NCBI GenBank assembly: GCA_016183815.1
Contig: JACPDW010000006.1
Location: 124,001-188,000, forward strand
Source: Flavobacteriia bacterium
GTDB lineage: Bacteria > Bacteroidota > Bacteroidia > Flavobacteriales_D > Crocinitomicaceae
Direction: 5' to 3'
DNA length: 64,000 bases
Part shown: in pieces, positions 1 through 64,000 of the stretch
Numbering within the stretch: position 1 is the stretch's first letter
How the letters are laid out: each line of letters opens with the position of its first letter
The notes under the pieces: generated by a model
The model's database searches: none
Seen by the model: the letters and a program-made list of their open reading frames with translations, nothing else
Told to the model about the DNA's origin: nothing
Translations under genes and position numbers: made by a program

Positions 1-1
1 A

Positions 2-1390
2 ATTGTTTATGCTAGAACAAGAAAAAAACAAAAAAAATTGTTAGAATTTAATACTGATTTTGTTCCTTTTGTTACTGTTCAACTTCCAATGTTTAATGAG
101 TTATACGTAGCTGAAAGGATTATTGAAACCTGTGCAAAATTTGATTATCCTAAAGATCGATTTGAAATACAAGTTTTAGACGATTCAACTGATGAAACTG
201 TTGAAGTTATTGCTAAAAAAGTGGAAGAAATTAAAAAAACAGGAATTGATATTGTACACATACATAGAACAGATCGAACTGGTTATAAAGCGGGTGCATT
301 AGATTCAGCAATGGACAAAGTGAAAGGAGAGTTTATAGCCATTTTTGATAGTGATTTTATTCCTGAAATGGACTTTTTAAAGAAAACTGTTCCTTATTTC
401 AAAGATTCAAACGTAGGTGTTGTTCAAACAAGATGGGGTCATATCAACAAAAACTATTCTTTACTCACTAAACTACAAGCATTTGGTTTAGATGGTCATT
501 TTGCGATCGAACAAGGTGGTCGAAATGCCTCTGGTCATTATATAAATTTTAACGGTACCGCTGGTTTGTGGAGAAAAACTACTATTGCTGATGCAGGTGG
601 TTGGCAACACGACACTTTAACAGAAGATTTGGATTTAAGCTATCGTTCTCAAATTAAAGGTTGGAAATTTGTTTATTTAGAAGATGTTATTTCTCCTGCA
701 GAATTACCAATTACGATATCTGCTTTAAAAAATCAACAACATCGTTGGATGAAAGGTGGCGCAGAATGTTTTAAAAAAATGTCGTGGAGAATTGTTTCTT
801 CTAAAAATGTTAATATTTCAAATAAAATACATGGGATTGCTCATTTATTTAATTCTTCCGTATTTTTCTTTATTTTGCTGTTGTCTTTATTAAGTTTACC
901 AATTCTTCATATAAAAGACAGTTTTTCAGACTTAAATTATTACATTCAGTTCGGTTCAATTTTTATAATAAGCACAGTATTTTTAATGTATTATTATTGG
1001 ATGTCCTTTAGAGACAAAAAAGAAAATTTCTTTTCTTCTTTATTTTTATTTTTCTCTAGATTTTTTCAGTTTTTAATCGTGTCAATGGGTCTTTCATTAA
1101 ATAATACTATTGCTGTAATTGAAGGTTATTTAGGTATAAAAACCTCTTTTGTACGAACTCCTAAGTTTAATGTATCATCAAAAAATGAGTTTAAAGGTAA
1201 CAAATACGATAAAAAGAAAATTTCACTATTAACAATTTTAGAAGGAGGAATGATGTGTTTATTTGGATTTACTGCGATTAATCGAATGATTTATGGCGAC
1301 TTAGGAATGGTCCCTTTTCATTTAATGTTAGCCACAGGATACGGTTTAGTTTTTGTCTATTCTTTGATAGAGCTAAAACAAAAATCATAA
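2..1390 (+). CDS. Cellulose-synthase-like family 2 glycosyltransferase, 5' end missing
   Basis: The reading frame is open to the first bases of the window, so the true start lies upstream; a TTG at 38 is only an internal codon. The protein is a processive-type GT2 enzyme that would move sugar from a nucleotide donor to a glycan or lipid at the inner membrane. Visible GT-A motifs are VQLPMFNE near the start, DDSTDET, the metal-binding DSD, the acceptor-site TEDLDLSYR and the QQHRWMKGG motif typical of cellulose-synthase-like enzymes. The C-terminal third carries about four hydrophobic segments (near residues 270-290, 305-325, 340-365 and 405-445 of the visible part). The following membrane glycosyltransferase is only 22 bases away on the same strand, which suggests joint work on one glycan. 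Donor and product cannot be read from the sequence. Confidence 0.88.
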   Translation: MVYARTRKKQKKLLEFNTDFVPFVTVQLPMFNELYVAERIIETCAKFDYPKDRFEIQVLDDSTDETVEVIAKKVEEIKKTGIDIVHIHRTDRTGYKAGALDSAMDKVKGEFIAIFDSDFIPEMDFLKKTVPYFKDSNVGVVQTRWGHINKNYSLLTKLQAFGLDGHFAIEQGGRNASGHYINFNGTAGLWRKTTIADAGGWQHDTLTEDLDLSYRSQIKGWKFVYLEDVISPAELPITISALKNQQHRWMKGGAECFKKMSWRIVSSKNVNISNKIHGIAHLFNSSVFFFILLLSLLSLPILHIKDSFSDLNYYIQFGSIFIISTVFLMYYYWMSFRDKKENFFSSLFLFFSRFFQFLIVSMGLSLNNTIAVIEGYLGIKTSFVRTPKFNVSSKNEFKGNKYDKKKISLLTILEGGMMCLFGFTAINRMIYGDLGMVPFHLMLATGYGLVFVYSLIELKQKS

Positions 1391-1412
1391 TTAACTGTCC
1401 GATGTTTTTTTT

Positions 1413-2726
1413 TTGAAGAAAAATCAACGTAAAATACTCTTTTTCTTTTTATTAATCTTTTATTTTTTAATATTCCAAATTCATCAAAATCAATTTGAAC
1501 TTTTATTTCCTCTTGTTTTATTACTGTTTGTTTTAAGTCATTTTATACTAAAATCAATAAATAATAAGGAGTTTTATTTTCTTTTCTCGTCTATCGTTCT
1601 AATTGGATTTTTCTTTTCGCCAAATTTAAGTAATGATTATTACAGATTTTTATGGGATGGTAGTCTGATGCATTATGGATTAAATCCATACGATTTTACA
1701 CCAGAGTATATTTTAGAAAACCATAAAATTAAGGACAATAACCTTAAAGAGTTGTATATTTTTCTCGACCCATTAAGTAAAAAAAACTACTCCTGTTACC
1801 CTATAATTTCACAATTTTATTTTTATATTTCGACTTTCTCAACGAATATCTTTTTTAACCTTGTTTGTTTAAAAATATTTCTATTATCTACTATTATATT
1901 AGGCATTTATTTTTTGAATAAAATTTTGTTGTTGTTAAATAAAAGCAAGCAAATATTTTTTTGGTTTTTTCTTCACCCTCTGTTGATTATTGAAGGAATA
2001 CAAAATGTCCATTTTGAAAGTATCATGTTATCATTTTTAATGCCATTTTTATATTATTTATTGAAAAAAAAATGGTTATTGGCATCGTTATTTCTCAGTT
2101 TAGCCATTCAAATTAAGTTAATTCCGATCCTTCTTTTATTTTTTGTATTAAGATTTATTGGTATATGGAATTGGCTTAAAATCAATGTGTTTACTTTTGC
2201 TTTTATTTCAATAATCTCGCTATTTTTAATTCAAAACAACAACTATTTAAATTTTTTAAGTAGTGTTTTTTTGTATTTTAACAATTTTGAATTCAATTCA
2301 TTTATTTTTCATTGGACTATAAACTACAGCGAATGGAGGTATGGATACAACAGAGTGTTGACATTTGGGCCATTTTTAGCGAGGATTAGTGCAACACATA
2401 TTATTATTTTAGCATGGTATGGAACAGATTTTACTTTTGAAAAAATGTGTTCAAGAATAGTAGTTGCATTTAGTATCTATTATTTTTTAAGTTCCACTGT
2501 TCATCCATGGTATTTATTGTTACCACTGTTTTTTAGTAAATTTACTTCTTATACCTATATGCAAATTTGGAGTTTTTTAGTATTTTTAAGTTATTATTCA
2601 TATGAAAATCAGCATAATGATTTTTTATTAAGGTTTTTACATACGATAGAATATTTTGTTGTATTTTTCTTTTTTGTAACTGAAGTCATTTTCAAAAAAA
2701 AATTATTGAAATCAAAAATAATGTAA
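1413..2726 (+). CDS. Polytopic GT-C-type glycosyltransferase (GT87/mannosyltransferase-like)
   Basis: A 437-residue protein with about ten hydrophobic helices. The loop after the second helix holds NDYYRFLWDG followed by GLNPYDFTPE, the acidic and xNPY signature of polyprenyl-phosphate-sugar-dependent GT-C enzymes of the GT87/DUF2029 kind; VHPWYLLLP near residue 365 is also typical. It would transfer a sugar on the outer face of the inner membrane, probably onto the same lipid or glycan as the preceding GT2 enzyme. The start is odd. The frame has no ATG before the hydrophobic N-terminus; the first usable codon is TTG at 1413. An ATG at 1402 stands one base out of frame and is separated from it by a run of ten T. 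One more T would join that ATG to this frame. Either TTG initiation or a tract-length change explains it. Confidence 0.75.
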   Translation: MKKNQRKILFFFLLIFYFLIFQIHQNQFELLFPLVLLLFVLSHFILKSINNKEFYFLFSSIVLIGFFFSPNLSNDYYRFLWDGSLMHYGLNPYDFTPEYILENHKIKDNNLKELYIFLDPLSKKNYSCYPIISQFYFYISTFSTNIFFNLVCLKIFLLSTIILGIYFLNKILLLLNKSKQIFFWFFLHPLLIIEGIQNVHFESIMLSFLMPFLYYLLKKKWLLASLFLSLAIQIKLIPILLLFFVLRFIGIWNWLKINVFTFAFISIISLFLIQNNNYLNFLSSVFLYFNNFEFNSFIFHWTINYSEWRYGYNRVLTFGPFLARISATHIIILAWYGTDFTFEKMCSRIVVAFSIYYFLSSTVHPWYLLLPLFFSKFTSYTYMQIWSFLVFLSYYSYENQHNDFLLRFLHTIEYFVVFFFFVTEVIFKKKLLKSKIM

Positions 2727-2734
2727 TAATTTTG
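2706..2734 (+). promoter_or_regulatory. Flavobacterial-type promoter for aroK
   Basis: TTG at 2706-2708, an 18-base spacer and TAATTTTG at 2727-2734 match the Bacteroidota sigma-A consensus TTG-N17-23-TAnnTTTG. The start codon of aroK follows 16 bases after the -7 box. The -33 element sits inside the last codons of the upstream glycosyltransferase gene, so aroK probably has its own transcript. Confidence 0.6.
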
Positions 2735-2750
2735 CATAAAATTTCTTAAA

Positions 2751-3269
2751 ATGCCTAATATTATACTTATCGGATATATGGGCTGTGGCAAAAGTACCCT
2801 TGGTAAAAAATTAGCCAAAAAACTTTCTTACGATTTTATTGATTCTGATATGGAAATTGAAAAAATTACTAACCAGACGGTCAACGAAATATTTAATTCA
2901 AAAGGTGAAATTTTTTTTAGAGAATTGGAATCTGCATTTTTGCTTTCATTGAAGAAAAAAAATAATTACATATTGTCTGCAGGTGGTGGTTTACCTTGTT
3001 TTTTTGATAATATTGAGAAATTAAAAAAATTAGGGACAGTTTTGTATTTGAAATTAAGTCCTTTTGAACTTTCGTCACGTTTAAATCATTCTAAAAAAAT
3101 AAGACCACTTTTAGGAGATAAAAATGAAGAAGAAATTTACTATTTTACAAAGGAAAAATTAAATGAACGAAAAGAGTTTTATGAAAAAGCTCATTATATC
3201 CTTAAAGGAAAACAACACAATGTACAGTGTATTATGGAGTTGTTGGGAATAGAAATTTCTAATGTTTAA
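2751..3269 (+). CDS. aroK: Shikimate kinase
   Basis: Phosphorylates the 3-hydroxyl of shikimate with ATP, the fifth step of the chorismate pathway, in the cytoplasm. At 172 residues it has the usual length. The Walker A loop GYMGCGKS is at residues 8-15; D31 and D33 in DSDMEIE bind magnesium and shikimate; FRELE holds the substrate-binding arginine; SAGGGLP is the glycine-rich Walker B region; RPLL marks the lid arginine. The gene has its own promoter-like sequence and ends convergently with the secreted-protein gene on the minus strand, whose out-of-frame sorting domain overlaps its last 11 bases. No other aromatic-pathway gene is adjacent. Confidence 0.95.
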   Translation: MPNIILIGYMGCGKSTLGKKLAKKLSYDFIDSDMEIEKITNQTVNEIFNSKGEIFFRELESAFLLSLKKKNNYILSAGGGLPCFFDNIEKLKKLGTVLYLKLSPFELSSRLNHSKKIRPLLGDKNEEEIYYFTKEKLNERKEFYEKAHYILKGKQHNVQCIMELLGIEISNV

Positions 3270-3441
3270 TAATTAATTTTCCATTCAATATTTTATCATT
3301 ACTATAAATTTTATAATAGTACATTCCGTTATTTAATTTTTCAATATTAATGTAATTATCATTTGATTCAATTATCTTTTGAGAATTTAAATTATAAATT
3401 TCTACTGATGTAACTTTGAAAATTATTTCCTTTTGCGATTT
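3259..3441 (-). other. Out-of-frame T9SS type A C-terminal sorting domain
   Basis: Downstream of the stop codon of the secreted repeat protein, the next minus-strand frame is open from 3441 to a TAG at 3259-3261. It reads as a typical T9SS sorting domain: TSVEIYNLNSQKII, then YINIEKLNNGMYYYKIY, ending GKLIIKH. These match the canonical beta-strand pattern VxIYNLxGQ, LxxGxYxxxI and a short basic end. It has no start codon of its own. It joins the upstream reading frame if one base is dropped near the AAAAGG run at 3429-3434; the merged product would be 442 residues. It is therefore the detached end of the neighbouring gene, by mutation, assembly error or frameshifting. Confidence 0.85.
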
Positions 3442-4588
3442 TCATTATTAATACATTTTCACCACCATCATAGGGATTTGTAGCATATCCTACATAAAGA
3501 ATACCACCATCAGATGTAGAAATAACATCGTTTATAACATCTTCATATAAATAAGACAAATCAAAATATACACTAAGAAAATATAAATCTCCATTATATC
3601 TATATGCTTTTGCATCTAAGCCATAATTGTATATAAACTCTGCTTCTCCTTCCATTGCTCTTAAAATTAAAAAATCATTTTCATAATTTTCTATAAATTC
3701 ACATGAAACAGCATAATATCTATATTCAATATTAATTAATATTGTCTCTCCATTTATGTCGTGTGAGCTTAAATATAAGTTTTTATGCTCGTTTTCAAAA
3801 TAATCCTTAGTATAACCAGCAATTCTTATGGTATCGTTTTTAATATTCATATCGTTAAATACTAATTTGTCTTTATTTTCATAATATTTTGTCCAATCTA
3901 TTGTTCCATTAATGTGCATTTTAGATAAAAATCCAAATGTTTTTTGCCATACATTTTGATAACTTTCCCCCACAATAAAAGCCGTTGTATCGTTATACAT
4001 TTTTATTGACATTGCTCTATCAACTCCATAGTTATCAATATTTTTATCCCAAATCTTTTGTCCAAAACGATTCACTCTTAAAATATACACATTTTCGTCT
4101 TCATTTGAGTTGCTTGTACTTTCACCAACCAAAATAAAAGAGGTATCTTTGAGTATCACCGCATCATAAATGTCTTCATATCCTACACCACCAATTATAT
4201 TTTCCCATAATAAGTTTCCTTCAAAATCTGTTTTAAACACGTATATATCAAAAAAATTTGCTCCAAATGAGTTTGTTTGACCAAAAACATAAACTCCATC
4301 GTTTGGTACATAAAAAATTCTTCGTCCTTTATCAGCTTCACTACCACCATAATCTTTACTCCATTTTACATTTCCTAAACTGTCTATTTTTAAAATAAAA
4401 CATTGTTTGTTAGAAGGCAAATAACTACTTGATGAACCAGTAATTAAATAGGATGAGTCGGGCAATTGAACAGCACCTTCTGCCCTATCGGATTCTTCGT
4501 TGATTAATTTTTTAAAAAAACTTATTTGTGAATAAGTGATTGATGTAAAAAAACAAAAAATAAAATACTTTACAAACGCCATGACCAT
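3392..4588 (-). CDS. Secreted repeat protein, probable beta-propeller, T9SS cargo with frameshifted C-terminus
   Basis: An exported protein of 398 residues as read. A signal peptide (cleavage after SITYSQ near residue 21) is followed by five or six repeats of a pattern like LGNVKWSKDYGGSEADKG, where a short strand ending in W, a GG turn and an acidic residue recur about every 45-50 residues. This is common in Bacteroidota secreted propeller-like proteins. No catalytic motif is visible. The stop at 3392 comes just before what should be a sorting domain, found intact in another frame down to 3259. Without that domain the T9SS would not recognise the protein. The start overlaps the barrel gene by 19 bases; an ATG at 4582 is an equal alternative. 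It is the last gene of a three-gene envelope operon. Confidence 0.75.
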   Translation of the reverse strand: MVMAFVKYFIFCFFTSITYSQISFFKKLINEESDRAEGAVQLPDSSYLITGSSSSYLPSNKQCFILKIDSLGNVKWSKDYGGSEADKGRRIFYVPNDGVYVFGQTNSFGANFFDIYVFKTDFEGNLLWENIIGGVGYEDIYDAVILKDTSFILVGESTSNSNEDENVYILRVNRFGQKIWDKNIDNYGVDRAMSIKMYNDTTAFIVGESYQNVWQKTFGFLSKMHINGTIDWTKYYENKDKLVFNDMNIKNDTIRIAGYTKDYFENEHKNLYLSSHDINGETILINIEYRYYAVSCEFIENYENDFLILRAMEGEAEFIYNYGLDAKAYRYNGDLYFLSVYFDLSYLYEDVINDVISTSDGGILYVGYATNPYDGGENVLIMKIAKGNNFQSYISRNL

Positions 4589-5784
4589 TTAAAATTTAAA
4601 TTTTTTCCATACATCTTGTTACTAAATACAGAGATAAAGTCTTCCAATCCAATAAAAAAACTCATTTTTTTCCATTGTAATCGAGAATATAAACCCCATC
4701 TAAATCCACCAAAACCACCATAAGAAAGTGCACTTCCAATTTGACTGTTTTTACGAAAGGAAAATTCTGCTCCAACAAATATTTTAGGAAAATAAGGTAA
4801 AGTGGGATAAGATTTTACACCAAAAAATGATTGCCACTTTGATGAACTATCCATTGAAGTCAATTTTTGTAAGGTGATAGAAAATGGAAGCACTTCCCAC
4901 GAGTTTAAAGTATCTCTTTTGATATGTAAACTATCCATCCAAGCGTTTTCAGTGGTTTTTACTTCTGAAATTTGAAAAAGTTGATTAACACCAAAACCAG
5001 AAAAAGTAAAGGAAGTATCAGATTGAAATTCAGCTTTTTTTAAATTAACTAAACCTAAATCTTCGACTTTTATTTGAAAATAGACCTCTTTATTTTCGTT
5101 TAAATTAAATTTTAATGTTTGTTGATAATCCATTGAAAATCCTATTCCATTTGACCAATTCACCTTTGGATTTTGTGACCAATTGGCTTGTGCATCCCAA
5201 TAAATAGAATTTCCATTGCTTTCATTAAAAAATTGACCATCTAAATCCCCATTAAAAAAGGAAGAAAGGTTAACAAAATTGAAAAAAATTTGTGAATTAA
5301 ATTTTGGAAATGTAAGTCCTAAACCCAATTTTTGAAAAAAATAATAATTAAATCTCGATGCTTTAAAATCCAAAGTATCTCCTAAAAATCTATCGTTTCC
5401 AAAGGTTAATAATCCGAAAAAATCTTTAGAATAAGAGGAAGCAAACAATGTTTTTGTTCCTGCTTTAATATTCCAAAAAATTGGTTTTTTAACAATCTTT
5501 TTTAAAGGGATATTATTTATTTGAATAGAAAATTGATAATCTAAACCCAAACGATTAAGCTCTTTATGTTTCTGAAACATCTTTTCTTTATCAGTCTCAG
5601 AAAAAGTACCTCCTTGAACAATTTTTTTGGAATAAATATTTTGTATCGAGGAAGAATGAACATCTAAATAGGAAGAAAAAGATAACGATAAACTATCTGA
5701 ATGTGAAGAAAAAGTTTCTTGCATCCATTGCGAATTGGCAAAAAAGACAATACAAATAAATAAAGCCAAAATTCTTATTTTCAA
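4570..5784 (-). CDS. Predicted outer-membrane beta-barrel protein (DUF5723-like)
   Basis: A 404-residue exported protein. Residues 1-19 form a signal peptide ending FFANSQ. The rest alternates short amphipathic strands rich in aromatic residues and glycine, with many F/Y/W at strand ends and a terminal strand finishing in tryptophan and leucine, as in outer-membrane barrels. The overall look resembles the DUF5723/PorP-like barrels of Bacteroidota, but I assign that by pattern only. The gene overlaps the upstream lipoprotein gene by four bases (ATGA) and the downstream T9SS cargo gene by 19 bases. Translational coupling suggests a complex: lipoprotein, barrel and surface protein. Confidence 0.65.
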   Translation of the reverse strand: MKIRILALFICIVFFANSQWMQETFSSHSDSLSLSFSSYLDVHSSSIQNIYSKKIVQGGTFSETDKEKMFQKHKELNRLGLDYQFSIQINNIPLKKIVKKPIFWNIKAGTKTLFASSYSKDFFGLLTFGNDRFLGDTLDFKASRFNYYFFQKLGLGLTFPKFNSQIFFNFVNLSSFFNGDLDGQFFNESNGNSIYWDAQANWSQNPKVNWSNGIGFSMDYQQTLKFNLNENKEVYFQIKVEDLGLVNLKKAEFQSDTSFTFSGFGVNQLFQISEVKTTENAWMDSLHIKRDTLNSWEVLPFSITLQKLTSMDSSSKWQSFFGVKSYPTLPYFPKIFVGAEFSFRKNSQIGSALSYGGFGGFRWGLYSRLQWKKMSFFIGLEDFISVFSNKMYGKNLNFKWSWRL

Positions 5785-7370
5785 TCCAAAACGTTTTGAA
5801 GGTTTATTTTACTTTTAATTCTAACGGCAAAAAAAGCATTTTCAGGTATTTCCACTAAAGTTTGTGAAGGAGTTGACGATTGGGAGTTTAAATTAAGTTC
5901 GATTGTGATATACTTAATTTTTTCTATTTCTTCAACAATTTCTTTTGGAATTGAATAAGTAAAGTTGCTAAAATTAGAAGGTATTCCTAAAGTCGTAAAA
6001 TGTCCATTTTTTGAAGATAAAATCGTGTGTTTTGTTTTATCTTGATATAACTCTTGTTTGTTTTCATCTAAAAAAAGAATATTTAAATCTCCTTCTAAAG
6101 GAAAAGCATTTTCAGTTTCAATAATCAATTGAGCCGACTCGACATGTGTGTTGTCTTCATTCTGAGTTAAATTAAGTGCAAAAGTATCGGTAATTATAAA
6201 TTCATTTAAACCAACTGCTAAAGGCATATTTAAAAGCCAATCAACGGATAATTCGCTTTGAGGAAAAAATTCATCCCAATTTCCAGTTATATTTCCATTT
6301 GGGTTTATTTCTAGGTCATAGTGAATTTCTGTTTGATCACCTAAATTTTCTATAAAATTCTCAATATTACTGTTTAGTGGATTAAGTTCTACAATTTTTT
6401 CCGTTGTTTGCAAAGTACTCCAACTCCCTGTTGGCAACTCGATGTAAAATGGTGTACCTAACTGTGAGTTAGATAGATAGGTTGTATAAGGTAAATCATT
6501 ATTTGTATTACTAACTTTAGCAATATTCACTTTGGATAAATCTTTAATATTATTTTTAATTACAAATTGAGTTGTGATTTCAGGTAAATTGATAGTTCCT
6601 TTAATGTTATCTTTCAACCATTTAGAAATAAAAATAAAAGTGTCAGAAAAGATATGTTTCCCGAAATAACCTCTTGCATAGTCAAATTGTAAATCTTTAA
6701 ATTGTAGATTAAAACGGGTAGAATCAAGACTACTTAATGTTACTGAAGTTCCATTAGGATCAGTAAGAGCGGTAATTTTAGAAGAAAGTGCATTTGATTG
6801 ATATCCATCTGAACCACTTAAATCAATCCAATATCCAGATAAATCAACTGTAATTGTTGAAACTCCAGGGTTATTACCACTTTTTGCAGGTACTCGAGTT
6901 GATTTATTTAGTTTCACACCATTTATTTGCACTTTTGTTAATTCAATATTAATATCAATTGCTGTGCTTAAAGGGTTGGTCACTTCAACGAAAATTAAAC
7001 CTGACTTTATTCGTGCATTTTTCATCAATGCATCTTTCATATTAAAAAAGTGGTCTTTATTATCGTTCACAAAACTAGTTCCTGGAGCAACAGTAATGTT
7101 AGAAATTGAAATAGCATAAGATTTAAGGATATTTGTGTCGGGAATTTTTAACAATTCAGAAGGTTTAAATCGAAATAAATTTCTTTTTAATGCTAGTTGA
7201 TAATTTCCGTTCACAACAGATAAGGTTGAATCATTCACCCAGTTTTTTAAACTTAATGTATCAGAAATTAAAGGAGCAGTCCAGTTTGAATTCCATATAG
7301 TTGCTTCTTTGCGACAAGAATTTAATAGAAAAGTTAATATTATAAAATAAATATTAAGTTTGTAAAACAT
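5781..7370 (-). CDS. Large lipoprotein of unknown function
   Basis: 529 residues with an N-terminal type II signal peptide; the lipobox LNSC puts the lipidated cysteine at residue 19. The mature part is beta-rich with repeated Asn/Ser/Thr segments and no recognised enzyme motif. It starts the operon continued by the predicted barrel and the T9SS cargo protein. Its stop overlaps the start of the barrel gene by four bases. A TAACTTTG box lies only four bases before the ATG, so the messenger leader should be very short or absent. A structural or binding role at the outer membrane is an inference from context. Confidence 0.7.
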   Translation of the reverse strand: MFYKLNIYFIILTFLLNSCRKEATIWNSNWTAPLISDTLSLKNWVNDSTLSVVNGNYQLALKRNLFRFKPSELLKIPDTNILKSYAISISNITVAPGTSFVNDNKDHFFNMKDALMKNARIKSGLIFVEVTNPLSTAIDINIELTKVQINGVKLNKSTRVPAKSGNNPGVSTITVDLSGYWIDLSGSDGYQSNALSSKITALTDPNGTSVTLSSLDSTRFNLQFKDLQFDYARGYFGKHIFSDTFIFISKWLKDNIKGTINLPEITTQFVIKNNIKDLSKVNIAKVSNTNNDLPYTTYLSNSQLGTPFYIELPTGSWSTLQTTEKIVELNPLNSNIENFIENLGDQTEIHYDLEINPNGNITGNWDEFFPQSELSVDWLLNMPLAVGLNEFIITDTFALNLTQNEDNTHVESAQLIIETENAFPLEGDLNILFLDENKQELYQDKTKHTILSSKNGHFTTLGIPSNFSNFTYSIPKEIVEEIEKIKYITIELNLNSQSSTPSQTLVEIPENAFFAVRIKSKINLQNVLD

Positions 7371-7374
7371 CTAG

Positions 7375-7408
7375 CAAAGTTATTCTTTATTTTTAGAAAA
7401 TGAATCAA
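7375..7408 (-). promoter_or_regulatory. Promoter for the lipoprotein-barrel-T9SS operon
   Basis: On the minus strand TTG (7408-7406), a 23-base spacer and TAACTTTG (7382-7375) match the flavobacterial consensus. The ATG at 7370 follows after four bases, implying a nearly leaderless transcript. Confidence 0.5.
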
Positions 7409-7462
7409 CAAATAATATCAAGTTTTTTATTTTTACTAAATTTTAATAGAATTATTTAAATA

Positions 7463-8371
7463 ATGGAAACTGTTTTAATTAGTGGTGCTTCAGGTCTAAT
7501 AGGTAAAAATTTAAGCAAACATTTAATAATTAATGGATATAATGTTATTAGTTTAAGCAGAAATTTAAGTCAAAATACTAATGTCAAAACTTTTTTTTGG
7601 AATGTTGAAAAAAATATTATCGATGTAAACGCTTTTAGAACAATAGACTACATTATACATCTTGCTGGTGAAAATATTGGTGATAAAAGATGGTCTGATA
7701 AAAGAAAAAAAGTGCTTTTAGAAAGCAGAATTCATTCAACTAATTTATTACTATCAGAAATTAAGAAACAAAACATCAAACTAAAAGCTTTTATAAGTGC
7801 ATCTGCTATTGGTTATTATGGGTCAATAACTTCAAATAAAATTTTTGATGAAAACGATTCCCCTTCAAATGATTTTTTAGGTACCATTTGTCAAAAGTGG
7901 GAAAATGCTGTAGATGAGTTTCAAAAATTAGGAATTAGAACAGTAAAAATAAGAACTGGAGTTGTTTTTTCAAAAAAAGGAGGAGCATTGGAAAAAATGA
8001 TTCAACCAATAAAATTAGGACTTGTTTCAGCTTTAGGCACTGGAAAACAATATATTCCATGGATTCATATCGACGATTTATGTAAAATTTATGCAAAAGC
8101 AATTGAAGACGATTCTATAAACGGTGTTTACAATGCAGTTGCCCCTGAACACGTAAACAATGTTGAATTGACAAAAGTTTTGGCAATAACTTTAAAGAAA
8201 GCATATTTTTTACCAAACATACCATCTTTTTTAATTCGATTAATATTCGGACAAAGAGCCACATTACTTCTGAAAGGAAGTCGAGTTTCCTCAAAAAAGA
8301 TTATTTCAACTGGATATCAATTCAATTTTCCAAATATAAATTCTGCTTTAACTGATTTGTTTCGTTTATAA
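7463..8371 (+). CDS. TIGR01777-family SDR epimerase-like protein (YfcH-like)
   Basis: An extended short-chain dehydrogenase/reductase of 302 residues, the normal length. The NAD(P)-binding GASGLIGKNL motif is at residues 7-16; HLAGENIGDKRW is the family signature; SASAIGYYG contains the YYG in place of a classical YxxxK; the C-terminal 50 residues match the DUF1731 tail (PSFLIRLIFGQRATLLLKGSR). The family includes YfcH of E. coli and plant SULA; the substrate is not established. It is a single-gene unit between a divergent lipoprotein operon and hipBA. Confidence 0.88.
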   Translation: METVLISGASGLIGKNLSKHLIINGYNVISLSRNLSQNTNVKTFFWNVEKNIIDVNAFRTIDYIIHLAGENIGDKRWSDKRKKVLLESRIHSTNLLLSEIKKQNIKLKAFISASAIGYYGSITSNKIFDENDSPSNDFLGTICQKWENAVDEFQKLGIRTVKIRTGVVFSKKGGALEKMIQPIKLGLVSALGTGKQYIPWIHIDDLCKIYAKAIEDDSINGVYNAVAPEHVNNVELTKVLAITLKKAYFLPNIPSFLIRLIFGQRATLLLKGSRVSSKKIISTGYQFNFPNINSALTDLFRL

Positions 8372-8493
8372 AAGACTACTAAAAATGGTTTAGTCAAAAA
8401 AAAAAATGACAAAGCACAATTGCTAAAATCGTTATTTTTTTAGTTTAAATTTTAGTGTTATTGAATTTATAGTCCCATTTTAATAGAAAATTT

Positions 8494-8507
8494 ACTAATA
8501 TATTAGT
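8494..8507. promoter_or_regulatory. Perfect 14-bp palindrome, candidate HipB operator 1
   Basis: ACTAATATATTAGT is a perfect palindrome 45 bases before hipB. A one-mismatch-per-arm copy lies exactly 40 bases downstream, close to four helical turns away. Together they bracket the candidate promoter. Autorepression by HipB through paired palindromes is established for E. coli hipBA; its use here is inferred. Confidence 0.6.
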
Positions 8508-8526
8508 TATATTCAAATTTAATTTG

Positions 8527-8534
8527 TATATTTG
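8527..8534 (+). promoter_or_regulatory. hipBA -7 box
   Basis: TATATTTG at 8527-8534 fits TAnnTTTG and ends 17 bases before the hipB ATG. Operator 2 begins at its last base and operator 1 covers the region where the -33 element would lie, so bound HipB would block polymerase. A clear TTG at the -33 position is not seen. Confidence 0.55.
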
Positions 8535-8547
8535 CTAAAATATTAGT
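8534..8547. promoter_or_regulatory. Imperfect palindrome, candidate HipB operator 2
   Basis: GCTAAAATATTAGT matches operator 1 at 12 of 14 positions, with arms CTAA and TTAG kept. It lies between the -7 box and the hipB start codon. A third inverted repeat, CAAATT-T-AATTTG at 8514-8526, sits between the two sites. Confidence 0.55.
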
Positions 8548-8551
8548 CATT

Positions 8552-8821
8552 ATGAACAAATATCTTTTCAAACAACCATCAGACTATTTATTAGAAATAG
8601 CCAAGAAGGAAAAAAATTTTAGAAAAAGAAAAAAATATACTCAAACAGATTTAGCAAATAGAGCAGGAATTTCGTTAGGTAGTTTAAAAAGATTTGAACA
8701 AACAGGAGAAATTTCATTCAATTCTCTTTTAAAAATTGCTCATGTATTAGATGTTTTAGAAGATTTTGAAAATTTATTTAAAGAAAAGGATGTTCCAACA
8801 TTTATTCAAAAATTATTTTAA
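8552..8821 (+). CDS. hipB: HipB-like antitoxin, XRE helix-turn-helix regulator
   Basis: An 89-residue protein with a Cro/C1-type helix-turn-helix at about residues 33-65: YTQTDLANRAGISLGSLKRF is the recognition core. The length and the position directly before hipA identify it as the antitoxin and autorepressor of a HipBA type II module. Its stop codon overlaps the hipA ATG by one base (TAATG), a coupling common in toxin-antitoxin pairs. The upstream palindromes are the likely binding sites. The N-terminal arm is basic. Confidence 0.88.
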   Translation: MNKYLFKQPSDYLLEIAKKEKNFRKRKKYTQTDLANRAGISLGSLKRFEQTGEISFNSLLKIAHVLDVLEDFENLFKEKDVPTFIQKLF

Positions 8822-10077
8822 TGAAAAAGAAAAAACAACAAAAGGCAAATGTTTTTATTAATTTAGAAGGAGTTAAAAATGAAATTGGAACATTAATTTA
8901 TGATGATAGGAAAATTTATTTTAAAATAAAAGATACTTTTCTTGATAATAATTTACCTTTTAAAGGAAAAAAATTATCCCTTTCCCCATTTAAAATTGAG
9001 CATAGTAATCAAATTCAAGTAGCACCTCATATGCCATATGAAGGATTATTTGGCTTATTTTCTGATTCTTTACCAGATGCATGGGGAAAACTTTTAATTG
9101 ATAGATATTTAAAGTCTAAAAATTTAGAACTATTAGAATTGAATCCTTTACTTCGCTTGTTGTATGTAGGAAAAAATGGAAACGGTGCATTAGAGTACGA
9201 ACCACATGAAGAATATTTTAAATCTGAGTTAAGCGAAATTGATTTGAATGAATTTAATTTAGCTTCACAAAAAATTATCATTGGTGAAAACTCTATGTTA
9301 TTGGATGATTTTTATAGACTTGGAGGTACATCAGGTGGTGCAAGACCAAAAATGAGCGTTGGTTTTAATCCGAAAACAAATCACCTTATTCCCATTAATT
9401 CTTATCTTCCTAAAAATTATGAAAATTGGTTAGTGAAATTTCCTTCTACTTTTGATTTGCCTGAAATTGCTAATATTGAATATGCTTACTATAAAATGGC
9501 TATTGCATGTGGAATTGAAATGAGCGATTCCAAATTGTTAGTAGGAGAAAAAGATTCTTGTTTTTTTGTTACAAAGAGGTTTGATAGAAATGAAAACGGA
9601 AAATTACATTTACATTCTTTTGCTGGATTGATTCATGATGATTTTACTCAATGTAATTTAGATTATGGTCATTTATTAGATGCAGCTTTTTATCTTGTAA
9701 ATAGTAAAAGTGTACAACAAAAGATTTTCAAATTGGCTGCTTTTAATGTTTTTTCATCAAATCAAGATGATCATAGTAAAAATTTCTCTTTTATATTCAA
9801 CAAAAAAAAGGAATGGAAATTTGCTCCTGCTTATGATTTAACTTTTTCTCCCTCTAAATATGATTTTAATAGTATGTCCGTCGCAAAAAAACATAAAAAC
9901 ATTCAAACTAATGATTTACTTGATTTAGCAAAACATTTTCAAATTCTAAACGCTGATAAAATTGTTCAAGAAGTAAAAGAAACCATAAATAATTGGCAAT
10001 ATTTTGCAAAAGATGCTGGTGTAAAAAAATCGACTATCTTTTATATCAAAAAAGTGTTAGAAAAAAAAATGAAATGA
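8821..10077 (+). CDS. hipA: HipA-type serine/threonine kinase toxin
   Basis: 418 residues, close to the E. coli protein. The N-terminal subdomain holds PYEGLFGLFSDSLPDAWG. The phosphate loop region GGTSGGARPKMSV is at about residues 169-181. The kinase motif N-x-D-x-H-x-K-N is complete, with D316 as probable catalytic base, and APAYDL gives D339 as the metal-binding DFG counterpart. HipA kinases of this kind phosphorylate aminoacyl-tRNA synthetases such as GltX and stop growth until neutralised by HipB; the target here cannot be deduced. All key residues are present, so it looks active. It is translationally coupled to hipB. Confidence 0.9.
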   Translation: MKKKKQQKANVFINLEGVKNEIGTLIYDDRKIYFKIKDTFLDNNLPFKGKKLSLSPFKIEHSNQIQVAPHMPYEGLFGLFSDSLPDAWGKLLIDRYLKSKNLELLELNPLLRLLYVGKNGNGALEYEPHEEYFKSELSEIDLNEFNLASQKIIIGENSMLLDDFYRLGGTSGGARPKMSVGFNPKTNHLIPINSYLPKNYENWLVKFPSTFDLPEIANIEYAYYKMAIACGIEMSDSKLLVGEKDSCFFVTKRFDRNENGKLHLHSFAGLIHDDFTQCNLDYGHLLDAAFYLVNSKSVQQKIFKLAAFNVFSSNQDDHSKNFSFIFNKKKEWKFAPAYDLTFSPSKYDFNSMSVAKKHKNIQTNDLLDLAKHFQILNADKIVQEVKETINNWQYFAKDAGVKKSTIFYIKKVLEKKMK

Positions 10078-10151
10078 TATAATTTAATTCAGATTAGCCA
10101 AAATATACTAAATTTAATAGGATGACAAACAAAATAACAAATAAATTCTGT

Positions 10152-11468
10152 TTATAATCTTTCTTCCATACCAATTAACTCACATTTCATTAGTCCTTCG
10201 CTATTGATTTGAGTTAATTTAACATCTACAATTTTATTACTTAATTCTAAAGAATAAGTAGTTATTACTTTTATGTAATTATCCGTAAATCCATACATTT
10301 TATCAGAATCGTTTTCTTGTTCAAAAAGTACTTTTTTTACTTTACCTTTTTGATTTTCATAAAATTGTCTTTTCAGCTTTTCTGATAATATATGTAAACG
10401 TTTACTTCTTTCTTTTCTTTTTTCCATTGAAACAGGATTTTCCATTTTTATCGCCGATGTATTGTCTCTTTCTGAATAGGTAAAAACATGCAAATAATGT
10501 ACATTTAAACTTTGAATAAAACGAACTGTTTCTTCAAAATCATCATCGCTTTCTCCAGGAAAACCTACTATTACATCAATTCCAATACAGCTATCGGGAC
10601 TGATTGAATGGATTAATTCAATTCGCTGTTTAAATAAGGATGTATCGTATTTTCTTCTCATTGCATTAAGCAAACGATCTTGTCCACTTTGTAAAGGAAT
10701 ATGAAAATGAGGCATAAATTTTTTGCTTTTTAACAAACAAAAGCGAATTATATCCTCGTTTAATAAATTGGGTTCAATAGATGAAATACGAATTCTTTCG
10801 ATGCCGTTTAATTCGTCAAGTTGTTGAATTAATTGATAAAAATCTTCATTACTTTTTTGACCAAAATCTCCAATATTTACACCTGTTAATACCATTTCTT
10901 TACAAGCTGTTTCAGCAATTTTTTGTGCTTCTAAAAAGGTTTGTTCAATACTTGCATTTCGGCTTTTTCCTCTAGCCAATGGGATTGTACAAAAGGTACA
11001 AAAGTAGTCACATCCATCTTGAATTTTAAAGAACGAACGTGTTCTATCACCAGCAGAAAAAGATGGTTGAAATAATGTTGTATTTTTAATGGATTGTTGA
11101 TAAATCGTTTTCTGTTCGCTTTCACTTTTCTCAATATAGGAAATAATATCAAATTTTTCATTGGCTCCTAAAACCAAATCTACTCCTTCAATTTGATTGA
11201 TTTCTTCAGGTTTTAATTGAGCATAACATCCAATAATTATAACTTTAGATAAAGGATTAATTTGTTTAGCTTTTTTAACTAATCCTTTACATTTTTTATC
11301 GGCATTGTCAGTTACAGAACAAGTGTTAATTATATAAACGTTAGACCATTCATCAAAAGACACTTTTACATATCCAGCTTCTTGAAATTGCCTTGAAATG
11401 GTAGATGTTTCAGAAAAATTTAACTTACAACCTAAAGTATATAAAGCAACTTTACTATTTTGACTCAT
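10152..11468 (-). CDS. mtaB: tRNA t6A37 methylthiotransferase
   Basis: Radical-SAM enzyme that adds a methylthio group to N6-threonylcarbamoyladenosine at position 37 of ANN-decoding tRNAs. Three N-terminal cysteines, C14, C50 and C81, bind the auxiliary iron-sulfur cluster; C153, C157 and C160 in GCDYFCTFC bind the radical-SAM cluster. The start VALYTLGCKLNFSET is specific to the MtaB subgroup rather than MiaB or RimO. A TRAM-like beta domain occupies about residues 370-435. The length of 438 is normal. It follows anmK after 18 bases on the same strand, and a TAATTTTG box near 11475-11482 may give it an additional promoter. Confidence 0.92.
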   Translation of the reverse strand: MSQNSKVALYTLGCKLNFSETSTISRQFQEAGYVKVSFDEWSNVYIINTCSVTDNADKKCKGLVKKAKQINPLSKVIIIGCYAQLKPEEINQIEGVDLVLGANEKFDIISYIEKSESEQKTIYQQSIKNTTLFQPSFSAGDRTRSFFKIQDGCDYFCTFCTIPLARGKSRNASIEQTFLEAQKIAETACKEMVLTGVNIGDFGQKSNEDFYQLIQQLDELNGIERIRISSIEPNLLNEDIIRFCLLKSKKFMPHFHIPLQSGQDRLLNAMRRKYDTSLFKQRIELIHSISPDSCIGIDVIVGFPGESDDDFEETVRFIQSLNVHYLHVFTYSERDNTSAIKMENPVSMEKRKERSKRLHILSEKLKRQFYENQKGKVKKVLFEQENDSDKMYGFTDNYIKVITTYSLELSNKIVDVKLTQINSEGLMKCELIGMEERL

Positions 11469-11480
11469 AAGAGCACAAAA

Positions 11481-12551
11481 TTAAGGATAATAGATTACAC
11501 CTGTACACATATCCTTTTTACTTCCAGTCACAGAAGATAAACAATTATTTTGATTATTCCATCGTAAATGGGCTAGATAAGCAAATATAATGGCTTCCTT
11601 ATAATCAATTATTGAAGTACTTGGAAGTTTAATTTTCCCTTTGTAATAATGTTGGATTCGTTCTACTAAAAAAGTGTTTTTAGCACCACCACCACTGAGC
11701 AAAACAGAGTTTATATTATTATCATTTAATACTTTAGCTACTTGAATTGCTATATGTTCAACTATTGTTCGTAAGTTTTTTTCTATTGAGTGATCCATTT
11801 TTATTAGGGGGTAAAATTCATTTTCTAACCATTCTACTCCCAAGGATTTGGTTTTATTAATTTTATAAAAAGGTAGTTCGTTTAGCATATCCAGTAGAAA
11901 AAAATTAATCTCACCACTTTTTGCAATCAACCCATTTTTATCATACTTCTTTCCAAGTAATTGACTTAATTTGTTTAGAGGTAAATTACCAGGACAAATA
12001 TCATATGCAATAATTTGATTATTTTGTTTATAAGAAATATTACAAATTCCTCCAATATTTAAAAAAGAATCTGCTTCTAATGAAAATAGATCAAAATCAC
12101 CAACTGGAACTAAAGGTGCACCTTGACCACCGTATTGAACATTTTTCATTCTAAAATCACAAACAACAGGTAATTGAGTCATTACTGAAATGGTATTTCC
12201 ATTCCCTATTTGTGTACTAAATTTCTTATCAATTTGATGAAATATAGTATGACCATGACTTCCAATTGCAGTAATTTTATTTTTATCAATTTGAAATTCT
12301 TTTATAAACTCTTCAATCCAACTTGAAAAAAGGACAGCCAAATAGACATCCGTTTTACAAAAATTTAAAGCACTATCCTCTGTAAGTTTAGATAATTTGC
12401 TAACCCATTCTTGAGAATAATTGTAAGTTTTTGAAGCAATTAAATCAAAAGTAATCAACTCAGATTTATCTTTTTTGAACTCTACATATACTATATCAGC
12501 ACCATCTAAAGAAGTTCCTGACATTAATCCTAGGTAATAAAAACTTTGCAT
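11481..12551 (-). CDS. anmK: Anhydro-N-acetylmuramic acid kinase
   Basis: Converts 1,6-anhydro-MurNAc, released in cell-wall turnover, to MurNAc-6-phosphate with ATP. GLMSGTSLDGADIVYVEF at the N-terminus is the family signature; GSHGHTIFHQ and the sugar-kinase motif LLSGGGAKN near the C-terminus are present. I chose the ATG at 12551, which puts the protein at the usual distance from GLMSGTS; a GTG two codons earlier is possible. Together with the GH3 fusion at 60530-63457 and mpl at 50513 it points to an active peptidoglycan recycling route in this organism. Confidence 0.92.
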   Translation of the reverse strand: MQSFYYLGLMSGTSLDGADIVYVEFKKDKSELITFDLIASKTYNYSQEWVSKLSKLTEDSALNFCKTDVYLAVLFSSWIEEFIKEFQIDKNKITAIGSHGHTIFHQIDKKFSTQIGNGNTISVMTQLPVVCDFRMKNVQYGGQGAPLVPVGDFDLFSLEADSFLNIGGICNISYKQNNQIIAYDICPGNLPLNKLSQLLGKKYDKNGLIAKSGEINFFLLDMLNELPFYKINKTKSLGVEWLENEFYPLIKMDHSIEKNLRTIVEHIAIQVAKVLNDNNINSVLLSGGGAKNTFLVERIQHYYKGKIKLPSTSIIDYKEAIIFAYLAHLRWNNQNNCLSSVTGSKKDMCTGVIYYP

Positions 12552-12567
12552 AAACACGAAATTTGAC

Positions 12568-12597
12568 TTGAAAAGTAAAATATAAAGTTTAAATTTG
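12568..12597 (+). promoter_or_regulatory. Promoter of the acyl-CoA dehydrogenase gene
   Basis: TTG (12568-12570), 19-base spacer, TAAATTTG (12590-12597): one of the best matches to the flavobacterial consensus in the window. The ATG follows 29 bases later. Confidence 0.65.
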
Positions 12598-12626
12598 CAA
12601 AAAAAAATTCTAAAACCATATAAAAC

Positions 12627-13766
12627 ATGAATTTTGAATTAAGCGAAGAACAGATAGCTGTAAAAGAAGCCGCAAGAGATTTTGCTCAAAACGTATTAAA
12701 ACCAGGTGTAATTGAAAGAGATAATCTTCAAAAATTTCCTGTTGAAGAAATTAGACAATTAGGTGAGTTAGGATTTATGGGAATGATGGTCGATACAAAG
12801 TATGGAGGTGGCGGAATGGACACGCTTTCTTATGTTTTGGCAATGGAAGAAATATCTAAAATTGACGCATCAGTTTCTGTTTGTATGTCTGTAAATAATT
12901 CTCTTGTTTGTTGGGGTTTAGAAAAATTTGGTAACGAAGAACAAAAACAAAAATATCTTGTTCCTTTAGCTAGTGGACAAAAGATTGGCGCGTTTTGTTT
13001 GTCTGAGCCAGAAGCAGGTTCTGATGCCACTTCTCAAAGAACAACAGCTATTGATAAAGGAGATTATTATTTGTTAAACGGCACAAAAAATTGGATCACA
13101 AATGGTTCATCTGCTTCAATTTATCTTGTAATTGCTCAAACAAATGTAGAAGCAGGTCATAAAGGTATTAATGCTTTTATAGTTGAAAAAGGCATGGAGG
13201 GATTTATTGTAGGAGCAAAAGAAGACAAACTTGGAATTAGAGGTAGTGATACGCACACTTTATTATTTAATGACGTTAAAGTTCCTAAAGAGAACAGAAT
13301 TGGTGAAGATGGTTTTGGATTTAAATTTGCTATGAAAACACTTTCAGGCGGTCGTATTGGTATTGCTTCTCAAGCATTAGGTATTGCTAGCGGAGCTTAT
13401 GAATTGGCTTTAGCATACTCAAAAGAAAGAAAAGCATTTGGAAAAGAAATTTATAAACACCAAGCAATTGCATTTAAATTAGCTGATATGGCTACTGAGA
13501 TAGAAGCTGCAAGATTATTGGTTTGGAAAGCAGCATTAGATAAAGATTCTGGTAAAAATTATGACTTATCTGGAGCAATGGCTAAATTATATGCGTCTAA
13601 AGTAGCAATGGAAACTACTGTTGAAGCCGTTCAAATACATGGTGGCTATGGCTTTGTTAAAGAATATCATGTAGAACGATTGATGAGAGATGCTAAAATT
13701 ACTCAGATTTATGAAGGTACATCTGAAATACAAAAAATTGTGATTTCTAGAGCTATTTCTGAATAA
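12627..13766 (+). CDS. Acyl-CoA dehydrogenase (short/branched-chain type)
   Basis: FAD enzyme that oxidises acyl-CoA to 2-enoyl-CoA in fatty-acid or branched-chain amino-acid breakdown, passing electrons to ETF. At 379 residues it is full length. GAFCLSEPEAGSDA and NGTKNWITNG are the FAD and substrate signatures; E363 in YEGTSEIQ is the catalytic base in the position used by short-chain and butyryl-CoA enzymes. It stands alone between divergent anmK and convergent dgkA, with a strong own promoter. Chain-length preference cannot be told by eye. Confidence 0.93.
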   Translation: MNFELSEEQIAVKEAARDFAQNVLKPGVIERDNLQKFPVEEIRQLGELGFMGMMVDTKYGGGGMDTLSYVLAMEEISKIDASVSVCMSVNNSLVCWGLEKFGNEEQKQKYLVPLASGQKIGAFCLSEPEAGSDATSQRTTAIDKGDYYLLNGTKNWITNGSSASIYLVIAQTNVEAGHKGINAFIVEKGMEGFIVGAKEDKLGIRGSDTHTLLFNDVKVPKENRIGEDGFGFKFAMKTLSGGRIGIASQALGIASGAYELALAYSKERKAFGKEIYKHQAIAFKLADMATEIEAARLLVWKAALDKDSGKNYDLSGAMAKLYASKVAMETTVEAVQIHGGYGFVKEYHVERLMRDAKITQIYEGTSEIQKIVISRAISE

Positions 13767-13773
13767 AAAACAC

Positions 13774-14121
13774 CTATAGAAAATTTGAGATAATTTTTGG
13801 AATAAAAATTATACAAGCAATACTAATAGCAAAAAGTGTAAAAACAAGTACAAAAGAAGAAGAAATGTCTTTCATATCTTTTATTTTGTCGTGGTAATTT
13901 GGATGTATAAAATCACAAATTTTTTCTAGTACAGTATTGATTATTTCTAAAGAAAATACTATTCCAGAACATATTAGAATCAAAACCCATTCATATTTGT
14001 TTATTTTCAAAAAAATAGAAAGCAACATAGCAAATACAAATAGTATTAGGTGAATTTGCACACTTTTTTCTTGAAGCATTAGTTTTAACCCTCTAAAAGC
14101 TGGAAAAAACTTTTTTTTCAT
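13774..14121 (-). CDS. dgkA: Diacylglycerol/undecaprenol kinase family protein
   Basis: A small integral membrane kinase of 115 residues with three helices (about 26-44, 46-66 and 88-112). The conserved core EIINTVLEKICDFI and the KIKDMKDISSSFVL segment carry the acidic and basic active-site residues of the DgkA family. It phosphorylates diacylglycerol or, as in Gram-positive and many Bacteroidota members, undecaprenol. The gene begins two bases after the end of the upstream membrane-protein gene and ends the four-gene minus-strand cluster headed by the PfkB kinase. Confidence 0.88.
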   Translation of the reverse strand: MKKKFFPAFRGLKLMLQEKSVQIHLILFVFAMLLSIFLKINKYEWVLILICSGIVFSLEIINTVLEKICDFIHPNYHDKIKDMKDISSSFVLVFTLFAISIACIIFIPKIISNFL

Positions 14122-14123
14122 AG

Positions 14124-14807
14124 TTAAGAATTTGAAAAAGATTTAAAACTTTCAGAAAAATAGACTTTTTCCCTATTGATTAATTTTTCAAAAGTTAAAA
14201 AAAATTCAGTTCTTTTATTTAAAGGAATTGCATCTGAAGGAATAGATAATTGTAAATCGTTAATGTAATCAAAAAAAATGCTTTGCTGTTGTATATCTAC
14301 TTCACTTAATCCTTGAAAATAAATACTTTTCAAATCTCTATCGACAGCTAAAAGTACTTTTTTTGTCATTCCAACTCTAAATTTTTTACCGTACTTTCCT
14401 AAAAAAGCTAACACAAGATGGTCTAAGGAAAAAAGAAAAAGAACAATACTTAATGGTAAAGCATATGTTGTAAGTTGATACAATCCTATTCCAATAAAAA
14501 CTTGAACTAAACTTTCTAATATAAGATATAAAAATACTTGATTAACTCGAGACTTGTCCATTTCTATATTCCATTGAAAACGATGTTTTTGATTGAGCAT
14601 TTGAATACCAATCCATCTTTGAACACTTCTATATAAAAAAATTAGACCTATAAAACTTGCAATAGAGATAAAAATTTCAAATTTATAAGGTATTTCATCA
14701 CCACTTGTATTAAAAAAATCAATTGGAAAATTAAAACCTATGATAATGCAAAAAAGAATAATCGGAAAATGAATAATAATCAGAAGAATATTTAGAAACT
14801 TATTCAT
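14124..14807 (-). CDS. Integral membrane protein of unknown function
   Basis: 227 residues, not recognised. Four hydrophobic helices lie at about residues 6-27, 45-63, 91-111 and 115-138, with a hydrophilic C-terminal domain of about 85 residues that contains VLLAVDRDLKSIYFQGLSE and probably faces the cytoplasm. It overlaps the DUF349 gene by four bases and is followed by dgkA after two bases, so all three are likely translated from one messenger. No enzymatic motif is seen. Confidence 0.7.
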   Translation of the reverse strand: MNKFLNILLIIIHFPIILFCIIIGFNFPIDFFNTSGDEIPYKFEIFISIASFIGLIFLYRSVQRWIGIQMLNQKHRFQWNIEMDKSRVNQVFLYLILESLVQVFIGIGLYQLTTYALPLSIVLFLFSLDHLVLAFLGKYGKKFRVGMTKKVLLAVDRDLKSIYFQGLSEVDIQQQSIFFDYINDLQLSIPSDAIPLNKRTEFFLTFEKLINREKVYFSESFKSFSNS

Positions 14808-16501
14808 TTATTCAACATTTTAAGCTTGATTTGTAGTTCTTTTATTTTATTTCTATTGTGTTGGATTTTACTTTCTACTTCTTTTCTAAGCTGATCGGCT
14901 CCTTTTGAACGAGCAAAAAAACCGAGATTATTTTCAAATTGAGTAATTTCTTGATTGAGAAACTGAATTTTTTGTTTAATGTCAAAATTTTCTTTTTTCA
15001 TTAATTTTTCTGCTTCAGGATTGGCTTTAATATTGTCTAATTTTGCTTGAAACAACACCTTTTCTTTCTCATCACCTTCTAATTTTAATTGAGCATATTT
15101 ATCATCCATTGCCTTTTTATATGCTTGAAAAATATTTTCTTTTTCTTTAAATGGTACTTTTCCAATTTGTAAAAAAACTTGTGAAAATTCTTTAATATCT
15201 TGCAAAGATTTACTTTTATCTTCGCTTATTTGATAATTATCAATCCGATTGATTAAGTCTAATTTTATTCTTAAATTATTTTCAAATTCTTTTTCTGACT
15301 CCTCAAAATGTTTTTGTTTTTTATTAAAAAAGGAATCACAAACACCTCGAAATTCTCTCCAAAGTAACTGATCCATTTTAGGTCCAGCACTTTCTAAAGT
15401 TTTCCATTTTTTTTGAATTTGAATTATCTCATCAGTAGTTTTTTTCCAATCTTCAGAATCTTTGAGATTTTTTACTTTTTCAATAAGCTGTTTTTTTACA
15501 GCAATAAATTCTTTATTTTTTTCTTTTAACTGATTATAAAATGCTTTTTTCTTTGAAAAAAAAGTATCACACTCTCCTCTAAAAAGCTGCCATAATTCTT
15601 CATTTTCCTTTCTTGTTCCAAATCCTATTTCTTTCCATTTATTTTGAAAAGCTAATAATTCATTGGTTTTTTCTTCCCAATATTTGACGTTTTGATTTTC
15701 TAAAAGTTGTTGATTAAATAATATACATTCTTCTAAAACTTTTTTCTTTTCATTAATGTTTTCAGCTAGTTCAACTTTTCTATCCTCGTAATGTAGCTGA
15801 ATTTTTTGATATATTTTTTTTACATTTTCCCAGTAAAGATTTTTTATTTCTTCCCATTCTAATTGTAAAACTGGTCCAATTTCTTCAAATTCATTTTGAA
15901 TTAATTTTATAGTGTTTTCTAACTCCTTAATATCGTTACTTTCGTTTAGATGAACTAATTTTTCAATGATTTGTCTTTTCAGTTGTGTATTTCTTTTTAA
16001 ATCATGTTCTTTTAATTCTCTATAAATTTTTAAAGTATAAAAAAATGATTCCAACAGCTTACTAAACTCATTTTGAACATCTTGTCTAAACTCTCTTGGA
16101 ATATCTCCAATATTTTTCCATTGTTCATGAATTTCTTTATATTGAGCAACAGCAGAACCGATATTTTCTTCTTCTTGAATTAATTTTCTCATTCTTTCAA
16201 TCAGATTCTTTTTTAATCTCAAATTACTTTCTTGTTCAATTTTTTGAGCAGACAAAAATTTTGTCTTTTTATCTTTGTAACTATTATATAGATTGAAAAA
16301 TTCTTCTTTAATTGGGGACAAGTCAATACTAATATCTTGATTTTCACTACTAGCTTCCATCAAGTTAATCTGTTGTTGACGTTCTTGCTCTAAGATATAA
16401 TCTTGAAAATCGGTTTTTAGTTGATTAATTTCATGATTTACAGAAAGTAAATCTTCATTTTCAACTAGTTTTTTTAAATGTTCAATATAATTTATTTCCA
16501 T
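14804..16501 (-). CDS. DUF349 coiled-coil protein
   Basis: 565 residues, almost entirely alpha-helical and highly charged. At least five tandem DUF349 units of about 70 residues are visible, each with a W-K-x-I/L-G/E motif and then an aromatic-rich ECDTFFSKKK-like segment (for example near residues 275-330 and 350-405). The family is widespread in Bacteroidota and Actinobacteria; no molecular function is established. It starts eight bases after the PfkB kinase and overlaps the next gene by four bases. Confidence 0.82.
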   Translation of the reverse strand: MEINYIEHLKKLVENEDLLSVNHEINQLKTDFQDYILEQERQQQINLMEASSENQDISIDLSPIKEEFFNLYNSYKDKKTKFLSAQKIEQESNLRLKKNLIERMRKLIQEEENIGSAVAQYKEIHEQWKNIGDIPREFRQDVQNEFSKLLESFFYTLKIYRELKEHDLKRNTQLKRQIIEKLVHLNESNDIKELENTIKLIQNEFEEIGPVLQLEWEEIKNLYWENVKKIYQKIQLHYEDRKVELAENINEKKKVLEECILFNQQLLENQNVKYWEEKTNELLAFQNKWKEIGFGTRKENEELWQLFRGECDTFFSKKKAFYNQLKEKNKEFIAVKKQLIEKVKNLKDSEDWKKTTDEIIQIQKKWKTLESAGPKMDQLLWREFRGVCDSFFNKKQKHFEESEKEFENNLRIKLDLINRIDNYQISEDKSKSLQDIKEFSQVFLQIGKVPFKEKENIFQAYKKAMDDKYAQLKLEGDEKEKVLFQAKLDNIKANPEAEKLMKKENFDIKQKIQFLNQEITQFENNLGFFARSKGADQLRKEVESKIQHNRNKIKELQIKLKMLNK

Positions 16502-16509
16502 AATATTTT

Positions 16510-17439
16510 TTAAATCAAAGAGACATTCATTTGAAATCCAGCCAATTTCACAAATTCTTGTATTCTATCCTCTAATTGTTCTGAATTGATTTCTAGAAGT
16601 CTTTCTGTACCAAATTTTTCTACACAAAAAGATGCTAAAGCAGATCCTGCAATTACCGCTCTTTTTAGATTCTCAAAACTTATATCATCGGTTTTTGAAA
16701 CATAACCCATAAATCCACCAGCAAAAGTATCTCCAGCACCTGTTGGATCAAAAACTTCTTCTAGAGGTAATCCAGGAGCACAAAACATATTTTCTTCGTG
16801 AAACAATAAAGCCCCATGTTCACCTTTTTTAATAATTAAATATTCAGGACCAAAACTTCTTATTATTTTCGAAGCACGAGAAAGAGAGCTTACTCCAGAT
16901 AACTGTCGTGCTTCTTCGTCATTGATAATCAATAAATCAACCTTTTTTAAACAAGATTTTAAATCATTTAGAGCAATATCCATCCAAAAATTCATGGTAT
17001 CCATGGCTATTAACTTTGGACGATTATTTAAACGATTAATAACAGTTTCTTGTACTGAAGGACTTAAATTCCCTAACATTAAATATTCAGTATTTTGATA
17101 AGAATCTGGAACGATTGGGTCAAAATGTTCTAACACATTTAATTCGGTAATTAATGTATCTCGTGTGTTCATGTCGTTATGATACTTGCCAGACCAAAAA
17201 AAAGATTTTTCTCCTTTTTTGATTTGAAGTCCATCTAAATTTATACTTCTGTTTTTTAAAGTATCTAACATATGTTGAGGGAAATCTTCACCTACAACAG
17301 AAATAAGATTTTGATTTTTTTGATAAAATGAAGAAGCAATTGAAATATACGTTCCTGCACCTCCAATTATTTTATCTGTTTTTCCAAAAGGTGTTTCAAT
17401 TGCGTCAAAAGCTACGCTGCCTACTGTTGTTAAACTCAT
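16510..17439 (-). CDS. PfkB-family carbohydrate kinase
   Basis: A ribokinase-fold kinase of 309 residues from the ATG at 17439. The opening VGSVAFDAIETPFGK and GGAGTYISIAS form the sugar-binding lid; DPTGAGDTFAGGF near residue 250 is the PfkB signature 2 with the catalytic aspartate in GAGD. An ATG eight codons upstream exists, but family members begin at MSLTTVGSVAFD, so I use 17439. The substrate is not readable from sequence; adenosine or a pentose is possible. It heads the cluster with DUF349, a membrane protein and dgkA. Confidence 0.85.
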   Translation of the reverse strand: MSLTTVGSVAFDAIETPFGKTDKIIGGAGTYISIASSFYQKNQNLISVVGEDFPQHMLDTLKNRSINLDGLQIKKGEKSFFWSGKYHNDMNTRDTLITELNVLEHFDPIVPDSYQNTEYLMLGNLSPSVQETVINRLNNRPKLIAMDTMNFWMDIALNDLKSCLKKVDLLIINDEEARQLSGVSSLSRASKIIRSFGPEYLIIKKGEHGALLFHEENMFCAPGLPLEEVFDPTGAGDTFAGGFMGYVSKTDDISFENLKRAVIAGSALASFCVEKFGTERLLEINSEQLEDRIQEFVKLAGFQMNVSLI

Positions 17440-17527
17440 ATTTTTTTTTAAAAAGTTGTGCAAATATAGGAATGTTCATTCTACTTAGCAAAAAAAACAT
17501 TTTTATTAACAGATACATGTATTTTAT

Positions 17528-17535
17528 TAATTTTG
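17528..17535 (+). promoter_or_regulatory. -7 box upstream of gldF
   Basis: TAATTTTG lies 22 bases before the gldF ATG and matches TAnnTTTG. A convincing TTG at the -33 spacing is not seen, so the assignment is moderate. Confidence 0.4.
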
Positions 17536-17557
17536 TGCATTAATTTTAGAATAGATT

Positions 17558-18289
17558 ATGTTTGCTTTATACAAAAAGGAAATAAACAGTTTTTTAAGTT
17601 CAGTAATTGGCTATACTTTTATTCTAATTTTTTTATTGACATCTGGTTTGTTTCATTGGATAATTTCATATGAAACCAATTTATTGGAAGGTGCTGAAGC
17701 AGATTTAATTCCTTTTTTCAATTTAGCCCCTTTAATTTTTTTAATATTAATTCCAGCGATTACTATGAGATCTTTTGCAGAAGAAAGAAGAACAGGGACA
17801 ATAGAATTGCTTTTCACTAGACCAATTTCTGATTTTCAAATTATATTTGCTAAGTTTCTAGCTTGTTATTCTTTAGTCATCATTTCTATTATTCCTACTC
17901 TAATATTTTATATTTCAATGCATTATTTAGGAAACCCCGTTGGTGTCTTAGATGATGGAGCCACTTTAACCTCTTATTTTGGTCTAATATTATTGGCAGG
18001 AGTGTTTGTCGCTATTGGTATTTACTCTTCTTCTTTAACTAATAGTCAAATAGTTGCATTTATAATTTCTATGTTTATTTCATGGTTTTTTTATGATGGA
18101 TTACATTTGTTAGGTTCATTTAATCTATTTGAAAGTTTCGATTATATAATCAAATATTTTGGAATTCATCTTCATTACGAGTCTATTAAAAAAGGAGTGA
18201 TTGATTCAGCTGATATAGTTTACTTTTTTAGTTTGATTTGTCTATTCCTTTTTGCTTCTTTAACCATGATTAAATCTTTAAAAAAATAA
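17558..18289 (+). CDS. gldF: GldF, ABC-2 type permease of the gliding-associated transporter
   Basis: A six-helix ABC-2 permease of 243 residues. The segment SFAEERRTGTIELLFTRPISDFQIIFAKF is the typical ABC-2 cytoplasmic loop. With GldG and the ATPase GldA it forms the transporter linked to gliding in flavobacteria, although it is not essential in all species. gldG follows after three bases. No gldA is present in this window, which is usual because gldA is often encoded elsewhere. Confidence 0.9.
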   Translation: MFALYKKEINSFLSSVIGYTFILIFLLTSGLFHWIISYETNLLEGAEADLIPFFNLAPLIFLILIPAITMRSFAEERRTGTIELLFTRPISDFQIIFAKFLACYSLVIISIIPTLIFYISMHYLGNPVGVLDDGATLTSYFGLILLAGVFVAIGIYSSSLTNSQIVAFIISMFISWFFYDGLHLLGSFNLFESFDYIIKYFGIHLHYESIKKGVIDSADIVYFFSLICLFLFASLTMIKSLKK

Positions 18290-18292
18290 ATA

Positions 18293-20080
18293 ATGAATAA
18301 AAAAAGGAGTATTTTTCATCTTTTTAATTGGACTTATTTTTTCTTTTTCATTTTATTTATTGTATTGGTAAATGTGATTGCTTCATTTATTTATTTTAGA
18401 TACGATGCAACTGAAGATAAGAGGTATTCCTTAGCTGAAGGTACAGTCGAGTATTTGCAGGACGACAAACACTTCAAAGACAGATTATTATTTAAAATTT
18501 ATCTCGAAGGAAATCTTCCAGCTGAAGTAAGAAGATTTAGGAACGCTGTTGAAGATAAATTAAAAGAATTTAAAGAATACGCTGGTAAAAGAATTGAATA
18601 TCAGTTTATTGATCCCACTGAAGGATCAGAACAAGACCGTTTAGCTCTTTTTGAAAATATTTATCAAAAAGGCAAAGGTATCGTCCCAATGGAATTGTTG
18701 TACAATAAAGATGGTTCTCAAACACAAATGATGTTGTGGCCTGGGGCTGTTATTGAATACCTTGGTTCAACTGTTAATTATGTTCAATTGATACCTGGAA
18801 CTCCACAAGGAAAATATTATCAATTAAATGAAGGATTTGAACAACAAATGCAAAATTCTATCAATAACTTAGAATATATTCTAATTAGTTCAATCAGAAG
18901 AAGTACCCAACAGAAAAAAGAAAAAATTGCATTTCTACAAGGACATGGAGAATTAACATACGCACAAACACAAAGAGTTCGTACTTTAATATCACCTTAT
19001 TTTGTAGTAGAGGATGTGTTTTTAAAAGATTCTTTAGATGCTTTAAAAGAATATAAAGGACTAGTGATAGCAAGACCAACACAAGCATTTTCTGATAAAG
19101 ACAAATACATTATTGATCAATTTTTGATGAGAGGAGGTCGATTGATGTGTTTTATTGACAAATTAAATATCAATAAAGATACTTTAAAAGCAAATGGAGT
19201 AACTCATACCATGAGGTATCCTCTTGAGTTAGATAAAATGCTTTTTGATTATGGCATAAAAGTGAATGATAATTATGTGATTGATGTGCGATGTGCTCCT
19301 ATGGCTATACCTTCCTCAAAACAACCTTTAATTCCTTGGTTTTATGATGTTTTAGCAACACCAACTAAACATCCTATATCAAGGAATATTGAACCTGTAA
19401 TTTTACGTTATGTATCAGAAATACAATTTGTTGGCAATTCAAACAGAGTGGCTCAACCAATTTTAACCAGTTCTACGAACTCCGCCATGACAGGTTTAGC
19501 TCCTCTTGTAAGTTTATCAATGCCTTTAACTTATGGACCAAAACCTATTCTAGTTCAAAATCCAGAAGATGAAAATAATAAATTATGTCTTGCTGGTTTG
19601 GTTGAAGGTTATTTTGAATCGCATTTTAAGAACCGTTTAGTAGATGCATTCGCTAAAAATCCAGAAACAAAATATAAAGAAAAAAGTAGTGCTGAAGGAA
19701 AGGTTTTGGTTATGGGAAATGGTCGTTTTATTGAAAATAAGTACGATTCTATACCTGATAAAAATGGGAATTGGATGTACAGGGCAAAAGCGTTTAATGA
19801 GTTACGTTTTGATGAAACCATGTCCAATATTCCAGGAATGCAACCTTTAGTTTATGGAAATCAAGAGTTTTTTCAAAATTTAGTGGACTATATGATGGGA
19901 GATCAATCAGTATTAGACATCAGAAGTAAACAAATTGATATACATGCTTTAGATAAAGAAAAAATAACTGCACATGCAACATTTTATAAATGGCTAAATA
20001 TGTCTATACCTTCCCTTTTAATATTGATTTTAGCCATTTCAGTAAATTATATTAGGAGAAGAAAATATACTCGACATTAA
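18293..20080 (+). CDS. gldG: GldG, gliding-associated ABC transporter periplasmic component
   Basis: 595 residues. A transmembrane helix at about residues 15-35 and another at about 568-588 anchor a large periplasmic domain of the ABC_transp_aux type. RYDATEDKRYSLAEGT and KRIEYQFIDPTEG are characteristic of GldG; KIAFLQGHGELT starts the conserved middle domain. It lies three bases after gldF and surely shares its messenger. The pair gldF-gldG is one of the strongest taxonomic markers here. Confidence 0.93.
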   Translation: MNKKRSIFHLFNWTYFFFFILFIVLVNVIASFIYFRYDATEDKRYSLAEGTVEYLQDDKHFKDRLLFKIYLEGNLPAEVRRFRNAVEDKLKEFKEYAGKRIEYQFIDPTEGSEQDRLALFENIYQKGKGIVPMELLYNKDGSQTQMMLWPGAVIEYLGSTVNYVQLIPGTPQGKYYQLNEGFEQQMQNSINNLEYILISSIRRSTQQKKEKIAFLQGHGELTYAQTQRVRTLISPYFVVEDVFLKDSLDALKEYKGLVIARPTQAFSDKDKYIIDQFLMRGGRLMCFIDKLNINKDTLKANGVTHTMRYPLELDKMLFDYGIKVNDNYVIDVRCAPMAIPSSKQPLIPWFYDVLATPTKHPISRNIEPVILRYVSEIQFVGNSNRVAQPILTSSTNSAMTGLAPLVSLSMPLTYGPKPILVQNPEDENNKLCLAGLVEGYFESHFKNRLVDAFAKNPETKYKEKSSAEGKVLVMGNGRFIENKYDSIPDKNGNWMYRAKAFNELRFDETMSNIPGMQPLVYGNQEFFQNLVDYMMGDQSVLDIRSKQIDIHALDKEKITAHATFYKWLNMSIPSLLILILAISVNYIRRRKYTRH

Positions 20081-20118
20081 ACATTTATTTTGTTACTACA
20101 TTTACCATTAAAAATAGT

Positions 20119-21138
20119 ATGAAAAAAAGAAAATTAGGTTTAAGTATTTTAATTATAATCGTAGGTTTTTTGGCTTTTATTGCTACAAATTTTATTAGAA
20201 ATAGAGGGAAATCTGATACTGAACTTTTAGAATTTAGTATAGCAGATACTTCTTCAATAAATAAAATAATTATTACAGACCCTTATGGTTTTCGTTTTGA
20301 GGTGAAAAAAAATAATGCAAATTTATGGACAGATTCAAAAGGAAATTGCATTATTCAAGAACCTGTTCATACTATGCTTGAAACTATAAAAAATGTTGAA
20401 TTTAAAGGATATATACCCGAAAATTCTAGAAAAACAATAAATAATAGAATGTCCGCCATTCATACTAAAGTAGAGATATTTCAAAATGGTGATTGGACAA
20501 AAACATGGTATATTGGTTATTCTACTCAAGACCATTATGGTACTTATATGTTACTTGAAACACCAAATGAAAAAAGTGATTTGCCTGTAATCATGAAAAT
20601 CAAAGGATTTAATGGCATAATTGAACCACGTTTTTTTGCCGATTATCGCAAATGGAGATGTACAGAGATTTTTTCTTATGATCGAAATGAAATTTTTCAA
20701 GTTGATGTTAAAAATTATGAAAATCCCGCATTGAGTTTTACTGTTATTCAAAATGCTTTTAATTATACTGTTAAAAGTAACGGCATAATATTGCCTAATT
20801 TAGACACCAATTTAGTAATTCGATATTTAAATAATTACAAAAAAGTACATTTTGAATTGGTTAATTATGAATTAAATCCTCATCAAGTGGATAGTGTTAA
20901 AAAAACAAAACCATTTACTGTTTTAACGATTACAGAAAAATCCGGAGCTACAAAACGATTAAAACTTTTCCGGATAAAATCTAATAAAGAACCTTTTATT
21001 GATAATTTTGGTGATACAGTCAATTATGAACCAAACCGTTTTTGGTGTCAACTGTACACAGGTGAATTAGTTAAATGTCAATACCACGTTTTTGATCCAT
21101 TAATTTTAGGTCAAATCTATTTTGCATTAAAACCATAA
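20119..21138 (+). CDS. DUF4340-like membrane-anchored protein
   Basis: 339 residues with one N-terminal membrane helix (about residues 7-25) and a periplasmic rest. SIADTSSINKIIITD followed by a W about 20 residues later, and WYIGYSTQDHYGTYMLLE, fit the DUF4340 pattern seen next to GldG-type ABC auxiliary proteins. Position 38 bases after gldG supports a role with the GldFG transporter. Its precise function is unknown. Confidence 0.7.
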   Translation: MKKRKLGLSILIIIVGFLAFIATNFIRNRGKSDTELLEFSIADTSSINKIIITDPYGFRFEVKKNNANLWTDSKGNCIIQEPVHTMLETIKNVEFKGYIPENSRKTINNRMSAIHTKVEIFQNGDWTKTWYIGYSTQDHYGTYMLLETPNEKSDLPVIMKIKGFNGIIEPRFFADYRKWRCTEIFSYDRNEIFQVDVKNYENPALSFTVIQNAFNYTVKSNGIILPNLDTNLVIRYLNNYKKVHFELVNYELNPHQVDSVKKTKPFTVLTITEKSGATKRLKLFRIKSNKEPFIDNFGDTVNYEPNRFWCQLYTGELVKCQYHVFDPLILGQIYFALKP

Positions 21139-21192
21139 TATATATTTTTCATTTATATTTTAATACTTTTAAACATTATAGGAAATATGTTT

Positions 21193-21200
21193 TAAATTTG
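21193..21200 (+). promoter_or_regulatory. -7 box before the four-helix membrane protein
   Basis: TAAATTTG ends 19 bases before the ATG at 21220. No TTG at the expected spacing was found. Confidence 0.4.
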
Positions 21201-21219
21201 CAAAACTAAAACAAGAATT

Positions 21220-21660
21220 ATGTACAATATTTTAATGAAATCTCATTCAGGTTTACGTTGGGTAGCTTTATTTATGTTGCTTTATGCTATTTTTAATGCA
21301 ATCAGTTCAAAAAAATCAGGTCAGTATTTGAAAAAAGATAAGATGATTAATCTTTTCACAATGATTGTACTTCATATTCAATTATTGCTTGGTTTTATAT
21401 TGTATTTTATAAGCCCAAAAGTGAATTTCATTGATGGGTGGATGAAGATTACACTAAATAGATTTTATGGAATGGAACATATTTTGATGATGACAATTGC
21501 AGTTCTATTGCTTACTTTTGGGCGTAAAAAAGCTGAAAAATTAAGTAATCCTGTTCAAAAACATCAAAAAATTGCTTTATGGTATCTTGTTTCATTAATT
21601 TTGATTTTAATCTCAATTCCCTGGCCTTTTAGAACTGAATTAGGCGGAAGTTGGTTTTAA
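21220..21660 (+). CDS. Four-helix membrane protein (cytochrome b-like family of Bacteroidota)
   Basis: 146 residues with helices at about 12-28, 43-65, 83-103 and 118-137. Histidines in HSGLRW, LHIQ and EHIL lie at helix borders, which is why relatives are often labelled cytochrome B; haem binding is not demonstrated. It has its own -7 box and is followed by a hairpin shared with the convergent TsaC-like gene. Confidence 0.65.
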   Translation: MYNILMKSHSGLRWVALFMLLYAIFNAISSKKSGQYLKKDKMINLFTMIVLHIQLLLGFILYFISPKVNFIDGWMKITLNRFYGMEHILMMTIAVLLLTFGRKKAEKLSNPVQKHQKIALWYLVSLILILISIPWPFRTELGGSWF

Positions 21661-21663
21661 AAC

Positions 21664-21684
21664 ACTTGAACTTTCAAGTTTTTA
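21664..21684. terminator. Candidate bidirectional terminator
   Basis: ACTTGA-ACTT-TCAAGT forms a short stem followed by a T run on the plus strand, with A/T flank on the other side. It occupies the 21-base gap between two converging genes. The stem is only six pairs and AT-rich, so efficiency is uncertain. Confidence 0.45.
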
Positions 21685-22239
21685 TTTTCTTAAGATTTTT
21701 ATCTGTCCATCTAAACCTATTTTAATTACTTGAGAAGGTGCAACTTGTATTTCATCTAAACGTTCATAAATAATTGCATCTACTTCATTTTTAATTTCAT
21801 CTGGAACATCATTAAAGCAAGTTGGGTAGTGTTCTCCAGACAAATTTGCAGAAGTAGAAACTAAGGGTTTTTTTAATCCTTTAATAAGCTCTAAACAAAT
21901 AGGATCTTTTGTCAGACGAATTCCCACTGATCCGTCTTCTGCAACAACTGATGGTGCTAAATCTTTTGCTTTAGGATATATGATTGTAAGGGGTTTTATT
22001 GCCAAATCTGCTAATTGATAGCAAACTTCAGAAAATTCAGGAACATAACGTTCTAACATCAAAAAGCTATCAACAAGGATGATTAAATTTTTACTTTTTG
22101 GTCTATTTTTTATATGGTGAATTTTTTGACAAGATTCCTCGTTTGTTGCGTCACAACCTAAACCCCAAATAGTATCTGTAGGATATAAAATTACACCTCC
22201 TTCTTGTAGTTTTTTTACTATTTCATTTTTTTGTTGCAT
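21682..22239 (-). CDS. tsaC: L-threonylcarbamoyladenylate synthase family protein (Sua5/YciO/YrdC)
   Basis: Makes threonylcarbamoyl-AMP from threonine, bicarbonate and ATP for the t6A37 tRNA modification. At 185 residues it is the short TsaC form. GGVILYPTDTIWGLGCDA is the N-terminal signature, KxR-type residues lie in IHHIKNRPKSKN, and STSANLSGE is the conserved SxxN motif. MtaB, encoded at 10152, uses t6A as substrate, so the two act in one modification pathway. Upstream lies the heptamer repeat array. Confidence 0.88.
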   Translation of the reverse strand: MQQKNEIVKKLQEGGVILYPTDTIWGLGCDATNEESCQKIHHIKNRPKSKNLIILVDSFLMLERYVPEFSEVCYQLADLAIKPLTIIYPKAKDLAPSVVAEDGSVGIRLTKDPICLELIKGLKKPLVSTSANLSGEHYPTCFNDVPDEIKNEVDAIIYERLDEIQVAPSQVIKIGLDGQIKILRK

Positions 22240-22311
22240 GCTTATTAATTTTTACATTTATTCAAAGATAGTAGTTTTTATATAAAATAAAAAAATATTT
22301 TTTATAAATTT

Positions 22312-22430
22312 TAAATTCTTAATTCTTAATTCTTAATTCTTAATTCTTAATTTTAAATTCTTAATTCTTAATTTTAAATTCTTAATTCTTAATTCTTAAT
22401 TCTTAATTCTTAATTTTAAATTCTTAATTA
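22312..22430. repeat. Tandem heptamer array, 17 copies of about TTAATTC
   Basis: 119 bases in exact seven-base phase: nine or ten copies of TTAATTC mixed with TTAATTT and TAAATTC variants. A longer period is visible: TAAATTC, four TTAATTC and TTAATTT form a 42-base block that occurs twice, with a one-copy version between. The last unit contains the stop codon of the pRiA4b-like gene. The array fills most of the gap before tsaC on the shared minus strand. Pure AT-rich slippage is the simplest origin; copy number may vary between strains. Confidence 0.92.
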
Positions 22431-22994
22431 GTATTCCTCGTTAAATTTATTATAATCTTCTTCATCATAACCTTCTTCAAATTCACTTCCGAATTCGTCG
22501 TCCCATTCCTCTGAAAATTCATCCTCGTCATCAAAAGAACTATTTTCATTATCGAGAACAAAATCAATACTTTTAGAGTCTTCAGGAGGAGCAATTCCAA
22601 CACTTAACAATACTTTTGGTTTGCTGATTTTTTCCTCAATTTTTTCAATTAATTCAATCAAAAAAATCCACATCCGCATAAAATCATGAACTAAAATAAT
22701 TTTTTGATTTTCATTTTCAATCATTTTATTTATGTTAGTTTGAGACATGACAGAAGATTTCTCTTCAATTAATTCATCACCGTAATTGATGTCCATTAAA
22801 CAAATTTCATGTCCTTTATCCCAATTTTCGTTGGATAGATAAAAAGATGCCATTTGATCACCGTTGAATGAAAAAGCATCTAATATTTCATGATAAAACG
22901 ATTCAAAGTTGTCTTGATCATGTATTAGTATATCTCTGAAAATTTCTTCATTATTTTCATTGTCTAATAATACTCTAAATTTATATGAAGCCAT
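22428..22994 (-). CDS. pRiA4b ORF-3-like domain protein
   Basis: 188 residues. The first 60 residues, FRVLLDNENNEEIFRDILI through FYLSNENWDKGHEI, match the pRiA4b ORF-3-like fold often found beside or within mobile elements but also as stand-alone housekeeping-like genes in Bacteroidota. The C-terminal 40 residues are extremely acidic and low-complexity. No catalytic motif is visible. A TTG-N17-TAACTTTG promoter precedes it. The stop codon falls in the last unit of the heptamer array, so array slippage could change the C-terminus only marginally. Confidence 0.72.
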   Translation of the reverse strand: MASYKFRVLLDNENNEEIFRDILIHDQDNFESFYHEILDAFSFNGDQMASFYLSNENWDKGHEICLMDINYGDELIEEKSSVMSQTNINKMIENENQKIILVHDFMRMWIFLIELIEKIEEKISKPKVLLSVGIAPPEDSKSIDFVLDNENSSFDDEDEFSEEWDDEFGSEFEEGYDEEDYNKFNEEY

Positions 22995-23007
22995 TTGATT
23001 TTTTTGT

Positions 23008-23035
23008 CAAAGTTAAATAATTTATGATTAATCAA
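23008..23035 (-). promoter_or_regulatory. Promoter of the pRiA4b-like gene
   Basis: On the minus strand TTG (23035-23033), 17-base spacer, TAACTTTG (23015-23008). The ATG follows after 13 bases. The -33 element overlaps the 3' end of cca. Confidence 0.6.
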
Positions 23036-24443
23036 TTCTTTTTAATCCCATTTCTTTGCCTAAATGCAACATAAAATTAAATGCATCTTGAGGGTTGTTT
23101 TGAATTTCACCTTCTAAAATTGCCTCTTTTATTTTGCTTTTTATAAGACCTATTTCAGCACACTGACCTAACCCAAAAGTCTCCATAATCAATTGACCAT
23201 CAACAGGAGGTTGAAAATTTCTAAGTCGGTCTTTTTCTTCCACACTTTTTAATTTTTGGTAAACTATTTCGAAATTTTTTTTATATTTGTTTACCTTAAT
23301 TTCATTTTTTGAAGTAATGTCCGCATTACAAAGAGTCATTAAATCATCAATATCTTCCCCAGCTTCAAACAATAGTCTTCTCACAGCAGAATCACTTATA
23401 TTCCCTTTAACCAATGCAATAGGTCTTAAATGTAATCTGACCAATTTTTGTACATATTTCATTTTATTGTCTAGAGGAAGTCTTAATCTTTTAAAAATTT
23501 TTGGAACCATTCTAGCCCCTAAATCCTCATGTCCATGAAAAGTCCAACCAATTTTTTCATCAAATTTTTTTGTTAAAGGTTTAGCTATATCATGAAGAAT
23601 TGCAGACCATCTCAACCAAAGATTATCTGTTTTTTCTGAAATGTTATCTAGAACTTCAAGTGTATGATAAAAATTGTCTTTATGAGATAAATTGTTAATG
23701 GTTTCTATTCCAGATAATGCACAAAATTCAGGGAAAAATACCTTCAACAGTTTAGTGGAATGTAATAATTGAAAACCTCTAGATGGTGAATTACTCAAAA
23801 TTATTTTATTTAACTCATCAATAATCCTCTCCATAGAAATGATTTCTATTCTAATATAATTTTCGATAATTGCTAATAAAACAGATTTCTCAATTTGAAA
23901 ATCTAGTTGAGAAGCAAAACGAATAGCCCTCATCATTCTTAAAGGATCGTCATCAAATGTTTTTAGAGCATCTAATGGTGTTCGAATTATTTTTTTTTCT
24001 AAATCAGACAATCCATTAAATGGGTCTAATAAATTCCCAAATTCAGAGGGGTGAAGGGCTAAAGCTAAGGCATTTATAGTGAAATCTCTTCTTAATTGAT
24101 CGTCTTGTAAACTACCATTTTCAACAATTGGTTTTCTTGAATCTCTGACATACGACTCCTTTCTAGCACCGACAAATTCAATGTCTAAATTTTTATATAC
24201 AAAATGAGCCGTACCAAAATTTTTAAAAGTTGTTACTTTTTTAACTTTTAATTTTTTAGCGACTAATTCTGCCAATTCTAATCCATTTCCGACAACAACT
24301 ATATCTATGTCAATACTTTGTCTTTCTAAAAACAAATCTCTTACATATCCACCAATGACATACGCTTTTAAATTTTGTTGTGCACATATTTCGGAAGTTA
24401 CTTTAAAAACAGGATGTTTGAGATAAGTTGAAAAATTCATCAT
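23028..24443 (-). CDS. cca: CCA tRNA nucleotidyltransferase with HD domain
   Basis: Adds or repairs the 3' CCA of tRNAs. Residues 30-45 hold the GGYVRD fingers motif, followed by SIDIDIVVVG with the metal-binding DxD; RDFTINALAL and RMMRAIRFA are the class II signatures. The second half contains an HD phosphohydrolase motif HDIAKP near residue 290. 471 residues is normal for the Bacteroidota form. Two ATGs in a row start it; either could be used. It is followed by the pRiA4b-like gene. Confidence 0.93.
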   Translation of the reverse strand: MMNFSTYLKHPVFKVTSEICAQQNLKAYVIGGYVRDLFLERQSIDIDIVVVGNGLELAELVAKKLKVKKVTTFKNFGTAHFVYKNLDIEFVGARKESYVRDSRKPIVENGSLQDDQLRRDFTINALALALHPSEFGNLLDPFNGLSDLEKKIIRTPLDALKTFDDDPLRMMRAIRFASQLDFQIEKSVLLAIIENYIRIEIISMERIIDELNKIILSNSPSRGFQLLHSTKLLKVFFPEFCALSGIETINNLSHKDNFYHTLEVLDNISEKTDNLWLRWSAILHDIAKPLTKKFDEKIGWTFHGHEDLGARMVPKIFKRLRLPLDNKMKYVQKLVRLHLRPIALVKGNISDSAVRRLLFEAGEDIDDLMTLCNADITSKNEIKVNKYKKNFEIVYQKLKSVEEKDRLRNFQPPVDGQLIMETFGLGQCAEIGLIKSKIKEAILEGEIQNNPQDAFNFMLHLGKEMGLKRID

Positions 24444-24533
24444 GCAAAATTAACAAGAAAAGAAGCTTTTTTATACGGAAATAAATTATTTGTCAAATTA
24501 ATTTTAAAATCAATCTGAGGATAAAAAATTAAT

Positions 24534-25136
24534 TCACTGCTTTTTATTAATTTCCTTCCAAATTTGATACAATTTTTCTTGTTTTGGACGATTTTCTTCA
24601 ACTTCTCGAAGTGGTTCACATAGAATTAAACTTTCATAACATTGTAGAGGTAAATGTTGGTATAATTTTGTGCCCTTTGTTTTCCAATCAAACATTTCAT
24701 CAGTAACTTCTTTTATGATTTTTGCAGGATTTCCAACTACAACACTTCTTCGTGGTATAGTCATTTTTGAAGGAACAAAAGTCAATGCACCAATGATACA
24801 CTCCTCCCCTATTTCTGCTTCATCCATTATCACGGCATTCATTCCAATCATGGAGTTTCTTCCTATGTGACCACCATGAATAATGGCACCATGACCAATA
24901 TGTGCGTTTTCTTCTAAAATACAAGTTGTACCAGGGAACATATGAATCGTACAGTTCTCTTGCACATTACATCCATCTTTAATTATAATTTCACCCCAAT
25001 CGCCTCTTATACAAGCGCTTGGACCAATATATACATTTTCACCTATTAGCACATTTCCAGTAACAACAGCTTGTGGATGAACAAAAGAACTTGCTTTTAT
25101 TACTGGAGTAAATCCATTAAACTGATAAATTGCCAT
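24534..25136 (-). CDS. Gamma-carbonic-anhydrase-like hexapeptide protein (PaaY/YrdA type)
   Basis: 200 residues forming a left-handed beta-helix: repeated hexapeptides such as VLIGENVYIGPSACIRGD and AHIGHGAIIHGGHIGRNSMIG. The three metal-ligand histidines are in NCTIHMF, AHIGHGAIIHG. Homologues are carbonic anhydrases or CoA-thioesterase-like proteins; activity varies. Its ATG overlaps the stop of the metallophosphatase gene (TAATG), so it is probably the last gene of the nucleotidase operon, though its role there is unclear. Confidence 0.85.
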   Translation of the reverse strand: MAIYQFNGFTPVIKASSFVHPQAVVTGNVLIGENVYIGPSACIRGDWGEIIIKDGCNVQENCTIHMFPGTTCILEENAHIGHGAIIHGGHIGRNSMIGMNAVIMDEAEIGEECIIGALTFVPSKMTIPRRSVVVGNPAKIIKEVTDEMFDWKTKGTKLYQHLPLQCYESLILCEPLREVEENRPKQEKLYQIWKEINKKQ

Positions 25137-26035
25137 TATATGATTTCAATTGATTGATTTTTTAAAAACATTTTTTTTTCTAGAATTACATCAATACGAC
25201 CTAATTGCACACCCGCCCAACCTACTTGTGTGATAGCTGTAGTTTTGTTTTCAAGATTAGTAATAAGTGTTGGTTCATGCAAAAAAGTATGGGTATGTCC
25301 GCCAATGATTAAATCTATACCTTTAGTTTTATTGGCTAAAACTTTATCTGAAATTTTATCGTCTTTATATTCATATCCTAAATGTGAAAGACAAATAATA
25401 AAAGCACATTTTTTTTGTTGTAAAATTTTCACCTGTTCCTTTGCAATTTCAATTGGATCTAAAAATTGTGTTTCTAAAAATAATTTGTCAGGTACTAAAT
25501 TTTTCAATTGAACACCTAATCCAAACACTCCAACTTTAATTCCCTCAAATTCAAAAATTTTATGAGGTATTGACAAGCCATTCATTTCTGTTTTTGAAAA
25601 ATCGTAATTGGCACAAATTAATGGAAAATTCGCAAAAGAAAGTGCTTTTTTCAAGCCATTTAAGCCACCGTCAAATTCATGATTTCCAATGCAAGAAGCA
25701 TCATAGCCCATTTGACTCATCAATTTTATCTCCAGTTCTCCACCATATTTATTAAAAAAAGGCGTTCCTTGAAACATATCTCCAGCGTCTAATAAGAGTA
25801 CATTTTTCTTTTCATTCCTAACTTCCTTGATAAATTCATACCTTTTTACTACTCCACCTTTACCTGGATATTTTGGGTCATTTACAGGAAAAGGATCGAT
25901 ATGAGAATGTGTATCGTTGGTATGTAAAATCGTTAAATGAACTGTTTTTTTTTGGTTAAATGATAATAAAGTTGGAGCGACTAAACAAGCAGAACTTGAA
26001 AGGAGTGATTTTTTAATAAAAGATCTTCTTAACAT
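25136..26035 (-). CDS. 5'-nucleotidase, metallophosphatase half (UshA N-terminal type)
   Basis: 299 residues containing only the catalytic calcineurin-like domain. The metal site motifs are all there: TILHTNDTHSH, LLDAGDMFQGTP, GNHEFDGG, and GGHTHTF. The N-terminus MLRRSFIKKSLLSSSACL resembles a Tat signal peptide (RRSFIKK), consistent with export after metal loading. In UshA-type enzymes this domain is followed in the same chain by a nucleotide-binding domain; here that domain is the neighbouring gene upstream, one base away. It would release phosphate from extracellular or periplasmic nucleotides. Confidence 0.88.
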   Translation of the reverse strand: MLRRSFIKKSLLSSSACLVAPTLLSFNQKKTVHLTILHTNDTHSHIDPFPVNDPKYPGKGGVVKRYEFIKEVRNEKKNVLLLDAGDMFQGTPFFNKYGGELEIKLMSQMGYDASCIGNHEFDGGLNGLKKALSFANFPLICANYDFSKTEMNGLSIPHKIFEFEGIKVGVFGLGVQLKNLVPDKLFLETQFLDPIEIAKEQVKILQQKKCAFIICLSHLGYEYKDDKISDKVLANKTKGIDLIIGGHTHTFLHEPTLITNLENKTTAITQVGWAGVQLGRIDVILEKKMFLKNQSIEII

Positions 26036-26036
26036 A

Positions 26037-26744
26037 TCAAAATTTTAATCGTTCTTTATTATCGTCTAATAAAACAGGATTGTTTTTTATATAATCAATC
26101 ACTACCTCACGCAAAAGTAAGGTACTTTCTCTTACTTCGAATTTTTTATTAAAAAATAAAGCGTTATCTCCACCAAAAAATAAATAGTCATTTGTGATTA
26201 CCCAAAAATCATCCTCTAATACTTTTCTATTATTCATAATCAACTCATCACCAACAATTTTAGCACCTGCAATTGGATGTCCATTCGATTTTTTATACCA
26301 TTGGATTAAGTCAGAAATACTTTCTTTGGGAAGTTTAACAGCAAAAACAAAATTTTCAAAGGGTAAAACTGAATATATAGTTCCAATTGTTATATCTCCT
26401 TTATTTATACTAGATCTTATACCCCCAAAATTTTGTACACAAATTACATTTTCATTTGTTAATTGAAAATGTTTTTTTGTACTAAAAATAATATCAGCAA
26501 TTAAATTATTTAAATTGCCGTTTGGTCTATTTTTAACAAAATCAACTTTTGCATTTCCAATAACAATATCCATTTCTTTATCAATAGTTGTTTTATAGGG
26601 ATAAATAATAGAATCTAATAATCCTTTTGTTTGATTGTTATTGTTTTCTATTTCATATAAAGCAAAATGAGTTTTTTTATAAAAACCAAAAGAGCAGGCC
26701 GAAAGACCTGCTCCTATTAGTATAAAAATGAATAATTTACGCAT
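26037..26744 (-). CDS. 5'-nucleotidase C-terminal (nucleotide-binding) domain lipoprotein
   Basis: 235 residues. The type II signal peptide ends LSACS, giving a lipidated cysteine at residue 17. The rest is the 5_nucleotid_C domain: GNLNNLIADI, NFGGIRSSINKGDITIG and VLPFENFVFAVKL. Aromatic residues that stack the base are plausible in YLFFGGDNALFF. It pairs with the separate metallophosphatase one base downstream, so the two-domain nucleotidase is encoded as two polypeptides, one membrane-tethered and one exported. Whether they assemble is inferred. Confidence 0.87.
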   Translation of the reverse strand: MRKLFIFILIGAGLSACSFGFYKKTHFALYEIENNNNQTKGLLDSIIYPYKTTIDKEMDIVIGNAKVDFVKNRPNGNLNNLIADIIFSTKKHFQLTNENVICVQNFGGIRSSINKGDITIGTIYSVLPFENFVFAVKLPKESISDLIQWYKKSNGHPIAGAKIVGDELIMNNRKVLEDDFWVITNDYLFFGGDNALFFNKKFEVRESTLLLREVVIDYIKNNPVLLDDNKERLKF

Positions 26745-26759
26745 TAAGCGAAAATAAAA

Positions 26760-28730
26760 TTATTTTTTAATTATTTTTATTGATTTTGAACCAATATTAA
26801 CTATATACATTCCTGAAGTTAAAAAACTTAAATCGATTTGTTTTTTTCCTTCGATATTATTAAAAGTAGATTGAATTTTTCCATCCATAGACATAATATT
26901 TAAATCTGATTTAGTTTTACAATCAACGTAAACAAAATCTGTTACTAAAGAAGGATAAACAGAAGATATTAACTCTGTATTTTCGTCAATTCCAGCACCA
27001 CTTACTAAAACAACATCAGCTTCAAATCTAGGATATATTTCATTATTGTATAGATTTCCTTGTTTACTAACTATACCAGTAACGTTATATATACTATTTA
27101 ATATTAACATTGGATCATATAATAACGTATCAATTGTTGCTTTTCCACTTCCATCATTAATTTTATATTCGCCAAAACTATTTATTGGATCTGTTGCGGT
27201 TGCATTTAAGAACGTCACTAAAACACCTTCATATTTTTCTTTTTTAAAACCATCATCTGTTGAAATAACTGTTTGAGAAATTGAATTTCCTGAATTAACA
27301 TTAATAAAATTTGAAACAGTTTTTAATTCCGTTTCCTTGCTAGTAGGATTAGTAAAATTTGTATATTCATCAACAACTGCAGTAAAAGTAACAGAGTCAC
27401 CTATAGCCAAGCCACTAGGTAATGATGAACTTCCATAAAAAACTTTAATACCACTCCACTCTCCTCCTGATGAGGCATTAATCCAAAAACCTTTACTAGA
27501 GGTTGGTATTGAAGTTATAGCAGATACAATACCCCCAGTATTTACAGTTTGACCTACTAACATCGAAGTAGAATCTACATTTGTAGTATATTGGATATCA
27601 TAAATGGGAGTATAAATTAACGCAGCATCATTATCCAAAATAGTTAGTGTTAATACATTTGTACCAATAATTGTTAAACCTGAACTTGGATTTAATAATG
27701 TTGCGGTAAATGTTTCATTGGATTCTTCAATAGCATCATCAGTAATATTTACTTCAAATGAAACTGAACTTGAATTTGCTGGTATATTTATAGTAAATGT
27801 TGTACTAGATGGGTTTGTAGTATAATCAGAACCATTTGTTGCTGTAACATCTTCGATTGTAACATCTATTGACTCTGCATTTGAAGAAACTGGACTTATA
27901 TTTATGGTTATAGTTTGAGTACCAATATTTTCATTAACACTAGGAGTAGGATTAGAGAAAGAAATTGATGGAGTACTATTTTCAAATAAAGCTGCCCAAT
28001 TTGTAGCAACTTTAATAGCATCCACTCTAACTTTAGCTTGGTTAGAAAAAATTCCTTGTCTCAAAGAAATAGCTTGTATTGCACCTGTTGGTGTAGTTCC
28101 AGAGTTATTTACTGCTTCTGCTGTACTTGGTTCAGTTAAAGAAGTTGCAGACAAAATATATAATTTTGACTCTGCTGTTGTATAATCATACTTAATCACA
28201 GCAAGATATGTAGTGTTTATCATAAAACTTGTTGTTCCATAAGTAACATCAGAACCAGTACCTCCAGCTCTTGTAACTCCAAAAAACAAATTATTATTGG
28301 CATCTTTTTTAACTGCTAATCTTGAATAAAAATTACTAGTACTATTTGTAAAATGAAAAAAGTATTCACCTATAGTTGATGCATCAGAAACATTAATTAA
28401 TGCTGAAGCAAATGCTGTCCCTGTAGATATATAATTTGCTGAACCTAAATCATATTTACAATCACCAGTAGATGCTCCTACAGGAGCACTCAAGGTTGAA
28501 TCTCCTAAAACAACCGAACCACCTATTTCATTAGTGGTATATCCAGATAAAATTAGGCTCGGAGATGGTTGATAAAATGCAGGTTTTTTTCCTGAATAAG
28601 TTATCCAATTTGTTGTTAATCCAGTAATCGTGTCTGCATTAACACCATACTCAAAATTTTCAACTAAAATTTGACTATTAAAAGATGCACTAAATAGTAA
28701 TGCTACAAAGGTTAAATAAACTTTTTTCAT
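26760..28730 (-). CDS. T9SS-secreted protein with Calx-beta and OB-fold-like (DUF5689-type) domains
   Basis: 656 residues. A signal peptide (about 1-19) is followed by a concanavalin-like beta region to about residue 250, a Calx-beta repeat near 255-370 (TPSVNENIGTQTITI to NVLTLTILDNDA), then a segment at about 375-575 that resembles DUF5689 or YhcR-like OB folds (YDIQYTTNVDSTS, SKGFWIN, VSKQGNLYNNEIYPR). The last 75 residues are a T9SS type A sorting domain with LNIMSMDGK and LTSGMYIVNIGSKSIKIIKK. It should be exposed on or released from the cell surface. Position between the DUF5689 lipoprotein and the nucleotidase suggests binding of nucleic acid or a related substrate. Confidence 0.82.
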   Translation of the reverse strand: MKKVYLTFVALLFSASFNSQILVENFEYGVNADTITGLTTNWITYSGKKPAFYQPSPSLILSGYTTNEIGGSVVLGDSTLSAPVGASTGDCKYDLGSANYISTGTAFASALINVSDASTIGEYFFHFTNSTSNFYSRLAVKKDANNNLFFGVTRAGGTGSDVTYGTTSFMINTTYLAVIKYDYTTAESKLYILSATSLTEPSTAEAVNNSGTTPTGAIQAISLRQGIFSNQAKVRVDAIKVATNWAALFENSTPSISFSNPTPSVNENIGTQTITINISPVSSNAESIDVTIEDVTATNGSDYTTNPSSTTFTINIPANSSSVSFEVNITDDAIEESNETFTATLLNPSSGLTIIGTNVLTLTILDNDAALIYTPIYDIQYTTNVDSTSMLVGQTVNTGGIVSAITSIPTSSKGFWINASSGGEWSGIKVFYGSSSLPSGLAIGDSVTFTAVVDEYTNFTNPTSKETELKTVSNFINVNSGNSISQTVISTDDGFKKEKYEGVLVTFLNATATDPINSFGEYKINDGSGKATIDTLLYDPMLILNSIYNVTGIVSKQGNLYNNEIYPRFEADVVLVSGAGIDENTELISSVYPSLVTDFVYVDCKTKSDLNIMSMDGKIQSTFNNIEGKKQIDLSFLTSGMYIVNIGSKSIKIIKK

Positions 28731-28761
28731 AATATCTATTTTTAAGGGTTAAAGTTACAAA

Positions 28762-30033
28762 TTAATTTTCTTTTATTATAATATCATCAATTTCCCATGT
28801 ACTTCCTGAAGATGAGGAACCTAAATATTTAAAGGCAATATGTACATTATTTGTTTTATAGGCACTTAATGAAACATTTCCACTTGTTACCCATGAAAAA
28901 TTGCCAGTTGATAGGATTGGATTTAATTGTGTCCACGTTGCTGAACTTGGATTTCCAGAAGTATAATCAGTAGAAACATACACAACCATTGCATCGCCAT
29001 CATATTTATATGCATTTAAAAAAGTAAAGATGGGATTAGTAGAAGTACTTAAATCAACTGACGGAGAAATATACCAAGTTTCACATGCCTCATTAGTACT
29101 GTTGACATAATTACTACATTGAGCATAATATGAGCCACTTGCAGAACCAATATCATTTGTTGCCCAACTAATAGTGCCATTTACATTGACATTTGTCCAA
29201 CCACCAGAAGTTATACTATTGTCTTCAAAGTTTTTGTTTAAATAACTAACTCCAGTAGAACCATCACAACGAATACCAGTCATCAACACTTCATTTGGAG
29301 TTCTTATATACAATTGTAAATCAGAATTATAAACACTAATCACACCAATAATGCTTCCGTTTCCAGTAGGCAAAGGTAAAGCTGCGAAATTTGAATATCC
29401 ACTTGTTCTAACATCTAATGTGTAAAAACTACAATCTTGAATGGCTCTGTTTTGAGTACTTTGTCCTACTGCATCTGAATAAGTTAAACCATTTGGACCA
29501 TCAACAAATTCAACATTTTCAATTTTAATCAAACGACCTGAATATTTAGAAATATTTTCAGTTAACTCTTGAATAGTCAATAATTTTGGCTCAATATTTA
29601 TCAATGTTTCTTGTTTGACAATGTTTTTATCTACATCAACAGAATCAATTTGATAAACTCCGTTATAAGTGGATAAAACACAATTTTTTAGATTAACTCT
29701 AACGTAATCACCTTGATACAAACCACCAGAATTGAGTAATCTCAAATTAATTCCTCTTATAGAATCGTCAATATTGTTTACATCAGAAGGTTTGTCTTGT
29801 ATAAAGATATTTTTATACATATTTCCGTTATTTTCATCAATTGTAACGACACCGTAAACAGAGTAATCTTCAGTAAATTTAATTGGTGCACCTTCGTGCA
29901 TATTGATTAACGTATTTATACTTTGAATTTTTTTGCCCTCTGGTATTGTATTTATAGGCGGAGTATCCCACTCTTTTTTACATGAAGAGATTAGTAATGT
30001 TAGAATGGAAAAAGAAAAAATTATTTTTTTCAT
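28762..30033 (-). CDS. DUF5689 lipoprotein with choice-of-anchor-J-like domain
   Basis: 423 residues. Lipobox ISSC gives the lipidated cysteine at residue 18. DUF5689 covers about residues 35-255 (IKFTEDYSVYGVVTIDENN, IFIQDK, GDYVRVNL, IEPKLLTIQEL). From about residue 270 a jelly-roll module like choice-of-anchor J follows (NKNFEDNSITSGGW, SNYVNSTNEACETWYISP). It sits 25 bases after the TonB receptor gene, the position where SusD-like lipoproteins stand in glycan loci, so it may be the surface ligand-binding partner of that receptor. Confidence 0.85.
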   Translation of the reverse strand: MKKIIFSFSILTLLISSCKKEWDTPPINTIPEGKKIQSINTLINMHEGAPIKFTEDYSVYGVVTIDENNGNMYKNIFIQDKPSDVNNIDDSIRGINLRLLNSGGLYQGDYVRVNLKNCVLSTYNGVYQIDSVDVDKNIVKQETLINIEPKLLTIQELTENISKYSGRLIKIENVEFVDGPNGLTYSDAVGQSTQNRAIQDCSFYTLDVRTSGYSNFAALPLPTGNGSIIGVISVYNSDLQLYIRTPNEVLMTGIRCDGSTGVSYLNKNFEDNSITSGGWTNVNVNGTISWATNDIGSASGSYYAQCSNYVNSTNEACETWYISPSVDLSTSTNPIFTFLNAYKYDGDAMVVYVSTDYTSGNPSSATWTQLNPILSTGNFSWVTSGNVSLSAYKTNNVHIAFKYLGSSSSGSTWEIDDIIIKEN

Positions 30034-30058
30034 ATTTGTTATTTATTTTATTTTTAAA

Positions 30059-32608
30059 TTAAAATCTTAAACTTATCATTGCATAAAAAGTTGTTCCAAG
30101 GTGATAAGATAATTTTGGTGGGAAACGATTTACATTGGTTGATTCGTATCTCATTTGTTCAAAACCTCCAATAATAAATTCTTTGTTATTTAAGACATTA
30201 TTTACGTTTAAATTTAAATTTAAGAAGTACTTTTTAATTTTCCATGATTTACCTGCGTAAACATCAATAGTATATTGATTATCAAATTTAGTTTGGTCAA
30301 TAACTTCATTCCATTGAGGGTCAGATTCAACTAAATTAGCAACTGCTTCTTCGGTTCTTCTATCAGGATTTGGTTCAAGATAAATATCTGCAAAGTAATT
30401 AAAATTAGCTCCAATAAACCAAAATTTAGGTGCAGAATATTTTAAACCAAATGAGTAAGCTTGTTGAGGAATACCTCCTATTTTAAAATTCTTTAAATAT
30501 ATTAATCTATCTGAAGCCAAAACTTCAGTTGAATTATCTCTTGTTATAGTCGCAGTAGGACGAGAAGAATATCTATAATCTCCAACAGCTGCAACAATAC
30601 TTGTTGTAATTGTATTAGTAATATTGTACTCTGTACCAAACTCTAAGCCCATTCTTTTTTGGTTAATTCCAGACATGCTGTAATTTACTAAAGTCTGGTA
30701 TTCTTCATGATAATAACTGTTTAAAGTCGTAATATTTTTAATCTCGTTATAATACAATGAAATTCTTGTTTTTAGTTTAGCATATCTAATATTGTAATTG
30801 ATATCAAAAGAACTAAGTTCTTCATTTTTAAGATTTGACACCAAAGTATTTCGTGTACGAGGGGATACAAAAACCTCTCTAGGTATTGGAGCTCTATTTA
30901 AAAAAGCTACATTCAAAGAAACAAAATGACGACCAGTAACTTTATAAGTTGTTCCTCCTTTTATACCGAAATTTGCAAAACTACTCACTTCTGATTTTCC
31001 TTCAGATTCATTAGGAAATCTACCATTTATCATTTTTCCGTCTCTCCAAAACTTTGAAGTTGAAAACATAACTGCTAAATAGTTGTCAAATTTAGGTAAA
31101 TTGTAAGTTGTCTGAATAAATGATTCTGAACGATGGTATTTCAAAAAATAATCGTAACCAAATTTATCACCTTTTTTAATTAATTTGTTTGGTTCATTCA
31201 CATTATTTTGAGCAATAGTAGGATCATTAAAATCTCTTTCTGCAAAGTTATCTACATCTAACCAAAAATCACCACCTAACAAATCGTTTACTGTTTTGTA
31301 CATTCTTGTAGATTGAAAATTATAATTAACTCCTGCTGATAATTGAAAGTTTGGTTTAAATTGGTGATTTAACAACATATTAAATCCAGAAAGAGTAATT
31401 TCAGAAATCTGATTCTCGACTATGTACTTTGATCTATTTCCAGTATAATTTTCACCTATAGTGCCATTTAAATTTTGAACAGTATAAAGATTTTTTGAAT
31501 TTGCCATATACAAGCCCTCCCAATCAATTTGACTTCTATCGTCATTATTTGCCCATTCATTACTTAAATTTTCAGCGTAAGATGGGTTCGTTAAGGTATA
31601 ATAAGAAGGTAAATATCTATAATAATCTGGTCTTGGGTCTTTTGCTTGATACCAATTTAAGTTAGTTAAATTATTTTTTCCTTTTGAAAAAGAAAAGCTA
31701 GTTTCCAATTTAGTTTTCTCATTTATTTTCCAATAATCAGTAAAAATTATGCTTGGTCTATGACTTTCAGACATTCTTGCATTTCTTTTTTTACCGTCTT
31801 GATAACCCCAATTAGGATTATAGTAATTATTACCTGTTACATCATATGCTTCTTGAGTTGCTAACGTTTGTCTTCCTTGTGTCATAGGAGCTCCAAAAAT
31901 TATCATTCCTAAACTGTGTTTTTTTCCAATTTTTTTCTCAACACCTAAATAATAACTCCATGCGTCAAATGAAGTTCCTTCAACATATCCTTCTTTAGCA
32001 TACCTTCTTGAAGCAGAAACTGATAATGACAAACCATTATCCATAATACCAGTTGAATGAGTAATCATTGCTCTATGTCTGTAACTTCTGTTTGAATAAG
32101 AATAAGAAATACGAGTCCCTTTTCTTTGTGATGAAGCCCTTAAATCAAGATTTGAATAGCCACCTATTCCTCCAAAAGTCTTATCCGATTGGCTAACTGT
32201 TGGTTTAACTTCCATAAATCTAGTAACATCGTTTAATCCACCCCAACTTGACCATGAAGCCCAACCTGTTTCTAAATCATTAACTCTTATACCATTTAAT
32301 AATACAACTGTATTTTCTGAACCTAATCCTCTAATTCTAAATCTAGCATTTCCAAAATTAAATCCAGCTGTTGAAGTAAAAATATCTCTTGATGATTGTA
32401 ATAAACCAGAAACATCTTGTGATCCTAAATCTGCATTTAAATCACCCGCTGTAGTAGAAAATATTGGCATTTTCGATCCTGGAAGAGATAAACTATCTAT
32501 GGTTTTAGTAGTATCAGACTGAGCTAAACTCATTAAAGAGTATAAAAAAACAATAAGGTATAATAGACTTTTTGAAAAAGAAAATTTAAAATCGATACGA
32601 TGATTCAT
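30059..32608 (-). CDS. TonB-dependent outer-membrane receptor
   Basis: 849 residues. A signal peptide to about SLAQ (residue 30) is followed by a short plug domain (FRIRGLGSENTVVLLNGIRVNDLETGW) and a long series of amphipathic beta strands ending in a C-terminal aromatic strand finishing MISLRF. No N-terminal carboxypeptidase-like (DUF4480) extension is seen, unlike SusC proteins. It would import a substrate across the outer membrane with ExbBD-TonB energy. It is the first gene of the minus-strand operon with the DUF5689 lipoprotein, the T9SS protein and the two nucleotidase halves, which suggests nucleotides, nucleosides or released phosphate as cargo. Confidence 0.9.
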   Translation of the reverse strand: MNHRIDFKFSFSKSLLYLIVFLYSLMSLAQSDTTKTIDSLSLPGSKMPIFSTTAGDLNADLGSQDVSGLLQSSRDIFTSTAGFNFGNARFRIRGLGSENTVVLLNGIRVNDLETGWASWSSWGGLNDVTRFMEVKPTVSQSDKTFGGIGGYSNLDLRASSQRKGTRISYSYSNRSYRHRAMITHSTGIMDNGLSLSVSASRRYAKEGYVEGTSFDAWSYYLGVEKKIGKKHSLGMIIFGAPMTQGRQTLATQEAYDVTGNNYYNPNWGYQDGKKRNARMSESHRPSIIFTDYWKINEKTKLETSFSFSKGKNNLTNLNWYQAKDPRPDYYRYLPSYYTLTNPSYAENLSNEWANNDDRSQIDWEGLYMANSKNLYTVQNLNGTIGENYTGNRSKYIVENQISEITLSGFNMLLNHQFKPNFQLSAGVNYNFQSTRMYKTVNDLLGGDFWLDVDNFAERDFNDPTIAQNNVNEPNKLIKKGDKFGYDYFLKYHRSESFIQTTYNLPKFDNYLAVMFSTSKFWRDGKMINGRFPNESEGKSEVSSFANFGIKGGTTYKVTGRHFVSLNVAFLNRAPIPREVFVSPRTRNTLVSNLKNEELSSFDINYNIRYAKLKTRISLYYNEIKNITTLNSYYHEEYQTLVNYSMSGINQKRMGLEFGTEYNITNTITTSIVAAVGDYRYSSRPTATITRDNSTEVLASDRLIYLKNFKIGGIPQQAYSFGLKYSAPKFWFIGANFNYFADIYLEPNPDRRTEEAVANLVESDPQWNEVIDQTKFDNQYTIDVYAGKSWKIKKYFLNLNLNVNNVLNNKEFIIGGFEQMRYESTNVNRFPPKLSYHLGTTFYAMISLRF

Positions 32609-32658
32609 TTGTGAATTCTTGTTAAAAATTTATGTAAAATTAAATTAAAAAATTTATC

Positions 32659-32741
32659 TATGGTACTATAAAAATCATTTTTTTTATTTTTCGAAAAATT
32701 TAAATATATCAATTTTATATATAAATCGATATAGTACTGTA
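32659..32741. promoter_or_regulatory. Divergent control region with paired near-palindromes
   Basis: TATGGTACTATA (32659-32670) and TATAGTACTGTA (32730-32741) are two near-copies of one palindrome, TATAGTACTATA, centred 71 bases apart between the divergent receptor and nuclease operons. A further inverted repeat, ATATCAATTT and AAATCGATAT with a seven-base spacer, lies at 32706-32732. They are good candidates for operators of one regulator acting on both sides; no regulator gene is adjacent. Confidence 0.4.
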
Positions 32742-32843
32742 TCTTATGCAAGAATATAATTTCAATTTAAAAATAAAAAAAATAAAATTTAACAATAACA
32801 TAATAATATAGCATGATTATTGATTACTTTTGAAAAAAAAATC

Positions 32844-33887
32844 ATGCAAAAAATTAAATTTCTTTTCGTATTTTTTATAGGATTTTCTACCTTCGCTCAA
32901 AGGGAATTACCTAAAGATAAATCATTTTATTCTGTTTTAATAGGATTCTATAACTTAGAAAACCTTTTTGATACCATAAATGACCCTGAAAAAAACGACG
33001 AAGAGTTTTTACCAGAAGGAGCCAATAAATGGACAAGTGCTCGTTATTTAGAAAAACAAGGCAATATGGCTAGAGTCATTGCTGATATTGGATTGGAAGC
33101 AAGCCCAGATGGTGTGGCAATTTTAGGTGTTTCAGAAATAGAAAACAAACTAGTGTTAGAAAACTTAGTTAAACAAAAAGCCATTGCTAACAGAAATTAT
33201 CAAATTGTTCACTACGATTCTCCTGATCAAAGAGGTGTTGATGTGGGTTTACTTTATAATCCAAAATATTTTAAAGTAACTAATTCAAAATCTTACACTC
33301 TAAAAATTGACAATAAACCTGATTTTTACACTAGAGACCAATTATTAGTAAGCGGTTTATTAGATGGAGAAGAAGTGCATTTTATAGTAGGACATTGGCC
33401 TTCTCGTCGTGGTGGTGAAAAAAGAAGTGAACCATTAAGAATTGAAGCAGCAAAATTAAGCAGACATATTGTTGATTCTTTAATCCTTATCAATCCAGAT
33501 GCAAAAGTTATTGTAATGGGTGATTTAAATGATGATCCAACTAATCAATCTATAAAAAAGCATTTAAATTCTACAGGAAATATTGAACAAGTTCATGGAA
33601 ATAAAATGTATAATCCAATGTACGATTTACACATGAAAGGAATTGGTACTTTAGCACATCGTGATGTTTGGGGGATTTTTGATCAAACAATTTTAACTCA
33701 AGCTTGGATAAAAAATGACTATACTTCTTATCAATATTATACAGCAAAAATTTTTAATAAACCCTATTTAATGCAACAAGACGGAAATTTTAAGGGTTAT
33801 CCATTCAGAACTTTTTCATTCGGACAATATGTAGGTGGATTCAGCGACCATTTCCCTGTTTATTGTGTTTTTTTGAAAGAAAAATAA
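32844..33887 (+). CDS. Secreted endonuclease/exonuclease/phosphatase family protein
   Basis: 347 residues from ATG 32844, with a signal peptide MQKIKFLFVFFIGFSTFAQ. The EEP fold motifs are FYNLENLFD, GVSEIENK with the metal-binding glutamate, HWPSRRGG, VMGDLNDDP and the terminal FSDHFPVY with the catalytic histidine. DNase I-like nucleases and phosphodiesterases belong here; the KRSEPLR segment is typical of the Bacteroidota subgroup. A longer frame begins at TTG 32820, but TACTTTTG at 32825-32832 looks like the -7 box, so translation should start at 32844. Confidence 0.88.
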   Translation: MQKIKFLFVFFIGFSTFAQRELPKDKSFYSVLIGFYNLENLFDTINDPEKNDEEFLPEGANKWTSARYLEKQGNMARVIADIGLEASPDGVAILGVSEIENKLVLENLVKQKAIANRNYQIVHYDSPDQRGVDVGLLYNPKYFKVTNSKSYTLKIDNKPDFYTRDQLLVSGLLDGEEVHFIVGHWPSRRGGEKRSEPLRIEAAKLSRHIVDSLILINPDAKVIVMGDLNDDPTNQSIKKHLNSTGNIEQVHGNKMYNPMYDLHMKGIGTLAHRDVWGIFDQTILTQAWIKNDYTSYQYYTAKIFNKPYLMQQDGNFKGYPFRTFSFGQYVGGFSDHFPVYCVFLKEK

Positions 33888-33912
33888 TATAAATTATTAA
33901 TAAAATACTACA

Positions 33913-35109
33913 ATGAAAAATCTTAAAAACACCATCCTTACCTTTAGTTTTTTAATTTCATTCTATTCAACTACTCAAACACAATATCCTTTTAAAATAA
34001 TGGCATACAATGTATTAAATTTACAAAGTTCAAGTACAGACCGTTTTCCTTATCTTAAAAAAGTAATTGACGCAACCCTTCCAGATTTATTGGTTTTAGA
34101 AGAAGTCGCTACATCAGCAGCTTTAACTGCTTTTAAAAATTCTGTTCTAGATGGGACGTACGCCTGTGGCACTTTTATTGATGGAGAAGATTCAGATAAA
34201 TGTATCTGCTATAAAATTAATCAATTTAAATTCATAAGTAATACTCCAATTCAAACAAGTCTGAGAGACATTAATCAATTCAAAATGGTTCATTTAGCAA
34301 CAGGCGACACATTAAGAGTTTTTGCAGTTCATTTAAAAGCATCTGATTCCCAAGAAGATGCTTTGTCTAGGAATCAAGAAATTCAACAATTAAGAGCAGT
34401 TACAGATCAATTAACTTTGGAACAAGATTGGATAGTTTGTGGAGACTTTAATCTATACCGTTCATCAGAAGGTGCTTATCAATTACTTAAAAGTCCTAAT
34501 GGTTCTGTCAATGGCTATGTTATAGATCCTATCAATATTACAGGAGAATGGGGAGTAGCTCAATATGCAGCTTACCATACTCAATCACCAAGATATGAAG
34601 AATTTGGCGGTGGAATTGCAGGTGGATTAGACGACCGTTTTGATTTAATATTATATTCTAAAAGCATCGATATGCCTGGTGGATTAGACTATGTGCCTAA
34701 CTCTACTTTACCTTATGGAAACGATGGTCAACATTACAACAAATCAATCAACGCCTTACCTACTAATACTGCTGTTAGTCAAACAATAGCTGATGCACTG
34801 TATTACGGTTCCGATCATCTTCCGATTATCGCTGAATTTGTTTATACCGTTGCAGGTATTGATGAAAATGAATTGACCTTTGGAAAATTAAGTCCAAATC
34901 CAACAAATGGACTTTTTACTCTAAATTCTGTCAAAAGTTTTAATGAAGTTGAAATTTTTGATTTAATGGGTAAAGTCGTTTCAAAAATTTCTTTCGAATC
35001 AGCAATAAATGAAACATCAATCAATGTTGAAAATTTGAATAAAGGCGTTTATTATATTCAAGTTTCTTCTTTAAATAATGAATATTCACTTAAATTAATT
35101 AAGGATTAA
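33913..35109 (+). CDS. T9SS-secreted endonuclease/exonuclease/phosphatase family protein
   Basis: 398 residues: a signal peptide (about 1-22), an EEP domain at about 25-310 (MAYNVLNLQ, VLEEVAT, VHLKAS, VCGDFNLYRS, GSDHLPIIAEF) and a T9SS type A sorting domain in the last 80 residues (LSPNPTNG, VEIFDLMGK, LNKGVYYIQV, ending LKLIKD). All the catalytic motifs of a DNase I-like enzyme are present. It follows the first EEP gene by 25 bases. Surface location makes it a likely extracellular nuclease or phosphodiesterase feeding the divergent receptor operon. Confidence 0.88.
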   Translation: MKNLKNTILTFSFLISFYSTTQTQYPFKIMAYNVLNLQSSSTDRFPYLKKVIDATLPDLLVLEEVATSAALTAFKNSVLDGTYACGTFIDGEDSDKCICYKINQFKFISNTPIQTSLRDINQFKMVHLATGDTLRVFAVHLKASDSQEDALSRNQEIQQLRAVTDQLTLEQDWIVCGDFNLYRSSEGAYQLLKSPNGSVNGYVIDPINITGEWGVAQYAAYHTQSPRYEEFGGGIAGGLDDRFDLILYSKSIDMPGGLDYVPNSTLPYGNDGQHYNKSINALPTNTAVSQTIADALYYGSDHLPIIAEFVYTVAGIDENELTFGKLSPNPTNGLFTLNSVKSFNEVEIFDLMGKVVSKISFESAINETSINVENLNKGVYYIQVSSLNNEYSLKLIKD

Positions 35110-35157
35110 TCCAATCTCTTAATATTTTTATAATTTTAACCTTTCTAAATTCAAAAC

Positions 35158-37347
35158 ATGAAAGGACTTTTTATATTTATTTTAGCTTCTCTAATCAATT
35201 TTTCTTATTCTCAAATTTCTAAAGAAAATTCAAAAGAAATAACTGTTGAGGATATTTGGAAAAATGGTGTTTTTCGTCAAAAAAGTTTTCCAGGGTTTAA
35301 TTCAATGAATGATGGCGAACACTTCACTAAAATAAATCAATCCAATACCGATTTTACTATTACTAAACACAGCTTCAAAGATTACAAAGGACAAGGTGAA
35401 ATCTTAGTTACTAAAAAAGATTTAATGTTAAATGACAAGTTTATTGAAGTGGATGATTATTCATTTAACGCAGATGAAACAAAATTACTTATTCAAAGTA
35501 AAACTGAAAGCATTTATAGAAGAAGTTATTATGCTGATTTTTATATACTTGACTTAAAAACCAAACAACTAACTGTTGTTGATGACCAAAGAAAAGAAAA
35601 AACTTTAGCTGAATTTTCTCCTGATGGGACTATGCTTGCCTACGTATCTGAGAACAATCTTTTTGTAAAAGATTTAAACAATTTAAAAATTAAACAACTC
35701 ACTTTTGATGGTAAAAAAAATGAAATTATCAATGGTACAACAGATTGGGTTTACGAAGAAGAATTTGCTATTACAAAAGGGTTTGAATGGTCGCCAGATA
35801 GTAAAATGCTTGCTTTTTTACGTTTTGATGAATCAAAAGTCAAAGAATTTCAAATGGCGATGTACGGAGGATTATATCCCGAACAATACCTTTATAAATA
35901 TCCAAAGGCAGGAGAAGACAATTCAAAAGTTAGCTGTCATATAGTAAATATTTCTTCAGCTGAGATAATTTATTTAAATTTAGGTGAATACGAATACATT
36001 CCACGTTTAAAATGGTCAAATTCAGAGCCAACATTAATTATACAAACTTTAAACAGACATCAAAATCACTTAAAATACCATAAAATAGAAATGGCTACTA
36101 CAATGCTTGTTAACAAAGTATTTTTTGAAGAAAAATCCGACACTTATGTTGAAATCGATGACAATTTAATTATATTATCAGATGGTAAATCTCTTTTAAG
36201 AACAAGTGAATCATCAGGTTTTAATCATATCCATAGAGTTTATTTTGATGGCAAAACACAACAAATAACTGACGGCAATTGGGATATTATTGAATTTTTA
36301 GGTATCAACGAAAAAAAAGCAACAATTTATTACAGTGCTGCAGAGAAAAATGCCATTTTTAAAGGTTTATACAAAATTGATTTAAACGGTAAAAATAAAA
36401 AAGCAATTAGTAAAGAAACAGGGTATAATTCTGCTGATTTTTCCTCTGGAATGAAGTATTTTATGAAAAGTTATTCAGACGCAAACACTCCACGTATTTT
36501 TAGTTTATGTACAGAAGATGGAAAAGAAATTGCTGTTTTAGAAGACAATAAAGAGTTAGCAGAAAAAATGAAAAGCTATGGACTTTCAAGCAAAGAATTT
36601 ATGCAGATTAAAGGCACTGACGAATTACTTAATGCTTCAATTATTCGTCCTCCAAACTTTGACCCTTCTAAAAAATATCCGGTATATGTTACTATTTATG
36701 GTGGACCAGGAAGTAATACGGTAACTGATGATTTTGATGGAAACGATTATTTTTACCATCAATTATTAGCACAAAAAGGTTACATTGTTTTCAGTGTCGA
36801 TCCACACGGAACAATGTATCGTGGAGCAAAATTTAAAAAATCTACCTATTTACAATTAGGAAAATTAGAAACAGAAGATTTTATTGCTGTGGCTAAAAAT
36901 TTTAACACAATGCCCGAAATTGATATGAATCGTATTGGAATTCAGGGTTGGAGTTATGGTGGATATATGACTTCATTAGCCATGACAAAAGGAGCAGAAA
37001 TTTTCAAAATGGGTATTGCTGTGGCACCAGTTACCAATTGGAGGTATTATGACAATATTTATACTGAACGTTTTATGCGCACTCCACAAGAAAATCCTAA
37101 AGGTTATGACGACAATTCGCCTATTAATTTTGTTAAAAACATTAAAGGAAAGTACATGATCATTCATGGATCAGCAGACGACAATGTACATTACCAAAAC
37201 ACAATGGAAATGATTAATGCATTAACCAAAGCAAATATACAATTTGACATGTTTATTTATCCTAACAAAAATCACGGTATTTACGGTGGAAACACTCGTA
37301 ATCATCTCTTTAACATGATGTTAAACTATACTTTAAAGAATTTATAA
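35158..37347 (+). CDS. S9 family prolyl peptidase (dipeptidyl peptidase IV type)
   Basis: 729 residues with a signal peptide of about 18 residues. The N-terminal half is an eight-bladed DPP-IV propeller containing the TDWVYEEEFAITKGFEWSPD double-glutamate motif that grips the substrate amino terminus. The C-terminal alpha/beta-hydrolase carries the triad: S599 in GWSYGGY, an aspartate at 674 or 675 in GSADDNVH, and H706 in NKNHGIYG. It would remove X-Pro or X-Ala dipeptides from peptides in the periplasm. It follows the second EEP gene by 48 bases; whether it shares the messenger is not clear. Confidence 0.93.
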   Translation: MKGLFIFILASLINFSYSQISKENSKEITVEDIWKNGVFRQKSFPGFNSMNDGEHFTKINQSNTDFTITKHSFKDYKGQGEILVTKKDLMLNDKFIEVDDYSFNADETKLLIQSKTESIYRRSYYADFYILDLKTKQLTVVDDQRKEKTLAEFSPDGTMLAYVSENNLFVKDLNNLKIKQLTFDGKKNEIINGTTDWVYEEEFAITKGFEWSPDSKMLAFLRFDESKVKEFQMAMYGGLYPEQYLYKYPKAGEDNSKVSCHIVNISSAEIIYLNLGEYEYIPRLKWSNSEPTLIIQTLNRHQNHLKYHKIEMATTMLVNKVFFEEKSDTYVEIDDNLIILSDGKSLLRTSESSGFNHIHRVYFDGKTQQITDGNWDIIEFLGINEKKATIYYSAAEKNAIFKGLYKIDLNGKNKKAISKETGYNSADFSSGMKYFMKSYSDANTPRIFSLCTEDGKEIAVLEDNKELAEKMKSYGLSSKEFMQIKGTDELLNASIIRPPNFDPSKKYPVYVTIYGGPGSNTVTDDFDGNDYFYHQLLAQKGYIVFSVDPHGTMYRGAKFKKSTYLQLGKLETEDFIAVAKNFNTMPEIDMNRIGIQGWSYGGYMTSLAMTKGAEIFKMGIAVAPVTNWRYYDNIYTERFMRTPQENPKGYDDNSPINFVKNIKGKYMIIHGSADDNVHYQNTMEMINALTKANIQFDMFIYPNKNHGIYGGNTRNHLFNMMLNYTLKNL

Positions 37348-37850
37348 AATTTTTAAGTCAATTTGTTTGTTACCATCTGAAAGTATATGACCTTCGCTCC
37401 GCTGGATTTGTAATCCTGTGCAAAAAAAACTAAACTCCTTGGTTTAACACCTTCACACTCCGATTGATATGTAATCATCGCTCTTTAGTTTTCCGAATCT
37501 TACATCCATATGAAATATAAAAATTTGTAAAAATTAAAAACCTGAGTTCGATAGTAATACCATATACAATTATTAATAACCTGTGTCCGATTATTAAAAT
37601 TGAATTCAGACCGCTCAAAAACAATGTGTTACGAATGACACTTTTGAAGATTTATCGAGATAAATCGATAAAGGGTTGTGAAGTAAATCGTTGTTTATCA
37701 GCGGAATATTTTTTCACTTTATATAAAAACCTGTTATACTTCGTTCCAAAATTTTAAAATATGCCGATACAAAATGAAAATAGACAACACCATAGGCAGC
37801 GACGAAGTCTATCTAATTTTAATTATCGAACTTAGGTTACTAATCAAATT
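37348..37850. repeat. Gene-free stretch with imperfect inverted repeats, probable mobile-element relic
   Basis: No credible coding sequence. A 34-base segment at 37572-37605 and the reverse complement of 37811-37844 agree at 27 of 34 positions, enclosing about 205 bases; the core AACCTNNGTYCGAT is found a third time, directly repeated, at 37539-37552. A TTATCGA-N6-TCGATAA inverted repeat lies inside. Before this, two degenerate copies of a CTCCG...GATNTGTAATC motif stand near 37395-37415 and 37458-37475. Base composition is visibly richer in G and C than the surrounding spacers. The pattern fits a short non-autonomous element or the ends of a decayed insertion sequence. Confidence 0.6.
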
Positions 37851-38423
37851 CTACTTTTTTACAAATTGAGTTAAAATAACGATAGTTTGACCGTTGATTT
37901 TTCCTTCAATTTGATTAGGGTTATCTTGGACTAATCGAATGTTTCTGACTGGAGTACCTCTTTTAGCCGTAAAACCACCTCCTTTTACATTTAAATCTTT
38001 AATTAACACAACAGAATCTCCTCCTTGTAAAACTACTCCATTGCTGTCAAGATGTATTGTTTTATCTGCAGTTTTTGTAAAATTATAGGACTTTGCCCAC
38101 AAAGATTCATCTTCACTTAAATACATCATTTCTAATAAATCGTTTGCCCATTGTTCTTCTTTCATTCGATTTAGTAAACGCCATGAAAGCACTTTAACCG
38201 CAGGAACTTCACTCCAAATACTATCATTTAAACTACTCCATATTTTTGATTCATGTGAATTATTTTGGATAGCTTCATTGCAATCAGAACATAAAAACAC
38301 ATAACAATCAATAGAATAACTATTTTTTGGATTTTCAATGAAAAATGCCTGTAAATTAGTTGTTGATTTACATAATTCACACTGATTTTCACTTCTTTTT
38401 TCTAATTCGCTTTCTAATGACAT
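37851..38423 (-). CDS. PhnA domain protein (YjdM-like)
   Basis: 190 residues from ATG 38423, which gives the usual opening SLESELEKRSENQCELC. Two CxxC pairs, CELC and CSDC, form an N-terminal zinc ribbon; the C-terminal 70 residues are the PhnA fold (SNGVVLQGGDSVVLIKDL, GTPVRNIRL). The family name comes from the phosphonate operon of E. coli but a direct role in phosphonate use is not supported; function is unknown. It begins ten bases after tamL on the same strand. The frame is open 11 codons further upstream, but this would overlap tamL and lacks the conserved start. Confidence 0.88.
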   Translation of the reverse strand: MSLESELEKRSENQCELCKSTTNLQAFFIENPKNSYSIDCYVFLCSDCNEAIQNNSHESKIWSSLNDSIWSEVPAVKVLSWRLLNRMKEEQWANDLLEMMYLSEDESLWAKSYNFTKTADKTIHLDSNGVVLQGGDSVVLIKDLNVKGGGFTAKRGTPVRNIRLVQDNPNQIEGKINGQTIVILTQFVKK

Positions 38424-38433
38424 CGTAATATAA

Positions 38434-41109
38434 TTAAAATGGATAACCAATACCAAACTGTAATTTAGGTCTAAATGGTTTAGGTAAATAAGATTTATAA
38501 TCTACACCAAATACAGCTTCTCCTTCTTTATAATAATTGTCTTTTTCTTGAAAAACCCATCGTTCACCATCAGGCAAAGCAGGATTTGTGATAGGGAAAC
38601 CAAGATCAAGTCGGACAATTAAAAAAGTTGCGTCAAAACGCAATCCAATACCAGATGAAAGAGCTAATTGTTCATAAAACTGATTATTAAACTGACTACC
38701 TGGGCGATTGATGTCATTTTTATAAGTCCAAATATTGCTTAAATCAATAAAAATTGCTGTTTTAAATGTTGAGGATAAAGAGTACCTCAATTCGGAATAA
38801 GCAGCAATTTTCACGTCTCCAATTTGAGTGGCAGTTCTGTCAGGGTCTAAATAATATTTATACGCTCCAGGACCTAATTCTCTTGCTCTCCATCCTCTAT
38901 TGTCGTTTGCTCCCCCAGAAAAAAAACTGTAATCAAAAGGAAGTGAAGTTGTTGAATTTCCTGTTGGCACACCAAAACCTAAATTTACTCGTGCATGTAC
39001 ACTTGTTTTTTTACCTAACGGATAGCCATAAATGTAATCTGCTTCAGCTTTTATAAATCTTGAATAGGCAACATTAAAAAATTCTTTCTGTCCAGTATTA
39101 CTTGTATCCCTTAAATTCAATAGACTTAACAACCAACCAGAATTAATGATTGAAAAATTTAGTAAATGGTTTGCTTTTCCTTTTTTTTCTGCTTTATTAT
39201 TATATTCAAATAAAAATTTAAAATCTTCCCAAACAAACTGATTACTATAAGCATTTATCAAAAATAAATCGTTGTTTTCATATAATTTTTCCTTAAAAAA
39301 ATCTTTCATTTTAATATTGACAAACTTAATAGATGCAGCTGGGAAACCCACTTGAAATAATTGTTTTTTTCCAGAATAAAATTTCCATAGATAGTTAAAC
39401 TGAAAAACTTCTCTACTAAAATCATTTCTTTTCTGATAATTGTATGCGGCAGACATTATTGTTCTCGGTCGATGTCTTTTTGATAATTTTTGTGGTTTTG
39501 ATGGGAATAAACCAGGGACATCTAACTTTATTGAAGGACCGATTTCAAATGTATTAAAAGAACGACCTGCATCATTTATCTTTTCACCACTTTCTGTTTG
39601 GTCGAAAACAGGAGGTTGAGACTCAAAACCACCACTAAAACTAATTGTCAATTTATCCGATCTTCTAAAAATATTTTTATTATTGTAATTGATCGATGCA
39701 GAAAGACCAAGAAATCCATTGGCGTTAGTAAAACGAGGTTCTAAATTGAAAGTTTGTTTTTTAGCAGGCACCAAATAATAGTCAACATCAATTAAATTTG
39801 TACCTTCAACCTCTTTTATAACAGGCTTAATTGTCTGAAATACATCCAATTGCATTAGTCGATTATAAGAACGATCAATATAATATTCTTTATATACATT
39901 GTTGCTTTCTAAATAATTTTGTAATTCTAAAATACTTGGTCTTACTATGGGTTTTACGTTGTAATACACTGTTGCAAATCTCCATGGGTTTAAAGTGTCT
40001 TTATCTGTTTTAATTTTTCTTCTTTTTTTATCTCCTTTAGTCAAATAAATTTCTCTATATTGCATTGTATCCAAAGTTCTTAAAAAAGCATTTTCAGTTA
40101 CTGACAGACCTTTTTTATTCAAATCATTTTTAAAATTACCTTTATAATAAGACGTATCACTTAACCTGAAATTAATATTTCTCACATAAGCCGTTTGATA
40201 AGGTACAGTGATTACTGTATCGTTTTTTTGAATTTTTCTATCATCGACAATAATTTTTAAAATCAATTTCATATCCCTTTTATTTGTATCTGCTAAAAAG
40301 GAGATACTTTGAGGACTAAAACCGTATATACTATTGTCTTTAATAAATTTAGCCACTTTTGACCGATGATCATTTAAATAATCAGAATCAAATTTTTCTC
40401 CTAAAAGCGGATTGAATAACTGTTTTTTAAAGTACTTTTGATATAAGGCCAAAACAGTTGAATTGGAACATTCAAAATAAAAACTATCAATGTAATAAGC
40501 TTTACCTGACTTGATATGATAATTTACCGTTCTTTTTTTATTGTTTTTTCCACCATCCTGAAACTCACTATACACTTCTCCATAATAATATCCTTTTTTT
40601 CGTAAATATATTTTTATTTGATCTACTGTTTTTTTATTTATAGTTGAGTCGAAAACAACTGCTGGCTCTCCCCTCTTGAATTTGAGCCACTCTCTAAAAG
40701 TCAGTTTGATATTTAAAGTATCTTTTAATGGAACAAGTCGTTGTGTATAGTATTTTCTACCTCTTTTTTTAGCTTTTTCTACTCTTTTATTATTAATTTT
40801 ATTTTGTCGGTTTAGCTTTCTAGTATTAATTTTTCTAATTTTTTTCCAATGTCTTTGTGAGGCATGAGCTGTTTTAGTTGAATCTATATGATTAAAAATA
40901 AAAAGTTTAATTTTCATTCCTAAAATACTTTTGTTTGGTTGTTGTCTAATAATTAAGTTTACTTCATCAGAATTAAGTTTATCTTCATAATAATGAACAA
41001 CGTTTTTGTTGACAATTTTTTTCCCATCAGGAATATATTTAGTAGGATTACAAGAATAAATCAACAAAGAGGATATAATAAAAATGCTATATATTTGTCC
41101 TTTATTCAT
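38434..41109 (-). CDS. tamL: TamL, lipid-modified BamA-family outer-membrane protein
   Basis: 891 residues from ATG 41109. A type II signal peptide with lipobox IYSC precedes CNPTKYIPDGKKI, the standard TamL opening. POTRA-like repeats occupy about residues 40-420, and the C-terminal half is an Omp85 barrel with the GGANDNRGWRARELGPG lid motif and a final strand ending FGIGYPF. In Bacteroidota TamL works with TamB in moving proteins or lipids to the outer membrane. A TATTTTTG -7 box lies nine bases before the start. It is divergent from a SpoU methyltransferase with a 28-base gap, an arrangement frequently seen in this phylum. Confidence 0.92.
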   Translation of the reverse strand: MNKGQIYSIFIISSLLIYSCNPTKYIPDGKKIVNKNVVHYYEDKLNSDEVNLIIRQQPNKSILGMKIKLFIFNHIDSTKTAHASQRHWKKIRKINTRKLNRQNKINNKRVEKAKKRGRKYYTQRLVPLKDTLNIKLTFREWLKFKRGEPAVVFDSTINKKTVDQIKIYLRKKGYYYGEVYSEFQDGGKNNKKRTVNYHIKSGKAYYIDSFYFECSNSTVLALYQKYFKKQLFNPLLGEKFDSDYLNDHRSKVAKFIKDNSIYGFSPQSISFLADTNKRDMKLILKIIVDDRKIQKNDTVITVPYQTAYVRNINFRLSDTSYYKGNFKNDLNKKGLSVTENAFLRTLDTMQYREIYLTKGDKKRRKIKTDKDTLNPWRFATVYYNVKPIVRPSILELQNYLESNNVYKEYYIDRSYNRLMQLDVFQTIKPVIKEVEGTNLIDVDYYLVPAKKQTFNLEPRFTNANGFLGLSASINYNNKNIFRRSDKLTISFSGGFESQPPVFDQTESGEKINDAGRSFNTFEIGPSIKLDVPGLFPSKPQKLSKRHRPRTIMSAAYNYQKRNDFSREVFQFNYLWKFYSGKKQLFQVGFPAASIKFVNIKMKDFFKEKLYENNDLFLINAYSNQFVWEDFKFLFEYNNKAEKKGKANHLLNFSIINSGWLLSLLNLRDTSNTGQKEFFNVAYSRFIKAEADYIYGYPLGKKTSVHARVNLGFGVPTGNSTTSLPFDYSFFSGGANDNRGWRARELGPGAYKYYLDPDRTATQIGDVKIAAYSELRYSLSSTFKTAIFIDLSNIWTYKNDINRPGSQFNNQFYEQLALSSGIGLRFDATFLIVRLDLGFPITNPALPDGERWVFQEKDNYYKEGEAVFGVDYKSYLPKPFRPKLQFGIGYPF

Positions 41110-41137
41110 AATTTCACGCAAAAATAACATTTTTTTT

Positions 41138-41851
41138 ATGGAAAAGGTTTCTATCTCTAAGATGAAATTTATAAAATCACTACATTTAAAAAAACATCGA
41201 GATGAAGAAAAGCTATTTATTATTGAGGGTTTAAAATGTGTAGAAGAAACAAAAATTCATTCTTCAATTTATATAAAAGACATTTATATTTCTAACAAAG
41301 AATTTTTAGAAACTTTTCCTGAATCCATTTTAATCTCCAACAAAGAGATGGATAAAATCAGTACTCAAAAAACACCATCAGGTATTTTAGCAATCTGTTC
41401 AACTGAAATACAAATCAAAACTAAATCTAAACTTACTTTATTGCTTGATCAAATTAGAGACCCTGGAAATTTAGGTACTATTATACGTACAGCAGCTTGG
41501 TTTGGCATCGATCACATCCTTTGTTCCAAAGACAGTGTCGATTGTTTTAACCCTAAAGTTATTCAAAGCTCAATGGGTTCAATTTTTCAAGTTAAAATAG
41601 AATATTGTGATCTTCATTTAATTAAAAAAAACAAACCTATTTATGGTGCGTATATGAATTCTACACCCTATTTTACACAAAAAATTGAAAAGGAATGTTA
41701 TTTATTGATGGGGGGTGAATCCAATGGGATAACTCAAGAATTAGAACATTTAATTGATTACAAAATATCTATTCCAAAAATTGGTATTGGTGAATCTCTT
41801 AATTTATCCGTTGCAACAGGTATTTTACTCAATTATTTTACTTTAAAATAG
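41138..41851 (+). CDS. TrmH/SpoU family RNA 2'-O-methyltransferase
   Basis: 237 residues from ATG 41138. An N-terminal substrate-binding domain (VSISKMKFIKSLHLKKHRDEEKLFIIEG) is followed by the SPOUT knot: LLDQIRDPGNLGTIIRTA, MGGESNGIT and IPKIGIGESLNLSVATGILLNYF, the three conserved TrmH motifs. It would methylate a ribose in rRNA or tRNA; RlmB-like 23S rRNA activity is the usual assumption for this form. The longer open frame from 41084 would cross the tamL start and is rejected. Confidence 0.9.
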   Translation: MEKVSISKMKFIKSLHLKKHRDEEKLFIIEGLKCVEETKIHSSIYIKDIYISNKEFLETFPESILISNKEMDKISTQKTPSGILAICSTEIQIKTKSKLTLLLDQIRDPGNLGTIIRTAAWFGIDHILCSKDSVDCFNPKVIQSSMGSIFQVKIEYCDLHLIKKNKPIYGAYMNSTPYFTQKIEKECYLLMGGESNGITQELEHLIDYKISIPKIGIGESLNLSVATGILLNYFTLK

Positions 41852-41939
41852 ACCATAATTTTTATATTTCTTCTAGTGGGTTCCAAAGTAAAAATGAAAA
41901 GAATAAAACATCGTTAGTTTAAAAAGAAATAAAATTCTT

Positions 41940-41947
41940 TATTTTTG
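41940..41947 (+). promoter_or_regulatory. -7 box before ychF
   Basis: TATTTTTG ends 19 bases before the ychF ATG and matches TAnnTTTG. The -33 position has only TTA-like sequence. Confidence 0.4.
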
Positions 41948-41966
41948 CACTTTTTTTTCTAAAAAT

Positions 41967-43064
41967 ATGGCTTTAAAATGTGGAATTGTCGGTTTACCAA
42001 ATGTTGGAAAATCAACTTTATTTAATTGTTTGTCCAATGCAAAAGCTCAGGCAGCCAACTTTCCCTTTTGTACAATTGAACCTAATATAGGAACCATTTC
42101 TGTTCCAGATAATAGACTTGAAAAACTATCAGAAATTGTTCACCCTGAAAGAGTTGTACCTACAAACATGGAAATCGTTGATATAGCAGGTTTGGTAAAA
42201 GGAGCTTCAAAAGGTGAAGGTTTGGGAAATCAATTTTTAGCAAATATTAGAGAAACAGATGCTATTTTACATGTATTGAGATGCTTTGATGACAACAACA
42301 TTGTTCATGTAGATGGAAATATTAATCCAATCAGAGATAAAGAAATCATAGATATAGAATTACAATTAAAAGATTTAGAAAGTATTGAAAAAAAAATTCA
42401 ATCTTTAAGCAGACAGGTCAAATCTGGTGATAAAGAACTATTAAAAGAAAATGATTTAGCATTAAAAGTTAAAAAACATTTAGAAGAAGGAAAATCGGTA
42501 AGAACGATGGAATTAGATGAAAAAGAACAAGAAATTATAAGTAAATTTCATTTAATCACCTCAAAACCTGTTTTATACGTCTGTAATGTTGATGAAAATT
42601 CTGTTTTAAAAGGAAATAAATATGTTGAGCTTGTCAAAGAAAATATTCGAAATGAAAACGCAGGAGTTTTAGTTTTGGGTGCAAAAATTGAAGCCGATAT
42701 CAACGAATTAGAAACGTTTGAAGAAAGACAAATGTTTTTAGATGAATTAAATTTAGACGAACCAGGCATAAATCGTTTAATCCGAGAAGCTTATCGTTTG
42801 TTAAATTTAGAAACCTATTTTACTGCCGGTGTAAAAGAAGTTCGAGCTTGGACAATCCATAAAGGAATGACAGCACCTCAAGCAGCAGGAGTTATTCACT
42901 CCGATTTTGAAAAAGGTTTTATAAGAGCTGAAGTAATGAAATATAATGATTTTATTTCTTATGGTTCTGAAAATGCAGTAAAAGAAGCTGGAAAATTTAA
43001 AGTGGAAGGAAAAGAGTACATCGTTCAAGATGGAGACATTATGCATTTTCGTTTTAATGTTTGA
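41967..43064 (+). CDS. ychF: YchF/OLA1-type ribosome-associated ATPase
   Basis: 365 residues, full length. The P-loop GLPNVGKSTLFN is followed by the family signature NFPFCTIEPNIGTISVPD; the switch II region is DIAGLVKGASKGEGLGNQFL; the nucleotide-specificity NxxE replaces NKxD, giving ATP preference. A coiled-coil insert is at about residues 130-175 and the TGS domain forms the C-terminus (AWTIHKGMTAPQAAGVIHSDF). It binds ribosomes and is involved in stress responses in E. coli. Single-gene unit. Confidence 0.95.
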   Translation: MALKCGIVGLPNVGKSTLFNCLSNAKAQAANFPFCTIEPNIGTISVPDNRLEKLSEIVHPERVVPTNMEIVDIAGLVKGASKGEGLGNQFLANIRETDAILHVLRCFDDNNIVHVDGNINPIRDKEIIDIELQLKDLESIEKKIQSLSRQVKSGDKELLKENDLALKVKKHLEEGKSVRTMELDEKEQEIISKFHLITSKPVLYVCNVDENSVLKGNKYVELVKENIRNENAGVLVLGAKIEADINELETFEERQMFLDELNLDEPGINRLIREAYRLLNLETYFTAGVKEVRAWTIHKGMTAPQAAGVIHSDFEKGFIRAEVMKYNDFISYGSENAVKEAGKFKVEGKEYIVQDGDIMHFRFNV

Positions 43065-43224
43065 TTTTTCATTTTTTGATGCCCTAATCAATAATTTAAG
43101 CTGAATTTACCTTAAAATCTCAATTCATAAACCACAAAGGACTATATTTTTGCTATATTCTAAAAAATAAGCACTTTAAGTGGTATGAAAGTTGTGATAT
43201 TTTTTTTCAAATTTTTAAATAAAA

Positions 43225-43300
43225 GTGTAACCAATTTCGTTTATTACAGTTATAGTACTTACAAGACTGCAAGCTTGTAAAAATACCCCGAAATTTTGGG
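43225..43300 (+). promoter_or_regulatory. Structured leader before the sigma-factor operon
   Basis: The 259-base gap before the sigma gene has no ORF. It holds TGTAACC at 43226-43232, compatible with the AAC core of ECF -35 elements, an inverted repeat TACAAG-N8-CTTGTA at 43260-43279 around the palindrome CAAGCTTG, and CCCGA-AATT-TTGGG (one G-T pair) at 43287-43300. ECF genes are often autoregulated, so a self-recognised promoter is plausible but unproven. Confidence 0.3.
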
Positions 43301-43323
43301 AAAAACAAATAAAACCGGAAACT

Positions 43324-43902
43324 ATGATTAATGTAAAAATTCATCAAAACCACCAACAAATTGTAGATGATTTGTTTTGGATTGGTCAGGCGAAAAAAAA
43401 GCCGGAAAATTTTAAACCTTTATATGAAAAATACCATGAACCGATTTTTATTTATGTGTATAATCGTATGAATGATAGAGATTTAGCTAAAGACATTACT
43501 TCACAAGTGTTTATGAAAGCTCTAAAGAATATTTCTTCTTTCAAAGACCTTGGTTTTCCATTTTCTTCTTGGTTATTTAGAATCGCCAAAAGTGAAGTAT
43601 ATCAACATTTTAGAGATTTCCCCGTCCATCGTTTTGTAAACATTGACACCCATTCAATCAACGATTTTATTGAAGAATTAAATGAAGAGTTATTTAGTGA
43701 AAATGACAAAAAAAAGTTAGAAAGAGCATTAAAAAATTTAAAAGAAAAAGAATTAATGCTAATTGAAATGAAATATTTTGAAAAAAGAAGTCATAAAGAA
43801 ATAGCCGAAATCATTGGCATCACAGAAAACAATGCAAAAATCAAATGCTTTAGAGCTTTGGAAAAATTAAAATATTATTTCTATTTAAAAAAGAGTTTAT
43901 GA
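43324..43902 (+). CDS. ECF-type RNA polymerase sigma factor
   Basis: 192 residues. Region 2 spans about residues 25-95 (FIYVYNRMNDRDLAKDITSQVFMKALKNI and the -10-recognising FSSWLFRIAKSEVYQHF); region 4 is at about 135-185 with the helix-turn-helix RSHKEIAEIIGITENNAKIKCFRALEKL. No long linker or extra domain. The gene overlaps the next one by four bases (ATGA), so the single-pass membrane protein is made with it and is the obvious candidate for its anti-sigma partner. Confidence 0.93.
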   Translation: MINVKIHQNHQQIVDDLFWIGQAKKKPENFKPLYEKYHEPIFIYVYNRMNDRDLAKDITSQVFMKALKNISSFKDLGFPFSSWLFRIAKSEVYQHFRDFPVHRFVNIDTHSINDFIEELNEELFSENDKKKLERALKNLKEKELMLIEMKYFEKRSHKEIAEIIGITENNAKIKCFRALEKLKYYFYLKKSL

Positions 43903-45530
43903 GAAAATTATATGTACTATTTAATCGAACAAAAATTAGCAAAGAAGAAATCAAATCCTACGAAAATTTTGATGAAATTTTAACAAGATTGAGTTTATCC
44001 TCAACACCTATTTATAAAAAACCACTTTTTTGGGGTTCAGCTGGTTTGGCAAGTTTAAGTTTAATCCTTTTACTTTCTTTAACTTTTCAAGAAAAGTCCT
44101 TCATTAAAAAAGAAGATAAAAAAAGTGTTGATGCAAAACTTCCTGAAGACACAGAATGTTTAGAAAAAAAATTAGAACATTTAAAAGATTCAGCTCAAAC
44201 CTTTATTCTTCAACCTAATAAAAGTGCTTTGATCGAATTAAATAGCGGTTCAAGCATTGAGGTAAAATCTAATAGTCTAATCTTAAAAGATGATTCAGAA
44301 ATAATTTTAAAAGTAAAAGAGTATTATTCCCCTTCTGAAGTTTTAATTTCTGGAATCAATATGGATTATAAAGACAAACACGCTTTTGAATCAGCTGGAA
44401 TGATTGAATTACATGCTTATCAAAACAATAAATTAGTAGAGATAAACCATGATGTTCCTATAAAAGTCCAACTAAAATGCACTCAAGACCCCAATACTTT
44501 TAAATTTTGGAAATGGAATGAACAAAATAAAGATTGGGTTTTATATCCAAAATCTGAAAATAAAAGTCTTTTAAATGAATTAAAAACATTGAAAAACAAT
44601 GCACAAAAAATCAATGAAAATATTGAAAAAAGTAAAGAAGAAATAAATAATCAAAAAGAAATTGAAAAAGCAGATTTTAAACTAAGTAAAAACAAACAAC
44701 AATTTAATATAGCTTACGACGTGAATGACTTTCCTGAATTAGAACAATTAAAAAACGTGGTATTTGAAGTGTCTGAAGAAGGAGATTATGACAGGAATTT
44801 CACCAAAAAAAAATGGACATCAATGGATTTAGTGAAAGAGGGTAAATTTTATGTCATGAAATTACAAAACAACGCTGAAAAGCATCAAGTTAAAGTTCGT
44901 CCAATTTTAACAGGAAAAGATGCCATCGATGCTGAAAAAGAATTTAAAAAAATGTTAGAAAAAAGTATAGAAGAAAAAAAGGAGAAAGAAAAAAAATTAG
45001 CAGACTACAAAAAAGCATTAAAAATCAATGAAACTCAACAAATTAAAATCGAAAATGAACTCAATCAAATTAGAAAAAAAGAACAAAATAATTCTTTAAC
45101 AGACAACAATTTGTTTAATAAAAGGGTAATTGAAGTACTTAATCAAAGTATGACATTTGAAACAACCACTTGGGGTATTTTTAATTGCGACAACCCTATA
45201 CCCTACCCTCCTGCTTTTGAGCTTGAAAGTGTATTTACAAGTCAAAATGAAAATTTAAAAATCAAACAATTATTTGTATTTGATACACAAAAAAATTTAA
45301 GATATCAATACGGCACTTTTAACCATCCCATAAATACATTTGGACTATTTACTAATAAAGAATACAAAATAATTTTAATTGATGAAGGTGGAAAAATGTA
45401 CAGTACTTCATACATAATAAGTAAAACCAATAAAAACATACAATTTTTTGAACTCAAACAATATAAAAACGAACTTCCATTAAGAGAATGGATAAAACAA
45501 ATTTTAAATGAAGAAAAAACTGCTATATAG
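43899..45530 (+). CDS. Single-pass membrane protein, probable anti-sigma/sensor partner of the ECF sigma factor
   Basis: 543 residues, not assigned to a named family with certainty. Residues 1-42 are cytoplasmic and charged, one membrane helix is at about 43-62, and the rest would be periplasmic. The segment at about 100-190 (VEVKSNSLILKD type strand, then EIILKVKEYYSPSEVLISGINM and ESAGMIELHAY) resembles the ZU5-like beta domain of Bacteroidota surface proteins. Lysine-rich probable coiled coils lie near 210-240 and 330-380. No zinc-binding anti-sigma motif (HxxxCxxC) is present in the short N-terminus. Coupling to the sigma gene by a four-base overlap and the topology support a regulatory or signalling role. 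Confidence 0.68.
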   Translation: MRKLYVLFNRTKISKEEIKSYENFDEILTRLSLSSTPIYKKPLFWGSAGLASLSLILLLSLTFQEKSFIKKEDKKSVDAKLPEDTECLEKKLEHLKDSAQTFILQPNKSALIELNSGSSIEVKSNSLILKDDSEIILKVKEYYSPSEVLISGINMDYKDKHAFESAGMIELHAYQNNKLVEINHDVPIKVQLKCTQDPNTFKFWKWNEQNKDWVLYPKSENKSLLNELKTLKNNAQKINENIEKSKEEINNQKEIEKADFKLSKNKQQFNIAYDVNDFPELEQLKNVVFEVSEEGDYDRNFTKKKWTSMDLVKEGKFYVMKLQNNAEKHQVKVRPILTGKDAIDAEKEFKKMLEKSIEEKKEKEKKLADYKKALKINETQQIKIENELNQIRKKEQNNSLTDNNLFNKRVIEVLNQSMTFETTTWGIFNCDNPIPYPPAFELESVFTSQNENLKIKQLFVFDTQKNLRYQYGTFNHPINTFGLFTNKEYKIILIDEGGKMYSTSYIISKTNKNIQFFELKQYKNELPLREWIKQILNEEKTAI

Positions 45531-45909
45531 TTTGTTGTTTTTTAATTTAGTAGCTTTCAGTCAAACAGAAACTTTGGTGTTAGAAAAAGAAGAAAAAAAA
45601 TCAATATTTCCTCATGTAAAACAATATTATCATGGAGAAATCCCCATTGATTTTTGGTTAAAAAACAATCAAATTGAATTGAATGATGAATTAAAAGTTT
45701 ATTCTTTTCTTATTACTTTTCCAGCTGGCAAACAAACAGTTGAATATCAATTTCAATCTGATAGTATTCCTTTAAAAGTTTTAGAATACATTAAAATAAG
45801 TTGTTTAAATGAAGAAGTTTTTATCAACCAAATTAAAGCCATTGATTTAAAAGGAGAATTGTTTATCATACCTTCAATGAGTTTAACACCAATAATAGAT
45901 GAAGAATAA
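45508..45909 (+). CDS. Small exported protein of unknown function
   Basis: 133 residues with a clear signal peptide, MKKKLLYSLLFFNLVAFSQ. The mature part of about 114 residues is beta-rich and acidic, ending in a segment ALDLKGELFIIPSMS-like in character, with no cysteine pair or enzymatic motif. It begins 23 bases inside the end of the membrane-protein gene and overlaps the next gene by 11 bases. The tight overlap makes it part of the sigma operon. Possibly a periplasmic ligand or subunit of the sensor. Confidence 0.65.
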   Translation: MKKKLLYSLLFFNLVAFSQTETLVLEKEEKKSIFPHVKQYYHGEIPIDFWLKNNQIELNDELKVYSFLITFPAGKQTVEYQFQSDSIPLKVLEYIKISCLNEEVFINQIKAIDLKGELFIIPSMSLTPIIDEE

Positions 45910-46312
45910 GATTATAATTTTGCTTTTGTTTTGTATTTTTATACCGTTTGTTCATTCTCAAAACAGAGACACAATACAGCTATTCAAAGATAAAAAACAA
46001 GTATTTAAAGGTGTACAAGAAGAAATTAAAAATTGGTATATTTACATTAATGGTGATAAACTTTTATTGTCAGAAATCCATGAAGAAGAAAATGAAATTA
46101 AATCTTGGTTTGAGAAAAGATGTGACAGTCAAAATCTTTTTCAACATATAGGATATTTTCGTCAAAACGACACTCTCTTTTTAAAAAAAGCAAATGACAG
46201 TGAAACAATTATACCACTAATATTACATAAAATAAATAAAGATAGTTTAGTAGTCTATCAAACAGATTTAAAAGAGCAATATTATTTTAAAAAAATATTC
46301 GATGGAGAATGA
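45899..46312 (+). CDS. Small exported protein of unknown function
   Basis: 137 residues with a signal peptide ending PFVHSQ near residue 20. The mature part has alternating strands and a repeated lysine/aspartate pattern; it is not recognised. It overlaps the preceding gene by 11 bases and is the last of the four genes of the sigma operon. The next gene, 106 bases away, has its own promoter. Confidence 0.62.
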   Translation: MKNKIIILLLFCIFIPFVHSQNRDTIQLFKDKKQVFKGVQEEIKNWYIYINGDKLLLSEIHEEENEIKSWFEKRCDSQNLFQHIGYFRQNDTLFLKKANDSETIIPLILHKINKDSLVVYQTDLKEQYYFKKIFDGE

Positions 46313-46382
46313 TTTATTTTCGGTAATAATATAGTTTTGATAAATAAACAAAAATAAATCGTTCAAAATTAAATATTATGAT

Positions 46383-46390
46383 TAACTTTG
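46383..46390 (+). promoter_or_regulatory. -7 box before the outer-membrane protein gene
   Basis: TAACTTTG ends seven bases before an ATG at 46398 and 28 bases before an ATG at 46419. Transcription should begin close to 46396, so only the second ATG leaves a leader, which decides the start of the gene. Confidence 0.55.
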
Positions 46391-46418
46391 CAGTATAATG
46401 TATAAACAAACCATCATT

Positions 46419-47405
46419 ATGAACCACAAAATACTCTTATTGTTTCTTATATTTAGTGGCTTTTCTTATTCACAGTTCTCCAATTTTAATACTCAGAAGA
46501 ATTGGTCTATGCATAAAAAAGAAATCTTTTTTGGAGGAGGTGCTACTCAGTTTTTAGGTGATTTGGGTGGACAAGAAGGTGTAGGAAAAGACTACAGTTT
46601 GGCTGATATTGACTGGGCAAGTACCAACTGGAATGTATTATTTGGTTATCGTTATAGATTTCATCCAACTTGGTCTGTTTCAGCTGTAATGAATGTTGGA
46701 CGTGTTTATGCTTCCGATCAGTTTACGCCAAATGCTGCTAGAAATACAAGAAATATAACAATCAGAACCATGTTAGCCAATTTGGTTTTAAGAGGAGAAT
46801 ACATTATTTATGCAAATGAAAAAGTTGGTAAAAGAAATGCTCTTCCAGGATTAAAAGGTATGAAAGATAAAAATGTACAAGTTTTTATTTTTACAGGAAT
46901 TGGGTTTGTTTATTACAATCCTAAAGCTTTTTCTAACTTAAGAGGAGAATGGGTTTCCTTACAACCATTAAAAACAGAAGGTCAAGGATACCCTGGAGGT
47001 GAAGGAAAAAATTACAAAAGATTTACTGTGTGCCATCCTTTTGGGATTGGATATCGTACAGGTCTTGGGAGAATGTGGCGTATGATGATTGAAGTTTCTT
47101 ATTTTAAAACTTATTCAGATTATATTGATGATGTTTCTACAACTTATTATAATTATGATGATGCTGGTGTAAACCAAACTCCTCCAAGACCAGAATCAAT
47201 AGAGCTAGCTGACCCTACTGGAGATCCTACAACAATTGGAACTTTAGATGGATATAACGGAAAGTTTGGTCACGGTGAAAAAAGAGGTGATAACGAAAAA
47301 GATGCATTCTTTTATGTTAATTTAGGTTTTTCTAAAAACATTACTTACAAGAGTTATGTTCGTGGAAAACCAATCAAATGGAAAGGCGTAAGAGCAAAAT
47401 TCTAA
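46419..47405 (+). CDS. Outer-membrane beta-barrel protein (DUF6089-like)
   Basis: 328 residues from ATG 46419. The signal peptide MNHKILLLFLIFSGFSYSQ is cleaved near residue 19. The mature protein begins with KKEIFFGGGATQFLGDLGG and YRYRFHPTWSVS, the pattern of DUF6089 barrels in Bacteroidota, and continues as an eight- to ten-strand barrel. Function is unknown. The more upstream ATG at 46398 lies too close to the -7 box to be used. A strong terminator follows. Confidence 0.8.
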   Translation: MNHKILLLFLIFSGFSYSQFSNFNTQKNWSMHKKEIFFGGGATQFLGDLGGQEGVGKDYSLADIDWASTNWNVLFGYRYRFHPTWSVSAVMNVGRVYASDQFTPNAARNTRNITIRTMLANLVLRGEYIIYANEKVGKRNALPGLKGMKDKNVQVFIFTGIGFVYYNPKAFSNLRGEWVSLQPLKTEGQGYPGGEGKNYKRFTVCHPFGIGYRTGLGRMWRMMIEVSYFKTYSDYIDDVSTTYYNYDDAGVNQTPPRPESIELADPTGDPTTIGTLDGYNGKFGHGEKRGDNEKDAFFYVNLGFSKNITYKSYVRGKPIKWKGVRAKF

Positions 47406-47415
47406 AAAATATTCT

Positions 47416-47441
47416 AAAAGCGAGTTTTCACTCGCTTTTTT
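47416..47441 (+). terminator. Rho-independent terminator
   Basis: AAAAGCGAGT at 47416-47425, loop TTTC and ACTCGCTTTT at 47430-47439 form a perfect ten-pair stem followed directly by T residues. It lies 11 bases after the stop of the outer-membrane protein gene. The clearest terminator in the window. Confidence 0.9.
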
Positions 47442-47445
47442 ATTA

Positions 47446-47453
47446 TAATTTTG
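47446..47453 (+). promoter_or_regulatory. -7 box before pyrD
   Basis: TAATTTTG lies directly after the terminator and seven bases before the pyrD ATG, giving a very short leader. The -33 element would fall inside the terminator stem and has no TTG. Confidence 0.4.
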
Positions 47454-47460
47454 TTAAATA

Positions 47461-48513
47461 ATGTATTCCTTTTTTCGTTTTTTTTTATTTCTATTTTCAC
47501 CAGAAAAAGCACATAAACTTTCTTCTATTTTATTGAAACTAATAATAAAATTTCCTTTTGTTAAAAATTTTTTAAAAAAATATTTTTGTACTCATTCTCC
47601 TTTAACTGAAGTAAATATTGCTAATCTAAAATTTTCAAATCCCATTGGTTTGGCTGCTGGTTTTGATAAAAATGCTGATTTATTTCCTATTTTTCAACAT
47701 TTTGGTTTTTCTTTTATTGAAATTGGAACAGTTACCCCAAAACCCCAAAACGGCAACGAAAAACCTAGATTGTTTCGTTTAGTAAAAGACAAGGCATTAA
47801 TCAACAGAATGGGATTTAATAATGATGGAGCTAAAATTATCGCTCAAAGATTAAAAAAATTGAAAAAAAATTCAAACATCATTATTGGTGGAAATATTGG
47901 CAAAAATAAAGTGACAGAAAATGAAAACGCTCTTAATGATTATTTGATATGTTTTGAAGAATTATTCCCTTTTGTTGATTATTTTGTGGTGAACGTGTCG
48001 TCTCCAAATACTCCAAACTTAAGACAATTACAAGACAAAGAACCCCTTAAAAATATTTTATCCGAATTAATGAAAAAAAACGAAATAAAAAAGGATAAAA
48101 AACCTATTTTTTTAAAAATTGCACCCGACTTAAATACCGAACAGTTAGATGACATTATTGAAATTATTGAAGAAACTAAAATTCAAGGTATTGTTGCTAC
48201 AAACACTAGCATACAAAGGAATAATTTAATTACTGAAAAAGAAATTATTGATTCTATTGGTAATGGTGGACTTTCAGGAAAACCAATTCGATTAATGTCC
48301 ACTGAAATTATACGATATATTAAAAACAAACAGAAAAAACCATTTACGATTATTGGAGTTGGAGGTATTCACTGTGTGGAAGATGCTCTCGAAAAACTTG
48401 ATGCAGGAGCAGATTTAATTCAACTTTATACTGGATTTATCTATGAAGGTCCCGCTTTGATTAAAAAAATCAATCTGGAATTAATCAAGAAAAAAGAAAA
48501 TGAAAGAGTTTAA
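47461..48513 (+). CDS. pyrD: Dihydroorotate dehydrogenase, quinone-type (class 2)
   Basis: Oxidises dihydroorotate to orotate in pyrimidine synthesis, passing electrons to quinone. The N-terminal helix MYSFFRFFLFLFSPEKAH associates it with the membrane, which distinguishes class 2. NPIGLAAGFDKN binds FMN; NRMGFNN and NVSSPNTPNLRQLQ hold the substrate residues and the catalytic serine; GVGGIHCVEDAL and LYTGFIYEGP complete the FMN site. 350 residues is normal. The HMG-CoA-lyase-like gene overlaps its last 14 bases. Confidence 0.95.
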   Translation: MYSFFRFFLFLFSPEKAHKLSSILLKLIIKFPFVKNFLKKYFCTHSPLTEVNIANLKFSNPIGLAAGFDKNADLFPIFQHFGFSFIEIGTVTPKPQNGNEKPRLFRLVKDKALINRMGFNNDGAKIIAQRLKKLKKNSNIIIGGNIGKNKVTENENALNDYLICFEELFPFVDYFVVNVSSPNTPNLRQLQDKEPLKNILSELMKKNEIKKDKKPIFLKIAPDLNTEQLDDIIEIIEETKIQGIVATNTSIQRNNLITEKEIIDSIGNGGLSGKPIRLMSTEIIRYIKNKQKKPFTIIGVGGIHCVEDALEKLDAGADLIQLYTGFIYEGPALIKKINLELIKKKENERV

Positions 48514-49357
48514 AATTATTGAATGTCCAAGAGACGCAATGCAAGGAATACATGAATTTATTCCTACACAAAAAAAAATTGATTACATACAAAAACTTTT
48601 ATCCTGTCAATTTGACACTTTGGATTGTGGAAGTTTTGTTTCTGAAAAAGCAATCCCTCAAATGAAAGACACGAAAGAAGTTTTAAAAAACCTTGATCTT
48701 TCAAAGAGTAAATCAAAATTACTGTTAATTGTTGCTAATTTAAGAGGGGCTAAAGAAGCCGCTGAACATGAATTAATATCGTTCGTTGGTTATCCTTTTT
48801 CAATATCTGAAACTTTTCAACTAAGAAACACCAACAGTAATTTAAATGAAGCTTTTAGCAATTTATCTGAAATTCAACATGAATGTTTAAAAAATAATAA
48901 AAAATTAGTAGTTTACCTTTCCATGGGTTTTGGAAATCCATACGGAGATATTTGGAATGAAAATCTAGTGTTAGAGTGGATTGAAAAATTAAGCAGCCAA
49001 TTAGAAATTCCGATTTTGTCTTTATCAGATACTATCGGTTGTGCTACAAAAGAACAAATACTTTCTTTATTTCCACAAGTTTTGAGAAATTTTCCAAAAG
49101 TTGAAGTAGGAGCTCATTTACATGTTAATCCAAATAATGCCTTGTCGATAATTGAATCTGTGGTTGAATCAGGTTGTACAAGAATGGATGGTGCTATAAA
49201 AGGGTTTGGTGGCTGTCCAATGGCAAGTGATTCTTTGACTGGCAACATGCCCACTGAAAAAGTACTGGACTATTTAAATAGTAAAAACATAAACCATTCT
49301 GTTGATATGGAAAATTTCAAAAAAGCATATTCGTTGAGCAATAAAATCTTTAATTAA
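48500..49357 (+). CDS. mvaB: Hydroxymethylglutaryl-CoA lyase family protein
   Basis: 285 residues of the HMGL-like TIM barrel. IIECPRDAMQGI is the catalytic arginine-aspartate motif (RDxxQ), GAHLHVNPNNAL gives the metal-binding HxH, and GFGGCPMASDSLTGN the mobile loop with the catalytic cysteine. These match HMG-CoA lyase, which splits HMG-CoA to acetyl-CoA and acetoacetate in leucine breakdown. The gene overlaps pyrD by 14 bases although the pathways are unrelated. Confidence 0.88.
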   Translation: MKEFKIIECPRDAMQGIHEFIPTQKKIDYIQKLLSCQFDTLDCGSFVSEKAIPQMKDTKEVLKNLDLSKSKSKLLLIVANLRGAKEAAEHELISFVGYPFSISETFQLRNTNSNLNEAFSNLSEIQHECLKNNKKLVVYLSMGFGNPYGDIWNENLVLEWIEKLSSQLEIPILSLSDTIGCATKEQILSLFPQVLRNFPKVEVGAHLHVNPNNALSIIESVVESGCTRMDGAIKGFGGCPMASDSLTGNMPTEKVLDYLNSKNINHSVDMENFKKAYSLSNKIFN

Positions 49358-49363
49358 AAAATT

Positions 49364-50026
49364 ATGTATAAAAATTTAAATTATAAATTTATTCTCATTA
49401 TTGTACTTTTTGTTTCCTTTTCTTGTAAAAACGAAATTCAAGAAAAAAAGAAGAATGAGGATAAAAAATCCAACATTTCATTAAAAAACCAAGTTGAAGA
49501 AGATAATAAAAACATAGAAGTTTTATTTGATAAAAAAACTTTCGACGAATCAAGTGATAAAGAATTACTTAAAGAATTGGGAATTGAAATGTGTAACCCA
49601 AATGAAAAAGATTTAAGTAACTTTAAACTACCTGCTTGTGATCCGAAATTTTTCAAACTTTTTCCTTTAAAATATCAATTTCCAAAAAAAAACGGATTTA
49701 TACTTTTAGTTAAATCACTTGTTCATGATTTCCCTCTTAGAAGGGTTTTTATTTTTCAAAGAGAAAAAAATAAATTGGTAAAAGTGAATGGTTTTATCGG
49801 AAATTTAATAGGAAAAAGGCCTAAATCAGCTCTTTTTGATGACATTATTATACGTTTTTCAGATACTGATCAAAATCATTTCAATTGCTTATATGAATGG
49901 AGAAATAGAAGATATGAATATGTTAAAGTAGAACAAATTAATGATGCCAATATTAAAAAAGAATTTCAAGATTCAATGAATGTAGAAATTTTAAAATGGA
50001 TTGAATTGAATAGAATGCAATTTTAA
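49364..50026 (+). CDS. Lipoprotein of unknown function
   Basis: 220 residues. Lipobox FSC gives the lipidated cysteine at residue 21. A lysine/glutamate/asparagine-rich linker (about 22-65) follows, then a globular domain with KYQFPKKNGFILLVKSLVHD and a conserved-looking NHFNCLYEWRNRRYEY segment. No known motif. Six bases after the HMGL gene, and the next lipoprotein starts directly at its stop codon (TAAATG), so the two are coupled. Confidence 0.68.
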   Translation: MYKNLNYKFILIIVLFVSFSCKNEIQEKKKNEDKKSNISLKNQVEEDNKNIEVLFDKKTFDESSDKELLKELGIEMCNPNEKDLSNFKLPACDPKFFKLFPLKYQFPKKNGFILLVKSLVHDFPLRRVFIFQREKNKLVKVNGFIGNLIGKRPKSALFDDIIIRFSDTDQNHFNCLYEWRNRRYEYVKVEQINDANIKKEFQDSMNVEILKWIELNRMQF

Positions 50027-50443
50027 ATGAAAAAGAACAGTTTATTATTCATTTTATTTATTTTTTTACAATCTTGTTTGTACGATTATGAATTAAAACC
50101 ACTTGAACCCTATTTCATTTTCCACGATCATTCCTCTAAAGTTTGGTTAGTAGATAAAAGTTTACATTCAAATTTGGAAATTGGACCAAATAATATTCAA
50201 GAAAAGGAAATTTTAATTTTTCATAAAAATCGTAAATGTTATTTTTATTTACTTAATAATATGGCTAAAGGTGCGTATAAAATAGTTGATTTTAAAATAG
50301 ATGCTGAGAACAAACAACTTGTTTTTATTGAGAAAAATAAAATAGAGAAATATAATTTGTTATATTATTCACATGATAAAATTGAAATTGAAAATAAATC
50401 AAACGAGATTAAAAAATTATTAATTAGTTTTCCTGAATATTAA
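50027..50443 (+). CDS. Small lipoprotein of unknown function
   Basis: 138 residues. Lipobox LQSC gives the lipidated cysteine at residue 17. The mature part, about 120 residues, starts LYDYELKPLEPY and is beta-rich; no motif recognised. Its ATG follows the previous stop without any spacer. The two proteins may form a complex. Confidence 0.65.
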   Translation: MKKNSLLFILFIFLQSCLYDYELKPLEPYFIFHDHSSKVWLVDKSLHSNLEIGPNNIQEKEILIFHKNRKCYFYLLNNMAKGAYKIVDFKIDAENKQLVFIEKNKIEKYNLLYYSHDKIEIENKSNEIKKLLISFPEY

Positions 50444-50493
50444 ATTATATCTTTGATTTACAAGTTTATACAATAAATATCAATATGTTTTAC

Positions 50494-50501
50494 TAATTTT
50501 G
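50494..50501 (+). promoter_or_regulatory. -7 box before mpl
   Basis: TAATTTTG ends 11 bases before the ATG of mpl. No TTG at the -33 spacing was found. Confidence 0.4.
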
Positions 50502-50512
50502 TTTTAATTAAA

Positions 50513-51877
50513 ATGAATTCAATGCAAGTACATTTTATTGCAATAGGAGGAAGTGCAATGCATAATTTAGCCATCGCTTTAAAAAGAAAAGGGATTATAG
50601 TAACTGGTTCTGACGATGAAATTTTTGAACCATCAAAAAGTAGATTAGAAAAGGAAGGATTGTTGCCAAAAACCTTTGATTGGGATATAAAAAATATTCA
50701 TTCTCAATTAGATGCTATTATTTTAGGAATGCATGCAAGAGAAGACAATCCTGAACTTACTGAAGCTAAACGACTTGGATTAAAAATTTATTCTTATCCA
50801 GAGTATTTGTATGAACAAAGTAAAGATAAAATTAGAATTGTAATTGGAGGTAGTCATGGAAAAACAACCATTACTTCAATGATTCTTCATGTATGTAAAG
50901 AATTGAATCTTTCTCCTGATTATATGGTTGGAGCTCAATTAGAAGGATATGATTGTATGGTAAAATTGAGTCATGAAGCTCAATACATGATTTTAGAAGG
51001 CGATGAATACCTTAGTTCACCAATTGATAGAAGACCAAAATTTCATTTATATCATGCTCATATTGGACTAATAAGTGGGATTGCATGGGATCATATTAAT
51101 GTATTTCCAACTTTTGAAAATTACGTAGAACAATTTAAAATTTTCATTGAAAAAATTGAAAAAAATGGACTTTTAATATATAATAAAGAAGACAATGAAG
51201 TAGATAAAATTTGTTCTAATTTTAAAGATAAATTGCGACTTTTGCCCTACTCTACACCAAATTACAAAATTATTGATGGACAAAGTATAATAACATACCA
51301 GGACAAAGAGTATCCACTTAATATTTTTGGTCAGCACAATCTTCAAAATCTTATGGCTGCATTATTTGTTTGTAAAGAAATGGGAATTGATGATGAAGAT
51401 TTTTTCAAGACAATTAAAAAGTTTAAAGGTGCTGGAAAAAGACTTGAAAAAATTTTTGAAAACAATAATTTAACCGTTTTTAAAGATTTTGCTCATTCTC
51501 CATCTAAATTAAAAGCGACAGTTTCTGCAGTTAAAGAGAATTTTCCTAAAAAGAAACTTGTTGCCTGTATGGAATTGCATACTTTTTCCTCTTTAAACGA
51601 GAATTTTCTTCCATTATATAAAGATTCAATGAATTCGGCAGATTCATCAATGGTTTATTTCAATCTAGAAGTTTTATTACATAAAAAACTACCTTTATTG
51701 ACCGATGAGAAAGTAAAAATGTACTTTGGAGATAAAGTTCAAGTTTGTCATAATAAAGAAGATTTGTTTCAATTTATTAAAAATGAATATGAGGAAAATA
51801 CTATAATATTGTTGATGAGTTCAGGTAATTTTGACAATATCGAATATGAAAAAATCTTTAACGTATTTACAAAATAA
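50513..51877 (+). CDS. mpl: UDP-N-acetylmuramate:L-alanyl-gamma-D-glutamyl-meso-DAP ligase
   Basis: Reattaches the tripeptide recovered from cell-wall turnover to UDP-MurNAc. A Mur-ligase fold of 454 residues: UDP-binding FIAIGGSAMHNLAIAL at the N-terminus, ATP loop GGSHGKTTITS near residue 113, central ILEGDEYLSSPID and IAWDHINVFPT, and the C-terminal FKDFAHSPSKLKATVSAV motif that marks Mpl rather than MurC. It links to AnmK and the GH3 fusion in the same window. Confidence 0.92.
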   Translation: MNSMQVHFIAIGGSAMHNLAIALKRKGIIVTGSDDEIFEPSKSRLEKEGLLPKTFDWDIKNIHSQLDAIILGMHAREDNPELTEAKRLGLKIYSYPEYLYEQSKDKIRIVIGGSHGKTTITSMILHVCKELNLSPDYMVGAQLEGYDCMVKLSHEAQYMILEGDEYLSSPIDRRPKFHLYHAHIGLISGIAWDHINVFPTFENYVEQFKIFIEKIEKNGLLIYNKEDNEVDKICSNFKDKLRLLPYSTPNYKIIDGQSIITYQDKEYPLNIFGQHNLQNLMAALFVCKEMGIDDEDFFKTIKKFKGAGKRLEKIFENNNLTVFKDFAHSPSKLKATVSAVKENFPKKKLVACMELHTFSSLNENFLPLYKDSMNSADSSMVYFNLEVLLHKKLPLLTDEKVKMYFGDKVQVCHNKEDLFQFIKNEYEENTIILLMSSGNFDNIEYEKIFNVFTK

Positions 51878-51909
51878 GAAGTATATAATTTTCTAAATAA
51901 ATAATTTAG

Positions 51910-52950
51910 ATGGTACAATTTGAACATATGAGATTATTTGATTATCAAAAAGAGTCCATCAAAGTAAGTTATTTTGCAGAAAAACCGTCTGCTAACATTG
52001 TCCATCGATTTTTTAAAATAAGGAATTTATCTTCTTTTTATCCATATATTGGTAAACATTTCTTCCTTAGTTATCAGTTAATTAATAAAATTCGATACAT
52101 CAATAATTATTTTAAAACTGTTAATAGTTATATAAAAAAAGAAGAATTTTTTCTACTTTATTTCGAAACTTTTCAAGCAAGAAAAAAAAGACTTCACTAC
52201 AAAAAATTATTAATTTTTAAATATTTTTTAATATTTTTTGATTTTATTATTAATCGAGTTTTTCCTAAAATTAAAGGATTAAACTATCTCTATTATAAGA
52301 TGTTAAAAAATAAAAGAGTATTATCTAAAGCTGAAATTTTAGGTCGATTGGTAGCCAATGGTTTTGAAATTGTTCATTTTGAAAACATTGATGGATTTTG
52401 TTATGTTTTAAGCAAAAAAAAAGAAGAAAACTATGGAAATGCTACAAGTAGTTATGGTATAATCTTTAAAATGAACCGTATTGGTTTAGGAGGTAAATAT
52501 TTTTCATTATACAAGATAAGAACCATGCATTCCTATTCAGAATACTTGCAAGATTATATGATAAACCAAGAAGGATTTGATGTAAATGGTAAATTAAAAA
52601 ATGATTTTAGAGTTACTCCCTGGGGTCACTTTTTTAGACGATTATGGATTGATGAACTACCTCAAATCATCAACTTAATCAAAAGAGATATTAAACTCGT
52701 AGGTTTACGACCCGTAAGTAAATCTTATTATGAAATTTTACCAGAAGACTTAAAAAAGGCAAGAATTAAGTACAGACCTGGTTTGATTGCACCTTATGTT
52801 TGTTTAAACTATCCAACCACTTTTGAAGGTATAATAGAATCAGAAAGAAAATACATACAAGATAAAAGCAAAAATCCTTACTTTACAGACATTAAATACT
52901 TTTTTTTCGCTGTATATAATATTTTAATAAAAGGCAAAAGAAGTGCGTAA
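51910..52950 (+). CDS. Sugar transferase (undecaprenyl-phosphate sugar phosphotransferase domain)
   Basis: 346 residues. The C-terminal 180 residues are the bacterial sugar-transferase catalytic domain: NRIGLGGKYFSLYKIRTMHS, WGHFFRRLWIDELPQIINL, and DIKLVGLRPVSKSYYEIL with the catalytic acidic and arginine residues. It would load the first sugar phosphate of a polysaccharide on undecaprenyl phosphate. A single hydrophobic stretch at about residues 100-125 may be the re-entrant membrane helix, but an insert of about 60 residues (VLSKAEILGRLVANGFEIV) separates it from the catalytic domain. The usual four N-terminal helices are missing. No other polysaccharide gene is nearby. Confidence 0.83.
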   Translation: MVQFEHMRLFDYQKESIKVSYFAEKPSANIVHRFFKIRNLSSFYPYIGKHFFLSYQLINKIRYINNYFKTVNSYIKKEEFFLLYFETFQARKKRLHYKKLLIFKYFLIFFDFIINRVFPKIKGLNYLYYKMLKNKRVLSKAEILGRLVANGFEIVHFENIDGFCYVLSKKKEENYGNATSSYGIIFKMNRIGLGGKYFSLYKIRTMHSYSEYLQDYMINQEGFDVNGKLKNDFRVTPWGHFFRRLWIDELPQIINLIKRDIKLVGLRPVSKSYYEILPEDLKKARIKYRPGLIAPYVCLNYPTTFEGIIESERKYIQDKSKNPYFTDIKYFFFAVYNILIKGKRSA

Positions 52951-52954
52951 AAAC

Positions 52955-55480
52955 TTACGATTTCTGTTTACTTTTTCCTTTACTTATCTTTACACTTAAA
53001 GCATTCTTTTCAGTATTTACATCCATTACGATTTTATCACCTTCAACTAAGTTTGCTTTTATAATTTCCTCAGCTAAAGGATCTTCTATATACTTTTGAA
53101 TAGCTCTTTTTAATGGTCTAGCACCAAATTTTTCATCATAACCTTGATCTACAATAAAATCTTTCGCATTTTTTGTCAATTCTATTGAATAACCTAAATT
53201 ATTGATTCTTTGATACAATTTTTCTAATTCTAAATCAATAATTATATGAATATTTTCACGAGTAAGATTTTTAAAAATAATCATATCGTCCATTCTGTTT
53301 AGGAATTCTGGCGAGAAAGCTTTTCGTAAAGCATTTTGAATTACCACTTTACTGTTTTCTTCTTTTTGTTCAGTTTGAGTTTTTGTACCGAAGCCAACAC
53401 CTGTACCAAAATCAGCTAATTGTCTTGCACCAATGTTAGAAGTCATAATCAAAATAGTATTTTTAAAATCAACTTTTCTTCCTAAACCATCAGTCATGTG
53501 ACCATCATCAAGTACTTGTAAAAGTAAATTAAACACATCAGGATGAGCTTTTTCAATCTCATCTAATAAAATTATTGAATAAGGTTTTCTTCGAACTTTT
53601 TCAGTCAACTGACCCCCTTCTTCATAACCAACATATCCTGGAGGAGCACCTACTAATCTAGAGATTGAAAATTTCTCCATATATTCAGACATATCAATTC
53701 TAATTAAAGCATCTTCAGAATCAAATAAATATTTAGACAACACTTTGGCCAACTGCGTTTTCCCAACTCCTGTTGGACCTAAAAAGAAAAACGAACCAAT
53801 TGGTTTATTAGGATCCTTTAACCCAGCTCGATTTCTTTGAATAGCTTTAACAACTTTATCCACCGCTTCATCTTGACCGATAACTTTACCTTTTAGTTCA
53901 ATGCCCATGTTGGCAAGTTTTCCACTTTCTTTTTGAGCGATTCTTGTGACAGGAATACCACACATCATTGAAACAACTTCTGCAACATTTTCTTCAGTAA
54001 CTTCAATGCGTTTCGCTTTACTAGCATCTTCCCATTTTTTCTTTTCAAAATCTAATTTCTCTAAAATCTGACGTTCTTCATCTCTAATGCTTGCTGCTAA
54101 TTCATATTGTTGACTTTTTATCACTTCACTTTTTCTAGATTTAGCTTCTTCTAATTGTAATTCTAAATCTAAAATTTCCTTTGGAACATTAATATTAGTA
54201 ATGTGAACCCTTGATCCTACCTCATCTAAAGCGTCGATGGCTTTGTCTGGTAAATGTCTATCCGAAATATACCTATCAGTAAGTTTTACACAAGCATTAA
54301 TAGCTTCCGGAGTAAAAGAAACCATGTGATGCTCTTCGTATTTTTCTTTGATATTATTTAGAATTTGAATGGTTTCATCTACAGAGGTTGGTTCAATTAA
54401 AACTTTTTGAAAACGTCTTTCTAGAGCTCCATCTTTTTCAATATATTGACGATATTCATCTAAAGTAGTAGCACCAATTGCTTGCATTTCACCTCTCGCT
54501 AAGGCAGGTTTAAACATATTTGAAGCATCTAAACTACCACTAGCACCTCCTGCTCCAATTATTGTATGAATTTCATCGATAAACAAAATAACATCAGGAT
54601 TTTTTTCAATTTCTTGCATGACGGCTTTCATTCGTTCTTCAAATTGTCCTCGATATTTTGTACCAGCGACTAAAGATGCCAAATCCAATGAAACAATTCT
54701 TTTGTTAAATAAAATTCTTGAAACTTTTCTTTGAACAATTCTTAAAGCTAAACCTTCTGCAATAGCACTTTTTCCAACACCTGGTTCACCAATCAAAATA
54801 GGATTATTTTTCTTTCTTCTAGATAATATTTGGCTCACACGTTCAATTTCTTTTTCACGTCCAACTATTGGGTCAAGTTTACCAGATTCAGCCAGTTTGG
54901 TTAAATCTCTTCCAAAATTATCCAATACAGGGGTTTTAGATTTTGGGTCTGCAGATTTTTTTTGCGCAGCACTAAAGCTTTCTCCTTCGTCATCCATAGA
55001 GCCCGGAAATTTAGATTTGGGTAAATTCATTTCTTTAAAATTTTGTAATTCAGTTTTTACTACTTCGTATGTAATACCATATTTGTTTAACAAAAGCCCA
55101 CAAGAGCTGTCTTCATTTTTTAAAATTGCAAGTAAAATATGTTCTGTTCCAATCCACTCACTTCTAAAATTTTTTGCTTCTAGCCAAGCAATTTTTAAAA
55201 CACGCTCTGCTTGTTTAACTAAAGGAATACTATTGTTGTTAATGAGATTAGTTTCTCCGATAAATGTTTGATTTTTAGATAAATTAAGATCTATTTCTTC
55301 TTTCAAATTGTTAATTTCAATATGGAAGTTTTTTAAAATATCCAAAGCCCTTCCCGAACCTTGCTTAATTATTCCTAATAATAAATGTTCAACATTCACA
55401 GAATCATTGTTTAAACGTATGGCTTCATCCTTGCTAAACGACAACACCTCTTTAAATCTTGGTGAAAATTTCGCGTCCAT
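52955..55480 (-). CDS. clpC: ClpC-type AAA+ ATPase/chaperone
   Basis: 841 residues. Two N-terminal Clp repeats (residues 1-150), AAA domain 1 with GEPGVGKSAIAEGL and VILFIDEIHT, a middle domain with a UVR-like segment (IRDEERQILEKLDFEKKKWE), AAA domain 2 with GPTGVGKTQLAKVL and ILLDEIEKAHPDV, and the C-terminal D2-small domain. It unfolds proteins for ClpP; a hydrophobic ClpP loop is expected in the second AAA domain. A TAAATTTG -7 box at 55525-55532 precedes it, 44 bases from the ATG. It converges with the sugar transferase gene, with four bases between stops. Confidence 0.95.
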   Translation of the reverse strand: MDAKFSPRFKEVLSFSKDEAIRLNNDSVNVEHLLLGIIKQGSGRALDILKNFHIEINNLKEEIDLNLSKNQTFIGETNLINNNSIPLVKQAERVLKIAWLEAKNFRSEWIGTEHILLAILKNEDSSCGLLLNKYGITYEVVKTELQNFKEMNLPKSKFPGSMDDEGESFSAAQKKSADPKSKTPVLDNFGRDLTKLAESGKLDPIVGREKEIERVSQILSRRKKNNPILIGEPGVGKSAIAEGLALRIVQRKVSRILFNKRIVSLDLASLVAGTKYRGQFEERMKAVMQEIEKNPDVILFIDEIHTIIGAGGASGSLDASNMFKPALARGEMQAIGATTLDEYRQYIEKDGALERRFQKVLIEPTSVDETIQILNNIKEKYEEHHMVSFTPEAINACVKLTDRYISDRHLPDKAIDALDEVGSRVHITNINVPKEILDLELQLEEAKSRKSEVIKSQQYELAASIRDEERQILEKLDFEKKKWEDASKAKRIEVTEENVAEVVSMMCGIPVTRIAQKESGKLANMGIELKGKVIGQDEAVDKVVKAIQRNRAGLKDPNKPIGSFFFLGPTGVGKTQLAKVLSKYLFDSEDALIRIDMSEYMEKFSISRLVGAPPGYVGYEEGGQLTEKVRRKPYSIILLDEIEKAHPDVFNLLLQVLDDGHMTDGLGRKVDFKNTILIMTSNIGARQLADFGTGVGFGTKTQTEQKEENSKVVIQNALRKAFSPEFLNRMDDMIIFKNLTRENIHIIIDLELEKLYQRINNLGYSIELTKNAKDFIVDQGYDEKFGARPLKRAIQKYIEDPLAEEIIKANLVEGDKIVMDVNTEKNALSVKISKGKSKQKS

Positions 55481-55524
55481 GTTACATTTTTTTTTGCTAA
55501 ATAAATACTTTTTTATCTAAGGTA

Positions 55525-55532
55525 CAAATTTA
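55525..55532 (-). promoter_or_regulatory. -7 box before clpC
   Basis: TAAATTTG read on the minus strand, 44 bases before the clpC ATG, matches TAnnTTTG. No TTG at the usual spacing. Confidence 0.4.
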
Positions 55533-55701
55533 TTCCTATTTTTTTATTATAGATTACACAGTAAAAATCAATTTTGCACAAAAATTTGTTTATAAAAGTT
55601 GATAAATAATTGTTATTACTCATAAAAATTTCATAAAAAATAACTAAATTCGCCCCCTTGTAATATACAAAAATTATACATTTTTATTTAGAAAAGACAA
55701 T

Positions 55702-58242
55702 ATGGCAGACGGAGAAAGAATTATACAGATAAATATTGAAGATGAAATGAAATCAGCTTATATCGATTATTCGATGTCAGTTATAGTTTCAAGAGCACTT
55801 CCTGATGTGAGAGATGGTTTTAAACCAGTTCATAGAAGGGTTTTGTTCGGAATGCAAGATCTTGGAGTTTATTCTAATCGTCCACATAAAAAATCAGCGA
55901 GAATTGTCGGTGAAGTACTAGGTAAGTATCACCCCCATGGAGATTCTTCTGTCTATGACACAATGGTTCGAATGGCTCAAGATTGGTCACTTCGTTATCC
56001 TTTAGTTGACGGTCAAGGAAACTTTGGGTCGGTCGATGGTGATAGTCCTGCAGCTATGCGATATACAGAAGCAAGACTTCGAAAAATTGCGGAAGAAATG
56101 TTGGAAGATTTAGATAAAGAAACAGTAAACTTTACTCCAAACTTTGATGACAGTTTAGAAGAACCAAGTGTATTGCCAACAAAAATTCCTAATTTATTAA
56201 TAAATGGTGCTTCTGGAATCGCAGTTGGTATGGCAACAAACATGGCACCTCATAACCTTACTGAGGTTGTCAATGCTTGTATTGCTTACATCGACAATAA
56301 TGACTTACCTGTTGAAGATTTTATTCATTATATTAAAGCCCCAGATTTTCCAACAGGAGGTATAATTTATGGTTATGAAGGTGTGAAAGAAGCTTTAAGC
56401 ACTGGAAGGGGGAGAATTGTAATCAGAGCAAAAGCCGAAATTGAAGAAGTGAACGGTAGAGAACAAATTATTGTTACAGAAATACCTTATCAAGTAAATA
56501 AATCTGAGTTAATTAAAAAAACTGCTGAACTTGTAAACGACAAAAAAATTGAAGGAATATCAGATATAAGAGATGAATCCGATAGAAACGGAATGAGAAT
56601 TGTATATGAATTAAAAAGAGACGCTATTTCCAATGTTGTTTTAAACAAATTATATAAATATACTTCTCTACAAACTTCATTTTCAGTTAATAATATCTGT
56701 TTAGTTGATGGAAGACCTCAACTTTTGAATACAAAACAAATGATTTCAAACTTTGTATCATTTAGACATGAAGTGGTAATCCGAAGAACAACATTTGACC
56801 TAAGAAAAGCTGAAGAAAGAGCACATATTTTAGAAGGATTAATCATTGCTTCTGATAATATTGATGAAGTAATTGAGATTATTAAAAAATCTGCAAGTCC
56901 AGATGAGGCAAGAGTTAATTTAATGAATCGTTTTCAGCTATCTGATATTCAATCGAGAGCCATTGTTGATATGCGATTAAGACAATTAACAGGCTTAGAA
57001 CAAGATAAATTACGTAAAGAATATGCTGATTTAATGGCACTTATTGCTGATTTAAAAGACATTTTGGCAAATGAAAGTCGTAGAATGCAAATCATCAAAG
57101 ATGAATTAATTTACGTTAAAGAAAAATATGGAGATGAAAGAAAATCTCGAATAGAATATGCAGCAAGTGAGATGAGAATTGAAGATTTAATTCCAGACGA
57201 TGAAGTTGTAATCACTATCTCTCATGCAGGTTACATTAAAAGAACAATTTTAACAGAATATAAAGTACAAAATAGAGGTGGAATGGGATCTAAAGGTTCC
57301 GCTACTCGAGATAAAGATTTCCTTGAACATTTGTTTGTTGCAACAAACCATAATTATCTTTTAATTTTTACTGAAAAAGGTCGATGTTTCTGGATGAGAG
57401 CTTATGAAATTCCAGAAGGAAACAAATTGTCAAAAGGTAGAGCTATTCAAAATTTGTTAAATATTGAACAAGACGATAAAGTAAAAGCCTATGTGAAAGT
57501 TCAAGATTTGACCGATAAAGAGTATGTTGAGAATAACTTTATCATCATGTGTACAAAAGAAGGAATAATTAAAAAAACCTCCCTTGAAGCTTATTCTCGT
57601 CCTAGAAGTAACGGTATCAATGCAATCACTATTAGAGAAGGTGATGAATTGTTAGAAGCAAAATTAACTGACGGCACAAATGAAATGATTATTGCAACAA
57701 AAGCTGGAAAAGCAATACGTTTCAATGAAAGTAAAGTACGACCAATGGGTAGAAATGCCTCTGGTGTAAAAGCGGTTACATTAGCAGGAAAAGAAGACGA
57801 AGTTGTTGGATTAATTTGTGTTAAAGATTCTTCTGAGACTATTTTAGTTGTTTCTGAAAAAGGATATGGTAAAAGATCCTACTTAAACGACCCAGAAGAC
57901 AATGAACCAGTTTATCGTGTAACAAACAGAGGTGGAAAAGGGGTAAAAACAATTTCTATCACTGACAAAACTGGTCCTTTAATGGCAATCAAACTGGTTA
58001 CTGATGAAGACGATTTAATGATTATTACAAAATCAGGTATTACCATCAGAATGCACATTGATACCATCAGAACAATGGGAAGAGCCGCACAAGGTGTTCG
58101 TTTAATCAATTTAAAAGGAAATTCAGAAATTGCAGCTATTGCTCGCGTTCCAAGAACAGAAGACGAAGAAATTGAAGGAGAGAGTGATGAATTAAATGAA
58201 AATGGCACGGAGTTTGAAAATGATAATAATAATAATGAATAA
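55702..58242 (+). CDS. gyrA: DNA gyrase subunit A
   Basis: 846 residues. The catalytic tyrosine is in AMRYTEARL near residue 120; the quinolone-resistance region reads [20 protein letters not shown], with serine and aspartate at the E. coli 83 and 87 positions, a sensitive-type configuration. The coiled coil and tower follow, and the C-terminal domain has six beta-pinwheel blades. The GyrA-box is recognisable as [11 protein letters not shown] near residue 530. The last 30 residues are acidic. With GyrB it introduces negative supercoils. It has no gyrB neighbour. Confidence 0.96.
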
Positions 58243-58252
58243 TATAAATTTT

Positions 58253-59365
58253 ATGAAAAAACTGAGCATCATAGTTTTAACTATAATTGTTTTTAATTTA
58301 AATTCTTATTCTCAAAAAGCTAATGTTACTTCTGCTGTTTTAGAATATAGAAAGTATAATCCCTATATGGGTGATTTTGAAGGATCTGCTAAAGCAATAG
58401 ATTTAGCTAAAAAATATATTGATTTAGCTTATGAACATCCTGAAACCAAGGAAGATGAAAAAATGATTTTTCATAGAGGAGCTATTTATTATTGTTTGAT
58501 TGAAATCAGTCAAATTTTACCTAATAGAAAAATTGACGAAAAAACGCTTGAAGAATACTTTACTATTGCAAAAACCTCACTTACTAAAGTGTATCAAAAT
58601 CCAAAAGGAAAATTCAAAACAGATGCTGATGATTTTGTAAAAATGCGTCATTCTATGGTATTTAATATGGGATTAAAATCTTTTGAAGAAAAAAAATACA
58701 ATATGGCAGGAATGATGTTTGTCGCTGCATATCAAATTAAACAGTTAATAGGTGTTGAAGATTTAGATGCTAAAAAAAATGCTTTAGTTTGTATGAGTAA
58801 CGAAATCGTTGGTTTTTCAAAAGATAAAATGTTAGATAGTATTATTGATAGAGCAAAAATATACCATGAAGCATTTCCTAAAGAAATTGATCCATTAAAA
58901 ATTCTTTTTCAAACTTATTATGAAAAAGGTGATAAAGCGGAATCTGAAAAAGTAGTTAAAGAAGCAATAGAAATCAATCCAAACGATAAAACTTTATTTT
59001 ATTCTATTGGAACAATTTATATGGAAATGAAACAATATGATATTGCTGAAATTAATTTGCAAAAAGCCATTCAAATTGATCCAGAATATATTGAAGCACT
59101 TTATCAACTGGGAGCGTATTATGTAGAAGTTGCAGGTGGTTTAAAAGACCAAGCCAATCAGTTAAAATTTGGTGATCCAAAATACGATGAAATGATTACT
59201 AAAAGTGACGATTATTATAAAAAGGCACTTGTTCCATTAGAAGCTTATATTACTAAACAACCTAAAGACAAAGATGTATTAAACATTTTATTTCAAATTT
59301 ATAAAAGTTTAAAAAACACTGAAAAAGCTTTAGAATACAAAAAAAGAGCAGAGGAAATAAAATAA
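58253..59365 (+). CDS. Exported tetratricopeptide-repeat protein
   Basis: 370 residues from ATG 58253, ten bases after gyrA. The signal peptide MKKLSIIVLTIIVFNLNSYSQ is followed by TPR units; the clearest are at about residues 235-310 (AIEINPNDKTLFYSIGTIY, KAIQIDPEYIEALYQLGAYY) and a last one near 335-365. TPRs mediate protein contacts; no other domain is visible. An in-frame stretch upstream to 58196 overlaps gyrA and is not needed. Confidence 0.85.
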   Translation: MKKLSIIVLTIIVFNLNSYSQKANVTSAVLEYRKYNPYMGDFEGSAKAIDLAKKYIDLAYEHPETKEDEKMIFHRGAIYYCLIEISQILPNRKIDEKTLEEYFTIAKTSLTKVYQNPKGKFKTDADDFVKMRHSMVFNMGLKSFEEKKYNMAGMMFVAAYQIKQLIGVEDLDAKKNALVCMSNEIVGFSKDKMLDSIIDRAKIYHEAFPKEIDPLKILFQTYYEKGDKAESEKVVKEAIEINPNDKTLFYSIGTIYMEMKQYDIAEINLQKAIQIDPEYIEALYQLGAYYVEVAGGLKDQANQLKFGDPKYDEMITKSDDYYKKALVPLEAYITKQPKDKDVLNILFQIYKSLKNTEKALEYKKRAEEIK

Positions 59366-59384
59366 GTTTTACATTACAAAAATC

Positions 59385-60527
59385 TTACTCTAAGGATTGT
59401 TTTTGTTTGTGAACTACTTCGTCGTAAAGTTTTTCGTACATAGGTAAAATTCTATCAATTGAAAATTCTTTAGCTCTGCTAAATGCTTGATTTCTAAATT
59501 TTTGTTTTAATTTTTCATCAGATAATAACTTTATAGCATTATTTGCCATATCTTCTATATCCCCCACATAAGAAAGATAACCTGAAAACCCATGAATATT
59601 CACTTCAGGAATTCCTCCTGTATTAGATGAAATCACTGGAACACCTACAGCCATCGCTTCAAGGGCGGCTAGGCCAAAACTTTCAGTTTCAGAGGGTAAA
59701 AGAAATAAATCACTTATTTCCAATACATGAGCTGTATCCCTAACTTTTCCAATAAATATTATATCTTGACAGATTTTTAATTCCCTAGCAAGATGCTCTG
59801 CATGTCCACGTTCTGGACCATCACCAGTTAACAATAACTTAGAAGGACTTTTTTCTCTAATTTTTGAAAATATTAAAATTACGTCTTCAATTCTTTTTAC
59901 TTTTCTAAAATTTGAAGTATGTGTAATTATCATTTCATCATCAGAAGCATATCTCCTTCTTAAATCCATATCAACTTCTTTAAGTACTTCTTTTGTTTCA
60001 ATAAAATTTGGAATTACAGAGATTGGTTTTTCTGTTTCAAAATGATGGTATGTATCTTTTTTTAAACTTTCAGAAACGGCAGTTATTGCATTTGATTGAT
60101 TTAGACAAAAAGTAATAACAGGCTCAAAAGACTGATCTTTACCAACCAAAGTTATATCTGTTCCATGTAAAGTTGTAATGAATGGTATTTCTATGCCTTC
60201 TGTTTTCAAAATTTGTTGAGCCATAAAAGCAGCAGAGGCATGAGGTATTGCATAATGAACATGTAACAAATCTAATTTTTCATACTTCACCACATCAACT
60301 AATTTGCTGGCTAATACGGTTTCATAAGGTTGGAATTCAAAAAGAGGATAATCACTTACAGAGACTTCATGATAATAAATGTTTTTTCGAAAACTTCCTA
60401 AACGAACAGGTTGCGAATAGGACACAAAATGGATTTCATGACCTTTTTCAGCAAGTGCTATTCCAAGTTCTGTTGCTACTACTCCACTACCTCCGTAAGT
60501 TGGATAAAGTACTATTCCAATTCTCAT
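59385..60527 (-). CDS. bshA: N-acetyl-alpha-D-glucosaminyl L-malate synthase (bacillithiol synthesis)
   Basis: A GT4 glycosyltransferase of 380 residues that joins GlcNAc from UDP-GlcNAc to L-malate, first step of bacillithiol synthesis. The opening GIVLYPTYGGSGVVATELGIALAEKGHEIHFVSY is characteristic of BshA; LHGTDITLVG and the donor-site LLPSETESFGLAALEAMA with the ExxxxxxxE motif follow. No bshB or bshC in the window. The GH3 fusion gene ends two bases before its ATG on the same strand, so co-transcription is likely. Confidence 0.92.
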   Translation of the reverse strand: MRIGIVLYPTYGGSGVVATELGIALAEKGHEIHFVSYSQPVRLGSFRKNIYYHEVSVSDYPLFEFQPYETVLASKLVDVVKYEKLDLLHVHYAIPHASAAFMAQQILKTEGIEIPFITTLHGTDITLVGKDQSFEPVITFCLNQSNAITAVSESLKKDTYHHFETEKPISVIPNFIETKEVLKEVDMDLRRRYASDDEMIITHTSNFRKVKRIEDVILIFSKIREKSPSKLLLTGDGPERGHAEHLARELKICQDIIFIGKVRDTAHVLEISDLFLLPSETESFGLAALEAMAVGVPVISSNTGGIPEVNIHGFSGYLSYVGDIEDMANNAIKLLSDEKLKQKFRNQAFSRAKEFSIDRILPMYEKLYDEVVHKQKQSLE

Positions 60528-60529
60528 AA

Positions 60530-63457
60530 TTATAAATATTTTTTAATTGCTTCGTACATAACTTTCTGAATTTCAGTACGAATGTTCATTGTTTGAATTT
60601 TTCTGTTTTCAGCATCTGGATTTACTCTGTTTGATAAAAAAACATAATTTACTTCATAAAAAGGATCAACCCATGTCAAAGTACCAGTAAAACCAGAATG
60701 TCCGTAACTTTTTTCGGAAACAAGAGGACAAGCGGTACCTCCAATTTTATTTAATGTAGGTTTGTCAAAACCAGCGCCTCTCCTATTTCCAGGAAATTGT
60801 GTTGAAGTATATTTTTGTATTACAGCTGGAGAAAGATAACTTTTGTTGGAATAATTTCCTTTATTTAACAGCATTTGCATTAATATTGCTAAATCATTTG
60901 CATTAGAAAACAAACCAGCGTGACCACCTACACCTCCCAACATCGCAGCACCTGGGTCGTGAACAAAACCTTGTATTAATTGTTTTCTAAAAATCGTATC
61001 ATTTTCTGTTGGTGTAACTTGTTTTTTATCAAACTTTTTTAAAGGATTATAACATAAATAATGAAGTCCTAAAGGTTTATAAAAATGTTGATTCAAATAA
61101 ACATCAAGATTCATTTTAGTATTTTTTTCTATAATTTTTTTCACAAAATAATAGGGCAAATCTGAATATTCATATTTAGGATTTGGTTTCAACGCTGTTT
61201 CTAAAATTTGATTGTACAATTTTTTTTCGTAATTTTTTGAAATAAACAAATTGTCAGCAACTTGAATTGGATAATTCTCAGAATTGTAAGTAGAAAAGAT
61301 TCCTTCTTTATATTTTCCATTTTCTAATGTACTTTTATAAAAAGCAATCCAAGGGGTTAACCCTGCTTGATGTGCCAACATACTTTTTAAAGTCAAATTT
61401 TCATATGTTGTACCCGCCACTATTTCAGGCAAATAGTCATTTAAACTTTTTTCTAAAGAAAAATTATTTTGATTGTCCATGTGCATTAAACAAATCATTG
61501 AACCAGCAATTTTACTTATTGATGCAATATCATATAAATGTTGATTGCTCACTGTAGTTGTATCGTCGTAACTTATTTTGCCAAAATTTTTTCTATAAAT
61601 TACTTTTCCTTTAACAGCAAATAATACTTGACAACCAGGAAATGCTTTAGCTTTGATACCACTTAATACTATTTCATCAATAGAATTTAAAGCTTCAGAA
61701 GGAATACCTAATTCTTCAGGAAGTGTATATTTTAAACGATTTATTGCGGGATAATGTTGATGAATTGTCAATTTTGCATCTGCAAGTTGAACGAAATTTT
61801 TTGCTTTAACTTCAATTGCTCCAAACAATTGTTGAATAGCAATGTCATGATAAATTGGATGATTTTCATTACATAAAAGCACAGCTTTAAAAGGCAACAA
61901 ATCTTTTTCATTTAATGCCATTGAGTTACCAAAATAAAGTAAAACATTTTTATACCTACTTTGCAAATTAGAAGACCATTTACTAATTTCTATTGGCAAA
62001 CCAAAATTTTTATTCTTAAGTTGTGAAGTAGTATGAATAACTGTTATAATATTATCAAACTTTCGTTCATTTTCTTTTAAAAATCTCAAACCTGATTCAA
62101 TTGAATCAAAATGAAAATGTAAGGGAGAACCGAAATTTTTCAACATTTCATTGAATGTTGTAGAAGAAGAACCAAATGAAACAAAAACTGTTTTTTCTAA
62201 GTTATTTTGTAAAGGCAATGTTTCTTCATTTTTCACCAAACAACTGGCATTTTCATAAACTTGTCTTTTATTATATTCAATTTGAGTTGGAGTATAGTTT
62301 TTAGCATTGATTTTTGAAAAAAAAGCAAATTGTTTGGCTTTTAATACTTTTAAACAACGTTGATTTAATTCTTGTTCCGAAATTTCTCCTTTTACAATTA
62401 ATTCGTGAATTGCATTTATAGATTCATTGATGGATTCTGGGTACAATAAAATATCATTTCCTGCTAAAAAGGCCTTGACAACAAGTTCTGTTTTTCCATA
62501 TTTGTCTGAAACGGCTTTCATATTTAGGGCATCACTGATTATTAATCCTTTAAAATGTAAATTTTCTTTAAGGTGTTTTTTAATGACAATAGATGAAAGA
62601 GAAGATGGTAATCTTGACTCATCTATCAGTGGTGTTTCTAAATGAGCCATCATAACACTAGAAGCTCCTGATTGAATGCCATTTTCAAAAGGAATCCATT
62701 CATTTTTAGAGAAACTGTCTAAAGGACGTTTGATTTGAGGTAAATCAAAATGAGAATCGACATCAGTATCACCGTGACCAGGAAAATGTTTGATACAGGA
62801 CAAAACACCATTTTCTTCTAACCCTTTCACAAAAGCAGATGTATGTTGGGAAACCAATAGTGTATTTGAACCAAAAGATCTAAACCCAATAACAGGATTT
62901 TGAGGATTTGATTGTATATCAGCTACTGGTGCAAAATTGATGTGTATTCCTAATTCTTTACATTCAAATGCAATTGATTCAGCGATTTTTTTCGTTAAAC
63001 TTGTATCATTAGACAAACCTAAAGTACTATGATAAGGAAATCTATTGTACTCATTAATTCTCATACCAACGCCCCATTCAGCATCCATTCCAATAAGCAA
63101 AGGTATTTTACTGATTTTTTGAAAATTTTGAATGGCTTTTTTACATTGACTTTTTGAATCAGATTGAAAAATAATCAAACCTCCAATTTTATTTTCTATT
63201 ATTAACTGCTCAATTTCTTTTTGATGTTTCTCTTCTTTATTCGGCCAAGTTGCTACCATCATTAATTGTGCAATTTTTTCTTTAACGCTTAATGTTTGTA
63301 AAGTTTTTTCTGCCCAAGAATTTTGAAAATTAAGAAATAAGGGTGGAGTAAAAACCGACTTAGTTGTATTATAATTTTTAAACGAAAAAGAAATAAATAC
63401 AAAAAGGACAAAAAATAAGGAAATTAAGATAATAACTGACTTCAATTTATTCAACAT
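60530..63457 (-). CDS. GH3 beta-N-acetylglucosaminidase fused to a serine beta-lactamase-like domain
   Basis: 975 residues with an N-terminal membrane helix or signal (about 8-28). Residues 50-400 form a NagZ-type GH3 domain: CIKHFPGHGDTDVDSHFDLP carries the acid/base histidine loop and ISDALNMKAV the nucleophile aspartate. A GH3 C-terminal-like domain spans about 420-590. Residues 610-975 form a class C beta-lactamase fold with the SxxK in ASISKIAGSM, YSD in KYEYSDLPYYF and GHSGFTGTLTW. The same two-domain fusion is found in other Bacteroidota and would split GlcNAc from anhydromuropeptides and act on the peptide. All key residues of both halves appear intact. Confidence 0.9.
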   Translation of the reverse strand: MLNKLKSVIILISLFFVLFVFISFSFKNYNTTKSVFTPPLFLNFQNSWAEKTLQTLSVKEKIAQLMMVATWPNKEEKHQKEIEQLIIENKIGGLIIFQSDSKSQCKKAIQNFQKISKIPLLIGMDAEWGVGMRINEYNRFPYHSTLGLSNDTSLTKKIAESIAFECKELGIHINFAPVADIQSNPQNPVIGFRSFGSNTLLVSQHTSAFVKGLEENGVLSCIKHFPGHGDTDVDSHFDLPQIKRPLDSFSKNEWIPFENGIQSGASSVMMAHLETPLIDESRLPSSLSSIVIKKHLKENLHFKGLIISDALNMKAVSDKYGKTELVVKAFLAGNDILLYPESINESINAIHELIVKGEISEQELNQRCLKVLKAKQFAFFSKINAKNYTPTQIEYNKRQVYENASCLVKNEETLPLQNNLEKTVFVSFGSSSTTFNEMLKNFGSPLHFHFDSIESGLRFLKENERKFDNIITVIHTTSQLKNKNFGLPIEISKWSSNLQSRYKNVLLYFGNSMALNEKDLLPFKAVLLCNENHPIYHDIAIQQLFGAIEVKAKNFVQLADAKLTIHQHYPAINRLKYTLPEELGIPSEALNSIDEIVLSGIKAKAFPGCQVLFAVKGKVIYRKNFGKISYDDTTTVSNQHLYDIASISKIAGSMICLMHMDNQNNFSLEKSLNDYLPEIVAGTTYENLTLKSMLAHQAGLTPWIAFYKSTLENGKYKEGIFSTYNSENYPIQVADNLFISKNYEKKLYNQILETALKPNPKYEYSDLPYYFVKKIIEKNTKMNLDVYLNQHFYKPLGLHYLCYNPLKKFDKKQVTPTENDTIFRKQLIQGFVHDPGAAMLGGVGGHAGLFSNANDLAILMQMLLNKGNYSNKSYLSPAVIQKYTSTQFPGNRRGAGFDKPTLNKIGGTACPLVSEKSYGHSGFTGTLTWVDPFYEVNYVFLSNRVNPDAENRKIQTMNIRTEIQKVMYEAIKKYL

Positions 63458-63532
63458 TTTTCTTTTTTATTCAGAGCTTAAAATTAATTAAAGAATTTGA
63501 AATAAATATTTATAATTTTACCTAAACTTTGA

Positions 63533-64000
63533 ATGGAAACAATAATAGAATTTTGTAAATCAAACGACCCTATTTTGGTTGCCTTTTTAGCAACTGCATT
63601 TACTTGGGCATTGACTGCATTGGGTGCAAGTTTAGTTTTTTTCTTTAAAAACCTGAATAGAGGCGTATTAGATGGGATGTTGGGTTTTACTGGTGGTATA
63701 ATGGTTGCTGCAAGTTTTTGGTCATTGTTAAGTCCAGCAATCGAAATGGCTGAAAAAAGTAATCCAAGTATGCCATGGATGCCTGCTGCCGTTGGATTTT
63801 TATTAGGTGCTTTATTTTTATTTTTTTTAGACAAAAAACTTCCACATTTACATATCAATTTCGCAGATCATGAAAATGAGGGAATGAAAACTCAATTACA
63901 CAAAACTGTTTTGTTAGTCCTTGCTATAACTTTACATAACATTCCGGAGGGTTTAGCTGTAGGTGTAATGTTTGGAGCTGCTTCTTTGGGATTACCTGAT
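63533..64000 (+). CDS. ZIP family metal transporter, 3' end missing
   Basis: The plus-strand frame from ATG 63533 is open to the window edge, 156 codons. Hydrophobic helices lie at about residues 14-36, 47-70 and 83-100, with a further one at about 123-150 that contains the ZIP signature HNIPEGLAVGV, giving H135, N136 and E139 as metal ligands. The loop between contains histidines (LPHLHINFADHEN). It imports zinc or another divalent metal. Convergent minus-strand open frames in the same stretch are shadows of this gene. Stop codon lies beyond 64000. Confidence 0.9.
   Translation, partial: METIIEFCKSNDPILVAFLATAFTWALTALGASLVFFFKNLNRGVLDGMLGFTGGIMVAASFWSLLSPAIEMAEKSNPSMPWMPAAVGFLLGALFLFFLDKKLPHLHINFADHENEGMKTQLHKTVLLVLAITLHNIPEGLAVGVMFGAASLGLPD

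Follow-up and report, generated by a model that had tools for sequence, protein, structure and literature searches.

The locus examined here lies in a stretch of 64,000 nucleotides, called the window in what follows, from a 238-kb contig (JACPDW010000006.1) of a Crocinitomicaceae genome labelled Flavobacteriia bacterium (GCA_016183815.1), a draft in 44 contigs. On the minus strand of the window, an open reading frame of 398 codons (3392..4588) encodes a protein with a hydrophobic N-terminus, which by eye resembles a signal peptide, followed by a beta-propeller-like repeat; the model for the delta-60 repeat, TIGR02608, matches this passenger protein with an E value of 2e-6, under the cut-off of the model. 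The passenger ends in ...KIAKGNNFQSYISRNL, while one base on from its frame a second open stretch of 60 codons (3441-3262, minus strand) continues to a TAG stop at 3261-3259, which overlaps the 3' end of a convergent gene of the plus strand, aroK for shikimate kinase (2751-3269, identified by Pfam). No further stops interrupt either frame of the gene. Two neighbours lie upstream on the same strand, one of 404 amino acids (4570..5784) and one of 529 (5781..7370), the latter having by eye a lipoprotein-like N-terminus; neither has a match in Pfam or NCBIfam. Elsewhere in the window, at 8552-10077 of the plus strand, a helix-turn-helix protein adjoins a HipA-like kinase (Pfam HTH_3 and HipA_C), an arrangement that looks like a toxin-antitoxin pair of the HipBA type.

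The 60-codon stretch, hereafter the tail, contains the second half of a T9SS type A sorting domain (VTSVEIYNLNSQ...KLIIKH; 3262..3414, minus strand), one frame beyond that of the passenger. A preliminary description of this DNA had reported a sorting domain in the frame next to that of the repeat protein, and this holds: the tail matches TIGR04183 with an E value of 3.1e-7 and 30.3 bits, above the curated cut-off of 23, and it was recovered in a genome-wide search with the same model at 29.3 bits over positions 19-72. The same description had called the domain a textbook example, which needs to be corrected, for the match covers positions 20-72 of 72 and lacks the N-terminal strand with the [YF]PNP motif that belongs to a whole domain. 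Similarly, the Pfam model PF18962 (Por_Secre_tail) is matched from position 22 of 75 onwards at 26.2 bits, slightly below its cut-off of 27. Nor does the tail form the C-terminus of a cargo polypeptide bearing a signal peptide, as it is read in the frame next to that of the passenger, which stops at 3392. The out-of-frame stretch is nonetheless more than chance. Base shuffling of the stretch kept 60 codons open in 8 of 20,000 trials (0.0004), and with a profile of the corresponding half domain of homologues the tail ranked third (E value of 8e-7) when all 1606 stretches that stay open over 20 or more codons in the six frames of the window were scored; three of them fell below an E value of 0.4 and the fourth reached 0.49.

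The relatives of the passenger show what a complete form of this gene looks like. Used as a query against 59 related genomes, the 398-residue protein found a match in 54, some of these below full length. All 19 of the relatives' loci that were aligned have an open frame of 481-528 residues with a sorting domain at its end, whose [YF]PNP motif could be read by eye once the sequences were aligned. Scanning of named genomes yielded 51 loci, of which six duplicated loci already in the set, and in 48 of the 51 the frame reaches the C-terminus and ends, as judged by eye, in a sorting domain (48/48); the motif in these 48 is PNP after Y, F, I, H, L or V in 42, by pattern search, and SPNP, YPTP or YPVP in six. 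The comparison with homologues that had been proposed for this locus thus finds the domain in frame throughout, the other three scanned loci stopping short of it: L097 and L123 extend past the ends of their contigs, and in L121 the frame ends at residue 132. This last locus (RFSL01000125.1) is an observation in its own right, for homology to the cargo continues in it to residue 390. When TIGR04183 was run on five homologues, all five exceeded its cut-off, with matches from position 1 or 2. After leaving out the three incomplete loci and L021, which holds a masked stretch, and then six duplicates among the remaining 66, there are 60 distinct complete homologues of 481-500 residues, as against 398 here; two of the 60 (L089 and L125) share one genome, so that strict orthology need not hold for all. 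According to the titles of the records, these sequences come from Crocinitomicaceae, Fluviicola and other Flavobacteriales, and from a few unrelated organisms (among them Chitinophaga pinensis and Glaciecola amylolytica), which we take for a matter of labelling of the records. One of these homologues, L105 (CP034120.1), is Fluviicola-like and stands under the title of a gammaproteobacterial chromosome, that of G. amylolytica; the title may be mislabelled.

The gene neighbourhood is likewise shared. In all six of the relatives examined for it, out of the 19 loci mentioned above, the 404-residue and 529-residue neighbours adjoin the homologue, while aroK and the other flanking genes of the window gave no match at an E value of 0.001 in the stretches of the same six relatives. 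The pair of neighbours (4570-7370, minus strand) and the cargo gene form a conserved three-gene unit.

How, then, did half a domain come to lie one frame beyond the protein it would have belonged to? A profile built from the 60 homologues fits the window in the passenger frame over profile positions 5-389 (400.8 bits, E value of 1e-123). In the next frame it fits over positions 431-481 (10.7 bits, E value of 2e-5 with three frames searched), a match that is weak if taken alone. Profile position 389 corresponds to the codon at 3415-3413 and position 431 to that at 3414-3412, so that the two fits abut with an overlap of two bases and no bases are left between them; the junction thus falls at about 3414 (3410..3417, minus strand), where 41 profile positions are absent, equivalent to about 125 bases, a length that is approximate. 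An independent measure, of distance, gives a comparable value. In 18 of 19 homologues a conserved Lys and the G-x-Y motif of the domain lie 77-94 codons apart, the nineteenth being L021 with its masked stretch, which reads 125 codons; in the window the same anchors are separated by 115 bases, or 38.3 codons. By these distances around 40-45 codons have gone, the first half of the domain among them. A run of AAAAGG does lie upstream of the junction at 3429-3434 (minus strand), as had been noted, and the passenger frame still fits the homologues there and as far as about 3415, with the change of frame some 15-20 bases past the run. Abutting fits with 41 positions absent point to an internal, out-of-frame deletion and not to a slip of one base at AAAAGG, which the preliminary description had considered to be the cause. 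The gene accordingly has the marks of a pseudogene produced by deletion: a segment shared by its homologues is missing, and the frame is lost.

With the tail as a query, the loci of the six relatives gave no match at an E value of 0.001. That the tail is nevertheless this gene's own former domain, and was not brought in by a rearrangement, is suggested by the abutting fits together with the shared length of the end.

Most likely, with a probability that we would put at about 0.88, this is an ordinary gene broken by the internal loss of about 125 bases, which cost it both the frame and half of the sorting domain. It is related to a T9SS cargo of about 490 residues with a signal peptide, a repeat passenger, a linker and a C-terminal type A domain, encoded in the conserved three-gene cluster. 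The deletion, not being a multiple of three, would have removed the linker together with the N-terminal half of the domain and its YPNP strand, so that what is left of the domain came to lie out of frame. The product of 398 residues, of which the last six to eight would be new, may still be exported by Sec, remaining unrecognised by the T9SS. Since T9SS cargo requires its C-terminal domain, and changes inside that of RgpB leave the protein periplasmic (PMC11285876), a product without any of the domain would most likely stay in the periplasm or be degraded; in contrast, the last 22 residues of HBP35 are reported to be sufficient for the export of GFP (PMC4804311). The preliminary description had proposed that, if the frameshift was real, T9SS sorting could occur only if ribosomes slipped. 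It was right in that the protein as annotated carries no T9SS signal; a slip, however, would restore no complete domain, adding at best half of one because the first half is missing.

A loss of function by this route would presumably be recent. To see whether the passenger has been decaying faster, we compared branch lengths in small trees, each with seven sequences, and found no clear excess: the passenger has a branch of 0.75, compared with 0.68 and 1.03 for the two neighbours, the corresponding values for the relative G003 being 0.66 against 0.53 and 1.09. The lack of further stops and this ordinary branch length fit a recent event, which cannot be dated because the nearest relatives are only about 45% identical in the passenger. 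The same evidence needs to be read with caution, as a passenger still in use could likewise show an open frame of 398 codons and an ordinary branch length. One can thus envisage that the very same deletion led to a functional re-targeting, the passenger being retained and working in the periplasm without its T9SS tag. The 398 codons that remain open speak for it, as does a branch length in line with those of the two neighbours and of G003; a recent pseudogene would look identical, however, and every complete homologue examined (19/19 and 48/48) has kept the tag. We consider this outcome unlikely, if still to be reckoned with, and retain disruption of an ordinary gene as the preferred reading.

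The rest of the genome provides the setting for this deletion. The T9SS translocon protein SprA (TIGR04189) is found with 2450 bits in an intact open frame of 2441 codons, a model for which none of 14 control genomes has a match, and the sorting domain is matched at least 150 times, each time above the cut-off (of 194 candidates, 150 were scored); on the basis of SprA and of these matches, the T9SS is probably present. A search of the genome found no other copy of the disrupted gene, the next matches having 36% identity over 90 residues and 24% over about 290. Fourteen of the 150 sorting-domain matches were inspected, selected because the frame was short or the match incomplete; one of the 14 is an intact neighbour. 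Among these 14, out-of-frame halves of sorting domains occur at two further loci, L064 and L065. The first (2677-2892 of locus L064, on contig C22) is a decayed relative of the cargo gene at locus L063 (1710-3443 of that locus, on contig C4), with 90-91% identity over about 530 bases; it lacks 97 bases of L063 (3213-3309, comprising the end of the linker and the YPNP half), and the blastn pieces abut at 2758/2759. Its frame is shifted, further lesions lie upstream, and the end of the contig is nearby. At L065 (contig C19, 34709-34861, minus strand) a frame of about 120 codons resembling a secreted protein ends in GLSHIGLRIKNK and is followed in another frame by a half domain with no YPNP, which suggests a deletion there too. 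As a separate matter, the cargo gene at L063 is directly followed by an orphan sorting domain in a frame of 91 codons (3619-3891 of L063), which has 83% DNA identity over 206 bases to the domain of the intact cargo gene preceding it. In a genome of the same genus (G002), one match of 145 was looked up (C12, 106948-107100, the only one of them to lie in a frame of fewer than 60 codons); it runs into the end of its contig and is not counted. In this genome, then, deletion is hardly an exception in cargo genes, the numbers being too small for a rate.

These loci also bear on whether the deletion at the window could be an artefact of assembly, in which case the 125 or so bases would exist in the organism and would have been lost in building the contig. 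The genome being a draft, this deserves consideration. A gap of such size within a 238-kb contig requires, however, a misjoin and not a miscall, and the tail looks single-copy, its sole other DNA match having 75% identity over about 70 bases (40 of 146 candidates scored); moreover, out-of-frame half domains recur at two more loci, even if one of them lies near the end of a contig. An artefact is therefore improbable to about the same degree as the re-targeting discussed above. Nor does the same DNA search support the view that another gene in this genome recently supplied a copy of the domain, the 75% match over about 70 bases being the only possible source among the candidates scored; an older capture is possible. 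A bolder proposal would view the loss of half a domain as a recurring, one-step route of exit from the T9SS in this lineage, by which the 398-residue passenger would have been kept as a periplasmic protein and of which the window gene, L064 and L065 would be traces, as opposed to simple decay; we hold it to be rather improbable.

Even less credit can be given to an insertion or an error of one base, in sequencing or assembly, near AAAAGG. As had been calculated, omission of one base fuses the two frames into 442 residues, and this is correct as arithmetic. The true protein would then be some 40-50 residues short of the 60 homologues and would have half a domain, the first 19 domain positions with YPNP being unmatched. 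The gap in the profile and the fit of the passenger frame past the run would stay as they are, and a single-base indel is rejected on the basis of the profile fits and of the anchor distances. Least tenable is a programmed +1 ribosomal frameshift into KVTSVEIYNLNSQ, yielding a minority of T9SS-sorted protein: the frame of the tail is open, but all homologues with a complete frame (19/19 loci and 48/48) encode the domain in frame, so that a conserved frameshift is rejected, and a slip would yield half a domain; changes inside the RgpB domain blocked secretion (PMC11285876). The disruption of an ordinary gene by an internal deletion consequently stands as the best account of this locus.

For annotation, this means that an internal deletion should be recorded as what disrupts the gene, which is more than a single base away from intact, and that its 398-residue product should not be tallied among T9SS cargo. 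It also calls for caution with other half domains found out of frame, for a larger missing segment can mimic an error of one base, and comparison with homologues alone tells the two apart. The accessible part of the literature on sorting domains lost by frameshift or present as pseudogenes offered nothing to the point.

In comparison with the T9SS type A sorting domain as defined by TIGR04183 and PF18962, the tail has the G-x-Y motif and ends in the usual way, and differs in lacking the first half with YPNP and in being out of frame with the secreted passenger. Compared with the delta-60/beta-propeller-like cargo family of about 490 residues found in Crocinitomicaceae and other Flavobacteriales, the window gene belongs there by homology of its passenger, alignable over positions 5-389, and by the same two neighbours that occur in all six relatives examined; it departs from this family in that about 41 codons are absent and the frame stops early, before running complete through the domain. 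L064 and L065 resemble the window gene in that the second half of the domain is out of frame with the preceding sequence and the YPNP half is absent, while L064, unlike the window gene, carries further lesions and has a paralogue of 90-91% identity, the window gene having no close paralogue.
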